Origin: Oscillospiraceae bacterium
Lineage (GTDB): Bacteria; Bacillota; Clostridia; Oscillospirales; Oscillospiraceae
Assembly: GCA_902795045.1 (NCBI GenBank)
Contig: CADBJU010000021.1
Span: 1 to 64,000, forward strand
DNA: 64,000 nt
Direction: 5' to 3'
Positions 1 to 64,000 of this stretch are shown here, piece after piece. Made by a program: the position numbers and the translations under genes. The notes beneath the pieces were generated by a model. The model was not told the DNA's origin. It worked only from the letters and a program-made list of their open reading frames with translations, and made no database searches. Within the stretch, counting starts at the first letter, position 1; each line of letters begins with the position of its first letter.

Positions 1-40
1 TATGGTTCCCCGTTGTCAGGGCCGATAACATTGACGCTTT

Positions 41-94
41 GGCTCCCTCTGTGAGGGAGCTGTCAGCGCCGTTCACGGCGATGACTGAGGGAGT
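41..94. repeat. Structured intergenic repeat, copy 1 of 3 (GGCTCCCTC family)
   Basis: The copy starts with the hairpin CTCCCTC/GAGGGAG, has a second hairpin (CGCCGT/ACGGCG) and closes with CTGAGGGAG. Two more copies lie at 695-736 and 2274-2326 with the same outer sequence but a different middle stem. The rest of bases 1-157 shows no gene. Confidence 0.7.
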
Positions 95-157
95 TTTGCT
101 GCCGCCCGCGCCGTTCCCGGTTGGCGCGGAGAGCGTGGAGAATAGCTTATTAATACT

Positions 158-583
158 TTACGCAAATACAATAGTCACAGCAGCTACAGCATCAGCAGCG
201 GTAGCAGGAGTCCATGTGATGGTTGCTTTTCCACCAGCGCTGGGCGTACCACTCACTGTTACGCCAGCAGGCTGATCTTTGTCTGCAATACCACTAAAGG
301 AAGCACCGAGTTGAGCAAGAGTGGAGGTGGGATCAGGTCCCTGCCAACCAGCTTGTTGCTGTTTCAATGTCACTTCAGAAGTAATTGTAGTTGGTGTTGC
401 CTGTGTTAAAGCTTCGGAAACAACAACAGCATAGGCGGAGCGAACATTGGCAACATCAGTGGACTCGCGGCTCTTCTCGAGCTGGGTGGTGAAGACGGGG
501 ATGGCGATGGCAACCAGCACGGCGATGATCGCAACGACAATCAGCAGCTCGGCCAGGGTAAAGCCTTTATTGTTCTTCTTCAT
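158..583 (-). CDS. pilA: Type IV pilin (prepilin)
   Basis: Major or minor structural subunit of a type IV pilus, 141 residues. The N-terminus has a short basic leader ending in Gly, then the FTLAELLIVVAIIAVL core, which is the class III signal: prepilin peptidase cuts after G7, and Glu5 of the mature protein is present. The first about 25 mature residues form the hydrophobic helix that packs the pilus core; the rest is a small Thr/Ala-rich globular head without an obvious disulphide pair. It follows pilC, pilT and pilB on the same strand but is separated from pilC by about 450 bp of repeats, so it may have its own transcript. No prepilin peptidase gene is in the window. Confidence 0.93.
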   Translation of the reverse strand: MKKNNKGFTLAELLIVVAIIAVLVAIAIPVFTTQLEKSRESTDVANVRSAYAVVVSEALTQATPTTITSEVTLKQQQAGWQGPDPTSTLAQLGASFSGIADKDQPAGVTVSGTPSAGGKATITWTPATAADAVAAVTIVFA

Positions 584-1032
584 ATAGTTTTCTCCTTTTT
601 ATCGGATTATGTTTGTCTCCGGCAGCTCCGGGAAAGCTGCCGGGAAACGCTCTATTTTCAAACCGCCCGGGTGCGGTTTGGAAACCGTGCTTTTGGCTCC
701 CTCTCAGAGGGAGCTGTCGCGAAGCGACTGAGGGAGTACGTCGTTCTTTTGTTGAACGTACGTATACGGAAACCCCTTCCACCGCTAAAGCGGTCAGACA
801 AGCTCGGAGTGTCGCGCGTTTCTCGCGCGTCAGAATCCTCCCCCAATCGCCGCAAGCGGCTGGTGGAGGCAAGGAAGGGGAGGCAATGTGCAGTCTTTCC
901 CATGTACAATTATGCCATATCTGGTATCATAATGCAAGAGATTGTTCTTGAAATTTTATTAAGTTCCTTCGCTTCGCTCAGGATGACACGAAGCGAAGGA
1001 TGCCGTGAACGGTACTCCGCATGACGGGAGCG
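584..1032. other. Repeat-rich intergenic region between pilin and pilC
   Basis: No convincing gene. It holds palindromes (GGCAGCT.../AGCTGCC near 621-645; CAAACCGC/GCGGTTTG near 659-680), the second GGCTCCCTC repeat (695-736), a tract with GCGCGCG-type hairpins (about 810-830), and a short CCTTCGCTTCGCTCAGGATGAC repeat (about 960-1003). The open frames here are products of these palindromes. Confidence 0.7.
695..736. repeat. Structured intergenic repeat, copy 2 (GGCTCCCTC family)
   Basis: Same outer hairpin CTCCCTC/GAGGGAG and CTGAGGGAG end as copy 1, but the middle stem is the short GTCGCGAAGCGAC. The stem changes while base pairing is kept, which suggests selection for RNA or DNA structure. 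Confidence 0.7.
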
Positions 1033-2247
1033 TCACATGATGGCATACATGCCGAACATGGCCATGTAGATGGCGATGACGATGAAGCCCGCGATGCCCG
1101 CAAGGCCGACCAGCAGCGCAGGTTCCAGCTTTGCCAGGGCGTTGGCGATGGCCATATCAAGCTCCGCGTCGTAGTATTTGGCGATGGTGTTCAGAGTCTT
1201 CTCCATTTCGCCGGTCTCCTCGCCCACGGCCACCATGTCCACCAGAATGTCGGGCATGTAATTTGCCTCGCGCATGCTCTGGCCGAGGCCGCGGCCCTCC
1301 TCCAGCTTCACGGCGAGCTTGCCCGTCTCGGTGCTCATAAAGTAGTTGGACATGGTCTTGGCGGTGATGGAGATGGCGCGGGTCATGGGCAGGCCCGAGG
1401 CCAGCATCGTGGTCATGGTATTGGCAAACTCGCTGGCGGCGTTGAGCTCCTGGATGTTGCCGAGGATGGGCACCTTGAGCGACCACTTTGCCAGGTTCAT
1501 GCGCCCTTCCTCGGTGTTGCCGTAGACCTTGTAGACGATGACGACCACCGCGATGATAGCTACCAGGATCATCCAATATTTGATAAAGAAGTTGGAGATC
1601 GCAATGAGCGCCTTGGTGACGCCGGGCAGCTCGCCGCCCATGCTGTCAAAGATCGCCGTGAAGGTCGGCACGACCTTGATCATCAGCACCGCCACAACCG
1701 CCACCGCAATAAACAGCACGAACAGCGGGTAGGCCATGGCCGAGCGGACCTTCGCCGCCATCTTGGCCTGCTTGTCAAAATGCTCGTGTATGGTCTGGAA
1801 GGCCTTGTCGAGGTTGCCGCTCTGCTCGCCGGCGGCGATGGTCTCCACAAAGGTCGGGGGCAGCAGCTTCTCGCCGCGCTCGGCAAAGCTCGCCGCGACG
1901 GAACGGCCCGCCTCCACATCCTCGCCCACCTTGAGGAGCATCTTTTTCAGCGGCTTGTCGCTGGTCTTTTCGGCGATCAGGTGCACCGTGCGGGCAATGG
2001 GGATGCCTGCGTTGAGGATGATGGCAAACTGGCTGCACATGACGATGAACGCCTTGTTGTTGAGCTTGTTGCCGCCGATCTCCATATTGAGGAAACCTTC
2101 CCCTTCGCCCTTGACCGGCGTCATCTTGATGATGATGGAATGGTTCTGCTTGAGGCGGTCCACCGCGTCCATCTCGTTGAAGGCTTCAATCACGCCGGAT
2201 ACCTTCTGCCCGTTATCGGACATGGCGACATATTTATAAGTAACCAA
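1033..2247 (-). CDS. pilC: Type IV pilus inner-membrane platform protein PilC
   Basis: Type II secretion F-family platform protein, 404 residues, the usual PilC length. It anchors the assembly and retraction ATPases in the membrane. Two T2SSF repeats are visible: the first around residues 65-190 ends in a hydrophobic helix, a membrane hairpin follows near 215-235, and the second repeat (about 270-395) ends in a strongly hydrophobic segment. The start is TTG, chosen because AAGGAAG lies about 9 bases upstream. The gene follows pilT after a 175-bp gap that contains a structured repeat. Confidence 0.94.
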   Translation of the reverse strand: MVTYKYVAMSDNGQKVSGVIEAFNEMDAVDRLKQNHSIIIKMTPVKGEGEGFLNMEIGGNKLNNKAFIVMCSQFAIILNAGIPIARTVHLIAEKTSDKPLKKMLLKVGEDVEAGRSVAASFAERGEKLLPPTFVETIAAGEQSGNLDKAFQTIHEHFDKQAKMAAKVRSAMAYPLFVLFIAVAVVAVLMIKVVPTFTAIFDSMGGELPGVTKALIAISNFFIKYWMILVAIIAVVVIVYKVYGNTEEGRMNLAKWSLKVPILGNIQELNAASEFANTMTTMLASGLPMTRAISITAKTMSNYFMSTETGKLAVKLEEGRGLGQSMREANYMPDILVDMVAVGEETGEMEKTLNTIAKYYDAELDMAIANALAKLEPALLVGLAGIAGFIVIAIYMAMFGMYAIM

Positions 2248-2273
2248 GGGCTATCACTTCCTTTGCTGCTGTT

Positions 2274-2326
2274 GGCTCCCTCTCTGAGGGAGCTGGCACC
2301 AGTGCGCACACTGGTGACTGAGGGAG
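2274..2326. repeat. Structured intergenic repeat, copy 3 (GGCTCCCTC family)
   Basis: Outer hairpin CTCCCTC/GAGGGAG, middle stem CCAGTG/CACTGG, end CTGAGGGAG. It sits between pilT and pilC, so it is probably transcribed within the pilus operon. More palindromic sequence (GGCGCG...CGCGCC) follows at about 2368-2396. Confidence 0.7.
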
Positions 2327-2422
2327 TCTCCGTCGGTCAGCCGGGCGCAAATCGTGGGGACTCCTTTCGTCACGGCGCTTGCGGGGGACGCGCCGTGCCA
2401 CCTCCCTCAGGGAGGGAGGCAA

Positions 2423-3475
2423 TCACATCGCGTTCTTCTTGACAAACTCCCGGTCGTGGGCGTACTGGAGGGCGGTGTCGCGGGTGATCTGCTGGCTGCG
2501 CACCAGGCGGACCAGGGCCTGGTCCATCGTCTGGCCGCCGATGGCGGAGGACGTGGCGATCGCGTTTGCGATCTGCGGAGTGTTGCCCGCGCGGATCAGG
2601 TTCCGGATGGCGTCGGTGACGATCATGAGCTCACAGGCAAGGCATCTTCCGCCGTTCTTCTTCGGCACCAGCTGCTGCGTCAGCACCGCCTGGAGGCACA
2701 TCGAAAGCTGCAGACGGATCTGCGTCTGCATGCCCTCGGGGAAGACCTGCACGATACGGTCCACCGCGTCGGAGGCGCTGCCGGTATGCAGGGTGCCGAA
2801 GACCAGGTGGCCCGTCTCGGCGGCGGTGATGGCCGTTTCGATGGTGTCCTTGTCACGCATCTCGCCGATGAGGATGACGTTCGGGTCCTCACGAAGGCTG
2901 GCGCGCAGACCGTCGGAGAAGCTACGGGTGTCCTTGCCCACCTCGCGCTGGTTGATGGCGCACAGGTCGGGCTTATAAATATATTCCACAGGGTCCTCGA
3001 GCGTGACGATGTGGGCCTTGCGGTGATGGTTTACATAATCGAGCATCGCCGCGAGGCTCGTGGATTTGCCGGAGCCGGTCTCGCCGGTGACAAGGACGAT
3101 GCCCTTGTGCTGGTTCGGCAGCTCCAGCGCGGCGGGCGGCAGGCCCAGCTTTGTCAGGTCGGGGATCTCCTCGCGCAGAAGACGCAGGGCCGTCGACGGC
3201 TCACCCTGCTGCTTGAAGCAGTGGATACGGCAGCGGTTGCCCGCGTAGGTCTCGGCAGAGTCCAGCTCGCCGACGCGCATGAACTCCTCGTAGGCCTCGT
3301 CGCTGCCCGCGAGATCCCGGGCAAGCCGGCGGCAGTCGGCGGAGGTGAGCACCTCGTCGCACATATTTTCGAGCTGCCCGTCCTTGCGGTACTTGGGCGG
3401 CAGGCCGCAGATCAGATGAATATCGGAAGCGCCGTCCTGTTTGGCCTGCGCTACCAGGTTTTCTATTGTAATCAT
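2423..3475 (-). CDS. pilT: Pilus retraction ATPase PilT
   Basis: Hexameric ATPase that depolymerises type IV pili and drives twitching motility; 350 residues from the ATG preceded by GAGAGGGGA. Visible motifs are Walker A GETGSGKST, the Walker B region VILIGEMRD, the His-box region HLVFGTLHT, and the PilT signature AIRNLIRAGNTPQI, which separates it from PilB. The N-terminal PAS-like domain (residues 1-100) starts with the GASDIHL motif. It is the second gene in the pilus order pilB, pilT, pilC, pilin and is separated from pilB by an opposite-strand gene. Confidence 0.95.
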   Translation of the reverse strand: MITIENLVAQAKQDGASDIHLICGLPPKYRKDGQLENMCDEVLTSADCRRLARDLAGSDEAYEEFMRVGELDSAETYAGNRCRIHCFKQQGEPSTALRLLREEIPDLTKLGLPPAALELPNQHKGIVLVTGETGSGKSTSLAAMLDYVNHHRKAHIVTLEDPVEYIYKPDLCAINQREVGKDTRSFSDGLRASLREDPNVILIGEMRDKDTIETAITAAETGHLVFGTLHTGSASDAVDRIVQVFPEGMQTQIRLQLSMCLQAVLTQQLVPKKNGGRCLACELMIVTDAIRNLIRAGNTPQIANAIATSSAIGGQTMDQALVRLVRSQQITRDTALQYAHDREFVKKNAM

Positions 3476-3531
3476 GATGGTATCCCCTCTCTGCATCGTG
3501 TACATATGTTCAATGAAAAATTGCGCTGAAA

Positions 3532-3560
3532 TTGACTTTTGTTTTTCAATGGCTTATAAT
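3532..3560 (+). promoter_or_regulatory. Sigma-A promoter of the small zinc-ribbon gene
   Basis: TTGACT (3532-3537), 17-bp spacer, TATAAT (3555-3560). Transcription should begin near 3567, about 28 bases before the GTG start. Confidence 0.8.
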
Positions 3561-3594
3561 CGTTTTATCTACTTTCAGGGAAGGTTGTGATATT

Positions 3595-3795
3595 GTGGCG
3601 AACATGAAAGCCATACATGAAAGGCTCGGCAATACGGTCTGCAGACGCTGCATCCACAAAGCCTACCAGGTCGACCTTGAGCCGTCCGACTGCTATTATG
3701 CCATGTATCCCAGTGCCTGCAGCGCCTGCGGCGAAGTCCACAATATCGTCGTCGACCTGCGCAGAAGCGGCAAATTGAAGCTGCTTTTCAAGTGA
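3595..3795 (+). CDS. Small protein with two CxxC motifs (zinc-ribbon-like)
   Basis: A 66-residue protein of unknown function. The GTG start is preferred because AGGGAAGG lies 10 bases upstream and a strong promoter ends just before it; an in-frame ATG at 3604 is the alternative. Two Cys pairs, CRRC near residue 17 and CSAC near residue 43, are spaced as in a small zinc ribbon. The C-terminus is basic. It lies on the opposite strand between pilB and pilT and has its own promoter and terminator, so it forms an independent unit inside the pilus locus. A role in nucleic-acid binding is possible but not shown. Confidence 0.75.
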   Translation: MANMKAIHERLGNTVCRRCIHKAYQVDLEPSDCYYAMYPSACSACGEVHNIVVDLRRSGKLKLLFK

Positions 3796-3801
3796 TCCCC
3801 T

Positions 3802-3827
3802 GCCCTCCCGTAAAGGAGGGCTTTTTT
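3802..3827 (+). terminator. Rho-independent terminator
   Basis: Stem GCCCTCC/GGAGGGC with a 6-base loop followed by six T residues. It ends the small zinc-ribbon transcript and touches the 3' end of pilB on the other strand. Confidence 0.85.
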
Positions 3828-5538
3828 AATCTTCTTCGCTGATGACGCGCAGCAGCTCGCTCGATGTGGTGACGCCCTCGCGCACCAGACGCAATGCGTT
3901 TTCGCGCAGGGACACAAAGCCGCTCTCCGGCTTCTTGAGTTCCGCCTCGATCTCGCCGCGGCTGGCGCCTTCGGCGATCATGCGGCGCACCCGGCCGGTG
4001 ATGATCAGCATCTCAAACACCGCGATACGGCCGTGGTAGCCGGTGTCGAAGCACTCCGGGCAGCCCGCGCCCTTGTAGAACTGCACGCCCTCCTCATTGG
4101 GCAGGCCCAGGTCGGCGAGCTCATCCTCGTCGGGGGTGTAGGCCGTGCGGCAGCGGGGGCAGATACGGCGCACCAGGCGCTGGGAGATAACGCCGCGCAG
4201 CGCGCTGGAGACCAGGTACGGCTCCACGCCGATGTCCTCCAGACGCTCGATGGTGCCGACAGCGTCGTTGGTGTGGATGGTGGAGATAACGACGTGGCCG
4301 GTGATGGCCGAGCGCATGGCGATCTCCGCCGTCTCGCCGTCACGGATCTCGCCGACGCCGATGATATCCGGGTCCTGACGCAGGATGGCGCGCAGGCCGT
4401 TGGCGAAGGTCATGCCTGTTTTTTCGTTGATGGGGACCTGGTTTACGCCGTCGATGTTGTACTCGACAGGGTCCTCCAGCGTCACCATGTTGACCTCGGG
4501 CTTGTTGAGCTCGCCGATCATGGCGTACATGGTGGTGGATTTGCCGCTGCCGGTGGGGCCGACGATCAGCAGCACGCCGCTGCGGCACTTGATCATTTTT
4601 TCAAAGGTCTCCATATCGTGCCCGCTCAGGCCGATATTGTCCTTGTTGAGCTTGCCGCCGCTCTTGTCGAGCAGACGGGCGACGATCTTCTCGCCGTAAA
4701 CCGTCGGCAGCGTGGAGACACGCAGGTCGATATCCTTGTCGCGCACACGCACGTTGAAGCGGCCGTCCTGCGGGATGCGGCGCTCGGAAATGTCCAGGCC
4801 GGACATGATCTTGATACGGGAAATGACCGAGCTCTGCAGGTCCTTCGGCACAGTCAGGATCGTGCGCATCAGACCGTCGATACGCATGCGCACCACCATC
4901 TCGGTCTCATGCGGCTCGAGGTGGATATCACTGGCGCGCTCGTTGATGGCGCGCTCGATGATGGAGTTGACAAGGCGGATGGTGGGGGCGTTGTTGACAG
5001 AATCGTCAAGCTGGTTGGAGACGAAGGAGCTGTCCTGTACGGCGGTGTCGTTCCCCTGCCCGGAGGCCTGCTCCCGCTTCATCTCCTCGATGGCGCGGGC
5101 CGCGCCCTCGTTGCCGTAGAGCACCTGAATGGCGCGCTCGACCTGCGCGGCGTGGGCCACCATGGGCACCACCTTCTTGCGCACGGCCTTGCGCACTTCC
5201 TCAATGGCGTAGAAGTTCAGCGGGTCGGACATGGCAAGGTACAGCTCGTCCTTCTTCTGGCGCACGGGGACGACCTGGTACTGCTTGGCGATATTCTTCG
5301 GCACGGTGGAGGCGAGCTCCGTCGGGATGTTGATCTTGCTCAGGTCCACATACTCGATGCCCAGCTGCATCTGCAGGGCTTCAATCAGCTGATCCTCCGT
5401 GATGATGTTGTTTGCGATCAGCACCTCGCCCAGACGGCCCTTCTGTGTTTTTTGCAGCTCAAGCCCGCGGTCAAGCTCCTCCTGCGTGATCGTTCCGGCG
5501 GCAAGCAGCAGCTCGCCCAGACGACGATAAAAGGCCAT
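3826..5538 (-). CDS. pilB: Pilus assembly ATPase PilB with c-di-GMP-binding N-domain
   Basis: Assembly motor of the type IV pilus, 570 residues. The N-terminus (residues 5-60) has two tandem MshEN motifs: RLGELLLAAG with L and Q at the expected later positions, then RLGEVLIANN followed by LIEALQMQLG. In this family these bind cyclic di-GMP. The central ATPase has Walker A GPTGSGKST, an Asp box, Walker B IIGVGEIRD and a His box. A zinc tetracysteine pair (CPRC and CPEC) follows near residues 460-490, typical of PilB/GspE but not PilT. The start has GGGGGAGG upstream. The gene is divergent from a GGDEF cyclase gene. Confidence 0.96.
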   Translation of the reverse strand: MAFYRRLGELLLAAGTITQEELDRGLELQKTQKGRLGEVLIANNIITEDQLIEALQMQLGIEYVDLSKINIPTELASTVPKNIAKQYQVVPVRQKKDELYLAMSDPLNFYAIEEVRKAVRKKVVPMVAHAAQVERAIQVLYGNEGAARAIEEMKREQASGQGNDTAVQDSSFVSNQLDDSVNNAPTIRLVNSIIERAINERASDIHLEPHETEMVVRMRIDGLMRTILTVPKDLQSSVISRIKIMSGLDISERRIPQDGRFNVRVRDKDIDLRVSTLPTVYGEKIVARLLDKSGGKLNKDNIGLSGHDMETFEKMIKCRSGVLLIVGPTGSGKSTTMYAMIGELNKPEVNMVTLEDPVEYNIDGVNQVPINEKTGMTFANGLRAILRQDPDIIGVGEIRDGETAEIAMRSAITGHVVISTIHTNDAVGTIERLEDIGVEPYLVSSALRGVISQRLVRRICPRCRTAYTPDEDELADLGLPNEEGVQFYKGAGCPECFDTGYHGRIAVFEMLIITGRVRRMIAEGASRGEIEAELKKPESGFVSLRENALRLVREGVTTSSELLRVISEED

Positions 5539-5561
5539 GGCGCGTCCTCCCCCTGATTATA

Positions 5562-5611
5562 AGTTACAATTTGGTAACTGTCATTATAGCATTGTCGTTT
5601 CTGATTTGCAA
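5562..5611 (-). promoter_or_regulatory. pilB promoter with downstream palindrome
   Basis: On the minus strand: TTGCAA (5606-5611), 17-bp spacer, TATAAT (5583-5588). Just downstream lies AGTTAC-N6-GTAACT (5562-5579), a palindrome over the start of transcription that could be an operator. The regulator is unknown. Confidence 0.65.
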
Positions 5612-5665
5612 GATTTTCCGCAAGGTTTTTTATAAACCTTCTCCGCGCCCTTTCCTGTTTTTTAC

Positions 5666-5693
5666 TTGCAATTCAGCAGAATGGTAATATAAT
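5666..5693 (+). promoter_or_regulatory. Promoter of the GGDEF gene
   Basis: TTGCAA (5666-5671), 16-bp spacer, TATAAT (5688-5693). It is divergent from the pilB promoter, about 55 bp away. Confidence 0.65.
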
Positions 5694-5755
5694 ACACATA
5701 GTATACGATATATTTTGTTTGGAATCCAGGTATAAAAGGAGTTGTCTCGGAACTT

Positions 5756-6685
5756 ATGAGAGACGAAGCGCGTTTCACAGAGCATGAAACGGGAAACATC
5801 CATTGGCCGTATTTTATCATGGAGCTGAGGCTCACACTCTGGCAGGAGCTGCTGATCTCAGCGGCCATGATGCTGGTGCTGATCCTGATCGTCGTCCATT
5901 TCAACGTCCCCAATCCCAACATGATCCTGATTGCGGGTCTTGTGGTGAGCGCCGCGCTGTTCGGCTATAACGGCGGTCTGCTGGCCGGCGCGCTCATGCT
6001 TGTGTACTCGATGTACTTTTTCTCCACCGACCACAGCTATGTGCACTACACGACGCTCAACTTTGAGAAGCTGATCGTCATTCTCATCGGCATCGTGGTG
6101 GTGCTGCTGTTCGTGTGTGAGCTCAAGCGCAGCTCCATGCGCGCCTTCAACGAGATCGACGATCTGACACAGCGCCTGCAGGAGGACAACATGCTGCTCA
6201 AGGAGCTGTCGCTCAACGACGCGCTCACAGGCATACGCAACCGCCTGGCCCTGCGCCATGACTTCAACGCCTACATCGGCCGCGATCTCTATGTGGTGAT
6301 GCTGGATGTGGACAATTTCAAGGGGATCAACGACCACTACGGCCACGATCAGGGCGACCGCATCCTGCGCGTCACCGGCCGCAACCTTGCCGAGCAGTTC
6401 GGGCAGGAGCACTGCTACCGCTACGGCGGAGACGAATTTCTGATAATCCTGCCCAACGTCAGCGAGACGATGGTCCGCAGCCAGATCAACTCCATTTTTG
6501 AGCTCAGCCCACCGCTGGACAAGAACCATCCCGATACCCGCGCGGGCTATTCCGTGGGCTATGTCGCCGGTCATGCCGCAGACGACCGCGCCCTGCGCAG
6601 GCTCTTCTCCGTCGCGGACGAGCGCATGTACGCCGTAAAGCGCGCCGGTAAAAACCATATCAACGGCGATCCCGTCCCGGTGTGA
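5756..6685 (+). CDS. Membrane diguanylate cyclase (GGDEF)
   Basis: Makes c-di-GMP from two GTP. The protein has 309 residues: an N-terminal membrane region with about three to four helices (residues 25-120), a short coiled stretch, then a GGDEF domain (about 155-305). The signature YRYGGDEF is intact, as are the DALTGIRNR and DVDNFKGIND motifs, so it should be active. No RxxD inhibitory site precedes the signature. The start used has AAAGGAG somewhat far upstream (14 bases); an in-frame ATG at 5819 is possible. It is divergent from pilB, whose product carries c-di-GMP-binding motifs, which suggests local control of pilus assembly. Confidence 0.9.
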   Translation: MRDEARFTEHETGNIHWPYFIMELRLTLWQELLISAAMMLVLILIVVHFNVPNPNMILIAGLVVSAALFGYNGGLLAGALMLVYSMYFFSTDHSYVHYTTLNFEKLIVILIGIVVVLLFVCELKRSSMRAFNEIDDLTQRLQEDNMLLKELSLNDALTGIRNRLALRHDFNAYIGRDLYVVMLDVDNFKGINDHYGHDQGDRILRVTGRNLAEQFGQEHCYRYGGDEFLIILPNVSETMVRSQINSIFELSPPLDKNHPDTRAGYSVGYVAGHAADDRALRRLFSVADERMYAVKRAGKNHINGDPVPV

Positions 6686-6696
6686 CTGCTTAAACA

Positions 6697-6835
6697 GGCG
6701 CGTTGTAAAATGCGTGTTATCCTGCGTGCAAGCGAAGGATCTTCTCCAGAAAGTTTGTAAAAAACCTTCAACAGGAAGATCCTTCGTCACTTTGTTCCCC
6801 AGGATGACAACATGGTACGCATTTTGCAGCGCGCC
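6697..6835. repeat. Long imperfect palindrome between convergent genes
   Basis: The outer arms (from GGCGCGTTG at 6697 and ending GCAGCGCGCC at 6835) pair, as do internal arms such as GAAGGATCTTC/GAAGATCCTTC. Part of the CATCCTGAGCGAAGCGAAGG repeat group. It probably also ends transcription of the GGDEF gene and of the HPt gene. Confidence 0.6.
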
Positions 6836-6847
6836 CCTTTTCTTTTC

Positions 6848-7192
6848 TCAGTCCGCTATCAGGGCGCGCAGGACCTCCCGCTGCGCAAGGATCGCGCGCA
6901 AAAGCGCGTCGTAATCCCCGGGCGTCTTGCGGCGCAGAAGCTCCGTCAGCTCCACGACCGGGCGGTACATCGGCTCGAGCGCGAGATTCCCCAGTGCGCC
7001 CTTGAGTGAGTGGGCAGCGTTGAAGGCGGCATCCAGATCGCCGGAGCGAAGTCCCTCTTCCAGTCTGTCGAAGGCGGCGTCCTCCGCCGCCATGCCGATC
7101 AGGCGAAAATAGATGGCCTCATTGTTCAGGCAGCGCTCCATACCCTCTTCCACATTGGCGCCGTAAGCTTTCAGTTTTTCGATCGTAAGCAC
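6848..7192 (-). CDS. Histidine phosphotransfer (HPt) domain protein
   Basis: A stand-alone 114-residue HPt protein that would accept and pass a phosphoryl group from a histidine kinase. The phosphorylated His lies in AAHSLKGALGNLAL, the classic HPt signature. The rest is predicted as a helical bundle. No histidine kinase or response regulator is nearby, so its partner is elsewhere. It follows the MerR gene on the same strand after 60 bp and may be cotranscribed with it. Confidence 0.88.
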   Translation of the reverse strand: MLTIEKLKAYGANVEEGMERCLNNEAIYFRLIGMAAEDAAFDRLEEGLRSGDLDAAFNAAHSLKGALGNLALEPMYRPVVELTELLRRKTPGDYDALLRAILAQREVLRALIAD

Positions 7193-7252
7193 GAAATGAT
7201 CTTCCTTTCACTCTTCGTCGTACAGGAAACATACAAATATACCATTATTTTA

Positions 7253-8089
7253 CTACAGGCTTGTCTGCTTGTCCACCGGTTTTTCCCGTCTGTCATCGGG
7301 CTCAACTCTGACACGGACACAGAAGATGAAGCGAAGCTGCTCGTCCTTCCGGTCTACCCGGTAGAGATAGGCCGTGCTGTCGCTTAGCGGGCGCAGGCCC
7401 TTCTCCTGAAGGAAGCTTCTCACGGGTTCGAGGAGCTCCCCCGGCACACTGTCCGTCTCGGTCAGCTCCAGGAAGAAGGAGACATAGTGCCCCTCCGGGA
7501 AAACGCTCACATTTTCGGGCAGCGGGAAGCTCGTCTCGCGCAGGATGCCCTCATAGGTCCCGAGCCCGATGCGCAGCGGCACCCGCTCCGGCAGCTTAGC
7601 CAGCTCGAAGTACTTCCGGTCAATGCATACGACCAAAGTGAACAGGTCCATATTGTCGATCCAGAGCTTGCGCACGGGGTCATGGTCGTCCAAGTCAAAG
7701 TAGCTGTCATATTTGACGCCGAAGGCGTCGATCAGACGGATCTCGCCGACGGCTCCGGCGTCCCGCTCATAGTGGCGGTAGCTGAGGCGGAGCATCATCT
7801 CCCGGCGCTTGAGGCGGCGGATCTCCTCCTCCAGCTCCCGGATCGTGGCGCGGTAGCCCGCCAGCAGGGCTCCCGCGTCCTCGCTGTGATAGGTGCTCTC
7901 GATCATATCAAGTGACAGGCTCGACCCGCGCAGCTTGCGGATATACAGGAGATTCAAAAAGTCTGCGTCCGAATATTCATAATAACCGTTTTCCGGATTT
8001 TGCTGCGGATTGAGCAGCCCTCTGTCACGGTATTTGCGTATGGTTTCGGGGCTCACTCCGCTGAGCCGGGACAGTTCGTTGATCTTCAA
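7253..8089 (-). CDS. MerR-family transcriptional regulator
   Basis: A 278-residue regulator. The N-terminal winged helix is typical of MerR proteins (INELSRLSGVSPETIRKYRDRGLL, then GYYEYSDADF), a coiled region follows to about residue 110, and the C-terminal 150 residues resemble a GyrI-like ligand-binding domain. The TTG start is chosen because GGAGG lies 8 bases upstream; an upstream ATG lacks a good site. It is divergent from the exported flavoprotein gene, whose promoter has the 19-bp spacer and dyad that MerR activators need, so this is the likely regulator. The ligand is unknown. Confidence 0.88.
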   Translation of the reverse strand: MKINELSRLSGVSPETIRKYRDRGLLNPQQNPENGYYEYSDADFLNLLYIRKLRGSSLSLDMIESTYHSEDAGALLAGYRATIRELEEEIRRLKRREMMLRLSYRHYERDAGAVGEIRLIDAFGVKYDSYFDLDDHDPVRKLWIDNMDLFTLVVCIDRKYFELAKLPERVPLRIGLGTYEGILRETSFPLPENVSVFPEGHYVSFFLELTETDSVPGELLEPVRSFLQEKGLRPLSDSTAYLYRVDRKDEQLRFIFCVRVRVEPDDRREKPVDKQTSL

Positions 8090-8159
8090 GACGCGCACCT
8101 CCAGAATATGGAAAAACGGTACATCATGAGAAAAAATCACAAAATTTTTGATCTTTTTC

Positions 8160-8190
8160 TTGACCCTGTCCCCGGGACAGGGTTTACACT
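8160..8190 (+). promoter_or_regulatory. MerR-type promoter with operator in a 19-bp spacer
   Basis: TTGACC (8160-8165) and TACACT (8185-8190) are 19 bp apart. Between and across them is a perfect dyad, ACCCTGTCCC-C-GGGACAGGGT (8163-8183). This is the arrangement that MerR activators untwist to start transcription. It drives the flavoprotein gene at 8248. Confidence 0.85.
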
Positions 8191-8247
8191 ATGAACAGAG
8201 CTATTATACAGCATGCACAAAATTTTTCAAGTAAAGGAGAGTAAATC

Positions 8248-10263
8248 ATGTCCGAACTCAGCAGAAGAGATTTTCTGAAGGGCTCCCTTGCGGGCGCCGC
8301 CTCCCTGGCCATGGCCGGGATCGGTCTCAGTGCGGTAAACACCGCCGCCCACGCCGACGGGATCTACACCCCCGGCACCTATTCCGCCACAGCTGACGGC
8401 ATGGGCACCGTCACCGTGACGGCGACCTTTGACGCAAACAGCATCACCGAGATCCTCCTGGATGTCTCCGGCGAGACCCCCTCCATCGGCCAGGCCGCCA
8501 AGGATGAGCTCATCAGCCAGGTCATGGCCGCCCAGAGTGCCGACATCGACGGCGTATCCAGTGCCACCATCACCAGCACCGCCGTAAAGACCGCGCTCAA
8601 AAACTGCATTGCGCAGGCCAAGGGCGAGGCTGTCAACTCCGGCTCCGTCAAGCCTCTGGTCCAGTCCGACGGCGCCTTCATCCTCAAGGACATCACCGCC
8701 GACGATGTCAACGCCTCCGCCGTGGAGCTCGAGCCCATCACGAACTTTGCCAAAGAGATCGACGTTGACGTGGTCGTAGCCGGTGCCGGCGCCTCCGGTG
8801 TCATCGCGGCGGTACGCGCGGCCGAGCTCGGCGCAACCGTCGCCGTGCTGCAGAAGGAAGCCGTCGCCGTCTCCCAGGGCAACTGTTCCTCCGCCATCAT
8901 CAAGTCCGGCTCCACCCCGGGCGGCCTCAAGAAGTGGCTGACCTTCGCCACCGCCGTCAACTGCTGGCGCAATAACCGCAAGCTCCTCGAGGCATACATC
9001 GACCGCTCCGAAGAGGCCCTGCGCTTCGTGTGCGAGAAGAGCGGCATCACCGAAGAGACCGAGTGGAAGAACAAGTATGGCGTCACCAAGTACCAGGATA
9101 CCTCCGCTGTCTACACCGGTGTCTGGCACGACGGCACCCAGTCCTATGACTTCGGCGACGAGAAGGTCGAGGTCTTTGCCCCCTGGTTCGGCCCTAAGCC
9201 CGGCAACTACGGTTCCCTCGTCTCCGGCATCCTCAAGGACGCGCAAGAGGAGTACGGCGATAAGCTGCAGGTCTTCTTCAGCACTCCCATTGTCCAGCTC
9301 GTCAAGGACGCCGACGGCACCATCATCGGCTGCGTCGGCAAGGACATTGACGGCAACTACATCAAGTTCAACGCCAAGTCCGTCATCCTCGCCACCGGCG
9401 CCTATGAGAACAATGCCACCATGGTCCGCCGCTTCTGCCCGGACATCGAGAAGTTCGACAAGAAGGTCGTCCACCGCACCGGCGACGGCAACATCCTCGC
9501 CATCGAGGCCGGCGGCTGCATGGAGCCTGTGGCCCACAGCCGCGTCATGCACGACTTTGACGCGGGCCTCATGTGGGATGAGCCTCCCTACCTCATCGTC
9601 AACATGAACGGCGAGCGCTTCATCGACGAGGAAGTCGACATGGCCTATATTTCCAACGCGCTGCGCTGGCAGCCCGGCTTCAAGGGTGAGAACATGGACC
9701 CCGAGCACCAGGAGACCGGCTCCATCGGCTGGTACTGCCAGATCTACGACAACGACTACATGTCCTACGCCAACGGCCCCGTGCCCGATTTCGTCATGGC
9801 CCGCTACCTCAAGGAAGGCCCGGCCGAAGATCATGTCAGCGTCTTCCCCGAACTGATCGACACCTTTAAGGCCGACACCATCGAGGAGCTGGCCGAGAAA
9901 CTGGGCCTGCCCGTTGAGAAGACCGTCGAGACCTTCAACCGCTACAACGAGCTGTGCGAGAAGGGCGAGGACGAGGACTTCGGCAAGCCTGCCAAGTACC
10001 TGCACGCCTTCAAGACCGCTCCCTTCTGGGGCATCCGCCGCCACATTCGCTGCTCCTCCATCACCGCCGGCGTCCTCTCCGATGAGTACGGCCGTGTCAC
10101 CACCGAGGACGGCGAGGTCATCAAGGGCCTGTACGCTGTCGGCAACCTGGGCGGCCAGTTCTACGGCGCGCCCGACTATCCCTTCTTCCACCCCGGCCTC
10201 TCCCTCGGCCACGCCGTCACCTTCGGCTACATTGCCGGTGAGCACGCGGCCCAGAACCGTTGA
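8248..10263 (+). CDS. Exported FMN/FAD flavoprotein reductase (fumarate reductase-like)
   Basis: A 671-residue secreted reductase. It begins with a Tat signal (SRRDFLKG, then a hydrophobic stretch ending AHA near residue 36). Residues about 45-125 form an FMN-binding domain with the DGVSSAT motif, in which ApbE-type enzymes attach FMN to the Thr. From about residue 165 an FAD domain begins with VVVAGAGASGVIAA, and it ends with a GLYAVGNLGGQ FAD-binding motif. The architecture matches UrdA/FccA-type reductases that use organic acids as electron acceptors; the C-terminal GAPDYPFFHPG stretch differs from true fumarate reductases, so the substrate cannot be assigned. AAAGGAG precedes the ATG. Single-gene unit with its own terminator, probably MerR-activated. 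Confidence 0.88.
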   Translation: MSELSRRDFLKGSLAGAASLAMAGIGLSAVNTAAHADGIYTPGTYSATADGMGTVTVTATFDANSITEILLDVSGETPSIGQAAKDELISQVMAAQSADIDGVSSATITSTAVKTALKNCIAQAKGEAVNSGSVKPLVQSDGAFILKDITADDVNASAVELEPITNFAKEIDVDVVVAGAGASGVIAAVRAAELGATVAVLQKEAVAVSQGNCSSAIIKSGSTPGGLKKWLTFATAVNCWRNNRKLLEAYIDRSEEALRFVCEKSGITEETEWKNKYGVTKYQDTSAVYTGVWHDGTQSYDFGDEKVEVFAPWFGPKPGNYGSLVSGILKDAQEEYGDKLQVFFSTPIVQLVKDADGTIIGCVGKDIDGNYIKFNAKSVILATGAYENNATMVRRFCPDIEKFDKKVVHRTGDGNILAIEAGGCMEPVAHSRVMHDFDAGLMWDEPPYLIVNMNGERFIDEEVDMAYISNALRWQPGFKGENMDPEHQETGSIGWYCQIYDNDYMSYANGPVPDFVMARYLKEGPAEDHVSVFPELIDTFKADTIEELAEKLGLPVEKTVETFNRYNELCEKGEDEDFGKPAKYLHAFKTAPFWGIRRHIRCSSITAGVLSDEYGRVTTEDGEVIKGLYAVGNLGGQFYGAPDYPFFHPGLSLGHAVTFGYIAGEHAAQNR

Positions 10264-10286
10264 GTCATTCATCCGAAATAATGCTC

Positions 10287-10322
10287 CAGCGCCGGAGACC
10301 TCGGTCTCCGGCGCTGTTGTTT
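10287..10322 (+). terminator. Strong terminator after the flavoprotein gene
   Basis: A 14-bp perfect stem, CAGCGCCGGAGACC paired with GGTCTCCGGCGCTG, followed by a T-rich tail (TTGTTTT). Confidence 0.85.
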
Positions 10323-10343
10323 TCATATTTGGTTTTTCGAAGC

Positions 10344-11327
10344 TCAGCGGATGCCGCCGATCTGCATGGTCTCCATGATGACGTAGCGGTCCATCTGGAG
10401 CTTTTTGGTGCGCTGGAGAGCCTCCTCGATGGGGATCTCCACGATGCCGCCCTCCTGGGTGGCGATGATGCGGTTGCCGCGGCCCTCGGCCAGGGCCTTC
10501 ACCGCGTAGTAGCCCATGCGGGTCGCCGTCTCGCGGTCACGCCCGGTGGGCGAGCCGCCGCGCTGCAGGTGACCCAGAACGGTGACGCGCGGCTCGATGC
10601 CGATGGCCTCGTGGAGCTTCTTGCCGATCTCCACCGCGCTGCCCGCGCCCTCGGCCACGACGATCATAAAGTGCGTGTTGCCCGCGAGGCGAGAATCCTG
10701 AATGCGCTCCACCACATCCCGCTGGAAATCCACCTCATGCTCGGGGACCAGCACGGCGGTCGCGCCGACGGCGATGCCCACATACAGGGCGAGGAAGCCC
10801 GCGTTGCGGCCCATGACCTCCACGACCGAGCAGCGCTCGTGGGACTGCATGGTGTCGCGCAGCTTGTCGATGCACTCGATGGCGGTGTTGCAGGCGGTGT
10901 CAAAGCCGATGGTGTAGTTGGTGCAGCCGACATCGTTGTCGATGGTGGCGGGGATGCCGACCACCGGGATGCCGAGGCGGGAAAGCTCCAGCGCGCCGCG
11001 GAAGGTGCCGTCGCCGCCGATGGCGACAATGGCGTTCAGGCCCAGCATCTTGCAGGTGGCGACCGCCTTCTGCCTGCCGCTCTCGGTCATGAAGTCATCG
11101 CTGCGGGCGGTGAAAAGGATCGTGCCGCCGCGGGAGAGGATGTGGCCCACGCTGATGCTCGTGAGCTTGACAAAATCGCTGTTGATGAGACCCTGCCAGC
11201 CTCTGCGGATGCCCACGCACTCGATGCCGTTTGCGATAGCGGTACGGACGACGGCGCGCACCGCCGCGTTCATGCCCGGCGCGTCGCCGCCGCTGGTCAG
11301 CACGCCGATTCTTTTAACCTCGTTCAT
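10344..11327 (-). CDS. pfkA: ATP-dependent 6-phosphofructokinase
   Basis: Phosphorylates fructose 6-phosphate in glycolysis; 327 residues, normal for the bacterial tetramer. Visible motifs: GVLTSGGDAPGMNA (ATP site), GGDGTF with the Gly that favours ATP, PATIDND (catalytic Asp), MGRNAG, and GHLQRGGSP. The start has GAGGAGG upstream. The minus-strand promoter TTGACG-17-TATGAT lies at 11396-11424. Confidence 0.96.
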   Translation of the reverse strand: MNEVKRIGVLTSGGDAPGMNAAVRAVVRTAIANGIECVGIRRGWQGLINSDFVKLTSISVGHILSRGGTILFTARSDDFMTESGRQKAVATCKMLGLNAIVAIGGDGTFRGALELSRLGIPVVGIPATIDNDVGCTNYTIGFDTACNTAIECIDKLRDTMQSHERCSVVEVMGRNAGFLALYVGIAVGATAVLVPEHEVDFQRDVVERIQDSRLAGNTHFMIVVAEGAGSAVEIGKKLHEAIGIEPRVTVLGHLQRGGSPTGRDRETATRMGYYAVKALAEGRGNRIIATQEGGIVEIPIEEALQRTKKLQMDRYVIMETMQIGGIR

Positions 11328-11395
11328 TCGATTGCCTCCTCGATTGATTTTGTTCTATTGATATATGTTCTGTTGACGCTGCATTTGATGATGCT

Positions 11396-11424
11396 ATCAT
11401 ACCAACTGCCGCCGTCCCCGTCAA
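11396..11424 (-). promoter_or_regulatory. pfkA promoter
   Basis: On the minus strand: TTGACG (11419-11424), 17-bp spacer, TATGAT (11396-11401). Confidence 0.65.
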
Positions 11425-11460
11425 GCTATTTTGAAAGTCTTCTCCGGTGCGCAGACGGTG

Positions 11461-11489
11461 TTGAATACGCCCGGCTTTTATGGTAAGAT
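11461..11489 (+). promoter_or_regulatory. Promoter of the exonuclease-phosphatase-RCK_C operon
   Basis: TTGAAT (11461-11466), 17-bp spacer, TAAGAT (11484-11489), about 35 bases before the first ATG. Confidence 0.6.
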
Positions 11490-11523
11490 TTCATTGAAAT
11501 TCAATACGGGCAGGAACAGAGAA

Positions 11524-12054
11524 ATGAGATACATCGTTTTTGACGTGGAGACCCCAAATCGTTATAACAACCGCATGAGCGCCATCGGCATCAGCGTTAT
11601 TGAGGACGGGCGGATCGCAGACGAGTTTTTCTCGCTGGTCGATCCTGAGCAGCCCTTCGACTGGTTCAATACAAAGCTCACCGGCATCAGTGCCGAATCC
11701 GTCTCCGGCGCGCCCACCTTCCCGGCTCTCTGGGAGCAGATCGAGCCGCTCATGTCCTCGGGCGTTCTGGTGGCGCACAATGCGGGCTTTGATATCGGCG
11801 TCCTGCGACACTGCCTGCACGCGTACGACATCGCCTGGCAACCCTCCGTCAAAGGCCTTTGCACCGTGGTCATGGGCCGGAACCTGCTTCCGGGAATCAG
11901 CCACAAGCTCAATGACATGTGCGATTATTACCACATCGACCTCAACCACCACCGGGCCGACAGCGACAGTCACGCCTGCGCCGAGATCCTGCTGCACTAC
12001 CTGGAAAGCGGCGCGGCGCCGGAGAAGTTTATCCGGACCTATACGATGCTTTGA
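11524..12054 (+). CDS. DnaQ-like 3'-5' exonuclease
   Basis: A DEDDh exonuclease of 176 residues, like the epsilon proofreading subunit. Exo I is FDVETPN (Asp and Glu), Exo II is LVAHNAGFDIGVL (Asp), and Exo III is HHRADSDSHACAE (His and Asp). The ATG at 11524 is used because AGGAACAGAG lies upstream and the conserved domain starts at once; a longer frame from 11431 would add a region overlapping the promoter. First gene of a three-gene operon with a phosphatase and a membrane RCK_C protein. Confidence 0.87.
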   Translation: MRYIVFDVETPNRYNNRMSAIGISVIEDGRIADEFFSLVDPEQPFDWFNTKLTGISAESVSGAPTFPALWEQIEPLMSSGVLVAHNAGFDIGVLRHCLHAYDIAWQPSVKGLCTVVMGRNLLPGISHKLNDMCDYYHIDLNHHRADSDSHACAEILLHYLESGAAPEKFIRTYTML

Positions 12055-12075
12055 CGCCCGGAAGGAGGCGAAGAT

Positions 12076-12663
12076 GTGATCTATATCATCCGGCACGGAC
12101 AGACGGAGCTGAACAGCCGCGGCGTTCTCCAGGGGCGAAGCGACCATGCGCTGAACGAAAAGGGCATCGCCCAGGCGAAGGAAGCAGCGCAAAGGCTGCG
12201 GGGCATCCCCTTCTCCGCCGTATGGTCCAGCCCTCTGGTGCGGGCGCTGCAAACGGCGGAGATCATCGCGCCGGGTTTGGCGCCCAATATTGATGACAGA
12301 CTCACTGAGATGGACTACGGCCCCTACGAGGGCGCGGATCTGAAACATCTGCCGCCCGAGGTCATCACCTTTTTTCAGGATTTTGTACGCAATCCGGCTC
12401 CCCGGGGCATGGAGCCGCTGGAAGCCGTGGTGCGCAGGGCGGGCGCGTTTATGGAAGAGCGCTGCCGTTCGGAAGAAAACATTCTGATCTCCACCCACGC
12501 CATCGCCATGAAGGGCATCCTGGAATATCTGACGCCGGACTCAGTCGGCGCATACTGGTCGAAGTACATCGGCAACTGTGAAGTTTACATAACATCTTTC
12601 CAGAACGGGCGTTTTCTTGTTCCGGCAAAGCTGCTGTCGCCGCAGGGAGATGAGCTGTCATGA
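12076..12663 (+). CDS. Histidine phosphatase family protein (phosphoglycerate mutase-like)
   Basis: A 195-residue enzyme of the histidine phosphatase superfamily. The phosphohistidine motif IIRHGQTELN is at the N-terminus, with the VWSSPLVRALQTAE and LISTHAIAMK motifs supplying the second Arg and His. The exact substrate cannot be told from sequence; the family includes cobalamin-pathway and sugar phosphatases. The GTG start at 12076 has AGGAGG 7 bases upstream. The stop overlaps the start of the next gene by 4 bases, so the two are translationally coupled. Confidence 0.85.
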   Translation: MIYIIRHGQTELNSRGVLQGRSDHALNEKGIAQAKEAAQRLRGIPFSAVWSSPLVRALQTAEIIAPGLAPNIDDRLTEMDYGPYEGADLKHLPPEVITFFQDFVRNPAPRGMEPLEAVVRRAGAFMEERCRSEENILISTHAIAMKGILEYLTPDSVGAYWSKYIGNCEVYITSFQNGRFLVPAKLLSPQGDELS

Positions 12664-13376
12664 ATATATATATTGACTTCATTCTGTTTGGGCTGATCAT
12701 TCTGGTTTACTGGATCATCACAGAGCTGTTCACGATCTTTTTCCGCTTTACCGGCCTTCCCGCCGAAAGGGCGCGGTTCCAGGTGATTTCGCTTCTTACA
12801 GGGACCGGCTTCACCACAAGAGAAAGTGAACTGCTCCTCACGACCAAGCGCAGGCGACATCTTGCCAGGGTGACGATGCTGTTCGGCTATGTGTTCAATA
12901 TCACCATCGTCTCCGCCTTCATCAATGTCTTTCTCACCCTCAAGATGAAGGAGATGGAGCACTACTATGTCGGCATCCTGTTTTTTCTGTCGGTATTGCT
13001 GCTGCTTGTTGTTCTGATGCGAAGGCCAAAGATCCACGCGTGGAGCGACAATCTCCTCCAGCGCTTGGCAAACCGTATGGTCGGCCATGCCGCCGGGACC
13101 AACACAGTCATGCTGCTCAACCACATCGGTGCCGATTCGATCGCGGTCGTAAAGCTCAGCCGCATCCCCGGGGCGTTTCAGAACGTTGCGCTGCGCGACA
13201 CCGGACTGAAAAAGAATAACGGCATCCTCGTCCTGCTGATCGAGCACGAAGGCGCCAAGGCGGTTCCCGCCGGCGCGGACACAGTGTTCTCTCCCGGCGA
13301 TAAGCTGACGCTGTTCGGAGATTATTCCACGATCTGCAAGGTCTTCCATGCCAGCGAGCTGTTCGCGGACGAGTGA
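12660..13376 (+). CDS. Membrane protein with C-terminal RCK_C (TrkA-C) domain
   Basis: A 238-residue protein. It has an N-terminal hydrophobic segment (residues 5-30), a patch containing LTGTGFTTRESELL, then two further membrane segments (about 72-92 and 100-120). The last 85 residues resemble the RCK_C domain that binds small ligands in potassium and other transport systems, including the VLLIEHEG and PGDKLTLFGDY motifs. The TGTGFTT sequence recalls the pore loop of Trk/Ktr transporters, but the protein is far too short to be one. Its role in ion control is inferred only. Translationally coupled to the phosphatase gene. Confidence 0.75.
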   Translation: MNIYIDFILFGLIILVYWIITELFTIFFRFTGLPAERARFQVISLLTGTGFTTRESELLLTTKRRRHLARVTMLFGYVFNITIVSAFINVFLTLKMKEMEHYYVGILFFLSVLLLLVVLMRRPKIHAWSDNLLQRLANRMVGHAAGTNTVMLLNHIGADSIAVVKLSRIPGAFQNVALRDTGLKKNNGILVLLIEHEGAKAVPAGADTVFSPGDKLTLFGDYSTICKVFHASELFADE

Positions 13377-13395
13377 ACGGAACGATATATACAGC

Positions 13396-13425
13396 AGGAC
13401 CCCGGCCTGATGGTCGGGGTCCTGA
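13396..13425 (+). terminator. Terminator after the RCK_C gene (first copy)
   Basis: Stem AGGACCCCGGCC/GGTCGGGGTCCT with a 4-base loop. The same 30 bp recurs at 13632-13661. T residues after the stem are few, so strength is uncertain. Confidence 0.6.
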
Positions 13426-13661
13426 GACTGTCAAAAAAACTTGTGACAACGTATGATAACAGAGCCGCAGGGGAGCTCGAGGGGGCAAGGCCCGCCTCGA
13501 ATACAATAAACCGCCGCCTGAAAAGGCTTGATTTTCAAGGCTTTTCAGATAACAGCATTTTGCCTCAAGCAAAATGCTCGGCGGCAAAGCGCAGTCAAAA
13601 AAGTACATATAAGGACTTTTTTGACAAGCTGAGGACCCCGGCCTGATGGTCGGGGTCCTGA
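13396..13661. repeat. Hairpin-rich element flanked by a 30-bp direct repeat
   Basis: Two identical 30-bp terminator-like sequences (13396-13425 and 13632-13661) flank about 206 bp with several hairpins: CTGAAAAG.../...CTTTTCAG (about 13518-13548), GCATTTTGC/GCAAAATGC (13555-13577), and GTCAAAAAAGT/ACTTTTTTGAC (13594-13625). A related TGTCAAAAAAACTTGTGACA sequence lies near the left end. It looks like an inserted miniature element or a duplicated regulatory unit. No protein gene is convincing here. Confidence 0.65.
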
Positions 13662-13664
13662 TTA

Positions 13665-15692
13665 TTACTGATGTATATAACTGTTGTCTTTTCCGGTCGT
13701 GGGATCGTCGTGCCAGATAAGCTCGCCTGCATCGTTCAGACTGAAGCTGCCGCTGATTTCCCGGGTCTCGTCGGAGTACATTCCCTCCTTATAGGAGCTG
13801 ACCATGAGGCTGCCGTTTTCATAGGCAAGCTTTCCGTCCTCGCCGAGCACGGCTGTAAGACTCCAGCAGGATTCTGCGCTGTCTCCCTCGGACTTAAAGC
13901 CCTCGATTTTCAGCTTTCCGGGGGCGAGCGTCTGGGTGATCTCCATCGTGCCGCTGCCGCCGTCCTTTTCCTGCCACCGTCCGCAGTACGTGTCCGTGCT
14001 CTCGCCCGGCGCCCTGACTCCGGCCTTCTCCGCGGCGGCGTAATACCAGCCCTTCATGACCTCGGCAAAGCTGACGTTGTCGTCGCACCACGACGCCTGG
14101 TACAGCCACTCGCTGTCCCCTCTCACCACGCGGGCATAGCCGCCGGGAGCGAAGAAGAAGTCCACGCGGGTTTCCTCCTCCGGCAGCGTGAGGACCACAT
14201 ACTCACCGTCCGGGGCTTCTTTTTCCTCCGACTCGGTAAACCGGCCCTCCTGCATGTAGGCAACATAGGGCGCGGCATCCACGGTCCTTGCGTCCAGGGG
14301 ACCATACTCCGTGGTGCTGAGGGTAGCGGAGCTGTCCTTGCTCCAGGCCGCGCGGGCCAGAAGGATATCGACCTCCGAATTGCCGTAGCTCACATTTTCA
14401 AGCCCGTTCTTTTCCGCAAAGCTGGCGGGCACGGTTGCCGCCCACTCGTGGAGCATGGTCCACTGCGCGCTGTCCTGCCGCATCTGCTCTACGGTTTCGC
14501 GGGCATAGCGCACATCTGTGGGATGGTAATATGCGTAGTAGCTGCCGTCCCCGCCTTTGGCGAATATCTCCGCGCCGGACATGTCATTGCAAAGCATCTC
14601 GTGCAGTCTGTCCTCGCTGATCTTCCCGATGGAGAAGATCCAGCCGGCACCTTCGAAGCCGCCCGCCTTTAAGGATGCGGTCTCGGAGACGGTGAACAGG
14701 ATGTCACTGTCGGCCGGGGTCTCGACCGTGAGCAGGTCGTTATATTTGGGCTTGATTTCAAGGCGCATGCCGCCGTTTTCATAGTCGCCCCAGTTCTGCG
14801 GGGGATACTGGACGGAAACGGGGTCCAGTGCCTTTGCGGCCGCGCCGTCGACGCCCTCTCTGGTGTCGGATTCATGGAGCGAAAAGCTGACGCTCAGATT
14901 CTCAAAACCCATGAGGGGCACGATATCATCGCCGAAGCTCATCAGGTCCGCGCCATATTTGTGCGGCGGGACTGCGGAAAAGAAGCGGGCCTCGCCGCTG
15001 TGCCCGTCGGCATCGGCAGAGCTTGCGCTCAGGCCGATAAAGTGATCCGTCTTGTTCTCCGAATACACCCAGACCTCGGGGCCGAACCAGTCCTCATAGT
15101 CCTGCTGCCCCATGACGATCGTGAGCTCCTCGTTATCCAGCACGACGGTGCCGAGGGAGGCAAGCTCCACAGGCTCCACGCTCTCCCCCGTCTCGATCAT
15201 CACAGGCTCGGACGTGTAGTAAGGCGAAACGTATTCCTCCTTGGCCAGTGTGAAGCTGAGCTCCAGGCGGGCAAGGGTTTTCAGATTGATGCCGGGCGCC
15301 TTGCTGTCGTAATAGCCGAGGGCGTATCTGCCGCTGCTGTGCGCCGGGATCGTGAGGCAGAAATCATAGTTCCCGCCGTAATACTGCCCGTCCTCCATAT
15401 AAAAATCTATGAGCACGACTGTCACCGAAACGCCGTTGACGCTGCCGCCGGATACGCCGAGCACGGCATCTTTATCGCCGGTATTTTCGATGTCCACCCA
15501 GATGATGGGCTCCCGATCACCGGAGGTGGGATCCAGGTCAAGTCCGGCGCTCGTGACCTTCACGCCGTCCTTTTCAAAAAGCACGCTGCCCGCGGGGCCA
15601 AGCGCATCCTCGGCCCGGGCCGCCGGTTCAAGGCCGGTGAAGAGACCCACAAGGAGCAGTATGGAAAGCAGAAACGGGATCGTTCTTTTCAT
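13665..15692 (-). CDS. Large secreted protein of unknown function
   Basis: A 675-residue protein. The start at 15692 has AAAGGAG upstream and begins a clear signal peptide (basic MKRT, hydrophobic LLSILLLVGLF, cleavage after ARA near residue 27). The mature part is acidic and rich in Gly, Ser and Tyr, without further membrane segments or an LPXTG sorting signal. Several stretches (near residues 30-150 and 155-290) look like beta-rich repeats with IWVDIENTGDKDAV and VWVYSENKTDHFI in similar positions, which suggests related immunoglobulin-like domains. The C-terminal 100 residues resemble a lipocalin-like or scaffold beta domain (TYCGRWQEKDG...). I do not recognise the family. Probably released or loosely wall-bound. 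Confidence 0.7.
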   Translation of the reverse strand: MKRTIPFLLSILLLVGLFTGLEPAARAEDALGPAGSVLFEKDGVKVTSAGLDLDPTSGDREPIIWVDIENTGDKDAVLGVSGGSVNGVSVTVVLIDFYMEDGQYYGGNYDFCLTIPAHSSGRYALGYYDSKAPGINLKTLARLELSFTLAKEEYVSPYYTSEPVMIETGESVEPVELASLGTVVLDNEELTIVMGQQDYEDWFGPEVWVYSENKTDHFIGLSASSADADGHSGEARFFSAVPPHKYGADLMSFGDDIVPLMGFENLSVSFSLHESDTREGVDGAAAKALDPVSVQYPPQNWGDYENGGMRLEIKPKYNDLLTVETPADSDILFTVSETASLKAGGFEGAGWIFSIGKISEDRLHEMLCNDMSGAEIFAKGGDGSYYAYYHPTDVRYARETVEQMRQDSAQWTMLHEWAATVPASFAEKNGLENVSYGNSEVDILLARAAWSKDSSATLSTTEYGPLDARTVDAAPYVAYMQEGRFTESEEKEAPDGEYVVLTLPEEETRVDFFFAPGGYARVVRGDSEWLYQASWCDDNVSFAEVMKGWYYAAAEKAGVRAPGESTDTYCGRWQEKDGGSGTMEITQTLAPGKLKIEGFKSEGDSAESCWSLTAVLGEDGKLAYENGSLMVSSYKEGMYSDETREISGSFSLNDAGELIWHDDPTTGKDNSYIHQ

Positions 15693-15857
15693 CTTGTTTC
15701 TCTCCTTTTGTTTTTCCGCGCCACGTTCGGCGCTGTGGAAATCATACAACGAAAAAGGCTTTGGAATCTATCATCAAATTGTGAATTTGCCGCCGGAAAA
15801 GAATGGGCTTTCACCCATAATGTTGAAATAGCTTGTAATGCCTTAAACTTGAACCGG

Positions 15858-15933
15858 CATCCTGAGCGAAGCGAAGGATCTTTCCCTAAGTGCATGCGGG
15901 AACAAAAGATTCTTCGCTGCGCTCAGAATGACA
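15858..15933. repeat. CATCCTGAGCGAAGCGAAGG-type repeat
   Basis: A palindromic intergenic repeat: CATCCTGAGCGAAGCGAAGG on the left, and its near reverse complement ending CTCAGAATGACA on the right. It shares its ends with the elements at 48046-48129 and 52600-52680. Confidence 0.75.
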
Positions 15934-15954
15934 AGTTTTAAGACTTACAGCGCA

Positions 15955-16035
15955 GCAGGGACCGATGCCCTCATCGGCCCGCCGTATACCATGGAAGTAC
16001 ATGGTCCGGCGGGTCCGATCGAGGGATCGACCCCT
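15955..16035. repeat. Palindromic intergenic sequence
   Basis: Nested inverted repeats: CGGCCCGCC and GGCGGGTCC arms around CCATG...CATGG, followed by GATCGAGGGATCGA. With the previous repeat it fills the 374-bp gap between the secreted protein gene and rnj; nothing else is seen there. Confidence 0.55.
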
Positions 16036-16066
16036 ACACGCATTTTATGAAGCAGAGCCGTTTCAC

Positions 16067-17725
16067 TCAGATCTCCGTAATGACCGGCAGGATCATCGGG
16101 CTTCTTCTGGTAGCCTTGTAGAGATAGCCGGAGATATTATTCTTGACCCGGTTCTTGATAGTCGTCCAGTCGGTGATGTGCTGGGCGGCACAGGCGTCGG
16201 CGGATTCGATGGCGACGCGCTTGAGCTCCTCCATCAGTTCCTCGGCCTCCTTGACGTAGATAAAGCCGCGGGTGATGATCTGTGGGTCGGAGAGAAGCTT
16301 GTGGTCATAGGTTGAGTACGGCAGCACCACGACGACCATGCCGTCCTCGGCGAGCTTGTGCCGGTCGCGCAGGACGACGCTGCCGACCTCGCCTACACCG
16401 CTGCCGTCGACGAGGATCGCGCCGGAGGGGACAGTTTCCTCACACTTGATGCTCTTCTTCGTGATCTCGATGACGCTGCCGTTTTCGGCGATGACGATGT
16501 TCTTCGGAGAAACACCCATGCGCTTTGCAAGCTCGGCATGCTTGACGAGCATGCGGTGCTCGCCGTGGATGGGCACGAAGAATTTGGGCTTGGTCAGCGC
16601 CAGCATCATCTTGAGCTCCTCCTGGCAGGCGTGGCCCGTGACGTGCAGGTCGGTGTGGCGGTCATAGATGACCTCCGCGCCCTTGTGGAACAGCTCGTCA
16701 ATGATGCGGGAGATAGAGGTCTCGTTGCCGGGGATGGCGGAGGCGGAGATGATGACACGGTCGCCCGCGTCGACGTTTATGAGCTTATGCTCGGAAAACG
16801 CCATGCGGTAGAGGGCGGACATGGCCTCGCCCTGGCTGCCGGTGGAGATGATGACCGCCTGATTGCGCGGCAGCTTGTTGAGCTTTTCAATGTCCATCAT
16901 GACATTCTCGGGGATGTCCATGTAGCCCAGCACATCCGCCACGTGCAGCACGTTTTCCATGCTGCGCCCGGTGATGCCCACCTTGCGCTTGTACTTTGCC
17001 GCAACGTTGATGATCTGCTGCAGGCGGTGGACATTGGAGGCAAAGGTGGTGATGATGATGCGCTTGTCGCAGCCCATGAAGAGCTTGTCAAAGCTCTCGC
17101 CCACCTTGCTCTCGGAATCGGAGTGGCCGCGCACCTCCACATTGGTGGACTCGCCCATCAGGGCAAGCACGCCCTCGTTGCCGAGCTGGCCGAAGCGGAC
17201 AAGGTCGATCATTTTGCCGGAGATGGGCGTGACGTCGATCTTGTAGTCGCCGGTATGGATCACGGTGCCGATGGGCGTTGTGATGGCGACGGCCACGGCG
17301 TCGGGGATCGAGTGGTTGACGTGGATAAACTCCACCGTGAAGCAGCCCAGCCGGAAGCTGGAGCCAGCCTTCTTGGTGAAGATCTGTGTGTTAAAAAGAA
17401 GATCGTGCTCCTCAAGCTTGAGCTCGATGAGCGCGGCGGTCAGCGGCATGGTATAGATCGGCACGTCCAGGTCCCGCAGGACATAGGGGATCGCGCCGAT
17501 ATGGTCCTCATGCCCGTGGGTGAGGATGATGCCGCGCAGCTTCTCCTGGTTTGCCCGGAGATAGGAGATGTCGGGAAAGACGCTGTCGATGCCGTACATG
17601 TCCTCATCGGGAAAGCCCATGCCGCAGTCGACCACGATGATGTCGTTGCCGAACTCATAGGCGTACATGTTTTTGCCGATCTCTCCGAGTCCGCCGAGGG
17701 CTATCACTTTCAGTTTAGAAACCAT
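16067..17725 (-). CDS. rnj: Ribonuclease J
   Basis: Metallo-beta-lactamase/beta-CASP ribonuclease of 552 residues, with endonuclease and 5'-3' exonuclease activity in mRNA decay and rRNA processing. The zinc motif HGHEDHIG, the later HTGDYKID, and the beta-CASP motifs (STGSQGE; VTGHACQEE; PIHGEHRM) are all visible. The ATG at 17725 is used because GGAG lies 5 bases upstream; a slightly longer frame would place that site inside the gene. It follows recR and rpe on the same strand. Confidence 0.95.
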   Translation of the reverse strand: MVSKLKVIALGGLGEIGKNMYAYEFGNDIIVVDCGMGFPDEDMYGIDSVFPDISYLRANQEKLRGIILTHGHEDHIGAIPYVLRDLDVPIYTMPLTAALIELKLEEHDLLFNTQIFTKKAGSSFRLGCFTVEFIHVNHSIPDAVAVAITTPIGTVIHTGDYKIDVTPISGKMIDLVRFGQLGNEGVLALMGESTNVEVRGHSDSESKVGESFDKLFMGCDKRIIITTFASNVHRLQQIINVAAKYKRKVGITGRSMENVLHVADVLGYMDIPENVMMDIEKLNKLPRNQAVIISTGSQGEAMSALYRMAFSEHKLINVDAGDRVIISASAIPGNETSISRIIDELFHKGAEVIYDRHTDLHVTGHACQEELKMMLALTKPKFFVPIHGEHRMLVKHAELAKRMGVSPKNIVIAENGSVIEITKKSIKCEETVPSGAILVDGSGVGEVGSVVLRDRHKLAEDGMVVVVLPYSTYDHKLLSDPQIITRGFIYVKEAEELMEELKRVAIESADACAAQHITDWTTIKNRVKNNISGYLYKATRRSPMILPVITEI

Positions 17726-17804
17726 GTTTTCTCCATTCAAATCATATAGTCAGGTATGTATTACAGCACAATAAGGAAGTATGCCCGAAATTTACAGGGA
17801 CTAA

Positions 17805-18404
17805 TCAGATCTCCGTGCGGCCTTCGATTGCGCGGTTGAGGGTGGCGTCGTCCGTAAACTCCAGGTTGGAGCCGACCGGGATGCCGTAGGCCAGGCGCGT
17901 GGTCTTCACGCCGAAGGGTTTTAATAAACGGGAGATATACATCGCCGTGGCCTCGCCCTCGGTATCGGGGTTGGTGGCCATGATGACCTCCTCCACGTCA
18001 TTGTCCGCCACGCGCTGCAGAAGCTCCTTGATGCGGATATCGTCCGGCCCCACATGCCCCATGGGGCTGAGGACGCCGTGCAGCACATGATAGGTCCCGT
18101 TATACTCGTGCCCGCGCTCGATGCTCGCCACATCGCGCGGCTCGGACACCACACAGATGGTGGCCTTGTCGCGGCTCTGGCTTGCGCAGACGGAGCAGAT
18201 CTCCCCCTCCGTCAGATTCTGACAGATCTTGCAGCAGTGCACGCTGCTCTTCGCGTCCAGGATCGCCTCGGCGAATGCCTTTGCCTCCGCATCCGGGAGG
18301 GCAAGGATGTGGAAGGCCAGGCGCTGGGCGCTCTTTCGCCCGATGCCGGGCAGCGAGGCAAAGCGGTCGACCAGATTGTCAAGGGATGCAGGGAAAAAAG
18401 CCAT
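17805..18404 (-). CDS. recR: Recombination mediator RecR
   Basis: A 199-residue RecFOR-pathway protein that helps load RecA on gapped DNA. It has the helix-hairpin-helix (LPGIGRKSAQRLAFHIL), the four-Cys zinc finger (CKIC...CSVC near residues 57-72) and a Toprim domain (ICVVSEPRD... and ATNPDTEGEATA). The start has GAGGATT upstream. It is 10 bp downstream of rpe, so the two are likely cotranscribed, which is less usual than the common dnaX-recR pairing. Confidence 0.95.
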   Translation of the reverse strand: MAFFPASLDNLVDRFASLPGIGRKSAQRLAFHILALPDAEAKAFAEAILDAKSSVHCCKICQNLTEGEICSVCASQSRDKATICVVSEPRDVASIERGHEYNGTYHVLHGVLSPMGHVGPDDIRIKELLQRVADNDVEEVIMATNPDTEGEATAMYISRLLKPFGVKTTRLAYGIPVGSNLEFTDDATLNRAIEGRTEI

Positions 18405-18414
18405 AGTCTAATCC

Positions 18415-19080
18415 TCAGGTCTTTTCAATGTTTTCGCGTATGGTGCGGATGGCGGCGGCGCGGTCCGCCTTTCCGAAGACGGCGCTGCCGGCAACCAGCA
18501 CGTCGGCCCCCGCCTTCACGCACAGGGGCGCGGTATTCTCGTCGACGCCGCCGTCGATCTCCAGCATGCAGTGCGGGGCATGCCGGTCGATCAGCTCGCG
18601 CACGCGCGTGACCTTCGGAAGCTGGTCTGCCATGAAGCTCTGTCCGCCGAAGCCCGGCTCCACCGTCATGACCAGAACAAGATCGCACAGGCCGATAAAG
18701 GGCAGGACCGCCTCCGCCGGGGTCTTGGGCTTGACGGTCACGCCCGCAAGCTTCCCGCGGCTCTTCACCGTCTCGATGGCTTCGCGGATGTTTTCCTCCG
18801 TGTCGGACTCGACATGGAAGTTCACCAGATCCGCCCCGGAATCGCAGAAGCGCTCGGCATAGCGAAGGGGCCGGTCGATCATGAGATGCACGTCCAGGAA
18901 CATGTCGGTTGCCCTCCGCAGGGATTTGAGCACCGGCAGGCCGACGGAGATGTTCGGCACGAACAGCCCGTCCATCACGTCCACATGCAGCCAGTCCGCC
19001 CCGGCGGCCTTCACATCCGCCGCTTCCTCGCCCAATCTGCAAAAATCCGACGCCAAAATTGAGGGTGCAATCCTGATCAT
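18415..19080 (-). CDS. rpe: Ribulose-phosphate 3-epimerase
   Basis: Interconverts ribulose 5-phosphate and xylulose 5-phosphate in the pentose phosphate pathway. A 221-residue TIM barrel with the start motif APSILASDF, HVDVMDG (metal His and Asp), HLMI, LVMTVEPGFGGQSF, and the C-terminal DGGVDE and GSAVFG phosphate-binding motifs. The ATG at 19080 has GGAAGG upstream. Confidence 0.95.
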   Translation of the reverse strand: MIRIAPSILASDFCRLGEEAADVKAAGADWLHVDVMDGLFVPNISVGLPVLKSLRRATDMFLDVHLMIDRPLRYAERFCDSGADLVNFHVESDTEENIREAIETVKSRGKLAGVTVKPKTPAEAVLPFIGLCDLVLVMTVEPGFGGQSFMADQLPKVTRVRELIDRHAPHCMLEIDGGVDENTAPLCVKAGADVLVAGSAVFGKADRAAAIRTIRENIEKT

Positions 19081-19205
19081 GCTGGTAATCCTTCCCTGCC
19101 GCATTATAAACTAAGTTATTATACTACGGCTTCCAATTCTTTTCAATAGATTAAGTGTAAACAGTGCGAGAGAAAATTGTTGTGACAGTGATATGAAAAC
19201 AATCC

Positions 19206-19234
19206 TTGACGCGCCCGGAAAATGGTTATAAAAT
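19206..19234 (+). promoter_or_regulatory. Promoter of the xpaC-telA-ybaK operon
   Basis: TTGACG (19206-19211), 17-bp spacer, TAAAAT (19229-19234). Confidence 0.7.
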
Positions 19235-19267
19235 ATAATGAAAGTTTGTACTCGGAGGGGCACTGTC

Positions 19268-19990
19268 TTGAATAATAAAAGAAACATCAAACAGCTGGCA
19301 GCGGCGATCGGTGTCGGCGCTTATGTCGGATTGTGGGTGCTGGCCGCCCTCATGGGCTGGACCAACGTCATCAATATACTGATCGTGTTTACCGCCGCGG
19401 CTGCGGCCGCCGGGCTGACCGCCCTGATCCTGCGGGGCCACTCGAAGCGCCAGGCAAAAAAGCTCCAGCGTGAGCTCGCCAAGCAGGAGAAAAACGGGCA
19501 GGCCTCCAAAAACGGCGCCCCGACAGTAGATACGAAAAAGAGCTACGGCCCCGAGATCGACCCCGTCGTCCAGGAGGGCAACCGCGCGCTGAGCGAGATG
19601 GGCAGGCTCTACATGTCCATCAAGGACCCCCAGGTGCGTCAGAAGATCAACGAGATCATGCGCATCACCGACAAGATCATCCAGGACGCCATCGCCGATC
19701 CCTCAGACATCCCGCAGATCAGGCAATTCATGAACTACTATCTCCCCACCACCATCAAGCTCTTGAACGCCTATGACCGCATGGGCTCCGCGGGCGTCCA
19801 GGGGGAGAACATCGACAAGAGCATGAAGAACATCAACGAGATGCTCGACGCCGCGATCGAAGCCTACAAGAAGCGTCTCGACTCCCTGTTTGAAAACCAG
19901 GCGCTGGACATCGAGACCGATATTGAGGTCATGAACACCATGCTCGCCAGAGAGGGTCTGGCCGGCAACAAGGATTTTGATATTCGATAA
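19268..19990 (+). CDS. xpaC: XpaC-like membrane protein
   Basis: A 240-residue protein of the XpaC family (named for 5-bromo-4-chloroindolyl phosphate hydrolysis; true function unclear). Two hydrophobic segments lie near residues 12-32 and 38-57, then a long helical, charged C-terminal region. The TTG start has CGGAGGGG 7 bases upstream and gives the best fit. It is followed within 25 bp by telA; xpaC-telA pairs are common in Firmicutes and are thought to act together at the envelope. Confidence 0.85.
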   Translation: MNNKRNIKQLAAAIGVGAYVGLWVLAALMGWTNVINILIVFTAAAAAAGLTALILRGHSKRQAKKLQRELAKQEKNGQASKNGAPTVDTKKSYGPEIDPVVQEGNRALSEMGRLYMSIKDPQVRQKINEIMRITDKIIQDAIADPSDIPQIRQFMNYYLPTTIKLLNAYDRMGSAGVQGENIDKSMKNINEMLDAAIEAYKKRLDSLFENQALDIETDIEVMNTMLAREGLAGNKDFDIR

Positions 19991-20014
19991 TTGATAGAAA
20001 GGAAGTTTCACCGC

Positions 20015-21169
20015 ATGAACGAAGAGAGCAATATTCCCGCCCTGACGCTGGACCCCATGCCCGCCGAGACGGCTGCGGCCGTTCAGGAGGCGCCGCAGGA
20101 AGAGGTTCAGGAAGAAGCCGTCACCCCCAAGAGCTATGAGATGGACAGCCTCTCCCCTGCCGAGCAGGCGGCGGTCCGCAGCTTTGCGGAAAAAATCGAC
20201 ATCATGAATACCGAACAGGTCATGCACTACGGCTCCAACGCCCAGAAGAACATCTCCGATTTCTCTGGCGCCGCCCTCGGCACCGTACGCACCAAGGACC
20301 TGGGCGAGGTCGGCAACATGCTGGGCGACCTCGTGGTGGAGCTCAAGGGCCTCAACTTTGACGTGGAGCAGAAAAAGGGCCTCAGAGGGCTGTTCAAAAA
20401 GTCCACCCAGAGCGTCGCGGAGCTCAAGGCCTCCTACGACAAGGCCGAGACCAATGTGGACAACATCGTAAACTCCCTGGAAAAGCACGAGATCACGCTG
20501 ATGAAGGACATCAGCATGATGGACAAGATGTACGAAAAGAATCAGGAGTACCTCAAGGAGCTGACCATGTACATCCTGGCCGGCAAGCTGAGACTTGAGC
20601 AGCTTCGCAATGAAGAGCTGCCAAAGTACCAGGCCAAGGCCCAGGAGACCGGGCTTCCCGAGGACGCCCAGGCGGCCAACGACTTTGCCAACATGATCGG
20701 CCGCTTTGAAAAGAAGATCCACGATCTGGAGCTGACGCGCACCATCTCCGTGCAGATGGCCCCGCAGATCCGCATGATCCAGAATAACGACAGCCTCATG
20801 GCCGAGAAGATCCGCTCCTCCATCATGAACACCATCCCTCTTTGGAAGAGCCAGATGGTGCTGGCCCTGTCCCAGTACCACTCCGACCAGGCGATGAAGG
20901 CCCAGCGAGAGGTGACCGACGTGACCAATTCCCTGCTCATGAAGAATGCCGAGGCCCTGCACCAGGGCAGCGTCAACATTGCCAAGGAGGCCGAGCGCGG
21001 CATCGTGGACATTGAGACGCTCAAGAAGACCAATATCGAGCTCATCCAGACGCTTGACGAGGTGCGCCAGATCCAGGACGAGGGCCGCGCCAAGCGCCGC
21101 CAGGCCGAGCAGGAGCTTGCCCAGATCGAGGGCGAGCTCAAGCAGAAGCTCCTGTCCATGCGCGGATAA
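20015..21169 (+). CDS. telA: TelA-family toxic anion resistance protein
   Basis: A 384-residue, mostly helical cytoplasmic protein of the TelA/KlaA family, linked to tellurite and cell-wall antibiotic tolerance. Long coiled-coil segments run from about residue 150 to the end, including KKIHDLELTRTISVQMAPQIR, which is typical of the family. The ATG at 20015 has AAAGGAAG upstream. Downstream of xpaC in the same operon. Confidence 0.9.
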   Translation: MNEESNIPALTLDPMPAETAAAVQEAPQEEVQEEAVTPKSYEMDSLSPAEQAAVRSFAEKIDIMNTEQVMHYGSNAQKNISDFSGAALGTVRTKDLGEVGNMLGDLVVELKGLNFDVEQKKGLRGLFKKSTQSVAELKASYDKAETNVDNIVNSLEKHEITLMKDISMMDKMYEKNQEYLKELTMYILAGKLRLEQLRNEELPKYQAKAQETGLPEDAQAANDFANMIGRFEKKIHDLELTRTISVQMAPQIRMIQNNDSLMAEKIRSSIMNTIPLWKSQMVLALSQYHSDQAMKAQREVTDVTNSLLMKNAEALHQGSVNIAKEAERGIVDIETLKKTNIELIQTLDEVRQIQDEGRAKRRQAEQELAQIEGELKQKLLSMRG

Positions 21170-21184
21170 AAGCGAGGCAGCCCA

Positions 21185-21655
21185 GTGTCCATAGAAAAAG
21201 GCCGCGCGTATTTCCGCGCCCTCGGCATAGAGGACCGCGTGCTGGAGTTCGATGTCTCCTCCGCCACGGTGGAGCTTGCGGCAAAAGCGCTCGGCGTGGA
21301 GGGGGCGAGGATCGCGAAGACGCTCTCCTTCAAGGCGCCCGACGGCTGCCTGCTGGTCCTTGCGGCGGGCGACGCGCGCATCGACAACCACAAGTTTAAG
21401 GATACTTTCCATGTGAAGGCCAAGATGCTCACTGCCGATGAGGTGCTGGAGCTTGTCGGCCACCCGGTCGGCGGGGTATGCCCCTTCGGCTGCAACGAGG
21501 GTGTGCCGGTCTATCTCGACGAAAGCCTCAAGCGCTTCGAGACGGTCTTCCCCGCCGTCGGCAGCGCCAACAGTGCCATCGAATTGAACCTCGACGAGCT
21601 GTACCGCTACTCCAAAGCCCTCGGCTGGGTCGACGTCTGCAAGCTGCCCGAATAA
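21185..21655 (+). CDS. YbaK/EbsC-family aminoacyl-tRNA deacylase
   Basis: A 156-residue trans-editing protein that hydrolyses mischarged tRNA (Cys- or Ala-tRNAPro in characterised members). The key Lys lies in ARIAKTLSFKAP, and the GGVCPFGC motif is present. GTG start, 15 bp after telA. It ends the operon at a clear terminator. Confidence 0.87.
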   Translation: MSIEKGRAYFRALGIEDRVLEFDVSSATVELAAKALGVEGARIAKTLSFKAPDGCLLVLAAGDARIDNHKFKDTFHVKAKMLTADEVLELVGHPVGGVCPFGCNEGVPVYLDESLKRFETVFPAVGSANSAIELNLDELYRYSKALGWVDVCKLPE

Positions 21656-21661
21656 AGAGTT

Positions 21662-21694
21662 ATCCCGGATTCGTTTTGAATCCGGGATGTTTTT
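21662..21694 (+). terminator. Terminator after the xpaC-telA-ybaK operon
   Basis: Perfect 11-bp stem ATCCCGGATTC/GAATCCGGGAT with a 5-base loop, then GTTTTTAT. Confidence 0.88.
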
Positions 21695-23660
21695 ATATCT
21701 GCCTCGCGCTGAGCTTGAGCGTGCCGTCGTTGATCTTTTCCAGCAGCTCCTCATAGCGCATGGGCTTGCCGTAGTAGTAGCCCTGGAGGCGGCCGCAGCC
21801 GGCCTCGCGCAGGAAGTCCACGGCCTCCTCGGTCTCGACGCCCTCGCTGAGGGTCATCATGTTCAGTTCATTTGCAAGGTTAATAATACTCGAGATGATC
21901 TTGCGGGAGTTTTGGTTGTTGTGGAAGTTCTTCAAAAACTCCATGTCGATCTTGAGAAGGTCGAAGTCGAAGTCCTTGAGCACGTTCATGGACGAATAGC
22001 CGGAGCCGAAGTCGTCCAGCCAGATGGCAAAGCCTCCGTCGTGCAGGCGCTTCATAGCTCTCTGGAGTCCCTCCACATCCTCCGTCACGGCGCTTTCCGT
22101 GATCTCCACATGCAGATATTCCTTCGGCACCCGGTACTTTTCCACCAGTGCCTCGAGTTCACCGACAGCGTCCATCAGCTCGAAGTCAAGGCGGGAGAAG
22201 TTGAGCGAGGTCGCAAGTACCGGCAGGCCGTTGTCGATGCTGTCGCGGATGCGTTTGCACACCTGCTCGTAAATGCACAGGTCCAGCTTGTGGATCTGGC
22301 GGCCTTCCTCCAGCGCGGGGATAAACGCGCCGGGTGAGAGGAAGCCCATCTCGGGGTCGATCCATCTTGCCAGCGCCTCGCAGCCCGCGATCGTGCCGTC
22401 CTCCGCCCAGACGACCGGCTGGTAGAAGACCTGAATATAGCCCTCGCGCACAGCCTTTTCCACGTTGTTGAGGATATAGCGCCTGAGACGGTATTCCTTG
22501 CTCACTTTCTCGTCATATTCGGGGACAAAGCTGTTCTGCCAGTTTGTGACATGGCGCATGGCATAGCGGGCGCGGTCGATGGCATGGCGGGCGGTGTCTT
22601 CCGTGTCACGGGGCCTGTAGGCGCCCGCTCTCACATCCAGGTAGGTCTCGTTCGGGTAGGCGGCCCGGAGGCGAACACGTATTTCGGCCACGCGCTTCAG
22701 ATAATCCTCCGCCGTGGTCAGCACTGCGAAATTGTCCCCCGACTCACGCGCGACAGGCTCACCCGGAAAGGTGTTGTTGATGATCTGTGCCGTTCTGGTC
22801 AGCAGCTCATCGCCGCCGGCATAGCCGCAGCGGTCGTTGAAGGTCTGGAAGTTTTCCAGATTGAAGGTCAGATAAACAGGACTTTTCCCCTGGGCCAGGC
22901 TCTCTGACAGATAGGCTTTTGTGACCTCTTCAAAATTATGCATGTTCGAGATGCCGGTCAGATCATCGGTGACCGTGATCCGCCCGAGCTCCCAGGATTT
23001 TGTCGCGTCACGGTAGCGCTGGTGGTAGACGGCGACGACCAGAATAAACATGGTCACAAGGGTCGTGACGAAGTTGATGTAGTCCCCCTCCGAAAGCTTG
23101 AGGGGATTGCCCGCCTTGTCAAAGCTGAAGTGGTTCAGAAGCCAGATAAAGCCCCCGCCGAAGACCACGATCAGCAGGATGGAGGTATAGGGCCGCCAGA
23201 CGCAGATGATCGTCACATACATGAGCATGGTCAGAAAGCACAGGATCATGCGCCCGCGCGAGAAGTCATGCATGGACAGGGTCACGCCGAAATACATGGC
23301 CAGCAGGAAGTAGGCGAAGATGATCTCCCTGCTGTATTTTCCGAGATATTTCAGCTTCTTTTTCAGAAACAGCGAGCAGTAGACAAGCAGCAGCAGGGAC
23401 GCCGCAAGGAACCACCAGTAGGTACTGGTGTAGTGGAAAAACTCCCCCACCGAGGCGACCTTGCCCGGGAGGACCCAGTTTTTCACATAGCGCAGCAGCA
23501 TGAAGATCTCAATGACCGATACGATGGCCGTGAGGTAGACCGCGCTGCGCACATCCGCCTCCTTGAGCTGGTCCTCTATATAGACGGGATTGCGGTAAAA
23601 GCCGAGGAAGCGAATGATCGAATCGCCCAGGCTTCTTTGTTTTTTCTTTGAGGTATCCAT
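21693..23660 (-). CDS. Membrane c-di-GMP phosphodiesterase (degenerate GGDEF + EAL)
   Basis: A 655-residue protein. The N-terminal third has about six membrane helices (residues 40-225). A GGDEF domain follows but its signature is SGDNF, so it should not make c-di-GMP; it may bind GTP or act as a sensor. The C-terminal EAL domain (about 400-640) has the intact motifs CEALARW, EITES, LDDFGSGYSS, LKID and EGVET, so it should cleave c-di-GMP. First of three EAL proteins within 10 kb. The stop is at the edge of the convergent terminator at 21662. Confidence 0.92.
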   Translation of the reverse strand: MDTSKKKQRSLGDSIIRFLGFYRNPVYIEDQLKEADVRSAVYLTAIVSVIEIFMLLRYVKNWVLPGKVASVGEFFHYTSTYWWFLAASLLLLVYCSLFLKKKLKYLGKYSREIIFAYFLLAMYFGVTLSMHDFSRGRMILCFLTMLMYVTIICVWRPYTSILLIVVFGGGFIWLLNHFSFDKAGNPLKLSEGDYINFVTTLVTMFILVVAVYHQRYRDATKSWELGRITVTDDLTGISNMHNFEEVTKAYLSESLAQGKSPVYLTFNLENFQTFNDRCGYAGGDELLTRTAQIINNTFPGEPVARESGDNFAVLTTAEDYLKRVAEIRVRLRAAYPNETYLDVRAGAYRPRDTEDTARHAIDRARYAMRHVTNWQNSFVPEYDEKVSKEYRLRRYILNNVEKAVREGYIQVFYQPVVWAEDGTIAGCEALARWIDPEMGFLSPGAFIPALEEGRQIHKLDLCIYEQVCKRIRDSIDNGLPVLATSLNFSRLDFELMDAVGELEALVEKYRVPKEYLHVEITESAVTEDVEGLQRAMKRLHDGGFAIWLDDFGSGYSSMNVLKDFDFDLLKIDMEFLKNFHNNQNSRKIISSIINLANELNMMTLSEGVETEEAVDFLREAGCGRLQGYYYGKPMRYEELLEKINDGTLKLSARQI

Positions 23661-23773
23661 TGTTCTCCCTCCCGGATGTCAAATACCCTGACATGTTATT
23701 ATACAGGATGGCCCGCAGGATTTCAACTGTCGGTTTTGTTCCGAAAACAGGGCTGAATGCATTTGACATTTGC

Positions 23774-23802
23774 TTGCCAAACACGGCCAAATCGGCTAAA
23801 AT
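23774..23802 (+). promoter_or_regulatory. Promoter of the HExxH protein gene
   Basis: TTGCCA (23774-23779), 17-bp spacer, TAAAAT (23797-23802). Confidence 0.55.
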
Positions 23803-23840
23803 AGGGAAAAGATTTCAAGCAGCATATGGAGGTCATGAGC

Positions 23841-24692
23841 ATGAACGAACTGATGGAGCAGCTTGCACAGCGTTATCCCCAGCTTTCTATCCGCCCCTCC
23901 GAGGACGCGGAGGAAGCTTATCTCGCCGCAGTGACCGCCGGTGAGCGGGCAGGGAGCGATCTATCCCACTTTATCGGCAGTCCCGAGGACTGGCTGCAGA
24001 CTGTTGACACACCCGCGGGGCCCGTGGAGATGCTGTTTCTCCGGGAGCGGGCGGACTTTGTGACCTTCCTGCGCTGCATCGGCTATCGCTGCCGCCCGGC
24101 GGAAATCCCGGCAAGTGTCGGCGCGCAGACCTTTTTTTACCTCCGAAACTGGCAGAAGATCCGCGCTCACGAAAAGGAATATCTTGCAGGCGGCGGGACG
24201 GACTGGGATTCGGAGCTGGTGCGCTTTGACGCCGACAGGGAAAAGAGCCGGGACACGTTGATTCTCCTCTCCCAGGGGCCGTACAGCGCCATTCCCTGGC
24301 AGCGGACGGCATGGAGCGAAGACGAGTGGCTGCGCGTCTCGCTCGACATCCGGCGCTTTCACGAGTGTGCCCATGTGGTCTGCCGCCGCTGCCTGCCGGA
24401 GCAGAAGCTGCCGCTGTGGGACGAGCTGACGGCGGACCTCACGGGCCTGCGCATGGCGGCCGGGCGCTATGACGCGAGACTCGCCGCGGCCTTCCTAGGC
24501 GTAACAAAGGAGGGCTATACACCCGGCGGACGGCTGACCCATTATCTCACCGATGACGAAGACGCGGATGCGGCCGCAAAAGAGCTGTGGCTGGTGATCG
24601 GGCAGCTTGCCGAGCGTTCCGAGGCCTGGGGCGCGGATGATACCTGGGGCCTCCTGCTCAAGCTTGCGCGGGAGCCGCTGCTTAAGCGGTGA
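23841..24692 (+). CDS. Unknown cytoplasmic protein with an HExxH motif
   Basis: A 283-residue soluble protein I do not recognise. RRFHECAHVVCRR near residue 177 contains an HExxH sequence, and DELTADLTGL follows about 20 residues later, which is where many zinc metalloproteases place their third ligand or support residue. No signal peptide or membrane segment. The start at 23841 has GGAGG 8 bases upstream. A metallopeptidase role is possible but rests on one short motif. Monocistronic, with a promoter at 23774 and a hairpin at its 3' end. Confidence 0.7.
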   Translation: MNELMEQLAQRYPQLSIRPSEDAEEAYLAAVTAGERAGSDLSHFIGSPEDWLQTVDTPAGPVEMLFLRERADFVTFLRCIGYRCRPAEIPASVGAQTFFYLRNWQKIRAHEKEYLAGGGTDWDSELVRFDADREKSRDTLILLSQGPYSAIPWQRTAWSEDEWLRVSLDIRRFHECAHVVCRRCLPEQKLPLWDELTADLTGLRMAAGRYDARLAAAFLGVTKEGYTPGGRLTHYLTDDEDADAAAKELWLVIGQLAERSEAWGADDTWGLLLKLAREPLLKR

Positions 24693-24709
24693 CAATCATA
24701 AATTGAACA

Positions 24710-24746
24710 GACAGCGGCGGGAGATTCCGACACTCCCGCCGCTGTC
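24710..24746. terminator. Bidirectional hairpin between convergent genes
   Basis: Perfect 14-bp stem GACAGCGGCGGGAG/CTCCCGCCGCTGTC. T tails are weak on both sides, so termination is likely but not certain. Confidence 0.55.
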
Positions 24747-24757
24747 ATAATATGGTA

Positions 24758-25351
24758 TTACCAGAGGTCGATTTCTCCGTGCTCCTCGCCTCTGACCCAA
24801 TAAGCCTTGTTCTGGTCCACGCGGATGTACACTGCGTCTGCCTGGCCGATCCGGGCGCAGATTTCCTCCGGCGTGATCTCCCCGCCCATGGGGGACTGGA
24901 TCACGACGGACATGGCAGGCTTTGCGGCGCGCTTGCGCGCCTTTTTCTCCACGGCCGCCTCCACCGGCGCCGCGACTGCTTCGGCAACTGCTTCCACCGG
25001 TGCCGTGACCGCCTCGGCCACGGCCTCGACCGCGGGCTTGTCCGCCTGGACCTTTGCCTTTGCCTTCCGCTTTCTCTTGTCGACCTTCTTCTCGGCATCC
25101 AGCACAGCCTGGGCCGCGTCGGCCGCGATCGCGTCCGCTTTTTTCTCAGCCCTGGCAGCCGCCGCTTTTGCCCTTCTCCCCGTCGGCTCGATGAACTCGC
25201 CGTAAACCTCCGCAATCTTATCGGAGAGCTTTCTGCTGAGGTTCATATTGCCGGATTCGATCAGATAAATGGCCTTGCCGCTCACGCCGAGCGAGCTGCC
25301 GAATGCCGCCTGGGTAAGCTTGTTTTTTTCACGCAATTCTTTCAGATTCAT
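24758..25351 (-). CDS. HTH protein with Ala/Lys-rich linker and DUF6465-like C-terminus
   Basis: A 197-residue protein. Residues 1-45 resemble an XRE helix-turn-helix (LREKNKLTQAAFGSSLGVSGKAI). The middle (55-140) is a low-complexity Ala/Lys/Glu region with repeated VEAVAEAV and APVEA units, likely helical. The last about 55 residues (MSVVIQSPMGGEITPEEI... to GEIDLW) resemble DUF6465, a small Firmicute domain of unknown role; that name is from memory. The ATG at 25351 has GGGAG upstream. It may bind DNA, but the linker and tail suggest a structural or adaptor part. Confidence 0.75.
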   Translation of the reverse strand: MNLKELREKNKLTQAAFGSSLGVSGKAIYLIESGNMNLSRKLSDKIAEVYGEFIEPTGRRAKAAAARAEKKADAIAADAAQAVLDAEKKVDKRKRKAKAKVQADKPAVEAVAEAVTAPVEAVAEAVAAPVEAAVEKKARKRAAKPAMSVVIQSPMGGEITPEEICARIGQADAVYIRVDQNKAYWVRGEEHGEIDLW

Positions 25352-25425
25352 CTGTGAGGTCTCCCTTCCGTCTTCTTTACTATTATCATACCCATATTGC
25401 AAATATGCAAAACAATTGTCGATTG

Positions 25426-25995
25426 TTATTCTCCCGCGCTGCCGGTAAGCTGGAGCTCGGCCGCGTGCTCCTTCATGCCCTCGATGCAGATTTCCGCCAC
25501 GTCCTTAAGCTCCATGCCCAGCATCTCACAGCCCTTGAGGATCAGCTCCCGGTTGCATTTTGCGGCGAATTTCTTATCCTTGAACTTCTTCATGAAGCTC
25601 TTGACCTCCAGGTCCTGAATGCCGTTGGGGCGCATGCGGGCGCAGGCCTGGATAATGCCGGTCAGCTCGTCGACGGTATAGAGGCTCTTTTCCATGTTGG
25701 TCCGGGGCTTCACGTCGTTGCGGATCCCGTAGCCGTGGGAGAGGATCGCCCGGATGTCCGCCTCGTCCATCCCGGCTTCGCGCAGGGGCTCGGCCGTATG
25801 GTCCAGATGCTCCTCCGGGTACTGCTCATAGTCATAGTCGTGCAGCATCCCCACCGCCTGCCAGTGCTCCTCGTCCTCACCGAAATGCCGGGCCATGGCC
25901 CCCATGGCATAGCAGACGTTCTTTGCGTGCAGGATCAAATGCTCCTGCGTCACCATGGTTCCGTTCAGCTCTTTTGCTCTGGCCAGTGTCAGCAT
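25426..25995 (-). CDS. HD-domain phosphohydrolase
   Basis: A 189-residue HD-family metal-dependent phosphohydrolase. The metal motif is VGMLHDYDYEQYPEEH (His-Asp), preceded by LILHAKNV. The substrate is unknown. Its start overlaps the end of the upstream sensor-EAL gene by 7 bases, so the two are coupled and may act in the same pathway. Confidence 0.85.
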   Translation of the reverse strand: MLTLARAKELNGTMVTQEHLILHAKNVCYAMGAMARHFGEDEEHWQAVGMLHDYDYEQYPEEHLDHTAEPLREAGMDEADIRAILSHGYGIRNDVKPRTNMEKSLYTVDELTGIIQACARMRPNGIQDLEVKSFMKKFKDKKFAAKCNRELILKGCEMLGMELKDVAEICIEGMKEHAAELQLTGSAGE

Positions 25996-28232
25996 TGTGT
26001 TCCCTCCGTTTGAGGCATTCTGCCTGCTGTCTTTACGGTTTCCCGCAGTATTTTCTCATAGTCCTGCACCGGCATGGGCTTGTGGAAATAATAGCCCTGC
26101 ATTTCCGAACAGCCCTTGCTTTTCAGAAAGTCTGCCTGCTCGACGGTTTCCACGCCCTCCGCGATCATTTTCATGCCCAGCTGATTGATCATCTGAATGA
26201 TGCAGCTGACAATGATGCGGCTCTTTTCCGGGTCGCCGGAAGCGGTGAGGAAGTGGAGGTCCAGCTTGACGCGGTCCACCGGCACCTCCTTGAGCATGTG
26301 CAGCGAGGAGTAGCCGCTGCCGAAGTCATCCATCTCCACCTGGAAGCCCATGGCGCGGAGCTCCTGTGTGGTCCGGATAAGCAGCTCGGGGCTCTCGGCA
26401 AAGGCCGTCTCGGTGATCTCGATGCGAAGCTGATCGGGCGTGAGGCTGTAGGTCTTAATGAGCTTTTGGAAGTGACCGGGGATATCCCTGTCCTCCCGGA
26501 TATCGTCGCGGGAGACATTCACGGAAACCGCTCTGTGCTCCCCTTCCGCGTTCCAGCGCTGCAGGTCCCGGCAGGCCCTGTCCCAGACGAAGCTGTCCAG
26601 GTCGAAGATGAGGCCCGCTTCCTCCAGGGTTGAGATGAAATCGAAGGGATACAGCCAGCCGAGCTTTGTGTGATCCCAGCGGCAGAGGGCTTCCGCGCCG
26701 GTGATTTCTCCCCGCTCGTAGTCCACCTGGGGCTGATACCAGACCTGAATGTCCCCGGCCTTAATGGCCGCAGGGAGGTAGTTTACGATCTCCGCGATGC
26801 GTTTTCCGTTCTGCCACTGCTCGGGGTTATAAAACCCGAGGTTTTCCCTGCGCTTATCGCGGATCCGCTTTTCCGCCACGCGGGCCAGGTCCAGCATGTG
26901 ATCCACGTCGATCTTGCGGAAATCCTTTGCCGTCAGTACATAGATGCCTGTACAGATCTGTACGCGGTATTCCTTGCCCTGGTCGACAAAGAAGTTTTCG
27001 ACCGGTTGGAAGATGTTGATCTCATCCTCGCGCATGCGGTCCTCTGTCGTGATGTGGCGCAGGATGGCAAAATGGTCGGCGTCAATGCGGCCGATCGCCT
27101 CTTCATCTGACAGATTTTCCATCGACTTTGCGGCCCAGAAACGCAAAAGTGTGTCCCCGGCCTCTCTGCCGAGGCTGTCATTGATGAATTTGAAATCCCT
27201 GATATTGTTGTAGGACAGATAATAAGGGGCGTCCGGGTGTAGGCGCAGGAGCTCTTCCGCCCGCTTGCGAAAGCCGTTCATGCTCAGCGCGCCGGTCAGC
27301 GCGTCCTGATCCATCATCTGCCGGAGCTTCTTTTCATGCTCTGCGCGGATGGCGCGTATTTTCTGGACGGCAATGATGACAAGCGCCGCAATCAGCAGCA
27401 GCGCCAGGAGGACGATCTGACCGTACTGGTAGAGATAATCGGAGAAATCATACCGATAGAGTCTTCGGGACGTGTGGTCGAGAATGATGGCCTGGCGCCT
27501 GGTGTCCTTCAGCGCGGCAATGCCGCCGTTCAAACGCTCGATGATCGCCCGGCCCTCGGGGGTGTCCTGTGTGCCCGCGCGAAAATCCATGGTGAACATG
27601 GCCGTCGGCTGCATCTCCAGATCCTTGTAGGAGGGCTTTTGCAGAATGTAGCTCCATACATAGGAGTTGTGCAAAAGCGCGTCAAGCTTGCCGGAGCGAA
27701 GTTCGCTCACGCACTCAGGCATGGTATCATAGAGCACGATCTCCAAGCCAGGGAACATCTGCTTGACCGTCTCTGCAGCCGCTGCGAGAGATTTGAGCAT
27801 TCCCACACGCAGCTCGTCCATCGGCGGAAGATTCCGTCTGCCCTCGGTCACAAGGGTGAAGGGCGTCTGGATGAGATTGTCCGACACGATGCTCGCCTTC
27901 CCGGCGGTGCTGCCGATGGCGCTGCCGAAGGGCATGAGCAGGTCATAGGCGGGGTTATCCAGCGCATCCTTGAGCGACTTCTCCTCTATCATCCGAAAGT
28001 TCGCTTCATAGCCTGCCGCCTCCGCCGCAGACAGCATCAGATCCACACCGATGCCGGTTATTTCCCCGTTGTCGGGGTCGAGATAAAAGATGGGACAGCG
28101 CTCCGCCGGCACCCCGACCGTCAGGGTCTCTCCCCCGGGCGCGGCGAAGGCCGGTATAACAGCGCATGGCAGCAGAAGGATCGCGCATAGCAAAAACGGC
28201 AAAACGCCGTACAGCAGTTGTTTTTTTCTCAT
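25989..28232 (-). CDS. Sensor c-di-GMP phosphodiesterase (solute-binding domain + degenerate GGDEF + EAL)
   Basis: A 747-residue transmembrane sensor. Signal peptide or anchor (residues 8-30), then an extracellular domain (35-255) like family 3 solute-binding proteins (LTVGVPAERCPIFYLD... GIGVDLMLSAAEAAGY), one membrane helix (about 275-295), a GGDEF domain with the broken signature IDADHF, and an EAL domain with AEALCRW, EITET, MDDFGSGYSS and EGVET intact. It should degrade c-di-GMP in response to an external ligand, probably a small amino-acid-like molecule. Translationally coupled to the HD gene. Confidence 0.92.
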   Translation of the reverse strand: MRKKQLLYGVLPFLLCAILLLPCAVIPAFAAPGGETLTVGVPAERCPIFYLDPDNGEITGIGVDLMLSAAEAAGYEANFRMIEEKSLKDALDNPAYDLLMPFGSAIGSTAGKASIVSDNLIQTPFTLVTEGRRNLPPMDELRVGMLKSLAAAAETVKQMFPGLEIVLYDTMPECVSELRSGKLDALLHNSYVWSYILQKPSYKDLEMQPTAMFTMDFRAGTQDTPEGRAIIERLNGGIAALKDTRRQAIILDHTSRRLYRYDFSDYLYQYGQIVLLALLLIAALVIIAVQKIRAIRAEHEKKLRQMMDQDALTGALSMNGFRKRAEELLRLHPDAPYYLSYNNIRDFKFINDSLGREAGDTLLRFWAAKSMENLSDEEAIGRIDADHFAILRHITTEDRMREDEINIFQPVENFFVDQGKEYRVQICTGIYVLTAKDFRKIDVDHMLDLARVAEKRIRDKRRENLGFYNPEQWQNGKRIAEIVNYLPAAIKAGDIQVWYQPQVDYERGEITGAEALCRWDHTKLGWLYPFDFISTLEEAGLIFDLDSFVWDRACRDLQRWNAEGEHRAVSVNVSRDDIREDRDIPGHFQKLIKTYSLTPDQLRIEITETAFAESPELLIRTTQELRAMGFQVEMDDFGSGYSSLHMLKEVPVDRVKLDLHFLTASGDPEKSRIIVSCIIQMINQLGMKMIAEGVETVEQADFLKSKGCSEMQGYYFHKPMPVQDYEKILRETVKTAGRMPQTEGTQC

Positions 28233-28493
28233 GGCGCAGCAGTCTCCCCGGGCAGATTGTTTTAATAGTATATCATATCTTCCGCTGTAGTGCTATCCCA
28301 TTTCAGGAAAAATTTTACGCCGGGCGCGGGTTTTATGTGCGTTTTTTCCCACCAGGCAAGCACATAAAAAAAAGAGTGTTCTCTCCTATATTATGGGTAG
28401 AAATTTACAAAACGGTGTGGTATAATTACAAAGGTGAAATCATTTTGATTCTCATAATGCTCATATCAAGGTTCAGGCATCGGGAGGGAAATC

Positions 28494-30977
28494 ATGGGGA
28501 CGTTTCATTTTGACTGTCTCCCCGCAGATCTGCCAGGGGGCTTTTTCATATACAGGGCGACCGGCGCAGAGGAGCTGTGCTTTGCCGACAGAAACGTACT
28601 GGATCTGTACGGCTGTCGTACGGAAGAGGAGTTCCGCGCTTTTACGCACAACAGCTTTCGCGGCATGGTATACCCCGAGGACCTCGACCGCGTTGAGAGC
28701 GAGATCTACGCCCAGACCTTCGCCTGCGGAGAGCGGCACGACTATGTCCACTACCGCATTCAGACGAAGCAGGGCGAGATCCGCTATGTGGAGGACTTCG
28801 GGCACCTGGTCTATGACCATGACGGCTCTGCGTTCTTTTACGTCTTCGCTGAGGTCGTGGAGGAGGCGGAGTACCGCAGGATGAACCAGGCCGACTGGGA
28901 GGCAAGGGTCGGCTACCGGAAGTCGGAAAAGCGAAACGCCCTGACGGGGCTTATGTTTGAAAAGTCCTTCTATGCCGCCTGTGAGCAGAACCTTGCCGAT
29001 GTCAAGGTCAACTGGCTTCTCTTTGCCATCGACCTGCAGCACTTCAAGCTCTTCAACGAATGGTACGGGCGCGAGGCCGGGGACAATGTGCTTTCTGCCG
29101 TCGGCCATGAGCTCGGTCTGATTGCCAGGGAGCACGGCGGTGTCGCCGGCTATTTCGGGAGCGACGATTTCGCGCTTCTGGTCCCGGCCGCGCATTTTGA
29201 CACGGACGCGCTCTTTGCCCGTATCCACAGTGCAGTCATCCGCCACGGGGCCTCCGTCGGCTTCCAGCCAGCCATCGGCGCCAGCTACTCCCAGGGGATC
29301 ATGTCCGCCTATACACTCTATGACCAGGCGTCGCTTGCGGGCAACGAGGCCAAGGGCGACCCCAAGGCCCGCGTGAAATTCTTCTCCCAGGCCATGGTCA
29401 GCAAGGCCGAGGAGGACCACAGGGTCCTGTCGGAGTTCAAAAACGCCCTTGCCAACAACGAGATCAGCTTCTATCTCCAGCCCCAGTGCCGGTCCATGAC
29501 CGGGCAGATCGTCGGCGCGGAGGCCCTGGCCCGCTGGATAAGGCCAGATGGGAAAATGGTCCCGCCGCCCTCCTTCATTCCCACACTCGAACGCTACGGC
29601 TTTGTACCGGATCTGGACCGGTACATCTGGGAGCAGGTGTGCTCTTGGAGCCGGAAGGTCCTGGACGAAGGAAAGCCCCTGATCCCCGTGTCCGTGAACA
29701 TCAGCCCTGTGGATATCTTTACCCTGGACGTGCCCGCCATCTTTGAGGACCTGGTCGCGAGATACGGCATCCCCCGCGAGGCTGTCAAGATCGAGATCAC
29801 AGAGTCTGCTTACAGCGAGGACTCGGAGAAGATCCGCTCCACGGTCCAGGCCTTTCGCGATATGGGGTACGTCGTGCTGATGGACGATTTCGGCAGCGGA
29901 TTTTCCTCCCTCAACATGCTGCGGGAGCTGAACGTGGACATCATCAAGCTTGACGCCTACTTCCTGCGCATGGAAAAGAGCAACGAGCGAAAGGGCATGC
30001 ACATCATCGAGTCCGTCGTAAACATGGCAAAGACCATGGCCATGCCGGTCATTGTGGAAGGCGTGGAGACAAAAGAGCAGTGTGATTACCTGATGGGGCT
30101 CGGCATACGCTACATCCAGGGCTACTACTTCTACAAGCCGATGCCCTCTGCGGATTTTGAGAAGCTGATCGCAAAGCGGGAAAACATCGATCCCGACGGC
30201 TTCGTTTTCAAGGCGAACGAGGAATTTCGCATCCGGGAATTTTTGAACGATACGGTCTACACCGATTCCATGCTCAACCACATCATCGGTCCGGCGGCGA
30301 TCTACTGTCTGCACGGGGAGGACATCGACATCGTGCGCTTTAACGAGATGTTCTACCGCGCGGTCAACGTCCCGGATTTCAGCGCCAGGCTTCTGAGCAT
30401 CCAGCGCGTCATGCCGGAGCATGAGGTTCCGGAGCTGTTCGCCACGCTGAAAAAAGCCTTTGACGACAGGCTCAACGGCGCAAGCGGTGTATTCACCTTT
30501 AAAAAGATCGACGGCACGGCAGCCCGCTTCCTGATCCAGTTTTATTACCTCAACAACGACGGCGGCAATATCCGCTACTACGGCTCGGCCAGGGATGTCA
30601 CGGAAATCACCAACCTCCATCGGCACATGGAGCTCCTGTCCCGCTTTACGTCCCGCACGGTCCTGTTCCTGCTGTATAACCACGGGATCTATTCCTTTGA
30701 CATCGTGGCGCACGGTCTGGAAAAGGATCTCGGGCTCTCCAGACAGCAGATGCTTGAGGAATTGAACAATAATGAGTTTTACAAGCGTATCGTGCCCACA
30801 AGTGAAAACCTGCTGTGGAACGCCGCGCAGAAATGTGCCGAGACCCGGCGCAGCACGAGCGCCGAGATGTGCATCCGGGGTGAAAGCGGAAACGTGCTGG
30901 ATGTGATCGTCGATGCCGATTACGTCGACGACGAGTTGGGAGACGTCCGGTGTATTCTTTCACTGAGGAAGAAATGA
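28494..30977 (+). CDS. PAS-GGDEF-EAL-PAS signalling protein
   Basis: An 827-residue cytoplasmic protein. Residues 10-130 are a PAS domain (YPEDLDRVESEI motif), 150-290 a GGDEF domain with degenerate signature GSDDF, 310-560 an EAL domain with AEALARW, EITES, MDDFGSGFSS and EGVET intact, and from about 580 a second PAS-like region. Expected to be a phosphodiesterase with sensory input at both ends. The start has GGGAGGG upstream, and an extended -10 (TGGTATAAT) lies near 28418-28426. Confidence 0.9.
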   Translation: MGTFHFDCLPADLPGGFFIYRATGAEELCFADRNVLDLYGCRTEEEFRAFTHNSFRGMVYPEDLDRVESEIYAQTFACGERHDYVHYRIQTKQGEIRYVEDFGHLVYDHDGSAFFYVFAEVVEEAEYRRMNQADWEARVGYRKSEKRNALTGLMFEKSFYAACEQNLADVKVNWLLFAIDLQHFKLFNEWYGREAGDNVLSAVGHELGLIAREHGGVAGYFGSDDFALLVPAAHFDTDALFARIHSAVIRHGASVGFQPAIGASYSQGIMSAYTLYDQASLAGNEAKGDPKARVKFFSQAMVSKAEEDHRVLSEFKNALANNEISFYLQPQCRSMTGQIVGAEALARWIRPDGKMVPPPSFIPTLERYGFVPDLDRYIWEQVCSWSRKVLDEGKPLIPVSVNISPVDIFTLDVPAIFEDLVARYGIPREAVKIEITESAYSEDSEKIRSTVQAFRDMGYVVLMDDFGSGFSSLNMLRELNVDIIKLDAYFLRMEKSNERKGMHIIESVVNMAKTMAMPVIVEGVETKEQCDYLMGLGIRYIQGYYFYKPMPSADFEKLIAKRENIDPDGFVFKANEEFRIREFLNDTVYTDSMLNHIIGPAAIYCLHGEDIDIVRFNEMFYRAVNVPDFSARLLSIQRVMPEHEVPELFATLKKAFDDRLNGASGVFTFKKIDGTAARFLIQFYYLNNDGGNIRYYGSARDVTEITNLHRHMELLSRFTSRTVLFLLYNHGIYSFDIVAHGLEKDLGLSRQQMLEELNNNEFYKRIVPTSENLLWNAAQKCAETRRSTSAEMCIRGESGNVLDVIVDADYVDDELGDVRCILSLRKK

Positions 30978-31028
30978 CCCCAAGGCACCAACGACTGGAA
31001 GGTCATAATAAAACAGCCTTACAATGAG

Positions 31029-31065
31029 AAAACGGGAAAGCGGAAAAAATCCGCTCTCCCGTTTT
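31029..31065 (+). terminator. Terminator after the PAS-EAL gene
   Basis: Stem AAAACGGGA-A-AGCGGA paired with TCCGCT-C-TCCCGTTTT (one mismatch) followed by T residues. It lies just left of the miniature element at 31072. Confidence 0.75.
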
Positions 31066-31071
31066 TGTGTT

Positions 31072-31192
31072 ATACTATTCCCTGATAGAAAGCTGACTTG
31101 GCATTTCGAGCAGGAATTGCGCCAGACAAGGCGGCTTTCGCAGAGCATAATGGAGATATATGGTCAAGAAGATTCCTATCAGGGGATAGTAT
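31072..31192. mobile_element. MITE-like element, copy A (121 bp)
   Basis: 17-bp terminal inverted repeats ATACTATTCCCTGATAG (31072-31088) and CTATCAGGGGATAGTAT (31176-31192), one mismatch. Almost identical to copy B (38647-38809) except for about 42 bp missing near the right end. No coding capacity for a transposase. The right end abuts the stop codon of the flavodoxin gene. Confidence 0.8.
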
Positions 31193-31672
31193 TTACAGGT
31201 TCAGGCCGGCGATCCAGTCTCTGAGCTCTTTTTCGGAGGCACGCGCGGAGAAGCGCTTGCCGCTCAGGACCTTCGCGTCCTTTGCCAGCGCTTCGATGCG
31301 CGCCTGCCCCTCGCCGAGCTGGCTGCCGCCGGAGGTGAAAAAGGGCACGATCGTCTTCCCGCCGAAATCGTATGCATCCAGAAAGCTGTCGATGATACTC
31401 GGCTCGCGGTACCACCAGATCGGGAAACCGAGGAAGACCACATCCGCGTCCGCGACGGGCGCGGCGGCGTCCGCAAGTGCGGGGCGGCAGCCGGGGTCCT
31501 GCATCTCCACGGTGCTGCGCGCCTTTTTGTCCATCCAGTTCAGATCCCGACGCTCATAGGGCACTTCGGGCTTGATTTCGTAGAGCGCGGCATCGGCCGC
31601 GGCGGCAAGGGTCTGTGCAAGCTTTGCGGTGCTGCCGCTGGCGGAAAAATAAGCTACAAGTTTTTTACTCAT
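31193..31672 (-). CDS. Flavodoxin
   Basis: A 159-residue flavodoxin-like protein with the FMN phosphate loop FSASGSTAKLA and the FLGFPIWWYREPS and PFFTSGGSQLG loops that contact the flavin ring. Last gene of a tetR-monooxygenase-flavodoxin operon, so it probably serves as a quinone or electrophile reductase partner rather than a general electron carrier. Its stop codon touches the right end of MITE copy A. Confidence 0.88.
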   Translation of the reverse strand: MSKKLVAYFSASGSTAKLAQTLAAAADAALYEIKPEVPYERRDLNWMDKKARSTVEMQDPGCRPALADAAAPVADADVVFLGFPIWWYREPSIIDSFLDAYDFGGKTIVPFFTSGGSQLGEGQARIEALAKDAKVLSGKRFSARASEKELRDWIAGLNL

Positions 31673-31712
31673 GGGGATACATCCTTTCTGTTATTAAGCT
31701 TCTGTCAATAAT

Positions 31713-32042
31713 CTATCGTTTGATGAACTGCATGTCCTTTTCCGGCAGGCCGGATTCGTCGGAGACAAATCGCTCCGCCTTCATGTGCAGATCGTATTTC
31801 TCCCGCAGCGCCGTGATCTGCGCCATCATGGGCGAGGCATGGTGCAGGTCGATGGCCGCCTGGTCCCGCCACTGGTCGATGAGCAGGACAGTTTCGGGGT
31901 CGTCCATCGGGAAAAAGTACGCATAGCGCAGATTTCCGTCCTCGGCCCGGATAGCGTCGACAGTGCCGCTCGTGACCATCTCCTCGGCAAAGCGCCGCGC
32001 GGAGCCGTTTGTGCCGGTGTAATAAAGATTTACCGTGATCAT
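31713..32042 (-). CDS. Antibiotic biosynthesis monooxygenase (ABM)-fold protein, YgiN-like
   Basis: A 109-residue small ferredoxin-like-fold protein. The pattern VNLYYTGTNG... YFFPMDDPETVLLIDQWRDQAAIDLHHASP matches ABM/YgiN quinol monooxygenases, which act on quinones without a cofactor. It lies between tetR (4-bp overlap) and flavodoxin. The group suggests a response to quinones or related electrophiles. Confidence 0.85.
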   Translation of the reverse strand: MITVNLYYTGTNGSARRFAEEMVTSGTVDAIRAEDGNLRYAYFFPMDDPETVLLIDQWRDQAAIDLHHASPMMAQITALREKYDLHMKAERFVSDESGLPEKDMQFIKR

Positions 32043-32668
32043 TGCAGTCCTCCCAAAAGCGTCCGAATAAAGTCATACGCCATTTCGTATGTGCTCATGT
32101 ACACATAGGAGATCCCCGCCTCCTGCATGGCCAGGCGCTGCTTCTCCGTCACGACCGTGTAGGGGTAGAGGCCGTAGACAAAAGGCAGGAAGGCGTACAG
32201 GAAGGTCTGTCTCCCCTTCTCGTCGAGCCGGGGACAGAACTTCTTCAGGCAGCGGTCCAGCGCGTCCTTCGATGCCCCGTAGGCCGACTTGAACGCCACC
32301 AGCCGCTCCATGCGGGAGTTTTCCTCCATGTCATAGAGATTCATGCTCAGCAGCTTGAGCATCAGCGGGCGTCGCTCCAGCGCATGGGCAAGCATGGATG
32401 CCAGCTCCTCGCGCGAAAGCATCTCGCTGCCCGCGCAGATCCCGTCGAGGTCTTTGGTAAAAAGCTCATACTCCTGGGCAAACAGAGCCAGGAAGATTTC
32501 TTCCTTCGTCTCAAAGTAGTTATAGATCGAGGTGCGGGTAAAGGAGGTCTGCTGCCCGATCTCCTTGAGCGTGATGTCCTTGAAGCTCATGGTCTCATAG
32601 AGCTTGCGGCACGCGGCAATGATTTCCTCCTTGCGAGCGTTAGTCAGTTCCGATGATCCCTTCGGCAT
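32039..32668 (-). CDS. TetR-family transcriptional repressor
   Basis: A 209-residue regulator. The N-terminal helix-turn-helix (IIAACRKLYETMSFKDITLKEIGQQTSFTRTSIYNYFETKEEIF) is typical; the rest is an all-helical ligand domain. The ATG at 32668 has GGGAG 7 bases upstream. It heads the operon and overlaps the monooxygenase gene by 4 bases. Two matching operators flank its promoter, so it probably represses itself and the redox genes until a ligand binds. Confidence 0.9.
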   Translation of the reverse strand: MPKGSSELTNARKEEIIAACRKLYETMSFKDITLKEIGQQTSFTRTSIYNYFETKEEIFLALFAQEYELFTKDLDGICAGSEMLSREELASMLAHALERRPLMLKLLSMNLYDMEENSRMERLVAFKSAYGASKDALDRCLKKFCPRLDEKGRQTFLYAFLPFVYGLYPYTVVTEKQRLAMQEAGISYVYMSTYEMAYDFIRTLLGGLQ

Positions 32669-32693
32669 TTTGTTTCTCCCAAATGATCGTATT

Positions 32694-32709
32694 ATGACCG
32701 GTCGGTCAT
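32694..32709. promoter_or_regulatory. Palindrome in the tetR leader
   Basis: ATGACCG-GT-CGGTCAT, 7-bp arms, between the promoter and the tetR start. It resembles operators of other TetR proteins and may be a third site. Confidence 0.5.
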
Positions 32710-32723
32710 CTGCATGAAAATGG

Positions 32724-32771
32724 TGACACCATGTCAAAACATAGTATACCAGTGTTCTGACATGGTGTCAA
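32724..32771 (-). promoter_or_regulatory. tetR promoter with two operators
   Basis: On the minus strand: TTGACA (32766-32771), 17-bp spacer, TATACT (32743-32748). TGACACCATGTCA (plus strand, 32724-32736) and its exact reverse complement (32758-32770) flank the -10; one overlaps the -35 and the other the transcription start. Each is itself a TGACA-N3-TGTCA palindrome. Confidence 0.82.
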
Positions 32772-32851
32772 TCTTTTTCTCCGGTCTGCACACCCAAGCG
32801 CGCTCTGCATAGGATGGAACGTAGCGACAACCGCTCTAAGGAGGAATATCA

Positions 32852-33298
32852 TTGAGCTGCAACAAACCTGATCCGTCCTTCCGTGACGGGTCACTGCCCG
32901 GCGCGTTTGCGCCGCTTGCCCTGTCCTATGTGCCCATGCAGGACGCCGCCGCGCCGAATTACGAGGCCCCCGAGGCGCTGGCCCGCGGCACGCTGTTTCC
33001 CGGGCTTGACCTGCCGTTTATGAATATCGTCAACGACAAAGCGCCGGACACCCCGATGGCGGAGCTGATGGCCATCGACTTTGTGACTGACGAGCTGGAG
33101 CTGTACCTGGACACCCACGCCGACGACCGTGAGGCCTTCGCCCTGTACCAGAGCATCCTCGCCCTGCGCAAGGAGGCGCGGGAGCGCTATGTGGAGCGCT
33201 ACGGCGTGATCACCCAGTGTGACCAGCTCGGCCGGGAGAGCTATACCTGGCTGCGCGATCCCTGGCCATGGGAGTTTCAGAACGGGAGGGCACGCTGA
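32852..33298 (+). CDS. cotJB: Spore coat protein: CotJA fused to CotJB
   Basis: A 148-residue protein made in the mother cell for the spore coat. Residues about 22-57 match CotJA (LSYVPMQ... ALARGTLFPGLDLPFMN) and residues 67-148 match CotJB (DFVTDELELYLDTHADDREAF... YTWLRDPWPWE). In most spore formers these are separate genes. The TTG start has AAGGAGG 8 bases upstream, and no internal start with a good site separates the two parts. The stop overlaps the cotJC start by one base. Confidence 0.88.
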   Translation: MSCNKPDPSFRDGSLPGAFAPLALSYVPMQDAAAPNYEAPEALARGTLFPGLDLPFMNIVNDKAPDTPMAELMAIDFVTDELELYLDTHADDREAFALYQSILALRKEARERYVERYGVITQCDQLGRESYTWLRDPWPWEFQNGRAR

Positions 33299-33894
33299 TG
33301 TTTGTCTATGAGAAGAAACTGCAGTATCCGGTCAAGATCCGCAATACCAATCCGGCCCTGGCAAAGTTCATCATAAGCCAATATGGCGGTCCCGACGGGG
33401 AATTGGGCGCTTCCCTGCGCTATCTGAGCCAGCGCTACTCCATGCCCTACCCCGAGCTCAAGGGCCTGCTGACGGATATCGGCACCGAGGAGCTGGGGCA
33501 TCTCGAGATGATCGGCGCGGTGGTGCACCAGCTGACGCGTGATCTCTCCATCGACGAGGTAAAGAAGGCGGGCTTTGACGCCTACTTTGTGGACCACACG
33601 GCAGGGGTCTACCCCACGGCAGCCTCTGGCTTCCCTTGGAGCGCCGGGTCGATGCAGGTCAAGGGCGACGTGATCGCCGACCTGAGCGAGGACCTGGCCG
33701 CCGAGCAGAAGGCCCGGGTCACCTACGACAACATCCTTCGCCTTTCAGATGACCCCGATGTCAACAACGTCATGCGCTATCTGCGCGAACGCGAGATCGT
33801 CCACTACCAGCGCTTCGGCGAGGCTCTGCGCCTGGCAGCCGAGAAGCTGGACGAAAAGAACTTTTACGCGATCAACCCGGCCTTCGACCGGTAA
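33298..33894 (+). CDS. cotJC: Spore coat protein CotJC, manganese-catalase-like
   Basis: A 198-residue ferritin-like di-manganese protein related to manganese catalase, located in the spore coat. Glu and His ligands are in EELGHLEMIGAVVHQL and in the C-terminal EREIVHYQRFGEAL. The ATG at 33298 is coupled to the cotJAB stop (TGATG), with GGGAGGG upstream. It probably detoxifies peroxide or helps coat assembly. Confidence 0.93.
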   Translation: MFVYEKKLQYPVKIRNTNPALAKFIISQYGGPDGELGASLRYLSQRYSMPYPELKGLLTDIGTEELGHLEMIGAVVHQLTRDLSIDEVKKAGFDAYFVDHTAGVYPTAASGFPWSAGSMQVKGDVIADLSEDLAAEQKARVTYDNILRLSDDPDVNNVMRYLREREIVHYQRFGEALRLAAEKLDEKNFYAINPAFDR

Positions 33895-33925
33895 AAAAAG
33901 ATCCCCGGCGATTTCGCCGGGGATC
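33893..33925 (-). terminator. tyrS terminator
   Basis: Perfect 12-bp stem GATCCCCGGCGA/TCGCCGGGGATC. On the minus strand it is followed by seven T residues, so it ends tyrS; it also lies just after cotJC. Confidence 0.85.
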
Positions 33926-33934
33926 ACACGTTGT

Positions 33935-35158
33935 TTACTTCAAAATGACCTTGTTGAAATTCTTCTTGCCGCGGCGGACCATGAGGCCCTTGCGGAGGGT
34001 ATCGGCATCGTAGAGGGCCGCGATGTCGGTGACTTTCTGGTCCTCGACCGTGACGCCGCCCTGCTGGACGTTGCGGCGGGCCTCGGACTTGGAGGCGCAG
34101 AGACCGGACTTCACAAGCAGGGTCAGGATATCGAGGCTGCCGTCAGCGAGGTCCGCGTCGGTAAGCTCGGTGGTGGGCACGTCGCCGCCGTCCGCGCCGC
34201 CCGCGAACAGAGCCTTGGCGGAGGCCTCGGCCTTCTTCGCTTCCTCCTCGCCGTGGACGAGGCTTGTCAGCTCGTAGGCCAGGATCTCCTTGGCCTTGTT
34301 GAGCTGGCTGCCCTCCCACTTGTCCATCTCGTCGATCTGCTCGAGCGGCAGGAAGGTCAGCATGCGGATACACTTGAGCACATCCGCGTCGCCGACGTTG
34401 CGCCAGTACTGGTAGAACTCGTAGGGGCTGGTTTTGTTGGGGTCGAGCCAGACCGCGCCGGAGGCGGTCTTGCCCATCTTCTTGCCCTCGGAGTTTAAGA
34501 GCAGGGTGATGGTCATGGCGTGGGCGTCCTTGCCGAGCTTTTTGCGGATCAGCTCCGTGCCGCCGAGCATGTTGCTCCACTGGTCGTTGCCGCCGAACTG
34601 CATGTTGCAGCCGTAGTGCTGGAACATGTAGTAGAAGTCGTAGGACTGCATGATCATGTAGTTGAACTCCAGGAAGCTCAGGCCGCGCTCCATGCGCTGC
34701 TTGTAGCACTCGGCGCGCAGCATGTTGTTGACGGAGAAGCACGCGCCAACCTCGCGCAGCAGCTCGATGTAGTTAAGGGGAACGAGCCACTCGGAGTTAT
34801 AGAGCATCATGGCCTTGCCGTCGGAAAAGTCGATGAACTTCTCCATCTGGCGCTTGAAGCACTCGGCATTGTGGCGGATGTCCTCGCGGGTGAGCATCTT
34901 GCGCATGTCGGTGCGGCCGGAGGGGTCGCCGATGAGGGTGGTGCCGTCGCCGATGAGGGCGATGGGCTTGTTGCCCGCCATCTGCAGGCGCTTCATGAGG
35001 CACAGCGCCATGAAGTGGCCGACGTGCAGGGAGTCGGCGGTGCAGTCAAAGCCGATGTAGAAGGTGGCCTTGCCGTTATTGACCATCTCGCGGATCTCGT
35101 CCTCGTTCGTAACCTGGGCGATCAGCCCGCGCGCTACCAGTTCTTCATAGATTCCCAT
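33935..35158 (-). CDS. tyrS: Tyrosyl-tRNA synthetase
   Basis: Class I aminoacyl-tRNA synthetase, 407 residues. The HIGH variant is HVGHFMALC, the KMSKS variant is KMGKTASG, and a C-terminal S4 domain (residues 345-405) contacts tRNA. The ATG at 35158 has AGGAG 7 bases upstream. Its leader is short and no T-box was seen, which is unusual since many Firmicute tyrS genes have one. Confidence 0.95.
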   Translation of the reverse strand: MGIYEELVARGLIAQVTNEDEIREMVNNGKATFYIGFDCTADSLHVGHFMALCLMKRLQMAGNKPIALIGDGTTLIGDPSGRTDMRKMLTREDIRHNAECFKRQMEKFIDFSDGKAMMLYNSEWLVPLNYIELLREVGACFSVNNMLRAECYKQRMERGLSFLEFNYMIMQSYDFYYMFQHYGCNMQFGGNDQWSNMLGGTELIRKKLGKDAHAMTITLLLNSEGKKMGKTASGAVWLDPNKTSPYEFYQYWRNVGDADVLKCIRMLTFLPLEQIDEMDKWEGSQLNKAKEILAYELTSLVHGEEEAKKAEASAKALFAGGADGGDVPTTELTDADLADGSLDILTLLVKSGLCASKSEARRNVQQGGVTVEDQKVTDIAALYDADTLRKGLMVRRGKKNFNKVILK

Positions 35159-35199
35159 GTTCGTTCTCCTGTATCGTAAATATGAATTTGTAAAGGAAA

Positions 35200-35254
35200 G
35201 CCCTCTATCCGAGGGGACAGAGGGCATTTTACTGTATATTTGCCTTAAAGTCAA
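35200..35254 (-). promoter_or_regulatory. tyrS promoter and adjacent hairpin
   Basis: On the minus strand: TTGACT (35249-35254), 17-bp spacer, TAAAAT (35226-35231). A hairpin GCCCTCTATCC/GGACAGAGGGC (35200-35225) starts right after the -10, over the transcription start. It may be an operator or a terminator for upstream transcripts. Confidence 0.6.
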
Positions 35255-35380
35255 GGGATGATTGCGCCCACTGGCTCAGAACGCCGCACAGGGCATCACC
35301 ATGGGGCGGATCTATACGCATCGGCGGGCATGCTTTCCCCGCCGAAGGGGATCGTCAGATCCGAGAAGTAAGTGCGTGTA

Positions 35381-36856
35381 TCAGGAAGCAAGCGGCTGGA
35401 AGGTCACGTACACCACAACATCCATGGCGGGCATGACGAAGTTCTTCGCCTCGGTGATGTCATAGCTTGCCGACCCGTCGATGAGGCTCCAGACGATCTT
35501 GTCAAGGGTGTAGCCCTGCTCCGCGTTCGGGAAGACAAAAACCGTCGTGGACGGGTAGACATTCATCTGCGTGCCGGAATCGCCCGTCGTGAGGCCGAGG
35601 GCCGCGCTGCCGCCCTGCATGGGCGCAAGGCTCACGCGATACGCCTGCTGCGGGGCATAGCCGCCGCCGACATACTCCCAGGAGTTGTCCGCGCCGGGGA
35701 TGTTGAACACGAGGTCGAAGCCGGAGCCCGAGCTGCCGTCGGAGTCGCCGCCGTCGGAGCCGCTCTTCTTCCACTGGGCGGTGAGGGTGAGATTGGCGCT
35801 TATTTCCACCTCCGGCCCGGGTCGATAGGTTTTCCCGTCGCTGCCCAGCCAATAGTCAAAGGTCTCCCCCTCGGGGGCGGTAAAGCCGCAGCTCTCGACC
35901 TTGTATATGTACTTCCCCTCGTCGTTTTTGGAAACCTTTGTGGCGCTGCCGCCGTTGGCATCATAGGTCACGGTGTAAGTGGGAATTGCCGCAGCGTCGG
36001 GAACCGTGATATTCACGTTGGCGGTCGGCGTACCGGAGACGGTCACAACCGTATCACTTGTTCTGGTAACAGTAATTCCGTTTGTGGTTGTGTAAAGATT
36101 GCTTGTTTCGGGAAATTTATTCCCGCTGTTCGCCGTATAGGTCACGGTGGTCATGGTCTGTCCCGGTGTAACATTTTGCGTCGTTGCGCCGCTCGCGGTC
36201 GCGTTCGTGCCGCCTGTGAGGGTCACAGTGTAACTTGCCGCTCCCACCGTAAATGTATTAGATGTAGAATCAAATGTCACCTTGCTCAAGTCAAGTTTTA
36301 AAGCGGGGCGAACACCGTACGTCTTAGAAACAGGGAGACCAAAGTCGTACACGGTGCTGCGCAAGCCGTCCACGCACGTCGCATAGCCACCCATGCCGCC
36401 GGACGAGCAGAGCCACCAATAGTTTCCATCAGTTCCGGAAAACCGGGTGCATTCTCTGGTATCCTCTGTCATTGCATTTGCCTGATTTTTTGTCAGAAGA
36501 AACATTTTGTTGTCGACTACTGCTGATTTTACACCACTCGAAATACTGCCGTTATAGTAAGTGTTTACGGCTGTTTCCACAGTTGAACCGCTATATGTAT
36601 TATTTGAACCAAAGCTTGACGCAGCAACGCATTCCTTTGCAAGCAGGGTAACTGTTCCTGCATTCGCGGCCGTGGAGTTGTTCTCAATCAGATACCATTG
36701 TTTGCCGTCAAAATTTACTACTGTTGTGGTATTCAGCAGGCTGGCATAAGGATCACCCTCCCACGCCAGTGCCGTCAAACTCATCCCCGGCATCAGCCCG
36801 ATCACCATCACCAGCGTGAGCAACAGGGACAGAAATTTTACTCCTCTGTGTTTCAT
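35381..36856 (-). CDS. Secreted surface protein with DUF6273-like and bacterial-repeat domains
   Basis: A 491-residue exported protein. Signal peptide (MKHRGVKF, hydrophobic LLLTLVMVIGLMPG, cleavage near ALA, residue 31). Residues 40-195 resemble DUF6273 (YWWLCSSGG... GVRPALKLDL), a C-type-lectin-like fold seen in gut Firmicutes; 205-295 is a Thr-rich beta region; 295-370 is a Listeria-Bacteroides-type repeat (YTVTYDANGGSAT... TLTAQW); then a Gly/Ser linker and a C-terminal beta domain. No LPXTG motif. The middle is more AT-rich than its neighbours, suggesting mosaic origin. GGAGG lies 7 bases before the start. Its upstream DNA is an invertible segment. Confidence 0.85.
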   Translation of the reverse strand: MKHRGVKFLSLLLTLVMVIGLMPGMSLTALAWEGDPYASLLNTTTVVNFDGKQWYLIENNSTAANAGTVTLLAKECVAASSFGSNNTYSGSTVETAVNTYYNGSISSGVKSAVVDNKMFLLTKNQANAMTEDTRECTRFSGTDGNYWWLCSSGGMGGYATCVDGLRSTVYDFGLPVSKTYGVRPALKLDLSKVTFDSTSNTFTVGAASYTVTLTGGTNATASGATTQNVTPGQTMTTVTYTANSGNKFPETSNLYTTTNGITVTRTSDTVVTVSGTPTANVNITVPDAAAIPTYTVTYDANGGSATKVSKNDEGKYIYKVESCGFTAPEGETFDYWLGSDGKTYRPGPEVEISANLTLTAQWKKSGSDGGDSDGSSGSGFDLVFNIPGADNSWEYVGGGYAPQQAYRVSLAPMQGGSAALGLTTGDSGTQMNVYPSTTVFVFPNAEQGYTLDKIVWSLIDGSASYDITEAKNFVMPAMDVVVYVTFQPLAS

Positions 36857-36900
36857 AGTCTTTCCTCCATACTTTTTCCGAATTCCTTCGGCTTTCGTTG

Positions 36901-36926
36901 TACCACATACTGTGCATTATGTGGTA
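36901..36926 (+). repeat. Left inverted repeat of the invertible segment
   Basis: A 26-bp site with arms TACCACATA and TATGTGGTA around the asymmetric 8-bp spacer CTGTGCAT, like a tyrosine-recombinase core site. An exact inverted copy lies at 37279-37304. It is 44 bp upstream of the surface protein start. Confidence 0.9.
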
Positions 36927-36946
36927 AAAGCCGCCCAGCCGAACGC

Positions 36947-37085
36947 CTGTCATTGCGAGACAGTGCGCACACTGTCGTGGCAATCCGCCCGCCGGAGGCC
37001 ATTAACCGCTCAGATACCCTCCCCTGGCCACCGGGAAAGACGGATTGCCACACCAGTGACGTCGGTCACTGGTTCGCAATGACAG
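36947..37085. repeat. CATTGCGAG-type palindromic repeat inside the invertible segment
   Basis: The ends CTGTCATTGCGAG and TTCGCAATGACAG are inverted, and internal pairs such as GGCAATCCG/CGGATTGCC and CCAGTGAC/GTCACTGG add further hairpins. Probably a miniature element inserted in the switch. Confidence 0.65.
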
Positions 37086-37231
37086 CGGGGAGGCTGATCA
37101 CAACCAAATAAACCTGAAATTCCTATCCAAAATAGCAAGACAGGCAGCACCAATAGCCGGAAATGCATTACAAATCGTCTCCGGCTGCTTATGTATGTCC
37201 AAAATCAGGATAATCTTATGTATATTTACGA

Positions 37232-37260
37232 TTGACTTTAGCTGTGAAAGAGGTTAAACT
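37232..37260 (+). promoter_or_regulatory. Switchable sigma-A promoter
   Basis: TTGACT (37232-37237), 17-bp spacer, TAAACT (37255-37260). Transcription would start near 37267 and cross the right inverted repeat, heading into the toxin-antitoxin region as sequenced. Confidence 0.75.
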
Positions 37261-37278
37261 ACAAGCTGTAGTTTTTAA

Positions 37279-37304
37279 TACCACATAATGCACAGTATGT
37301 GGTA
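37279..37304 (-). repeat. Right inverted repeat of the invertible segment
   Basis: Exact reverse complement of the 26-bp site at 36901-36926, with no mismatch. Homology stops sharply outside it. Confidence 0.9.
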
Positions 37305-37346
37305 TTCCTCTATCACCGCAAAAAGCAAAACGCGGGGCGCTTTCTC

Positions 37347-37374
37347 TTGACAAAGCGCGCCCGCGTGGTATAAT
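37347..37374 (+). promoter_or_regulatory. Strong promoter for an antisense RNA
   Basis: TTGACA (37347-37352), 16-bp spacer, TATAAT (37369-37374): both boxes match consensus. It faces the small toxin-like gene, so its RNA would be antisense to that mRNA. Confidence 0.75.
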
Positions 37375-37479
37375 GAAGATACAAAAGGGCGCTGTTGATT
37401 TGACGGTTGGCCCGATACGAGATTCAACTTTCGTTGACCGCACGGGGCTCAGCCGGGCGGTCAACAAGCTTTTAAAAGC

Positions 37480-37566
37480 TTAGTAAGCCTTTGGCGCTAT
37501 GTACAGCATGATCATAACGATCACGATGAGACACAGCACAAAGCGAAGGATTCTCCGCTTATCCAT
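37480..37566 (-). CDS. 28-residue membrane peptide (type I toxin candidate)
   Basis: A small gene. The start has GGGAGG 8 bases upstream. The peptide has a basic N-terminus (MDKRRILR), one hydrophobic helix (FVLCLIVIVMIMLYI) and ends PKAY. This layout is typical of type I toxins such as the Fst and TxpA groups, though I do not recognise a named family. Its own promoter (37664-37692) gives a leader of about 90 nt with hairpins, one partly covering the ribosome site (CTTCC/GGAAG). A strong promoter on the opposite strand makes an antisense RNA. The 16-bp palindrome AAGCTTTTAAAAGCTT overlaps the stop. Confidence 0.6.
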   Translation of the reverse strand: MDKRRILRFVLCLIVIVMIMLYIAPKAY

Positions 37567-37663
37567 AAGCCCCACCTCCCTTCCGGGAAGTGGCCAACCG
37601 CCATAGTTTCAACAGCGCACCTTTCGCCGGATTGCTCCGGTGGCCTCTTGCGAGGTTAATTTC

Positions 37664-37692
37664 ATTCTACACATTGCGCCGTGTTTTGTCAA
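37664..37692 (-). promoter_or_regulatory. Promoter of the small membrane peptide gene
   Basis: On the minus strand: TTGACA (37687-37692), 17-bp spacer, TAGAAT (37664-37669). Transcription would begin near 37657. Confidence 0.72.
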
Positions 37693-37697
37693 TTACT

Positions 37698-37720
37698 GCC
37701 TGTCCTGCCGGACAGGCTTT
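37698..37720 (+). terminator. Rightward terminator
   Basis: Stem GCCTGTCC/GGACAGGC with a 4-base loop and TTTTAT. It would stop rightward transcripts before they run antisense into the recombinase gene. Confidence 0.7.
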
Positions 37721-38557
37721 TATAATATGAGGCGGAGCTGCCCAAGCTGCCGCCTCTCTTCTTTTCCGCTGCGCATCGTATAAATGCGGGTAGTGTCGAT
37801 GCTGCTGTGGCCGAGGATGTCCGCAAGGCGTACAATGTCCTTGAAACGCTCATAATGTGTCCGGGCGAAAAGGTGCCGCAGATTGTGGGGAAAGACCTTC
37901 TTTTTGAGCACCCTTGCCGCTTCTGCCAGCCGTTTCAGCATCTTCCAGACGTTGGAGCGGTCAAGCGCCCGGCCCGTCCGGGTGACAAAGACACAAGCCT
38001 GCGCGGATGCCGCGCTCCCCGCACCAGGCGCGCAGCTTCCTGCACAGCGCGTCGGGGATCAGGATCGTGCGGAGCTTGCCCTTGTTGTGTATGCTTGCTT
38101 CTCCGGCGGCAAGGCTCTCCACGGTGACGGCCTTCAACTCGCTGATGCGCAGGCCGAGGGCACACAGCGTCTGGACGATCAGGGCCAGGCGTCTGTCGCC
38201 CTGCTCTAAGGCGGCGGAAACCAGACTTTCGTATTCCTGCCGTGTAAGCTCCCGGTCTGCCGGTAAAAAGGCCCTGCGCTGCACGCGGACATATTTGAGC
38301 CGCCAGTCTGAGCCGAGAAAGGCGAGATAGCAGTTGACCGCCCCCAGCATGGAATTGACGCTTGCACCGGAATAGCCCATGTCCTCCAACCAGGCGCGAA
38401 AGCCGTTCAAGTGCTCCTTGTCCCTGATCCCCTCCGGCGCATATCGGAGCAGCGCTTCTGCATCATGGGCGTATTTCGCAATCGTAGCGGGGCTGTACTC
38501 CTGCTCCCTGAGATGTTTTATAAAGGCGTCCAGCGACGCGGGGTTTATATTGAGCAT
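37720..38557 (-). pseudogene. Tyrosine recombinase (XerC/D-like), frameshifted
   Basis: Site-specific recombinase of about 278 residues if repaired. The ATG at 38557 has AAAGGAG upstream. The N-terminal SAM-like domain and the first catalytic Arg (LGLRISELKAV) and Lys (HNKGKLRTIL) are in the first frame, which ends in a premature TGA. One extra base near 37990-37995 shifts to the frame holding VFVTRTGRALDRSNVW, PHNLRHLFA (His-x-x-Arg), LGHSSIDTTRIY (His and catalytic Tyr). All six catalytic residues are therefore present, so the break is recent or a sequencing error. It lies beside the invertible segment and is its likely cognate enzyme. Confidence 0.88.
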
Positions 38558-38646
38558 GATAAGGCTCCTTTCAGATAGTGCTGGAAATCTTATCATTCCT
38601 CACTTGCTGTCGGATTATACTTTTGTGAAATGATGCTGAAGTTTTC

Positions 38647-38809
38647 ATACTATTCCCTGATAGAAAGCTGACTTGGCATTTCGAGCAGGAATTGCGCCAG
38701 ACAAGGCGGCTTTCGAAGAGCATAATGGAGATATATGGTCAAGAAAGCCAACACAGTATGGCACAATTCCTGCCGGAAGGACTGTCAGATTCCTATCAGG
38801 GGATAGTAT
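38647..38809. mobile_element. MITE-like element, copy B (163 bp)
   Basis: The same 17-bp terminal inverted repeats as copy A (38647-38663 and 38793-38809). The interior has a long hairpin whose arms are GCAGGAATTG-C-GCC and GGC-A-CAATTCCTGC; copy A lacks the second arm. With the hairpin at 38831 it fills the 378-bp gap between the recombinase start and recN; no gene is seen there. Confidence 0.82.
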
Positions 38810-38830
38810 CACATGTTACGGAGGAAGCAC

Positions 38831-38865
38831 AACGGGGCAGCGCCGTATGATGACGCTGCCCCGTT
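38831..38865. terminator. Hairpin downstream of recN
   Basis: Perfect 12-bp stem AACGGGGCAGCG/CGCTGCCCCGTT. The T tail is poor. Probably ends the recN transcript. Confidence 0.5.
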
Positions 38866-38935
38866 CTTGCTGCGAGAGATGCTTATATTGATTATATGAA
38901 ATATGCGTATTGTTTTCGCTCGGAAAAGACGGGCT

Positions 38936-40621
38936 TTACCTCACATGCTGCGCCTTGAAGCGTTCGCAGGCTTCCAGCTGTTCCTCGGCGCTGAGAAGCG
39001 TTGTCTCGGTGATGTTGTCGCCGCCGTGCAGGCGGGCAAGCTCCTGTCTGCGGCCCTCGCGGTCGAGGGGGAAGACATTGGTGTAGGTCCTGCCGTCGCG
39101 TTCTTCCTTGCGGATGAGATAGTGCTGGTCGGCCATGGCGGCGATCTGCGGCAGGTGGGTCACACACATGACCTGCTTGCCGAGGGAGACGCTGTAAAGC
39201 TTTTCCCCTACCCGCTGGGCGGCAATGCCGGAGACGCCGGTGTCGATCTCGTCAAAGATCATGGTGGCTACCGGGTCCTTCTCGGCAAAGACGTTCTTCA
39301 TCGCCAGCATGATGCGGCTGAGTTCACCGCCGGAGGCAATGCGGCTGATACGGCCCAGGGCCTCGCCCGCGTTTGCGGACATGACGAAGCGGATCTCGTC
39401 ACAGCCGTTTGCATCAAAGCCCGGCTCGGCCTCCAGCGGGGTAAACTCCACCGCGAAGCGGACCGAGGGCATGTTGAGCTGTTTAAGCTCGTCCGTGATG
39501 CGCGCCTCCAAAAGCTTTGCCGCCTTCCGGCGCGTCTCGCTCAGGCGCCCGGCCTCGGTGCGGCAGTGGTCGGCGGCTTCCCTGAGCTGCTTTCTGAGCT
39601 TCTCGCTGCGCTCGTCGGCGTACTGGATGTTATCAAGCTTCTCCCTGCACTCCGAGAGATAGTCGATCAGCGCGTCTTCGTCCCGGTTATACTTGCGCTG
39701 GAGTTTCGACAACAGCGAGATGCGCGTCTCGAGGCTGTCGTATTCACCGGGAGAAAAGTCCAGATTCTCGCGGAAATCCCGCAGGCTTTCGGCCGCATCG
39801 GAGATGCTGAAGGCGGCGCTGTTTAACGACTCGCCCGCGCTTTCCAGCTCCGGGGCGTAGGCCGCGGCCTTGCCGACATAATAGGCTGCGTTCTGGGTGA
39901 GCGTGAGGGCGTTGTCCTCGTCGCCGGAGAGCATGGCGATGGCGCTGTCCAGGGCCTCGCTGAGCTTCTCGGCGTTTCGGAGAAGGTCGCGCCGGGCGCA
40001 GATCGTGTCATACTCTCCCGCCTTGAGCGCCGCCCGCTCCAGCTCCTCGATCTGGTAGCGCAGGCTGTCGCTCAGGCGCTCCTTTTCGATCTCGTCCATC
40101 TGCAGGGCGTTGAGCTCTTTTTTGATGGCGCTGTACTCCCGGAAGCAGGCGCGGTACGCCTCGAGGGCGGCGGGATCGGTCCCGAAGCGGTCCAGGTATT
40201 CCCGGTGCCGCCGCTCGTCCATGAGCTGGCGGCCGTCGTTCTGGCCGTGGATGTCCACGAGCAGGGCCGCAAGCTCCTTGAGCTGGGCGGCGGTGACGGG
40301 CAGACCGCAGACGCGGCAGCTGCTTTTCCCGTCGGCGCTGATGCGGCGCTGGATGATGAGCTCATCCTCCGCGTCGATCTCGTTGTCATGAAGCCAGTCC
40401 TCGCAGCCGTCCAGGTCGAAGCTCGCGGTCACGCTGCCCTTCTCCGCCCCGCGGCGCACCAGCTCCCGGCTCACCCGTTCGCCCAGCACTGCGCCGATGG
40501 AGTCGATGACGATGGACTTGCCCGCGCCGGTCTCGCCGGTCAGGATGTTCAGGCCCCGTCCGAAGCTCAGATCCGCGCGCTCGATGACGGCAATGTTTTC
40601 AATGTGCAGTTCGTTGAGCAT
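38936..40621 (-). CDS. recN: DNA repair protein RecN
   Basis: SMC-like ATPase for double-strand-break repair, 561 residues. Walker A GETGAGKS near residue 29, two long coiled-coil arms (about 160-370), the ABC signature IASGGELSRIMLA, and Walker B MIFDEIDTGVSG. The classic neighbour of argR and tlyA in Firmicutes; it lies 39 bp after argR. Confidence 0.96.
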   Translation of the reverse strand: MLNELHIENIAVIERADLSFGRGLNILTGETGAGKSIVIDSIGAVLGERVSRELVRRGAEKGSVTASFDLDGCEDWLHDNEIDAEDELIIQRRISADGKSSCRVCGLPVTAAQLKELAALLVDIHGQNDGRQLMDERRHREYLDRFGTDPAALEAYRACFREYSAIKKELNALQMDEIEKERLSDSLRYQIEELERAALKAGEYDTICARRDLLRNAEKLSEALDSAIAMLSGDEDNALTLTQNAAYYVGKAAAYAPELESAGESLNSAAFSISDAAESLRDFRENLDFSPGEYDSLETRISLLSKLQRKYNRDEDALIDYLSECREKLDNIQYADERSEKLRKQLREAADHCRTEAGRLSETRRKAAKLLEARITDELKQLNMPSVRFAVEFTPLEAEPGFDANGCDEIRFVMSANAGEALGRISRIASGGELSRIMLAMKNVFAEKDPVATMIFDEIDTGVSGIAAQRVGEKLYSVSLGKQVMCVTHLPQIAAMADQHYLIRKEERDGRTYTNVFPLDREGRRQELARLHGGDNITETTLLSAEEQLEACERFKAQHVR

Positions 40622-40660
40622 ACCCTGCCCCCTGTGAAAGTACCGTGCGTTTTAAAACAC

Positions 40661-41113
40661 TTAGAAAAGCTGGTCGATTTCCTTATATAAATTCATGGCG
40701 GCCATGTTGTCCTTCATGGCGATGAAGGCGGTGTCGTCGCCCGCGATGGTGCCGACAAGGCCGTCGATGTCCATGCCGTCCAGGGCCGAACAAGCGCCGT
40801 TTGCCAGGCCCGGAAGGGTCTTGATGACGAGGATATTCTGTGCCACGTCGTAGGAGGTCACGCTCTCCTTGAAAATTTTCTTGAGCCGCTGGTCAAGATC
40901 GGGGGCTTCCTGCTTTGCCGCTGCGACATATCTGTAGTTGCCCTTCGGGCCGAGCTCCTTGACAAGCCGCATGTCGCGGATGTCTCTGGAAAGGGTCGCC
41001 TGGGTGCTCTTCACACCGCGCTCCGCCAGGGCTTCCATAAGCTGATTCTGGGTCTCGATGTCTCTCTCGCTGATGATTTCCATGATAACGCTCTGTCTGC
41101 CGAGTTTCATCAT
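40661..41113 (-). CDS. argR: Arginine repressor ArgR
   Basis: A 150-residue arginine-dependent regulator of arginine metabolism. Winged helix (SVIMEIISERDIETQNQLMEAL... STQATLSRDIRDMRLVK) and a C-terminal hexamer and arginine-binding domain (GTIAGDDTAFIA). AGGAGG lies 4 bases before the first ATG and 7 before the second (41110), so either may be used. Between nadK and recN, as in many Clostridia. Confidence 0.95.
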   Translation of the reverse strand: MMKLGRQSVIMEIISERDIETQNQLMEALAERGVKSTQATLSRDIRDMRLVKELGPKGNYRYVAAAKQEAPDLDQRLKKIFKESVTSYDVAQNILVIKTLPGLANGACSALDGMDIDGLVGTIAGDDTAFIAMKDNMAAMNLYKEIDQLF

Positions 41114-41129
41114 GTGTCCTCCTGTTTTT

Positions 41130-41975
41130 TTACCTTAATTTTTCAAATGCTATGTCGTAGAAGTTGCGAAGTCCGAGGTCTGCCATGTGCGTATAGCTTT
41201 CCGAGCGGCGGACTACGATCCTGTCCCCGCCGCAGAGGTCCGTGACCGAGCACCCGTCCACCGACAGGTAAGCGCGCCGGTCATGCTGCTTTTCCATCTC
41301 CACCGTGATGACGTTTTCGGGACTGAGAACAAAGCTGCGGGAGCTCATCATGTGGGCGCAGATGGGACTGATGATGATGGCCTCCGCGTTCGGCTCCACG
41401 ATGGGACCGCCGGCCGACATGGAGTAGCCGGTGGAGCCGGTGGGCGTGGAGAGAATGATGCCGTCGCCGGAAAAGGCGGTGATGCGGTTGCCGTTGCAGA
41501 GGGCGGTGATCTTGATGCAGTCGCCGTAGCCGTGCATGACCACGTCGTTCAGAGCCTGGTCACGGCAGATCTCCTCCTCGCCGCGGTAAAGGCTCACGTC
41601 CAGCTTCATGCGGCGGCTGAGCTTGTAATCGCCCTGGGCTGCGCGCAGGACATACTCGTACTCCTCCGGCTCCAGGTTTGCCATGAAGCCCTTGGTGCCG
41701 AGGTTCACGCCCAGCATGGGCACCGAAAGGGGATGGATCTCCCGGGCAGCGTGCAGGATCGTCCCGTCCCCGCCGATGACGACAGCGAGTGAGCACGAGG
41801 GTGCCATGTCCTTGAGCTGATCGAAATGCAGATCAGGCGGCAGGATCGTATCCCCCTCGTCGGCAAAGATGGGACAATAGCAGGTCTCATAACCGTGTTC
41901 GTTGAGAAGCAGCGCTATGCGTCTTGAGAGCTCACAGCCCTTGTCACGAAAGGGGTTGGGACAGATCGCGATCAT
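41130..41975 (-). CDS. nadK: NAD kinase
   Basis: Phosphorylates NAD to NADP; 281 residues. The GGDGTIL motif (VVIGGDGTILHAAREI) and STPTGSTGYSMSAGGP are both present. The ATG at 41975 has GGGAGG 5 bases upstream; the longer upstream frame has no support. 16 bp from argR. Confidence 0.95.
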   Translation of the reverse strand: MIAICPNPFRDKGCELSRRIALLLNEHGYETCYCPIFADEGDTILPPDLHFDQLKDMAPSCSLAVVIGGDGTILHAAREIHPLSVPMLGVNLGTKGFMANLEPEEYEYVLRAAQGDYKLSRRMKLDVSLYRGEEEICRDQALNDVVMHGYGDCIKITALCNGNRITAFSGDGIILSTPTGSTGYSMSAGGPIVEPNAEAIIISPICAHMMSSRSFVLSPENVITVEMEKQHDRRAYLSVDGCSVTDLCGGDRIVVRRSESYTHMADLGLRNFYDIAFEKLR

Positions 41976-42033
41976 AAAAACCTCCCGGCGGCACCGCCGA
42001 ACGCATGCCGGTATGGGAAAGCATATCGGCATA

Positions 42034-42047
42034 TATTGTATACAATA
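42034..42047. promoter_or_regulatory. Palindrome upstream of nadK
   Basis: TATTGTATACAATA, a perfect 14-bp palindrome in AT-rich DNA between tlyA and nadK. The TTGTATACAA core resembles GntR-type operators. A role in nadK expression is only a guess. Confidence 0.4.
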
Positions 42048-42059
42048 CTATTATATCAA

Positions 42060-42854
42060 TTATAACGCCTCATGGGAAGAGGCAACCAGGGCGGAAATGT
42101 CAAATTTTTTCATTTCTCCTGCATGATTTTTCAGATGGCACAGATATTCGATGTTTCCCTCCGGCCCCTTGATGGGCGAGAAGTCCAGCCCCTCGACCGT
42201 GAGTCCCGCCTCGGGCACGAAGTCCAGGATCTCCCGGATCACGCGCTCATGCACCGCGCTGTCGCGCACGACGCCCTTTTTCCCGACCTCCTCGCGCCCG
42301 GCCTCAAACTGGGGCTTGATGAGACAGATAAAATCCGCGTCCGGTATAAGCAGCGCCTTCACCGCCGGGATCACCAGGCGGATGGAGATGAAGGAGACAT
42401 CCATCACCGCAAGCTCGATAGGCTCCGGGATCTGCTCCTCGGTAACGTAGCGGAGATTCGTGCGCTCGAGGTTCACCACGCGCTCGTCCGTGCGAAGCTT
42501 CCAGGCAAGCTGCCCGTAGCCCACATCGACCGCGTAGACCTTCTTCGCGCCGTGCTGCAGCAGCACATCGGTAAAGCCGCCGGTGGACGCCCCGCAGTCC
42601 AGGCAGGTTTTCCCGGCGGGGTCCACCGGAAAGACCTTCAGCGCCTTGTCGAGCTTATAGCCGCCGCGGCTGACAAAGGGCAGCGGCTCGCCGTGCAGCT
42701 CGATCTTCGCCGCGGGGTCGACGGCTGTGCCGGGCTTATCCACGCGCTGGCCGTTGACGAAGATATTCCCGCTCATGATGGTGGTCTTGGCCCGCTCCCG
42801 GCTCTCGGTCAGGCCGAGGTCAAAGACCAGCTGATCCAGTCGTACCTTTTTCAT
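42060..42854 (-). CDS. tlyA: TlyA-family 2'-O-ribose rRNA methyltransferase
   Basis: A 264-residue protein (also called YqxC or hemolysin A). N-terminal S4 RNA-binding domain (RLDQLVFDLGLTESRERAKTTIM), then an FtsJ-like methyltransferase domain with LDCGASTGGFTDVLLQHGAKKVYAVDVGYGQL (SAM site) and VMDVSFISIRLV. Overlaps dxs by 4 bases. Confidence 0.94.
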   Translation of the reverse strand: MKKVRLDQLVFDLGLTESRERAKTTIMSGNIFVNGQRVDKPGTAVDPAAKIELHGEPLPFVSRGGYKLDKALKVFPVDPAGKTCLDCGASTGGFTDVLLQHGAKKVYAVDVGYGQLAWKLRTDERVVNLERTNLRYVTEEQIPEPIELAVMDVSFISIRLVIPAVKALLIPDADFICLIKPQFEAGREEVGKKGVVRDSAVHERVIREILDFVPEAGLTVEGLDFSPIKGPEGNIEYLCHLKNHAGEMKKFDISALVASSHEAL

Positions 42855-44704
42855 TCGTCCACCGTTTCACGTCCGCACAGTGCCAGGGCCGTACGTGTAA
42901 TGGCGCGGGCGTCGATGCCGTAATCGCGGCGCAGCTCCGCCACTGTGCCGTGGGGAATGACGCCGTCGCCGAGGTTCAAAAGCTTTGCGCCCTGAAGCGA
43001 AAGCCCGTTTTCGGCACAGGCTGAGAGGATGCGTTCGCCGACGCACCCGGCGGCACAGACCTCCTCCGCCATGAGGAGCCTGCCCGTTTTGCGCAGTGAC
43101 GAAAGCACTCCGGCATAGGCGTTGGGGAATACGATGCCGAGCTTCACGATCTCGGTCGAGACGCCGAGTGCCGACAGACTGTCCGCCGCGTCCAGGGCCT
43201 CGTTGACCATGGTGCCGTAGCAGACAATGGTGAGGTCCGCCCCCTCGCGCACCACGCTTTCCGCGCTGACGGCGCAGTCGCGCCAGCGGCCTTCGCCGCC
43301 GCGGGGGTAGCGTACCGCCGCCGGGCCGGAAACGCTGTGCAGGGCATGACCCAGCATCTCCCGAAGCTCCGCATAGTTTGCCGGGCACAGTACCGTCATG
43401 CCGGGCACCATGCCGAGATAGCTGATATCGAAGAGCCCCTGGTGGGTTTCGCCGTCGCTGCCGACAAGGCCGGCCCTGTCCACGCACAGTACCGCGTGGA
43501 GCTTTTGAAGCGCCAGATCATGGATGAGCATGTCGATGCCGCGCTGCAGAAAGCTCGAGTACACGGCGAAGACCGGCACGAGGCCCTGCTTTGCCATGGC
43601 CGCCGCCATCGTGACGGCGTGTCCCTCGGCGATGCCCACGTCAAAGAAGCGGTCGGGATACTTGTTCTGGAAGCATTCCGTCCCCGTGCCGCCCGCCATG
43701 GCCGCAGTGATCGTGACGATGCGGGGGTCGCGCTCGGCATACTGGCACAGGTACTCCCCCATTTTGTCCGAGAAGGTCACGCCGACGGGCGAAAGCTCAC
43801 CGGTGTTGGGATTGAAGGTGCCGACACCGTGGTACTTGTCCGGGTGCGCCTCGGCATAGGGACAGCCCTTGCCCTTTTTCGTCAGCACATGCAGCAGCAC
43901 CGGCTTCTGCAGATCCTTTGCCAGGCGGATGGCGTTTTCCAGCTGCTCAAGATCGTGTCCGTCGACAGGGCCAAGATAGTAAAGTCCCATGTCGCTGAAC
44001 ACATTGCTCGGCAGTACGCGGGATTTGAGCCATTCCTTGCTGTTGTGTGCAATATCGTATGCCCAGCGGGTCCGGGCGGAGGCGCTGCGGAACCATTTTT
44101 TGAAATTGATGTAGCCGGGCTTGATGCGAAGCGACTGCAGGAGTCTCGCCGTGCCGCCCACATTCTCGCTGATGGACATGTTGTTGTCGTTGAGAATGAT
44201 GACCAGCGGCTCACCGCTGGAAGCAGCGTTGCACAGTCCCTCATAGGAAAGCCCGCCCGTGAGCGCGCCGTCGCCGATGAGGGCGACCACGTCATAATCT
44301 GCGTGCTGGAGGGTGCGCGCCTTCGCCATGCCGACCGCCGCCGAGACGGAGGCGGAGGCGTGACCGGCGATAAAGGCGTCATCCGGCGCCTCGTTCGGCT
44401 TGGGGAAGCCCGAGATGCCGTCATGCTGCCGCAGGGTCGGGAAGCTGTCGCGCCGCCCGGTAATGATCTTGTGGGTGTAGCACTGGTGCCCCACGTCAAA
44501 AACCAGCCGATCCTTTGTCGTGTCATAGACTCGGTGGAGGGCGACGGTGAGCTCAACGGTGCCGAGGTTGGAGGCGAGGTGCCCGCCGGTGCGGGAGATG
44601 CAGTCGACCTCAAAGCGGCGCAGCTCGGCGCACAAGGTCTCAAGCTCCTCCCTGCTCAGTTTTTTGATATCTTCAGATGAATTGACTTTCTCTATAATAC
44701 TCAA
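42851..44704 (-). CDS. dxs: 1-deoxy-D-xylulose-5-phosphate synthase
   Basis: First enzyme of the MEP isoprenoid pathway: condenses pyruvate and glyceraldehyde 3-phosphate using thiamine diphosphate. 617 residues, normal length. TPP motif GDGALTGGLSYEGLCNA...NDNNMSI, the catalytic His region HVGHQCYTHKI, and the C-terminal transketolase domain (DRAGLVGSDGETHQG). TTG start with AGGGGA upstream. ispA precedes it. Confidence 0.95.
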   Translation of the reverse strand: MSIIEKVNSSEDIKKLSREELETLCAELRRFEVDCISRTGGHLASNLGTVELTVALHRVYDTTKDRLVFDVGHQCYTHKIITGRRDSFPTLRQHDGISGFPKPNEAPDDAFIAGHASASVSAAVGMAKARTLQHADYDVVALIGDGALTGGLSYEGLCNAASSGEPLVIILNDNNMSISENVGGTARLLQSLRIKPGYINFKKWFRSASARTRWAYDIAHNSKEWLKSRVLPSNVFSDMGLYYLGPVDGHDLEQLENAIRLAKDLQKPVLLHVLTKKGKGCPYAEAHPDKYHGVGTFNPNTGELSPVGVTFSDKMGEYLCQYAERDPRIVTITAAMAGGTGTECFQNKYPDRFFDVGIAEGHAVTMAAAMAKQGLVPVFAVYSSFLQRGIDMLIHDLALQKLHAVLCVDRAGLVGSDGETHQGLFDISYLGMVPGMTVLCPANYAELREMLGHALHSVSGPAAVRYPRGGEGRWRDCAVSAESVVREGADLTIVCYGTMVNEALDAADSLSALGVSTEIVKLGIVFPNAYAGVLSSLRKTGRLLMAEEVCAAGCVGERILSACAENGLSLQGAKLLNLGDGVIPHGTVAELRRDYGIDARAITRTALALCGRETVDE

Positions 44705-44747
44705 ATCGTTCCCCTGAATAACCCCGCTTAAGCGGTTTTTATCGGTA

Positions 44748-45617
44748 TTATCTGTCTCTCACCGACAGTTTATCTGCGAGCTGCTCGAGAAAAGCGGTGT
44801 CTTCAAAGCCCTCCTTGAGGCTGTCCTTGGCAGACTGCGTGAGTCGCCGGACGGTCTCCTCACAGCCTTTCTCCCCGAGCAGGACCATGTAGGTATTCTT
44901 GTGTTCCTGTTCGTCCGAGCCGATGGGCTTGCCCAGCTTTTCCTCGGTACTCAGGACATCCAGCATGTCGTCCCGGATCTGGAAGGCCATGCCGATGGAG
45001 GTGCCGAATTGCCCGGCAGCGTCCAGCATACGCTGATTGCCGCCCGCTGCGGCCACGCCCATCCGGCAGGCCGCCGCCAGAAGCGCGCCTGTCTTGCCGC
45101 TGTTGATGTCGGTCAGCTCCTGCTCGGTAAGATCGCGGCCCTCCCAGAGCATGTCGAGGTACTGGCCGCAGCACATACCGTTAAGGCCCACGGCGTCGGC
45201 CAGGATCCCGGCGCACGCCGCCCTTCTTTCGGCGGGCAGGTCCGAGCGCAGGATGGTCCCGAAGGCCTCGGCCTGGAGGGTGTCGCCCGCGAGGGTCGCG
45301 GTGCACTCGCCGTAGACCACATGGTTCGTGGGCTTGCCGCGGCGGAGCTCGTCGTTATCCATGCAGGGCAGATCGTCGTGGATGAGGCTGTAGGTGTGCA
45401 GCATCTCGACGGCACAGGCAACGGGCATGGCCTTGTCCACGTCGCCCCCCGCGATGCGGCAGAATTCCAGTACCAGCATGGGGCGGATGCGCTTGCCGCC
45501 TGCAAGGAGGCTGTAGCGCATGGCCTCGGCAAGGCCCGCCTGCGGCAGGTTTTCCGGCACACGGAAGCACTGCTCCAGCGCCGCTTCGATTTTCAGACGA
45601 TATTCTTCAGCCGTCAT
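44748..45617 (-). CDS. ispA: Farnesyl/geranyl diphosphate synthase
   Basis: Short-chain polyprenyl synthase, 289 residues. The first Asp-rich motif DDLPCMDNDELRRG and the second DDMLDVLSTEEKLGK bind magnesium-diphosphate. It feeds quinone and undecaprenyl-lipid synthesis. The ATG at 45617 follows GAGGACGGGA and overlaps the end of xseB. Confidence 0.94.
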   Translation of the reverse strand: MTAEEYRLKIEAALEQCFRVPENLPQAGLAEAMRYSLLAGGKRIRPMLVLEFCRIAGGDVDKAMPVACAVEMLHTYSLIHDDLPCMDNDELRRGKPTNHVVYGECTATLAGDTLQAEAFGTILRSDLPAERRAACAGILADAVGLNGMCCGQYLDMLWEGRDLTEQELTDINSGKTGALLAAACRMGVAAAGGNQRMLDAAGQFGTSIGMAFQIRDDMLDVLSTEEKLGKPIGSDEQEHKNTYMVLLGEKGCEETVRRLTQSAKDSLKEGFEDTAFLEQLADKLSVRDR

Positions 45618-45858
45618 TTTGGTTCCCGTCCTCAAAGTCACTTTCAATCGGTGCGCGGTCCGGCCCTTTTCTCAGCTTGACCACCTTCTGCTCGGCCTCA
45701 TCGAGCATTTTGCTGCAGGCTTTGATGAGGCCCGTCCCCTCCTCATAGAGGGCCAGGGAATCGTCCAGGGGCAGATCCCCTCTCTCAAGGTGCCGCACGA
45801 TCTCCTCGAGCCTGCCGAGGGCGTCTTCAAAGCGCGGCTCCTGTTTTTTCTGCGTCAT
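45607..45858 (-). CDS. xseB: Exodeoxyribonuclease VII small subunit
   Basis: An 83-residue partner of XseA for single-strand DNA degradation. The FEDALGRLEEIVRHLERGDLPLDDSLALYEEG motif is diagnostic. Overlaps xseA by 4 bases and ispA by 11 bases. Confidence 0.94.
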   Translation of the reverse strand: MTQKKQEPRFEDALGRLEEIVRHLERGDLPLDDSLALYEEGTGLIKACSKMLDEAEQKVVKLRKGPDRAPIESDFEDGNQNDG

Positions 45859-47063
45859 GTCGTACTCCTTCTTACGTCCTCCACCAGGCAGTCCGCGCTG
45901 CCGTCGGAAAGACGGAGTGTAATTTTGTCCCCGCTGTGCAGCTGCTCCGCGCTGCGGATGCTGTTGCCGCTTGCGTCATGCGTGATGGCGTAGCCGCGCG
46001 TCAGCACCTTCAGGGGGCTCATGGCGTCGAGCTTCGCCGTCGCCGCCACAAAGCGCTGCCGCTTTCCGGCGAGGATTATCTCCTCCGCCGCGGCAAGGCG
46101 CTCCCGGCTGCGGTCAAGCTCCATGCGGCGGTTGTCCACAAGGGTCATGGGGTCGGTCAAGACTCGGCGTCCCGCACAGGAGTCCAGCCGCTCTCGCAGG
46201 TTGTTCAGCTGCTTTCGCATACCCTGGGAGGCGCGCAGCTCATAGGCCGACAGAAGCTCCTCGATCTCCCGGCAGTCCGGCACAGCGATCTCGGCGGCGT
46301 TGGACGGGGTGGAGGCACGGCGGTCGGCCACATAGTCGGAAATGGTCACGTCCGGCTCGTGTCCCACAGCGGAGATGACCGGCAGGCGCGAGGCATAGAT
46401 GGCGCGGGCAACGCGCTCGTCGTTGAAGGCCCAGAGATCCTCGATCGAGCCGCCGCCGCGGCCCGTGATGATGAGGTCGGCCACGTCAAACTCATTGGCA
46501 TAGCGGATCGCCCCCGCTATCTCCGGCGGGGCCTCGGCTCCCTGCACCCGCACCGGCAGCAGCAGCACCTTTGCCAGCGGCCAGCGCTTGCCGAGAATAC
46601 GGATCATGTCGTGCACGGCGGCGCCGGCAGACGAGGTGATGATGGCGATGCGGCCCGGAAAGCGCGGCAGAGGCTTTTTGTGTTCCGGGGCAAAGAGGCC
46701 CTCCCCCTCCAGCTTTGCCTTGAGCTGCTCAAAGGCGATCTGCAGATCGCCGGTGCCCTCGGGCATGATCTGGGTCGCGTAGAGCTGATAGGCCCCGTCG
46801 CGCGGGTAAACCGTGACCCTCCCCCAGACCGTAACGCCCATGCCGTTTTCCGGCCGGAAGCGGAGCTTGGAGGCGCTGCTTTTGAACATGACGCACTTGA
46901 GGCTGCTCTCGCTGTCCTTGAGGGTAAAGTAGTGGTGGCCGGAGGGATAGATCTTGTAATTGGAAAGCTCCCCGCGCACACCGACGTTTGCAAGCGTCCG
47001 CTGGCTGTCCAGCAGATCCCGGATATAGAGGTTGAGGGCTGTAACGCTGAGCGTCTGATCCAT
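45855..47063 (-). CDS. xseA: Exodeoxyribonuclease VII large subunit
   Basis: Catalytic subunit of exonuclease VII, 402 residues. N-terminal OB fold (LSNYKIYPSGHHYFTLKD), the central nuclease motif (AVGHEPDVTISDYVADRRASTPSNAAE) and a C-terminal helical region. Starts directly after nusB. Confidence 0.95.
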   Translation of the reverse strand: MDQTLSVTALNLYIRDLLDSQRTLANVGVRGELSNYKIYPSGHHYFTLKDSESSLKCVMFKSSASKLRFRPENGMGVTVWGRVTVYPRDGAYQLYATQIMPEGTGDLQIAFEQLKAKLEGEGLFAPEHKKPLPRFPGRIAIITSSAGAAVHDMIRILGKRWPLAKVLLLPVRVQGAEAPPEIAGAIRYANEFDVADLIITGRGGGSIEDLWAFNDERVARAIYASRLPVISAVGHEPDVTISDYVADRRASTPSNAAEIAVPDCREIEELLSAYELRASQGMRKQLNNLRERLDSCAGRRVLTDPMTLVDNRRMELDRSRERLAAAEEIILAGKRQRFVAATAKLDAMSPLKVLTRGYAITHDASGNSIRSAEQLHSGDKITLRLSDGSADCLVEDVRRSTT

Positions 47064-47064
47064 C

Positions 47065-47514
47065 TCAGGTCTCCGACCGGCCCCGCATATAGCCGCCCAG
47101 AACGCCGTTTACAAAGGCGACGGTATCCGGCTCGTCATAGCCCTTGGCAAGCTCCACCGCCTCGTTGATGGCGGCGGAGTCCGGGATATCCTCCATGTAC
47201 ATGATCTCGCACAGGCAGCAGCGCAAAACCGCGAGTGCGGTTTTGGACATGCGCTCAAGGCGCCAGCCCTTGGCGTAGCTGCGGATCTGCTCGTCGATTT
47301 CATCCCGGTGCTCGTCGATCAGCGTGACAAGACGGGTGATGTAGGCAAGCTGCTTTTCGTCGGGAAACTCAGCGTAAAGCTCGTCCTCCTGGGCGAGGCT
47401 TTCATAGTGCTCCTTTTCAAAGAAACGGTCCAGGAGCTCATGCGGCTCTTCGCCTGTTGCGGCCGCGGCAAAGCCGAGCTGAATGGCGATCTCTCGCGCC
47501 GTTGTTCTGGTCAT
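47065..47514 (-). CDS. nusB: Transcription antitermination factor NusB
   Basis: A 149-residue all-helical protein that acts with NusE in rRNA antitermination. The C-terminal motif AINEAVELAKGYDEPDTVAFVNGVLG is typical. GGAGG precedes the ATG. Confidence 0.93.
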   Translation of the reverse strand: MTRTTAREIAIQLGFAAAATGEEPHELLDRFFEKEHYESLAQEDELYAEFPDEKQLAYITRLVTLIDEHRDEIDEQIRSYAKGWRLERMSKTALAVLRCCLCEIMYMEDIPDSAAINEAVELAKGYDEPDTVAFVNGVLGGYMRGRSET

Positions 47515-47531
47515 ACAAGTTTACCTCCGCT

Positions 47532-47894
47532 TTATTTTTCAAAGGAGATGCCGGAAACATGTACGTTGACCTCGGCATGCTCGATGCCGGTAGAGGCCTG
47601 CACCAGAGACATGACCTTATCCTGCACATCGCGCGCCACCTGTACGATATTGCTGCCGTAAAGAACGTTGATGATCACGTCGATGATGATCTTCTCGTCG
47701 ATAAACTGGACCTTCACGCCCTTGTTGACGCTCTTGAGGCCGATGAGCTCCGCAAGCTCCGCCCCGGCGGTATAGGAAAGGCCCGCCACGCCCTCAACCT
47801 CACTGACGGCGGATTTGACGACGTCGGTGATCACTTCTTCGGAGATGTTGATGCTGCCCTTTTCAGCCTGGCAGCAGATATAATTGTCGCCCAT
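47532..47894 (-). CDS. Asp23/Gls24-family envelope stress protein
   Basis: A 120-residue protein like YqhY of Bacillus, which lies at the same place before nusB. Motif GSINISEEVITDVVKSAVSEVEGVAGL. Thought to link membrane lipid or envelope state with growth; precise role unclear. GGAGG precedes the start. Confidence 0.9.
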   Translation of the reverse strand: MGDNYICCQAEKGSINISEEVITDVVKSAVSEVEGVAGLSYTAGAELAELIGLKSVNKGVKVQFIDEKIIIDVIINVLYGSNIVQVARDVQDKVMSLVQASTGIEHAEVNVHVSGISFEK

Positions 47895-48045
47895 GGATAA
47901 ACCTCCAAACTAAAATCAGTCTATTGTATCATATCGGGTAAAAAAAAGAAAGCTCTTTTCTCATAATCCTCCCTGAAAGCGAAAAAATATTCAGGCATCG
48001 CCCGCAGGCGCGCCTGAATATGATCCAGATATGCGATCTCCGCAT

Positions 48046-48129
48046 GTCATCCTGAGCGTCAGCGAAGGATCCTTTCGATGCGGCGAAGCAAAGATGAAAC
48101 AAAGATTCTTCGCTTCGCTCAGAATGACG
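48046..48129. repeat. CATCCTGAG-type palindromic repeat
   Basis: Starts GTCATCCTGAGCG and ends CGCTCAGAATGAC; the arms pair. Lies between the Asp23 gene and spoIIIAH. The rest of this gap (47895-48141) has no gene. Confidence 0.75.
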
Positions 48130-48141
48130 GTTTCAAAGCAG

Positions 48142-48684
48142 CTATGCTTTCACTTCAATGATGCTCAGCTGTGCGGGGCGGTAGTCCGTTTCGGTGCAGA
48201 TCACGTCCGTGATGCGCGCCACCGCCTCCTCGCTCAGGCCCTCCATGGGCGCGGGCACCGCCACCGTCACCTTGTCGGTTCCGATGTAGACCACGCAGTC
48301 GGCAAAGTTCTTTGCCAGCAGCAGGTTTTCGATCTGCGCCTCCTGCATCGAGCAGGCCGCCATGCTGGTGATGGCGCTCATGGCGCTGTCGATGGTCTCC
48401 TGAGAGGCCGATTCCGATGCCGCCGCGGTCTGCAGAAGCTCCAGCGCCTCGTCCCGGGAGACCTGCCTTGTAAGCCTCGCCTCGGCAAAGTACTCCGTGC
48501 CCGAGGTCATCAGCGTCTTTTCAAAGGCCGTCTGGGCGGCGAGCATGGCCTCATCCTCGGCGTAGACCATTTCCGCGTCGGGCTTTCCCCAGCGGCTGTT
48601 GTAGCTGTAGTTGAGCGCCACCGCAGCGCACACGAACATCATCACCGCCAGCATCGTCAGATTCCGCTTCCTGTTTTTTATCAT
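48142..48684 (-). CDS. spoIIIAH: Stage III sporulation protein AH
   Basis: A 180-residue mother-cell membrane protein that binds SpoIIQ of the forespore to form the feeding-tube channel. One N-terminal membrane helix (residues 9-27), then a YscJ/FliF-like ring-building domain (about 85-175). GGGGAGGAG precedes the start. Last gene of the spoIIIA operon. Confidence 0.92.
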   Translation of the reverse strand: MIKNRKRNLTMLAVMMFVCAAVALNYSYNSRWGKPDAEMVYAEDEAMLAAQTAFEKTLMTSGTEYFAEARLTRQVSRDEALELLQTAAASESASQETIDSAMSAITSMAACSMQEAQIENLLLAKNFADCVVYIGTDKVTVAVPAPMEGLSEEAVARITDVICTETDYRPAQLSIIEVKA

Positions 48685-48703
48685 GGTTGATTCTCCTCCC
48701 CGC

Positions 48704-49024
48704 TTAGTTTCTCAGCTTTAATATGATGATCTTATCCGAGCCAAAGCCAGTATATGCGCTCACGGCCCGGATCATGTCAAGCCGGACGGAGGCGTTCGAC
48801 GCGCCGCTGCAGGCCACCACCACGCCGCTTTCGGAGATGAGCACCTGCGTCTTTCCCACACCCTGGGTTTTGGACAGCAGCTCTGCCAGCGCCTCCTGCG
48901 CCGTAGGGACCGTGTCCTTCGGCTTTTCCGATGCGGGGATGAGCATGAGCGCAAGGCCTGCAAGCAGGATCAACAGCGGCAGCTTCCACTTTTCCACGAG
49001 CAGCAGCAGATTTTTCTTATTCAT
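48704..49024 (-). CDS. spoIIIAG: Stage III sporulation protein AG
   Basis: A 106-residue membrane protein that forms a large ring in the SpoIIIA-SpoIIQ channel. One N-terminal helix (residues 13-30) and a ring domain with KTQGVGKTQVLISESG. Short for the family because the usual insertion is missing. The ATG at 49024 overlaps the end of spoIIIAF. Confidence 0.9.
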   Translation of the reverse strand: MNKKNLLLLVEKWKLPLLILLAGLALMLIPASEKPKDTVPTAQEALAELLSKTQGVGKTQVLISESGVVVACSGASNASVRLDMIRAVSAYTGFGSDKIIILKLRN

Positions 49025-49496
49025 GGATGCGCCAGACCTGCCTCTCTGCCGGGATGCCGAGTTCGTCGGCGGTAAGTTTACATAATTCCTGTATTTGCGT
49101 TTCATCACCGTCAGCCGTGATATCCGCCGACCAGGGCAGCCATTCGCCGTCCGCGTCAAGCCGCAGCTCCACCGCGGCAGTATGGATCGTAAGCCCCAGC
49201 TCACGACCCCGGTCGGTGATGTAGTTTTCACAGTTATCTTGTAGAAGCATCTTTGTCAGACTATCCTTCGTCTCGGCGGCACGGCTTGTGATCTCTGCCT
49301 CGGCGCTCGAGAAACGCGCCTGCTCCAGGCTCAGAAGATCATAGTCGATCTCCCGGATGGGGGCGAGCACTGCGGCGGCGAGCGCCGCCGTGCAGAAAAG
49401 CTTCAGGGCGCGGCGCGCGCCGCCCTCCGGGCAGAGCCATAAAACGGCGCCCGAGAAGAAGGACAGGCCCACCAGTGTTCTCAGCGCGTTTTGCAT
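49017..49496 (-). CDS. spoIIIAF: Stage III sporulation protein AF
   Basis: A 159-residue mother-cell membrane protein: two N-terminal helices (residues 8-22 and 28-46) and a small extracytoplasmic ring-building domain. Assigned from position and this pattern more than from single motifs. Overlaps AG by 8 bases and AE by 1 base. Confidence 0.88.
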   Translation of the reverse strand: MQNALRTLVGLSFFSGAVLWLCPEGGARRALKLFCTAALAAAVLAPIREIDYDLLSLEQARFSSAEAEITSRAAETKDSLTKMLLQDNCENYITDRGRELGLTIHTAAVELRLDADGEWLPWSADITADGDETQIQELCKLTADELGIPAERQVWRIHE

Positions 49497-50587
49497 CAGG
49501 CCACCACCTTCATTGCCACGGCGAAGGACAGAAAGAGCATGACCGCGTTTGCGCCGAGAAGGCCCATCAGAAGCCCCACCGCGCCGTCGATGCCCTTAAA
49601 CAGGCGCTGCAGCTGCGGGCTTTGCGTTGACTCCGCCACGGCGGCGACCGCCTTGAAGAGCAGGCCCTTCACCGACAGCACCGCAAAAGGTCCCGCGCAC
49701 ACAGCACACACGGCGATAAGCCCGAAGGCGCCCATGCAGCCCGCCACCACCGAGCCCGCCGCGAGCACCGCCGACGACGCGTCCGACAGCATGCCGCCCA
49801 CCACGGGAAGCGCCGAGGACATGACCGTGCGCGTTGCCTTGACGGCCGCGGCGTCCATCCTGGCGGTGATCAGCGAGCTCATGCCGAGCAGAGCGGTAAA
49901 GGCCAGGGTCGTCCAGGTCAGCGCCGTTTTGGCGGCCCATTTCGTGAGCTTCGCAACGGCTGCGAGCATGGGGTTTGGGAACACCACATCCGCCAGCGTG
50001 AGGGACAGCGTCGCGTAGATCATCGGGATCACCGCCTTGCGGGAAATGCTCATCATCACATCCAGCGCGAGGGCCGCCTGCGCGTAGCCGACAGCGGCGG
50101 AGCTCACGCCCCCGCTTGCCGCCGCGGCGGTATAGACCGCGGGCAGGGCCGCGCGGGAGTAGTCCGAGAGGCGGAAAACCGCGTCGCTTGTCTGCGTGAC
50201 CAGGCTGCTCATGCCGCCGGTCAGCAGAACCGCCGCGAGGCACACGGCACAGATTTCGATCATGCCGCGCGTTTTTTCGTCCGGGCAGACGGAACAGGCA
50301 AAGGCGCCGAAAAACACCAGCGCCAAAAGCTTGGAGGCAAAGCCCAGCTCTTCATGAAGCTGTGCCTTGAGCTTTGCGGCAAAGCTTTTCCATAAGCGCT
50401 TCAAGGCGGCGCTCACATCGTAGCCGCCCGCGGAGATCGCGCCGCCGATCTCCCGCTCCTCGTCGCTCAATCCGCTCTGCATCTGGGCGGGATCGAAAAT
50501 TTCAAGTGTCCGGTCAGTGCTTGCCTCCGCACGGGCACCGCCGCAGAACAGAGGGAGAAGAAGCAGCAAAAGCAGCAGTTTTTTCAC
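49496..50587 (-). CDS. spoIIIAE: Stage III sporulation protein AE
   Basis: A 363-residue polytopic membrane protein of the channel complex: signal-like N-terminus (LLLLLLLLPLF), then about seven membrane segments from residue 90. The GTG at 50587 overlaps the spoIIIAD stop (GTGA), giving coupling. Confidence 0.92.
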   Translation of the reverse strand: MKKLLLLLLLLPLFCGGARAEASTDRTLEIFDPAQMQSGLSDEEREIGGAISAGGYDVSAALKRLWKSFAAKLKAQLHEELGFASKLLALVFFGAFACSVCPDEKTRGMIEICAVCLAAVLLTGGMSSLVTQTSDAVFRLSDYSRAALPAVYTAAAASGGVSSAAVGYAQAALALDVMMSISRKAVIPMIYATLSLTLADVVFPNPMLAAVAKLTKWAAKTALTWTTLAFTALLGMSSLITARMDAAAVKATRTVMSSALPVVGGMLSDASSAVLAAGSVVAGCMGAFGLIAVCAVCAGPFAVLSVKGLLFKAVAAVAESTQSPQLQRLFKGIDGAVGLLMGLLGANAVMLFLSFAVAMKVVA

Positions 50588-50970
50588 AGCATACCGCCTA
50601 TCGTCGTCATGAGGCTGAGGATCATGGGCATGGCCACTGCGGCGGCGCAAAGGCTCCCCGCCGTCTCCACCGCCGCGGCAAGGGCGGACTGGGAGGCGTC
50701 GCGGCAGAGATCGGCCCCGGCTTTACTGGTCACAGCAATGCCGAGACACTTGAGCATGGGCAGAAGCTCGGCGGCGCTGCTGCCGAAAATCTGCTGTGCC
50801 TGACGAAGCGCCTGCAGAAGCTCGTCCATCACCCCGCCGCAGGCGAGCAGCAGCACGATTACCGTCACGGTGCTGAGGGCAAAGGAGAGCTCGGGATTCA
50901 TGCGGCGGATCATCAAAATCACAAGGGCGCTGAAAACCGCCAGCGCCGCGCATTTCATCAAAAGCTCCAT
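50584..50970 (-). CDS. spoIIIAD: Stage III sporulation protein AD
   Basis: A 128-residue membrane protein with three to four helices, like SpoIIIAC/AD export-gate-like proteins. Typical KCLGIAVTSKAGADLCRDASQSALAAAVETAG stretch. Starts 1 base from spoIIIAC. Confidence 0.92.
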   Translation of the reverse strand: MELLMKCAALAVFSALVILMIRRMNPELSFALSTVTVIVLLLACGGVMDELLQALRQAQQIFGSSAAELLPMLKCLGIAVTSKAGADLCRDASQSALAAAVETAGSLCAAAVAMPMILSLMTTIGGML

Positions 50971-51165
50971 CTATAACCCGAACAGCGTCTTGATCATGTG
51001 AAAAAGCTCACTGATCTTCTGCACCACGACCATCAGCACCACGACCAGCGCGGCGATCGTCGTCATCAGCGCCTGCTCCTCCCTGCCCGAGCGCTGCAGC
51101 AGGATATTCAGCACCGCGACGAGGATCCCCACTGCGGCGATTTTGAAAATCAGATCGACATCCAT
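50971..51165 (-). CDS. spoIIIAC: Stage III sporulation protein AC
   Basis: A 64-residue protein with two membrane helices (IFKIAAVGILVAVLNILL; LVVVLMVVVQKISELF). AGGAGA precedes the start. Confidence 0.93.
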   Translation of the reverse strand: MDVDLIFKIAAVGILVAVLNILLQRSGREEQALMTTIAALVVVLMVVVQKISELFHMIKTLFGL

Positions 51166-51173
51166 GTATTCTC

Positions 51174-51686
51174 CTAAATCAGGTAAATACCCAGCAGCAG
51201 CGAGGCCGAGAAGGACAGGCCCAGGATCAGATGCGTCTCCTGCGTCTGGCCGCTTTGCCTTTTATCGAGGTGCTGCCTCAGGTGAAGGCGGCAGGTATCA
51301 AGGGCATCGAGCTGGGTCGCGGGATCGTAGCGCCCCAGCACGCCGCCCAGGCTTGCTAACTCCCGCTTCGCGTCGTCTTCCAGGAACCCCGCATTTTGCT
51401 CCAGCTCCTGCTGCCACAGCTCCCGGAAACTGCGTTTTCCCAGCTTATCCATGGCGGCGCTCAGGGCACGGACAAATGCTTGAGCCTGCCCTGTGCATTG
51501 CTGGGATAAAGCTTCCAGCAGTGCGGGCATGGGCGAGCCGTCGCTTTCCAGCAGACCGCGCAGCTGCTCGAGCATGTCGCAGAAGCTTCGCAGGGCCTCC
51601 GTCCGGGCGGCGGCTTCGGCAATGCGCCCGCGGGCGAACAGGGCCGCCGCCAGCTGCAGCAGCACAAAGCCCACTAGCCGCGTCAC
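51174..51686 (-). CDS. spoIIIAB: Stage III sporulation protein AB
   Basis: A 170-residue mother-cell protein, similar in fold to type II secretion F-domain parts, with a membrane helix at each end. The GTG start overlaps spoIIIAA by 4 bases. Confidence 0.9.
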   Translation of the reverse strand: MTRLVGFVLLQLAAALFARGRIAEAAARTEALRSFCDMLEQLRGLLESDGSPMPALLEALSQQCTGQAQAFVRALSAAMDKLGKRSFRELWQQELEQNAGFLEDDAKRELASLGGVLGRYDPATQLDALDTCRLHLRQHLDKRQSGQTQETHLILGLSFSASLLLGIYLI

Positions 51687-52543
51687 GGCAGCGCCTCACG
51701 CGTATAGACGCGCTTTCCGCCCTTGCAGGCGATGGTGACTAGCTCCCGGAAGACACCGCTTTCCAGGAGCTTTTGATAAAGCGTCCGTCTTTGCAGGTCC
51801 TGTAGATCCCGCCCGTGAGCGGTGGCAAAGAGCACGACACCGCAGCCGGTGATTTGTTCCGCGGCGCTCAGATCCGTCTCCTGCGTGATCTCGTCCATGG
51901 CAATGACCTGCGGGTTCATTCCGCGCAGGAGCATTCCCGCCGCCTGCGCCTTGGGAACTCCCACCAGTACATCCGACCCGGGGCCGAGGTCGAACTGCGC
52001 TCTGCCGGAGACGCTGGCAGACAGCTCGTTGCGGTCGTCGATGACCGAGACGCGCAGGTTCTTGGCCGATGCGCGGCGGATCAGCTCCCGCAGAAGGCTC
52101 GTCTTCCCGCCGCCGGGCGGCGAGACGATGAGGGTGCTCTCCGGCCCCGCACGGAGCATTCCGTCCAGCAGCGCCTCGCAGCCCAGGGGTTTCTCATGCG
52201 GGACACGGACGGCGAGGGAGCTGAAGCCCCGCAGACCGCTCAGCTGCCCCCGGGTATAGACCGCCTCCCCGCACACGCCGATACGCAGGCCCCGGTAGCT
52301 GACAAAACCGTTTTTCAGGGAGGGCGCGGCAGCGTAGAGCGAGGCGCCCGTCGCCTTTTCCAGGATATGCAAAAGCTCCTGCTGCGTGACAGTCCCGCCC
52401 GCGAGCCGCTCCTCCCTGCCGGAGATCACGACAGCAGGCGGCTTCCCAAGTCGAAGGCGTATCTCCTCCGCCGCCGGGACCTGCCTTACCATGTTCAAAA
52501 GCGTCTCCGGCAAAAGGCTCTGCGCTGTGCTCCATGCGTCCAT
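51683..52543 (-). CDS. spoIIIAA: Stage III sporulation protein AA (ATPase)
   Basis: A 286-residue secretion-type ATPase that powers the SpoIIIA channel. Walker A VSPPGGGKTSLLREL, Walker B-like VIAMDEITQETD. The ATG at 52543 has GGGGAG 7 bases upstream. First gene of the eight-gene operon; a sigma-E promoter is expected just upstream but I could not place it with confidence. Confidence 0.94.
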   Translation of the reverse strand: MDAWSTAQSLLPETLLNMVRQVPAAEEIRLRLGKPPAVVISGREERLAGGTVTQQELLHILEKATGASLYAAAPSLKNGFVSYRGLRIGVCGEAVYTRGQLSGLRGFSSLAVRVPHEKPLGCEALLDGMLRAGPESTLIVSPPGGGKTSLLRELIRRASAKNLRVSVIDDRNELSASVSGRAQFDLGPGSDVLVGVPKAQAAGMLLRGMNPQVIAMDEITQETDLSAAEQITGCGVVLFATAHGRDLQDLQRRTLYQKLLESGVFRELVTIACKGGKRVYTREALP

Positions 52544-52599
52544 TCCATCACTCCCCATGGACAATCTATGCGCCGGGATGCGCGGGTATGAAAAAAAAC

Positions 52600-52680
52600 G
52601 TCATCCTGAGCGCCAGCGAACGATCTTTCCTTTCCTGTACAGGGGGTGAGAAAGATCCTTCGCTGACGCTCAGGATGACA
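52600..52680. repeat. CATCCTGAG-type palindromic repeat
   Basis: Begins GTCATCCTGAGCG and ends CGCTCAGGATGAC, with AAAGATCC/GGATC-type pairs inside. Lies between spoIIIAA and the HAD gene. Confidence 0.75.
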
Positions 52681-52703
52681 GTTTGTAAACGTTATTCTTA
52701 TCT

Positions 52704-53267
52704 TTACTTGTCGGGCCAGGGGGACAGCCTGTGCTTTGTCACCAGGAAGGCGTGATCCGCGATCTCGGCCATGGGAGTGTCCGTCAGGGAGTCGGAATAG
52801 AAACACTCGGTATGACCTTCCGGGTCCCTGAGGTAGAAGCGGCGCACCTTTTCATGATCGTGGCAGTTTTCGCCGCTGATTTTGCCCGTATGTCTGTCCA
52901 TCTCGGTCGCGATCAGCTCCGCGCCCAGCTTGTCGCAGATGGGCTGGAGCAGGAAACGCGGCGAGGCGGAGAGGATCAGGTCGTCACTTCTTTTCTGCCT
53001 CAGATACCAGTCGCCGATGCGCTTTTCGTTCTGCCGCCAGAAATCGGCGACCGCCTCGTCGATATCCCGCACCTGCGGCAGGAAGGAGAAAAGCTGCTCC
53101 TTTAACGCCTTGGCGCTTACTTCGCCGCGCCGGTAGCGCATAGCCGCCCGCGCGCTCTCCTTGAGCGTCGGGAACACGGCGGCGGGATAGCGGCGCAGAC
53201 AGTAGCGGTAGAAGCAGGCGGTACTGTCGGGGTAGAAAATGGTCTTATCGAAATCGTAGGTATTCAT
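52704..53267 (-). CDS. HAD-family phosphatase
   Basis: A 187-residue HAD hydrolase. Motif I YDFDKTIF (nucleophile Asp), motif II LILSASPRF, motif III-IV near KVRRFY and YSDSLTDTPM. The group (HAD-IB-like) includes phosphoserine and phospholipid phosphatases; the substrate is unknown. It lies 6 bp after the P-type ATPase gene and is probably in one operon with it. Confidence 0.85.
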   Translation of the reverse strand: MNTYDFDKTIFYPDSTACFYRYCLRRYPAAVFPTLKESARAAMRYRRGEVSAKALKEQLFSFLPQVRDIDEAVADFWRQNEKRIGDWYLRQKRSDDLILSASPRFLLQPICDKLGAELIATEMDRHTGKISGENCHDHEKVRRFYLRDPEGHTECFYSDSLTDTPMAEIADHAFLVTKHRLSPWPDK

Positions 53268-53273
53268 ACAATT

Positions 53274-55364
53274 TTATTTCAATCTCAGCGTATTTCCCAG
53301 CATGGCCGCGCAGACGACAAAGCTTACGATCTCGGCGGCCAGCGGTGTGATCACCCCGAGGGCGCCCAGCAGCACCAGCAGCACATTCACGCCCGCGCCC
53401 GCCGCGAAATTCTCCCACGCGGCACGGTAGGCGGTGCGGGAGATCACCAGCGTCTTCGGGATTTTGAAAATATCACGGTCCATGATCATCATGTCCGCGC
53501 AGGCAAAGGCCTGATCGGACCCCAGCGAGCCCATGGCGATGCCAACGTCCGCGCCTGTCAGGATCTTGCCGCTGTTCTCACCCTCGCCCACGAAGGCGAT
53601 GGTCGTGCGTGATCCCTTGTTTTTCATGAGGTAGCCCACGGCCTTGGCCTTTTCCGAGGGCCTGAGCTCGGCGCGCAGCATGTCAAAGTTGAGGCGCGAG
53701 GCGATGGGCCGCGCCACCGACAGCACATCCCCCGTCAGCAGCACGAGCTTCTTCACGCCGTTTACGCGCAGGGTCTCCAGCGCGTCAAAGGCGCGGCGGC
53801 GCACCTTGTCGGCCACCAGGATATGCCCGCAGTAGCGCCCGTCCACCGATACATGGATGGCGGTGCCGGGGCGGGAGGGGATGTTGTACTTGACCCCGTG
53901 CTCCTCCAGAAGCGCGGCGTTGCCCACAAGGACCTGGCGGTTGCCCACAAGGGAAGACACGCCGCGGCCCGGGATCTCCCGAAGCCTGACGGACTTGAGC
54001 GCCCGCTCGTCAAGCCTCCCGGAAGCCTCGCGGATGGCGAAGGCGATGGGGTGGCGGGAAAAGCACTCTGCCGCCGCGGCGATGGCGAGAAGCTGCTTCT
54101 CGCTCATCTTGACGGGGTAGACATCCGTGACCGAATAGCGGCCCTCGGTGATGGTGCCGGTCTTGTCAAAGATCAGCGTATCGGCCTTCGCCATAGCCTC
54201 CAGACAGTCCTTTCCCTTGGCAAAGACGCCCATTTTTTCCGTTTTGCAAAGGGCCCTGCCATAGAGGAGCGGGATGCAGAAAAGCTCCGGCACACAATAG
54301 GAGGCGATCAGCAGGACCGCCGCGCGCTGAGCGTGCACGATCCAGCCGCCCCGGAAAGCCGGGATGATGACGCCTACAACCAGCGCAAGCCCCATCACCA
54401 CCGGCGTATAGATCCGTGAAAAGCGCTGGGCAAAGCTCTCCTGCTCCGAAACGAAGCCGGGAGCGTTTTCCGATACGCGGATGATTCTGCTGGCTGTGGA
54501 CTGCTCGGACGGGCGCGAAACTCTGACCTTGATGTCGCTTGTGAGGTTGCGGCACCCGGCGTAGACCTTGTAGCCCACATTGACCGCCCAGGGGGAACGC
54601 TGTCCCGATACCGCGGCGGTGTCAATGGTCGTGATGCCCTCGAAAACAACGCCGTCGAGCGGGATGCGCTCCCCGGCGGGGATGAGGATGATGTCGCCCG
54701 GCTGCACGGCGGCGGGATCGACGCGCTCGGTCCCCTCCTCCGTCACAAGCTGCACAGCGCCGGGCAGGATCTGACTGAGGGTGCTGTGCTCGGCATTGCT
54801 CCTGTCGAGCAGGAGCTTTTCCGCAAAGCCGGTCACAAAGGTCAGGATCAGTAGCAGAACGGCCTCCACGTACATCCCCGTCAGAAACAGCAGCACGGCG
54901 GCAAGGCAGGCGATCAGGTTGCCGTTGAGCCGCTCGCCCCTGCGAAAGCGTTCCCAGGCGTTCAATATATGCTCCGGCAGGCAGAGCAGTGCCGGAATGG
55001 CGTAGGCTGCGGGGACTTTCCAGCCCTCCAGCGGCAAAAAGCGGATCACGACCAGAAGGATCACCGCAAGTACATAGAAGATCCACGGGTGACGCCCAAG
55101 CGCCGGCATCCGCATTGCCGGCATCCGCAGCTTCGGCCCGGCCGCCTTTTCTGGCTTTTGCCTGCTTTTCTCCCGGATGGCATGTGCCGCCCTCACGGGT
55201 GCCTCAACGGACTGTTCCCTGACGGCGTGCGCCCCTGTTTCGGTCGTTTCGTCAGTCTCTTCCCTGATGACGTGCGCCGCCTGCTCAGGCCCGATCACGC
55301 GCTTCGGTATTCTCGTTATGAAGTTCAGCTCGTGCTTTTTCTTCGGCGCGAGATGCTTTCCCAT
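53274..55364 (-). CDS. P-type ATPase of the heavy-metal (P1B) group with altered motifs
   Basis: A 696-residue P-type ATPase. A long charged N-tail (1-85) carries three AHxIRE-like repeats (AAHVIREE, GAHAVREQ, AAHAIREK) in place of a metal-binding domain. The phosphorylation motif FDKTGTIT, HP motif SRHPIAFAI and LLTGD are intact. The actuator TGES is replaced by VSGQRSP, the membrane CPC by SYCVPELFCIP, and the hinge GDGxND by VGEGENSGK. Dephosphorylation and metal binding are therefore doubtful; it may be a pseudo-transporter or a specialised one. Eight membrane helices are expected. It shares an operon with a HAD phosphatase. Confidence 0.88.
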   Translation of the reverse strand: MGKHLAPKKKHELNFITRIPKRVIGPEQAAHVIREETDETTETGAHAVREQSVEAPVRAAHAIREKSRQKPEKAAGPKLRMPAMRMPALGRHPWIFYVLAVILLVVIRFLPLEGWKVPAAYAIPALLCLPEHILNAWERFRRGERLNGNLIACLAAVLLFLTGMYVEAVLLLILTFVTGFAEKLLLDRSNAEHSTLSQILPGAVQLVTEEGTERVDPAAVQPGDIILIPAGERIPLDGVVFEGITTIDTAAVSGQRSPWAVNVGYKVYAGCRNLTSDIKVRVSRPSEQSTASRIIRVSENAPGFVSEQESFAQRFSRIYTPVVMGLALVVGVIIPAFRGGWIVHAQRAAVLLIASYCVPELFCIPLLYGRALCKTEKMGVFAKGKDCLEAMAKADTLIFDKTGTITEGRYSVTDVYPVKMSEKQLLAIAAAAECFSRHPIAFAIREASGRLDERALKSVRLREIPGRGVSSLVGNRQVLVGNAALLEEHGVKYNIPSRPGTAIHVSVDGRYCGHILVADKVRRRAFDALETLRVNGVKKLVLLTGDVLSVARPIASRLNFDMLRAELRPSEKAKAVGYLMKNKGSRTTIAFVGEGENSGKILTGADVGIAMGSLGSDQAFACADMMIMDRDIFKIPKTLVISRTAYRAAWENFAAGAGVNVLLVLLGALGVITPLAAEIVSFVVCAAMLGNTLRLK

Positions 55365-55489
55365 ACAGTATCACCTTACAACGTTTTCGGGCGAATTTTT
55401 ACATCATGATATGATACATCTTTTTATCTGCTTCGTCAATAAATAATCGCTTCCATGCCCGGTAAAAATACATTTTTTGATTCTTTTTA

Positions 55490-55518
55490 TTGAAACACAG
55501 CGGCGGCTATGGTAAAAT
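55490..55518 (+). promoter_or_regulatory. Promoter of the DUF554 gene
   Basis: TTGAAA (55490-55495), 17-bp spacer, TAAAAT (55513-55518). Confidence 0.7.
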
Positions 55519-55555
55519 CACCAAGGTTTATCTTTTCTCCAAGGGGTCCTGTACT

Positions 55556-56263
55556 ATGCTCGGTACTATCATCAACACCGTCGCCGTGCTCATCGGCGGC
55601 ACACTCGGGACGCTGTTCGGCAGCAAGATCCGCGCCGAGTACGCCTCCGGCATCATGAAGGTCATGGGCTTTATCACCGCCTGCATCGGTATTCAGAGTG
55701 CCGCCGGGACAAAAAGCTTTCTCGTCGTGGTGCTCTCGCTTGTGATCGGCACACTCATCGGGATGCTTCTCCGGCTCGACGAGCGCATCTCCGGCGCCGG
55801 GGACTGGGCCAAACGCAAGCTTGCGGGAACACCTCTCGCCAAGGGCCCCTTCGGGGACGCCGTCGTCACCTGCTTCATGCTCTTCTGCATCGGGAGCATG
55901 ACCATTCTCGGCTCCATCCGCGCAGGGCTTGACCATGATTACAGCATTCTCTACACCAAGAGCGTCATGGACCTTATCAGCTCCGCCGCCTTCGCCTCCG
56001 CCCTCGGCGCGGGCGTCATTTTCTCGGCCATCCCCCTGTTTTTGTTTCAGGGGCTGCTGACGCTGCTTGCCTCGCTTGCCGAGCCCGTGCTCACCGCCGA
56101 TGTCATCAACGAGATGACCGCCGTCGGCGGGCCGATCTTCCTCGCCATGGCCTGCAACATCATCGGCCTCGGCAAGGAGCATTTCAAGGTGGGTGACATG
56201 CTGCCCGGGATCTTCCTGCCGATCGTGCTGGTGCCCCTGGCAAAAGCCGTCGGATTATTCTGA
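55556..56263 (+). CDS. DUF554 membrane protein (YdfK-like)
   Basis: A 235-residue protein with six to seven membrane helices, matching DUF554 (start MLGTIINTVAVLIGGTLGTLFG; VTCFMLFCIGSMTILGSI). A putative transporter of unknown substrate. The ATG at 55556 has AAGGGG upstream. 17 bp before the methyltransferase gene. Confidence 0.9.
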   Translation: MLGTIINTVAVLIGGTLGTLFGSKIRAEYASGIMKVMGFITACIGIQSAAGTKSFLVVVLSLVIGTLIGMLLRLDERISGAGDWAKRKLAGTPLAKGPFGDAVVTCFMLFCIGSMTILGSIRAGLDHDYSILYTKSVMDLISSAAFASALGAGVIFSAIPLFLFQGLLTLLASLAEPVLTADVINEMTAVGGPIFLAMACNIIGLGKEHFKVGDMLPGIFLPIVLVPLAKAVGLF

Positions 56264-56280
56264 ATATCGAAGAGGTCATT

Positions 56281-57399
56281 ATGAACTATAAAATGTGTGT
56301 GCCCTGTCTGCTGGGGCTCGAGGGTCCGATCGCGGACGAGCTGAAACGGCTGAATATCCCGGATGTGGCCGCCGAAAACGGGCGCGTGTACTTCGGCGGC
56401 AGCGACAACGAGCTTGCCCGCGCCAACATCTGCCTGCGCATCGGGGAGCGTGTCCTGATCGAGGTCGGCTCCTTTGAGGCCAGGACCTTCGACCAGCTCT
56501 TTGAGGGCACCAAAGCCCTCCCCTGGGAGAGCCTCATCCCGTCAGACGGGGCCTTCCCCGTCAAGGGCTACAGCCTCAACTCCCAGCTCTTCTCCGTATC
56601 CGACTGCCAGAAGATCATCAAAAAGGCGGTCGTGGAGCGGCTTAAAAGCAAGTACCATATCGACTGGTTTCCGGAGACGGGTGCCCTGTACCAGATCCAG
56701 TTTTCCATCATGAAGGACCGGGTCTCCCTCTGCATTGACAGCTCCGGCGAGGGGCTTCACAAGCGCGGCTATCGTCCTGCCCACAACGCCGCCCCGCTCA
56801 AGGAGACCATGGCGGCGGCGATGGTCACGCTCTCACGCTACCGGGGCCGGGACGATTTCTGCGACCCCTTCTGCGGCAGCGGCACCATCCCCATCGAGGC
56901 GGCGCTGATCGCCAAAAACCGCGCCCCCGGCCTGGACCGCGGCTTTACGGCCCAGAGCTGGAGATCCATCCCCCGCCGCGTGTGGGAGGACGAGCGCGAG
57001 GCCGCCCGTTCCCGTGAGTTCCACGGCGAGTACCGGATCGTCGGCTCCGACATCGACCCGAAGGCCGTCGCCATCGCAAAAGAGAATGCGCAGCGCGCGG
57101 GCGTGGACGATGTGGTGCGCTTCGAGGTGGCCGACGCCATGGCCTTTGACCGCGTGACCGAGCGCGGCGTCATCGTCACCAATCCCCCTTACGGCGAGCG
57201 CATCATGGAAAAGCAGGAGGCCGAAACCCTCTACCGCGGGTTCGGCAAGGCCTGGGCGGCCTGCCCCAACTGGCAGCTTTACCTGCTGTCCTCCCACACG
57301 GAGTTTGAGCGCTGCTTCGGGAGAACAGCGGACAAGAAGCGCAAGCTCTACAACGGCATGATCAAATGCGATCTGTACATGTACTTCAACAAGCGCTGA
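56281..57399 (+). CDS. THUMP-domain RNA methyltransferase (RlmL-like)
   Basis: A 372-residue class I SAM methyltransferase. N-terminal THUMP RNA-binding domain (residues 40-155), then the catalytic domain with DPFCGSGTIPIEAALIA (SAM site), VGSDIDPKAVAIAKENA and the NPPYGERI motif for base N-methylation. Like RlmL, which makes m2G in 23S rRNA. In one operon with DUF554. Confidence 0.92.
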   Translation: MNYKMCVPCLLGLEGPIADELKRLNIPDVAAENGRVYFGGSDNELARANICLRIGERVLIEVGSFEARTFDQLFEGTKALPWESLIPSDGAFPVKGYSLNSQLFSVSDCQKIIKKAVVERLKSKYHIDWFPETGALYQIQFSIMKDRVSLCIDSSGEGLHKRGYRPAHNAAPLKETMAAAMVTLSRYRGRDDFCDPFCGSGTIPIEAALIAKNRAPGLDRGFTAQSWRSIPRRVWEDEREAARSREFHGEYRIVGSDIDPKAVAIAKENAQRAGVDDVVRFEVADAMAFDRVTERGVIVTNPPYGERIMEKQEAETLYRGFGKAWAACPNWQLYLLSSHTEFERCFGRTADKKRKLYNGMIKCDLYMYFNKR

Positions 57400-57452
57400 A
57401 GCATTTTCACAAAAAGTTCAAAAACGAAAAGCGAAAAAATCTTTCCAGACTC

Positions 57453-57515
57453 TTGCAAAATTGAAAAAGTGTGGTATAGTATGCATCGTTAGCACTCAGG
57501 ATGTTTGAGTGCTAA
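57453..57515 (+). promoter_or_regulatory. groESL promoter with CIRCE operator
   Basis: TTGCAA (57453-57458), 16-bp spacer, TATAGT (57475-57480), then CIRCE: TTAGCACTC-N9-GAGTGCTAA (57489-57497 and 57507-57515), a perfect match. HrcA represses this promoter and heat relieves it. Confidence 0.95.
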
Positions 57516-57557
57516 CGATGTTGATTTTTGTTAATAAATAATTGGAGGTATATAAGC

Positions 57558-57842
57558 ATGAAACTCAAACCCTTGGCAGACAGAGTCGTTCTCAAGCAGA
57601 ACAAGGCCGAAGAGCGCACCGCTTCCGGCATCTTCCTCACCTCCTCCGCGCAGGAGAAGCCCGAGATTTATGAGGTCGTCGAGGTAGGCCCCGGCGGCAT
57701 GGTCGAAGGCAACGAGGTCAAGATGATCGTCACCGCCGGTCAGAAGGTCCTGGTCGGCAAGTACAGCGGCAGCAAGGTCAAGCTCGAGGACGAGGAGTAC
57801 ACCATCGTCCGCCAGTCCGACATCCTGGCTGTCATTGAATAA
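57558..57842 (+). CDS. groES: Co-chaperonin GroES
   Basis: A 94-residue lid of the GroEL chamber, heptamer. Starts MKLKPLADRVVLK, has the mobile-loop region KAEERTASGIFLTSS and the GKYSG motif. GGAGG lies before the ATG at 57558. CIRCE upstream; groEL follows 22 bp later. Confidence 0.97.
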   Translation: MKLKPLADRVVLKQNKAEERTASGIFLTSSAQEKPEIYEVVEVGPGGMVEGNEVKMIVTAGQKVLVGKYSGSKVKLEDEEYTIVRQSDILAVIE

Positions 57843-57858
57843 TCAATTCGGAGGTTAA

Positions 57859-59493
<1,635 letters not shown>

Positions 59494-59529
59494 TCCAAGC
59501 GGTCAATCGCAAAAGCAAATAATGCCAAA

Positions 59530-59560
59530 GGCCGATGCTGAAACAAGCATCGGCCTTTTT
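59530..59560 (+). terminator. groEL terminator
   Basis: Stem GGCCGATGCT/AGCATCGGCC with a 6-base loop, then TTTTT. Confidence 0.9.
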
Positions 59561-59603
59561 ACTGTATATTCTTACCGTGTTTTGCCGCAGCTGCGGTTGT
59601 GCG

Positions 59604-60020
59604 TTATCCGACCAGAGCAGCGCCGAGAGCCTTACAGGCATCGGCTCCTTCGCCCTCGGGCGCATTGTTTACAAGCACGCTCTCCGCTGCGAGGTTGATG
59701 CCGCAGGCCCTGCAGTCATCCTCCCAATTGCGCATCCACTCGCCGTCGCCCCAGCCGTAGGAGCCGAAGAGGCCGACTTTCTTGCCGCCGAGACTCTTTT
59801 TCACGCCGTCGAACATCGGCTCGAATTCACTGTCCTCCAGCTGCTCGGAGCCCATGGCGGGGCAGCCGAAAGCGATAGCGTCATAGGCGGAGAGATCGGT
59901 GACGGAATTGCACTCGATGAGCTCGGCGTCCGCGCCGGCGCTCTTCATGCCTTCCAGGACGAGATCTGCCATGGCCGCGGTGTTGCCCGTGCCGCTCCAG
60001 TAAACAACTGCTGCTTTCAT
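59604..60020 (-). CDS. Flavodoxin
   Basis: A 138-residue short-chain flavodoxin. FMN phosphate loop YWSGTGNTAAMAD, the FGCPAMGSEQLED and LFGSYGWGDGEWM loops. Replaces ferredoxin when iron is short in many anaerobes; next to DUF3793/DUF2325 genes under the operator cluster at 60976-61105, which fits iron control. AAGGAG precedes the start. Confidence 0.92.
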   Translation of the reverse strand: MKAAVVYWSGTGNTAAMADLVLEGMKSAGADAELIECNSVTDLSAYDAIAFGCPAMGSEQLEDSEFEPMFDGVKKSLGGKKVGLFGSYGWGDGEWMRNWEDDCRACGINLAAESVLVNNAPEGEGADACKALGAALVG

Positions 60021-60115
60021 TTTTGTTTCTCCTTCATACCAATATTCAGAGTATATTATAGTGCGGCTCTGTACGCACTTCTATCTGATGGAAAGATATA
60101 CAGTTTCAGATGTTT

Positions 60116-60664
60116 TTAAACCGCGACAGCCAGCTTCTCAAGGCCGACTCCGCTCTCCCAGAGACGGCAGTAGCACTCGGAGCACTTTTTGAACTGCTCG
60201 CACAGCTTCTGTGCCTTCTCCTCGTCTCCGTAGATTTTCCAGAGGCCGATGACCTTATAGTTGTCCCTGTCGTCGATGAAGCCCTTGACATCCGCTGGCG
60301 GATAGCTCAGAAACAGGCCGACCTCATGCGGGAAGTCCCGCTCGGCGCGAAAGCGCTCCACCAGATGCCGCACACAGGCGGCACAGCTCAGGCAGGCATA
60401 ACCCGATTCCTGCAAAACCTCCTGTGACAGCTCATCCTTCAAATCCTTCTCCAGACTCTGCGGACGATAGAGATACAAAAGCGCGGACTTCTCCATCACA
60501 CTCAGCAGAAGCAGGCACATCCCGCGCGGGGCAAAGATACGGTTAAAGGCGCGGATATCTTCCAGCAGCTCTTCCCGGCTTTCAAAGCGGTAAGGGAACA
60601 TGCTGCCCGTCTTGATCCCGGCCAGGGTCGGCGCGGCCTGGCGCACAATCGTTTCCTCCGACAT
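60116..60664 (-). CDS. DUF3793 family protein
   Basis: A 182-residue protein of the DUF3793 family, common near flavodoxin and iron genes in Clostridia; function unknown. Four Cys in GYACLSCAACVRHL and KKCSECYCRLW suggest metal or redox chemistry. Coupled to the DUF2325 gene by a TGATG overlap. Confidence 0.8.
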   Translation of the reverse strand: MSEETIVRQAAPTLAGIKTGSMFPYRFESREELLEDIRAFNRIFAPRGMCLLLLSVMEKSALLYLYRPQSLEKDLKDELSQEVLQESGYACLSCAACVRHLVERFRAERDFPHEVGLFLSYPPADVKGFIDDRDNYKVIGLWKIYGDEEKAQKLCEQFKKCSECYCRLWESGVGLEKLAVAV

Positions 60665-60942
60665 CAGGCGTACTTCTCCAATACCTTCCTGAGCGCGGAC
60701 ACCGAGCTTGTGGGACAGTATTCCACGATGCAATTCTGCCCCTTGATCTCCCCCAGCGCGCCCTGCAGCATCTTATGGGACATGGCGCCGGTGAAAAAGA
60801 TCACCATGTCAGGCTTGCCCATCTTGCGCTTGACACCGCCGACAGGCTTTACCACCACCTTGGCCTCATGCTGATAGTCCCGGCACAGGCTTTTGTATTT
60901 CTGTTCCATGCATTCGTTCCCGCCAAGAATGACGACGCTCAT
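60664..60942 (-). CDS. DUF2325 family protein
   Basis: A 92-residue protein with MSVVILGGNECMEQKY, typical of DUF2325 (small Rossmann-like). The role is unknown; it usually lies with DUF3793 and flavodoxin in Clostridia. It follows a promoter and two operators at 60976-61105. Confidence 0.82.
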   Translation of the reverse strand: MSVVILGGNECMEQKYKSLCRDYQHEAKVVVKPVGGVKRKMGKPDMVIFFTGAMSHKMLQGALGEIKGQNCIVEYCPTSSVSALRKVLEKYA

Positions 60943-60975
60943 GTCTATCCCTCCTGATTTTGTATATTGTTCAGA

Positions 60976-60993
60976 AGTTAGTTTATGCTAACT
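60976..60993. promoter_or_regulatory. Operator AGTTAG-N6-CTAACT
   Basis: An 18-bp palindrome in the leader of the DUF2325 operon, about 75 bp after the first operator (61051-61066). A likely second binding site for the same regulator. Confidence 0.65.
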
Positions 60994-61050
60994 ATCGCTT
61001 TGAAGAAAAGACCCGGCTGAACCAAGTCTTATGAGTAACTGACGCATCAA

Positions 61051-61105
61051 GTTAGCTATTGCTAACCTTTGAATGTATTATAGCAGGAAGCAAAGCTTCT
61101 GTCAA
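61051..61105 (-). promoter_or_regulatory. Promoter of the DUF2325-DUF3793 operon with operator
   Basis: On the minus strand: TTGACA (61100-61105), 17-bp spacer, TATAAT (61077-61082). The operator GTTAGC-N4-GCTAAC (61051-61066) lies over the first transcribed bases, so a bound repressor would block it. The rest of the gap 60943-61278 has no gene. Confidence 0.82.
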
Positions 61106-61278
61106 TATGCTTTGTTTAAGCAACACCGCACAATACGTCTGCGGCATCTTCCGGATAATTTGTGCCCTGATTTCGTCACTTTTTCTTGAGGTATTCAACG
61201 TACATCTTCAAAAAAGTGCCATCATCAGAACCCAAATTGTCTCGGGATCTGCTCTTGCCAAATTATGCGGCATTGCCT

Positions 61279-62112
61279 TTATTCTCTGAAATCGATCCTG
61301 ACGATCTTCATCTTTACAAAGCTGTCACAGAAGTGGATCATCAGTTTGTGAAATGCCCCGACCTTTTTGTAAATATCCCGGTATCCGCGCATATAGCTTT
61401 TGGCTGTAACGGAGGCAAAACGATCGCTCCAGCCCATGAGCTCCGTCTCATCCTCAAGGGAGAAAAACGCGCTCACATCGGTGATCCCGGCTTCCTTCAG
61501 CCATGTCTTTCGCATCAGCCCGGCGCCGCGTTCGTTGCAGGTGTCAAAGGCAAGCATGCCGCCGGGGAAACGCTCTGCCATCACGCAAAGCAGCTTTTTC
61601 ATATCCTCCGTTTTGAAATAATAGAAAACACCCGCCGCGAAGAAAACCGCTCCATGCGATGCCTCGATCTCATCCATCCATGAAAAATCGTTCAGATCAC
61701 AGGCAAGATTTCTTTCCCGCACACCTGCCGGGAGAAGCTCGTTTCGCACCCCGATCACATCCGGCAGGTCGATGTTATAGCCCCTGCACTGTCCGTTATC
61801 GACCTTGGAGAAGGTGTCGTCCAGGCCGCAGCCGAGGTTCACCACAGCCGCTTCCGGATGCTCCCGCAGATAGCTCACGACCTCACAGCGCAGGTCATAC
61901 TGGCGCTGAGCCACCTCCAACGCGCCGAACAGGCCTGCGGCGGATTCCATTTTCTTTCGCTTCTCCGCAAAATCGTAGTCCAGCGAGTTGCAGATCCTTT
62001 CGGCTTCGGGATCTGAAAACAGCTCGGGAAAATGCTCCGAACACACCAGCCGCCCGAAAAGCGGAATGACCAGTGTTTCCTGAACCGTATTCTTTTCAAT
62101 GTGATACTTCAT
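61279..62112 (-). CDS. Class I SAM-dependent methyltransferase (Tcmp/PPM1-like)
   Basis: A 277-residue methyltransferase. SAM motif VNLGCGLDDTFSKVDNG, then YNIDLPDVIGVRNELL (acidic loop) and AAGVFYYFKTEDM, as in the leucine carboxyl/Tcmp family. The substrate is unknown. Overlaps the upstream hydrolase gene by 4 bases; the pair is under a GGTTAG-N6-CTAACC operator. Confidence 0.88.
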   Translation of the reverse strand: MKYHIEKNTVQETLVIPLFGRLVCSEHFPELFSDPEAERICNSLDYDFAEKRKKMESAAGLFGALEVAQRQYDLRCEVVSYLREHPEAAVVNLGCGLDDTFSKVDNGQCRGYNIDLPDVIGVRNELLPAGVRERNLACDLNDFSWMDEIEASHGAVFFAAGVFYYFKTEDMKKLLCVMAERFPGGMLAFDTCNERGAGLMRKTWLKEAGITDVSAFFSLEDETELMGWSDRFASVTAKSYMRGYRDIYKKVGAFHKLMIHFCDSFVKMKIVRIDFRE

Positions 62113-62750
62113 GACCCTGCCCCCTTTTTTCTGTACCCGCAGTCACAATAGGGTCCGCCGGACGCGAGCGTGTACTGCCGGACAAATTCCGTTGCGCCGC
62201 CCGCTTCACTCATGGTATAGTCCAGCCGACACATGGCCGGGACAAGCTCGTACAGCCCCAGTTCCTTCATGAGCCGACAGATGCCGCATGCTGTAAAGCG
62301 CGCCTCATAACCGCTTCCGTCCGCGTAAGGAAGGAAGTCCATGTTCCAGGAATACGGATTCCGGTCTGCCGCGCGAAGCGCCGCCGTCTTCTTCATCCCT
62401 TCCACATCCGCGTCCGTAAACTTTTTTCTTCCGCTCTGTCTGCAAAACCATTTCATGGGGTCGGTCATCATGGATTCCCGATAATATGCCGTCGCCTTTT
62501 CTACCGTTGGCTTTTCCGGCAGATTCAGGAGGAAAGCGGATAGCATCGCGCAATTGACAATATTCATCCGAAAGCGATCCGCCTTCTCAAATTCCGGTAA
62601 GCTGCGGATGATTTCTTTGTATCTTTGTTTTGCCTTTGCGGTAATCGTCCCGGCTGTTTTGGAATCATATCCCAGGACTGACGATAAGTGCTTCCTGAAT
62701 GATCCCGCAAACAGCACCCACATCCCCAGAGGCATTCCGGTGTATCTCAT
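62109..62750 (-). CDS. L-2-amino-thiazoline-4-carboxylate hydrolase family protein
   Basis: A 213-residue protein resembling the family named after the Pseudomonas ATC hydrolase. Conserved FTACGICRLMKELGLYELVPAMCRLDYTM and the Cys-rich tail GPYCDCGYRKKG. The true substrate in Clostridia is not known. First gene of a two-gene operon with the methyltransferase; metal-type operator in its promoter. Confidence 0.8.
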   Translation of the reverse strand: MRYTGMPLGMWVLFAGSFRKHLSSVLGYDSKTAGTITAKAKQRYKEIIRSLPEFEKADRFRMNIVNCAMLSAFLLNLPEKPTVEKATAYYRESMMTDPMKWFCRQSGRKKFTDADVEGMKKTAALRAADRNPYSWNMDFLPYADGSGYEARFTACGICRLMKELGLYELVPAMCRLDYTMSEAGGATEFVRQYTLASGGPYCDCGYRKKGAGS

Positions 62751-62796
62751 GTAAGCTGACTCCTTATAAGCTGTTCTCTCATTCTCGCCCGCAAGC

Positions 62797-62846
62797 GGTT
62801 AGCAATATCTAACCCTTATTATATACGTTCTTTTTCCGCGCGTCAA
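62797..62846 (-). promoter_or_regulatory. Promoter of the hydrolase-methyltransferase operon with operator
   Basis: On the minus strand: TTGACG (62841-62846), 17-bp spacer, TATAAT (62818-62823), then GGTTAG-N6-CTAACC (62797-62814) over the transcription start. Same layout as the promoter at 61051-61105. Confidence 0.8.
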
Positions 62847-62948
62847 TGTATAGGCATAAAATATTTGCCGAAGCATCAAAGCGCAACTATTGTATGGCGC
62901 GGCCTGTATATGTCCGGCTGTATGAAGCGAATAAAATGAATCACAGCA

Positions 62949-63000
62949 TTGACAAATCGAACCGGCAGTGATAATATGCGTGCTGTTAGCATTTGCCAAC
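62949..63000 (+). promoter_or_regulatory. Rightward promoter with operator
   Basis: TTGACA (62949-62954), 17-bp spacer, TAATAT (62972-62977), then GTTAGC-N4-GCCAAC (62985-63000), one base from a perfect palindrome. It drives the decayed region to the right and is divergent from 62797. Confidence 0.75.
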
Positions 63001-63043
63001 TCTCCTTTGTCCGGCAGTTTCAGGCTTTTATTTTTCACATATG

Positions 63044-63059
63044 GTTAGCTGTTGCTAAC
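63044..63059. promoter_or_regulatory. Operator GTTAGC-N4-GCTAAC
   Basis: A perfect 16-bp site about 60 bp after the first operator, repeating the two-site layout seen at 60976-61066. Confidence 0.7.
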
Positions 63060-63115
63060 TTTGAGTCGCAGCTGAAACCGACTGTATTTTATGCCGGAAC
63101 AGCAAGGAGGAATAC

Positions 63116-63474
63116 ATGATAACACTGCTCAGACCGGTCCTTATGGTTTGCCTGTGCCCGAGTCCCGGCGTTGCTGCCAACGCGCAGGAAAGCGCGCCTA
63201 TGTCTTGATGAACATCCCCTACTGCGATTTCTAAGCCGCAGATGGCACGGGAAGCTTCACCCGTTTTGCCTGCTCCGGCGACAACCTTGCGGATACGCAG
63301 CATATCGAGCTCCGCTGCGGGGAACAGCCGGAGGATATGGCCAATTACTCCGAGGTTGAATACGCCTGCCGGCCCGCCTCCGGCATCCAGGATGGGTACA
63401 GGGACAAGCTGATCCAGACCTGCATCAAGCTCTTCGTCGACAAGAATGTCGGCGCGGCTGTTGAAGCCTCCTGA
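63116..63474 (+). pseudogene. Decayed gene downstream of the operator pair
   Basis: AAGGAGG and an ATG at 63116 begin a 30-codon frame that ends in TGA. Another frame continues (RAYVLMNIPYCDF, stop, then from about 63248 GTGSFTRFACSGDNLADTQ... to the stop at 63474). The shifts and stops suggest a broken gene. I cannot identify the parent. Confidence 0.45.
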
Positions 63475-63566
63475 TTCGTTTTGTGATGCTGCGGCAGACC
63501 GGGATTTCTCCTGATCTGCCGCATTCCTCTGTTTGATGATTTTTCCATGAAAGGCCGGGTGAACCA

Positions 63567-63833
63567 ATGGATTCCGTAAAAGTCGCACAGGGCCTGCTTC
63601 TCCCTTTCCTGGGGACTGCGCTCGGTTCGGCCTGTGTATTCTTTATGAAGCGGATGCTCAGCCGCAATGTCCAGCGCGCACTGACAGGCTTTGCCGCCGG
63701 TGTCATGGTTGCTGCCTCCATCTGGAGTCTGCTGATCCCGGAGATGTCCGAAGGAGAACACTCCAACATCGGCGTCATTCTGTTCGCCGTCGGTTTTACC
63801 CTGATGATGGCGTTGGACGTTGCGCTGGGGTGA
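63567..63833 (+). pseudogene. Truncated ZIP-family metal transporter
   Basis: An 88-residue frame matching only the N-terminal third of ZIP/ZupT transporters: three membrane helices, GFAAGVMVAASIWSLLIPEM (helix with family residues), and VGFTLMMALDVALG at the end, where the full protein would continue for about 170 residues. Likely a remnant of a metal-uptake gene; it could still be a short membrane protein. No strong ribosome site. Confidence 0.7.
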
Positions 63834-63848
63834 TGCTATCCCCAAAGA

Positions 63849-63884
63849 AGCCGATACCGTAATCGCTGCGGTATCGGCTTTTTA
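63849..63884 (+). terminator. Terminator after the ZIP fragment
   Basis: Stem GCCGATACCG/CGGTATCGGC and TTTTTA. Supports the view that a transcript once ended here. Confidence 0.8.
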
Positions 63885-63900
63885 TTCACCTTATGAAACT

Positions 63901-64000
63901 TTAAGTCTTCCCGACTTCCGGCGGCGCCGCTTTGTTATGTTCTCTGAGAAAGCGAACAAATTCCGCGGCGGGCAGCGGTCTGGAATAATAAAAGCCCTGG
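63901..64000 (-). CDS. C-terminal end of an EAL-domain protein (partial)
   Basis: The last 32 codons of a minus-strand gene that continues beyond the window. QGFYYSRPLPAAEFVRFL is the typical end of an EAL domain (compare QGYYFHKPMP in the 25989-28232 gene). A fourth EAL protein. Confidence 0.75.
   Translation of the reverse strand, partial: QGFYYSRPLPAAEFVRFLREHNKAAPPEVGKT

Follow-up and report, generated by a model that had tools for sequence, protein, structure and literature searches.

The locus examined here raises the question whether a small region in front of a gene for a putative surface protein is an invertible promoter. It lies in a 64,000-nt stretch of DNA from an Oscillospiraceae bacterium (the window; contig CADBJU010000021.1, positions 1–64,000), where two mirror-image repeats at 36901–37304 enclose a promoter-like sequence. 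The initial annotation proposed an invertible promoter captured in the OFF state. We consider it probable (about 0.87) that this region is a phase-variation switch driven by a tyrosine recombinase and OFF in the present assembly, the switch being either in working order or newly broken. This reading is supported by an adjacent recombinase gene, by sites that co-vary with the recombinases, by a one-promoter layout occurring in both orientations, and by an inverted interior between collinear flanks.

A perfect inverted repeat pair encloses one good promoter

The left candidate recombination site (IRL, 36901–36926, plus strand) and the right one (IRR, 37279–37304, minus strand) are complementary at 26 of 26 positions, with matching core orientation as at the boundary of a promoter-type inverton. 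They enclose 352 nt (36927–37278), the putative invertible segment, in an element of 404 bp. The two perfect 26-bp repeats in front of a signal-peptide protein gene are thus as initially described. Allowing up to three mismatches, the site is present twice in the window, and two matches were obtained in none of 100 dinucleotide shuffles. At the same tolerance IRL and IRR form the sole pair in the 2.75-Mb assembly. Each site is nearly palindromic on its own. The 9-8-9 anatomy originally given, TACCACATA-CTGTGCAT-TATGTGGTA, is correct for the letters of the site, but comparison within the family suggests that it is better read as ACCACATAA-6 nt-TTATGTGGT, the arms then having one mismatch. Viral contigs contained no match to the exact site pattern and none to the recombinase patterns.

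The best promoter of the element, TTGACT-17-TAAACT (37232–37260, plus strand), agrees with the consensus at 9 of 12 positions and scores 13.1 bits (p 0.015, 200 shuffles). The best leftward candidate reaches 7.9 bits (p 0.54, 200 shuffles). All promoter calls depend on a generic, hand-entered promoter matrix. A single good promoter is therefore present inside the element and points away from the surface gene, as had been claimed. The predicted leader of about 80 nt after inversion is borne out by arithmetic, which places the end of the −10 box at 36945 and the ATG at 36856. Inserted in the segment is a dispersed palindromic repeat (36936–37096), to which the own genome gives 53 match rows. Two other candidates were rejected. 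A leftward terminator-like site before IRR (37343–37327) has no more stable a fold than shuffled sequence (z 0.37), and the sole Rfam match between 36500 and 39000 at E ≤ 0.1, SpF11 sRNA (29 bits against a gathering threshold of 54, E 0.093), was deemed a chance hit.

The gene in front of IRL (35381–36856, minus strand) encodes a protein of 491 residues with a signal peptide recognized by eye. Its start codon is 44 bp from IRL, and its ATG is preceded by GGAGGAAAG. Residues 294–361 match the Listeria-Bacteroides repeat barely over the cut-off (27.4 bits, with 27 required), and a match to DUF6273 stays under its cut-off. Compared with the counterpart at G037:C1 the protein is a mosaic: the C-terminal part is near-identical, the signal peptide is similar and the middle is hardly alignable. 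The own genome contains two more copies of the C-terminal part at 94–95% identity (G000:C1:124435–124779 and G000:C2:205729–206070), where the site pair is absent at up to three mismatches. The target thus has the appearance of a member of a secreted-protein family in which the C-terminal part is conserved and the middles are exchanged. The counterpart gene at G027:C3 is split into two ORFs.

A tyrosine recombinase gene adjoins the element

Just past IRR lies a gene for a tyrosine recombinase (37723–38596, minus strand), which the initial annotation did not mention; the dispersed repeat inside the element and a promoter outside it (see below) were likewise missing from it. In the present assembly the gene is frameshifted. 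The N-terminal part of 211 residues (37961–38596, minus strand) has its frame broken near the end, and the C-terminal part, which carries the HxxR, H and Tyr catalytic residues, follows in a different frame (37723–38058, minus strand). All four same-genus copies (G027:C3, G037:C1, G027:C42 and G035:C223) encode an intact protein of 291 residues. R150, K174, H237, R240, H263 and Y272, which we take to be the catalytic positions of a tyrosine recombinase, are the same in all 20 aligned family members. With a gene that is adjacent, invariant in these residues across the family and intact in the four relatives, though frameshifted in the window, the element may have a dedicated recombinase. For the intact G027 copy, the best-matching families are NF040815 and TIGR02224 and the best-matching structures PDB entries 4a8e, 5hxy and 1a0p. 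XerA, XerC and XerD are thus its best matches, yet the scores are far under the curated cut-offs (136.7 against 220 bits for XerA, 108.2 against 335.15 for XerC and 97.7 against 329.6 for XerD). The arm-6-arm layout of the sites resembles that of dif.

Since a promoter segment here lies between mirror-image sites and beside the gene of a probable flipping enzyme, it probably switches the surface protein on and off. The recombinase encoded past IRR would bind both inverted sites, recombine them and flip the segment. In the present orientation the single good promoter would fire to the recombinase side, leaving the surface gene devoid of a good promoter (OFF); after inversion about 80 nt would separate it from the start codon downstream (ON). 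We infer the promoter activity, the action of the recombinase on these sites and continued flipping in this organism.

Because the recombinase is frameshifted, the switch may be locked OFF. The locus would then be a former switch, with a recombinase that is a recent pseudogene and a surface gene that is either silent or transcribed from elsewhere. Searching the own genome at E ≤ 1e-30 revealed no second recombinase of the same family (two of its 13 Pfam integrase-family match rows are the fragments themselves and 11 lie elsewhere), and the uniform OFF state of the subgroup described below points in the same direction. However, the repeat pair is still perfect, and both halves of the recombinase look selected. 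For codons 1–195 of the N-terminal fragment, dN/dS is 0.30 against G027:C3, 0.25 against G037:C1 and 0.19 against G027:C42. For the final 85 codons of the recombinase, the numbers of synonymous and nonsynonymous differences are 11 and zero relative to G027:C3, 11 and one relative to G037:C1, and 13 and one relative to G027:C42. As both halves appear to remain under purifying selection, the break would either be of recent date or have been introduced in assembly; in a draft of 56 contigs, a local error is possible. The switch may accordingly be newly locked OFF, unless the frameshift is an artefact. We regard a former switch that is now locked, a reading that overlaps with the preferred one, as possible but rather unlikely.

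Upstream of the recombinase, an MITE-like insertion of about 160 bp (38648–38808) with 26-nt terminal inverted repeats (88%) is missing at the matching place in G027:C3 and G037:C1.

The repeat pair is conserved in close relatives

A search of 99 genomes detected the site in six, the own genome included. Pairs are present in four of these (own, G027 with two, G035 and G037); in G039 the site occurs once, and in G083 once with three mismatches. An exact-match scan returned four stretches in three MAGs, Ruminococcaceae bacterium RUG13650, RUG11160 and RUG14429, where RUG presumably stands for rumen. The initial annotation had named loss of the repeats in relatives as evidence against a switch. 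Instead, the same pair occurs with 0–3 mismatches, together with the recombinase, at four further loci of the genus (G027:C3, G037:C1, G027:C42 and G035:C223), and the asymmetric core is in inverted order in all five subgroup pairs.

Both flanks of the element in the window align with G027:C3 and G037:C1, where the gene neighbourhood is the same. The flanks of G027:C42 and G035:C223 do not align with the window, and other genes stand in front: a 917-residue signal-peptide protein at G035:C223, and at G027:C42 an ORF of 125 residues that by eye resembles a response regulator, with a signal-peptide ORF after it. Within the segment, the right part (about 37137–37278) is conserved in the four other elements, whereas the left part is found only in G027:C3; by alignment the dispersed repeat is common to G027:C3 and absent from the three shorter elements. 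The counterpart promoter is kept in the same orientation in all five elements and faces the recombinase, so that the window's subgroup is OFF in five of five cases and includes no inverted copy of the window's element.

Two single sites, at L022 431–455 and L014 7245–7270, are of note. The one in G129 lies directly after the 3' end of a recombinase gene and before a signal-peptide ORF, with the promoter segment lacking, and that in G039 borders the peptide cassette described in the last section. Both are possibly deletion scars.

Repeat pairs accompany many related recombinases of the order

Matches to the recombinase were found in 27 of 102 same-genus genomes, the own genome included. In 18 of 30 fetched genus loci the recombinase is adjoined by a pair of inverted repeats 16 nt or longer. 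A looser search of the other 12 and of three more G139 loci added a perfect pair in two G139 loci, giving a pair just 3' of the related recombinase in 20 of 33 loci examined; an imperfect pair at G121:C37 (17/20) is not counted. The repeat check covered 33 of the 35 genus recombinase loci, leaving out G027:C47 and G035:C96. The remaining 13 of the 33 have no clear pair, some of them being at contig ends or in gene fragments. Of the genus elements, 19 show a neighbouring gene, and in 11 of these it encodes a signal-peptide protein, as judged by eye. At L075 (G012:C3) and L079 (G139:C70) the gene in front resembles, by eye, another tyrosine recombinase, which suggests chained recombinase-switch cassettes at these two places.

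A profile of 20 recombinases matched at least 117 of 396 genomes of the order at E ≤ 1e-60. Thirty order loci were fetched, these being the best-scoring matches and not a random sample, and 27 of them have about 200 bp or more downstream. A pair lies 3' of the recombinase in 23 of the 27, from 4 bp inside the gene to 145 bp past its end, and four have no clear pair. No pair was found upstream of the recombinase in any of the 30, one of which (L109) is hardly testable with 103 bp upstream. A phase-variation cassette consisting of a recombinase, its own site pair and one promoter therefore appears to be common in this bacterial order.

The sites also vary together with the enzymes. Recombinase identity and site-arm identity are correlated (Mantel test, r 0.48, n = 42), with none of 2000 permutations as high, and the correlation holds when the window's subgroup is removed (r 0.54, n = 38). 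The own recombinase was left out of this test because it is split. The many site–recombinase pairs, some in opposite orientation, offer material for studying, in uncultured bacteria, which sites each enzyme recognizes and how the switches are biased.

The repeats might alternatively be the ends of a small transposable element inserted before the gene, which would fit the single sites in G039 and G129 and the occurrence of the unit at non-orthologous places in G027 and G035. Across the family, however, the pairs hold their place at the recombinase 3' end with spans of about 240–400 bp while the interior diverges, and the interior is inverted between homologous loci, as described in the next section. 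We consider this explanation very unlikely. The whole cassette may nevertheless move, which is compatible with the preferred reading as a switch.

As a side note, the right site is followed by a T-run in some members. In 43 elements the mean number of T in the adjoining 9 nt is 3.3 on the right and 2.0 on the left (Wilcoxon p 0.0097), and five or more T occur in 12 cases on the right and four on the left. The effect comes mainly from one related group, and we therefore do not propose IRR plus T-run as a general terminator. In the ACCRCA-type elements L067, L062, L064, L076, L077 and L078, which have 6–8 T in the 9 nt outward of the right site, that site may serve both for recombination and as an intrinsic terminator.

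Both promoter orientations occur among relatives

Comparison of strains for both orientations had been suggested as a check. Among the relatives compared here, both orientations are seen in the wider family, but the window's own subgroup contributed the OFF state only. Orientation was called where the better promoter led by at least 2 bits and reached at least 11 bits. In 43 elements (20 from the genus and 23 from the order) the promoter points away from the target in 27 and toward it in eight, the other eight being undecided, one of them through an exact tie. Measured from the −10 box to the outer edge of the closer repeat, the distance is similar in the two states: 41–78 nt in 26 of the 27 elements pointing away (133 nt in the other one) and 37–89 nt in those pointing toward the target. 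The excess of OFF may be a real bias, or may stem from common descent, five of the entries being closely related, or from the choice of loci.

The clearest case is provided by G138:C2 and G139:C47. Both flanks are collinear at the DNA level, with target genes 79% identical over 1322 positions and recombinase genes 85% identical over 858; the two targets share 52% identity over 934 positions, the two recombinases 83%. The stretch between the repeats aligns only when inverted (score 152 inverted and 21 direct, the best of 1000 shuffles being 31). We call these loci homologous, not orthologous, because G139 holds several similar loci. Higher inverted than direct scores were also obtained for G138–G139d (69 and 18), G045–G049 (69 and 36) and G133–G049 (59 and 29); in G045–G049 the direct score of 36 too exceeded all 1000 shuffles. 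The inverted signal is weak in G045–G034 and G133–G034. The shuffle test was applied to 16 chosen element pairs, and all 153 pairs of 18 elements were scored without shuffles. This comparative evidence suggests that inversion has occurred in other branches of the family; it applies to those branches rather than to the window's own.

These data also bear on the possibility that the palindromes serve a DNA-binding regulator as operators on either side of a regulated promoter. The near-palindromic character of each site would suit such a role, whereas the inverted order of the asymmetric core in the five subgroup pairs, the location of pairs 3' and not 5' of recombinase genes, and a homologous locus pair with inverted interior and collinear flanks all argue for recombination sites. 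We regard operators as extremely improbable.

If the region is an invertible promoter, the conserved position of such elements behind the 3' end of the recombinase would also allow feedback. In the OFF state the promoter would run toward the recombinase, and antisense into it where gaps are short, which would lower recombinase levels and stabilize OFF; in the ON state this effect would be missing. The outcome would be an asymmetric, hysteretic and OFF-biased switch, in line with the 27 to 8 ratio, and in some members the right site with its T-run could modulate the effect by terminating transcription. We put this forward as speculation and think it unlikely to be correct.

Relation to known invertible promoters

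Elements of the present family have their recombinase gene alongside, whereas the recV gene of Clostridioides difficile lies apart from the switches that RecV controls. The two systems have in common a recombinase of the tyrosine family and, here by prediction, an invertible segment before a surface gene. RecV inverts segments upstream of surface and motility operons (flg, cwpV and others), populations are mixed ON and OFF, loss of recV yields locked strains, and RecV is required for several switches (PMC7446863).

PMC11892184 describes an 'inverton group 139' with tyrosine recombinases of 'invertase group 35', in which 32 of 33 invertons come from the class Clostridia and a tyrosine-type recombinase lies near nearly all members. 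Two examples, from Intestinimonas butyriciproducens and Clostridium sp. D5, have segments of 255 and 257 bp and shifting ratios of forward to reverse reads (PMC11892184). The present element resembles these invertons in span and recombinase type, the two features compared; it differs in coming from a draft genome related to the RUG MAGs and in its frameshifted recombinase. It very likely belongs to the Clostridia inverton and recombinase kind of PMC11892184. No paper on this particular element was found in the one literature collection searched. The kind is known from gut Clostridia; new here are a further example in the OFF state, the order-wide cassette layout and the pairing of sites with enzymes.

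A separate small cassette lies between IRR and the recombinase gene

The promoter outside IRR mentioned above, TTGACA-16-TATAAT (37347–37374, plus strand), is of the sigma-A type, matches the consensus at 12 of 12 positions and starts a small-RNA-like unit of a separate repeated cassette (37340–37600). This perfect promoter is combined with a strong hairpin (37433–37465; fold of 37425–37500, z −3.1) and an opposing ORF for a hydrophobic peptide of 28 residues, MDKRRILRFVLCLIVIVMIMLYIAPKAY (37482–37568, minus strand). By eye the peptide is type I toxin-like and the cassette resembles a type I toxin–antitoxin unit. The peptide ORF is not needed for the layout of the switch, because at G035:C223 the recombinase abuts IRR. 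Matches to the cassette, some of them short, occur in at least 14 of 102 genus genomes, at least 10 of which have two or more rows, and close pairs of the cassette are present in G037 and G119.
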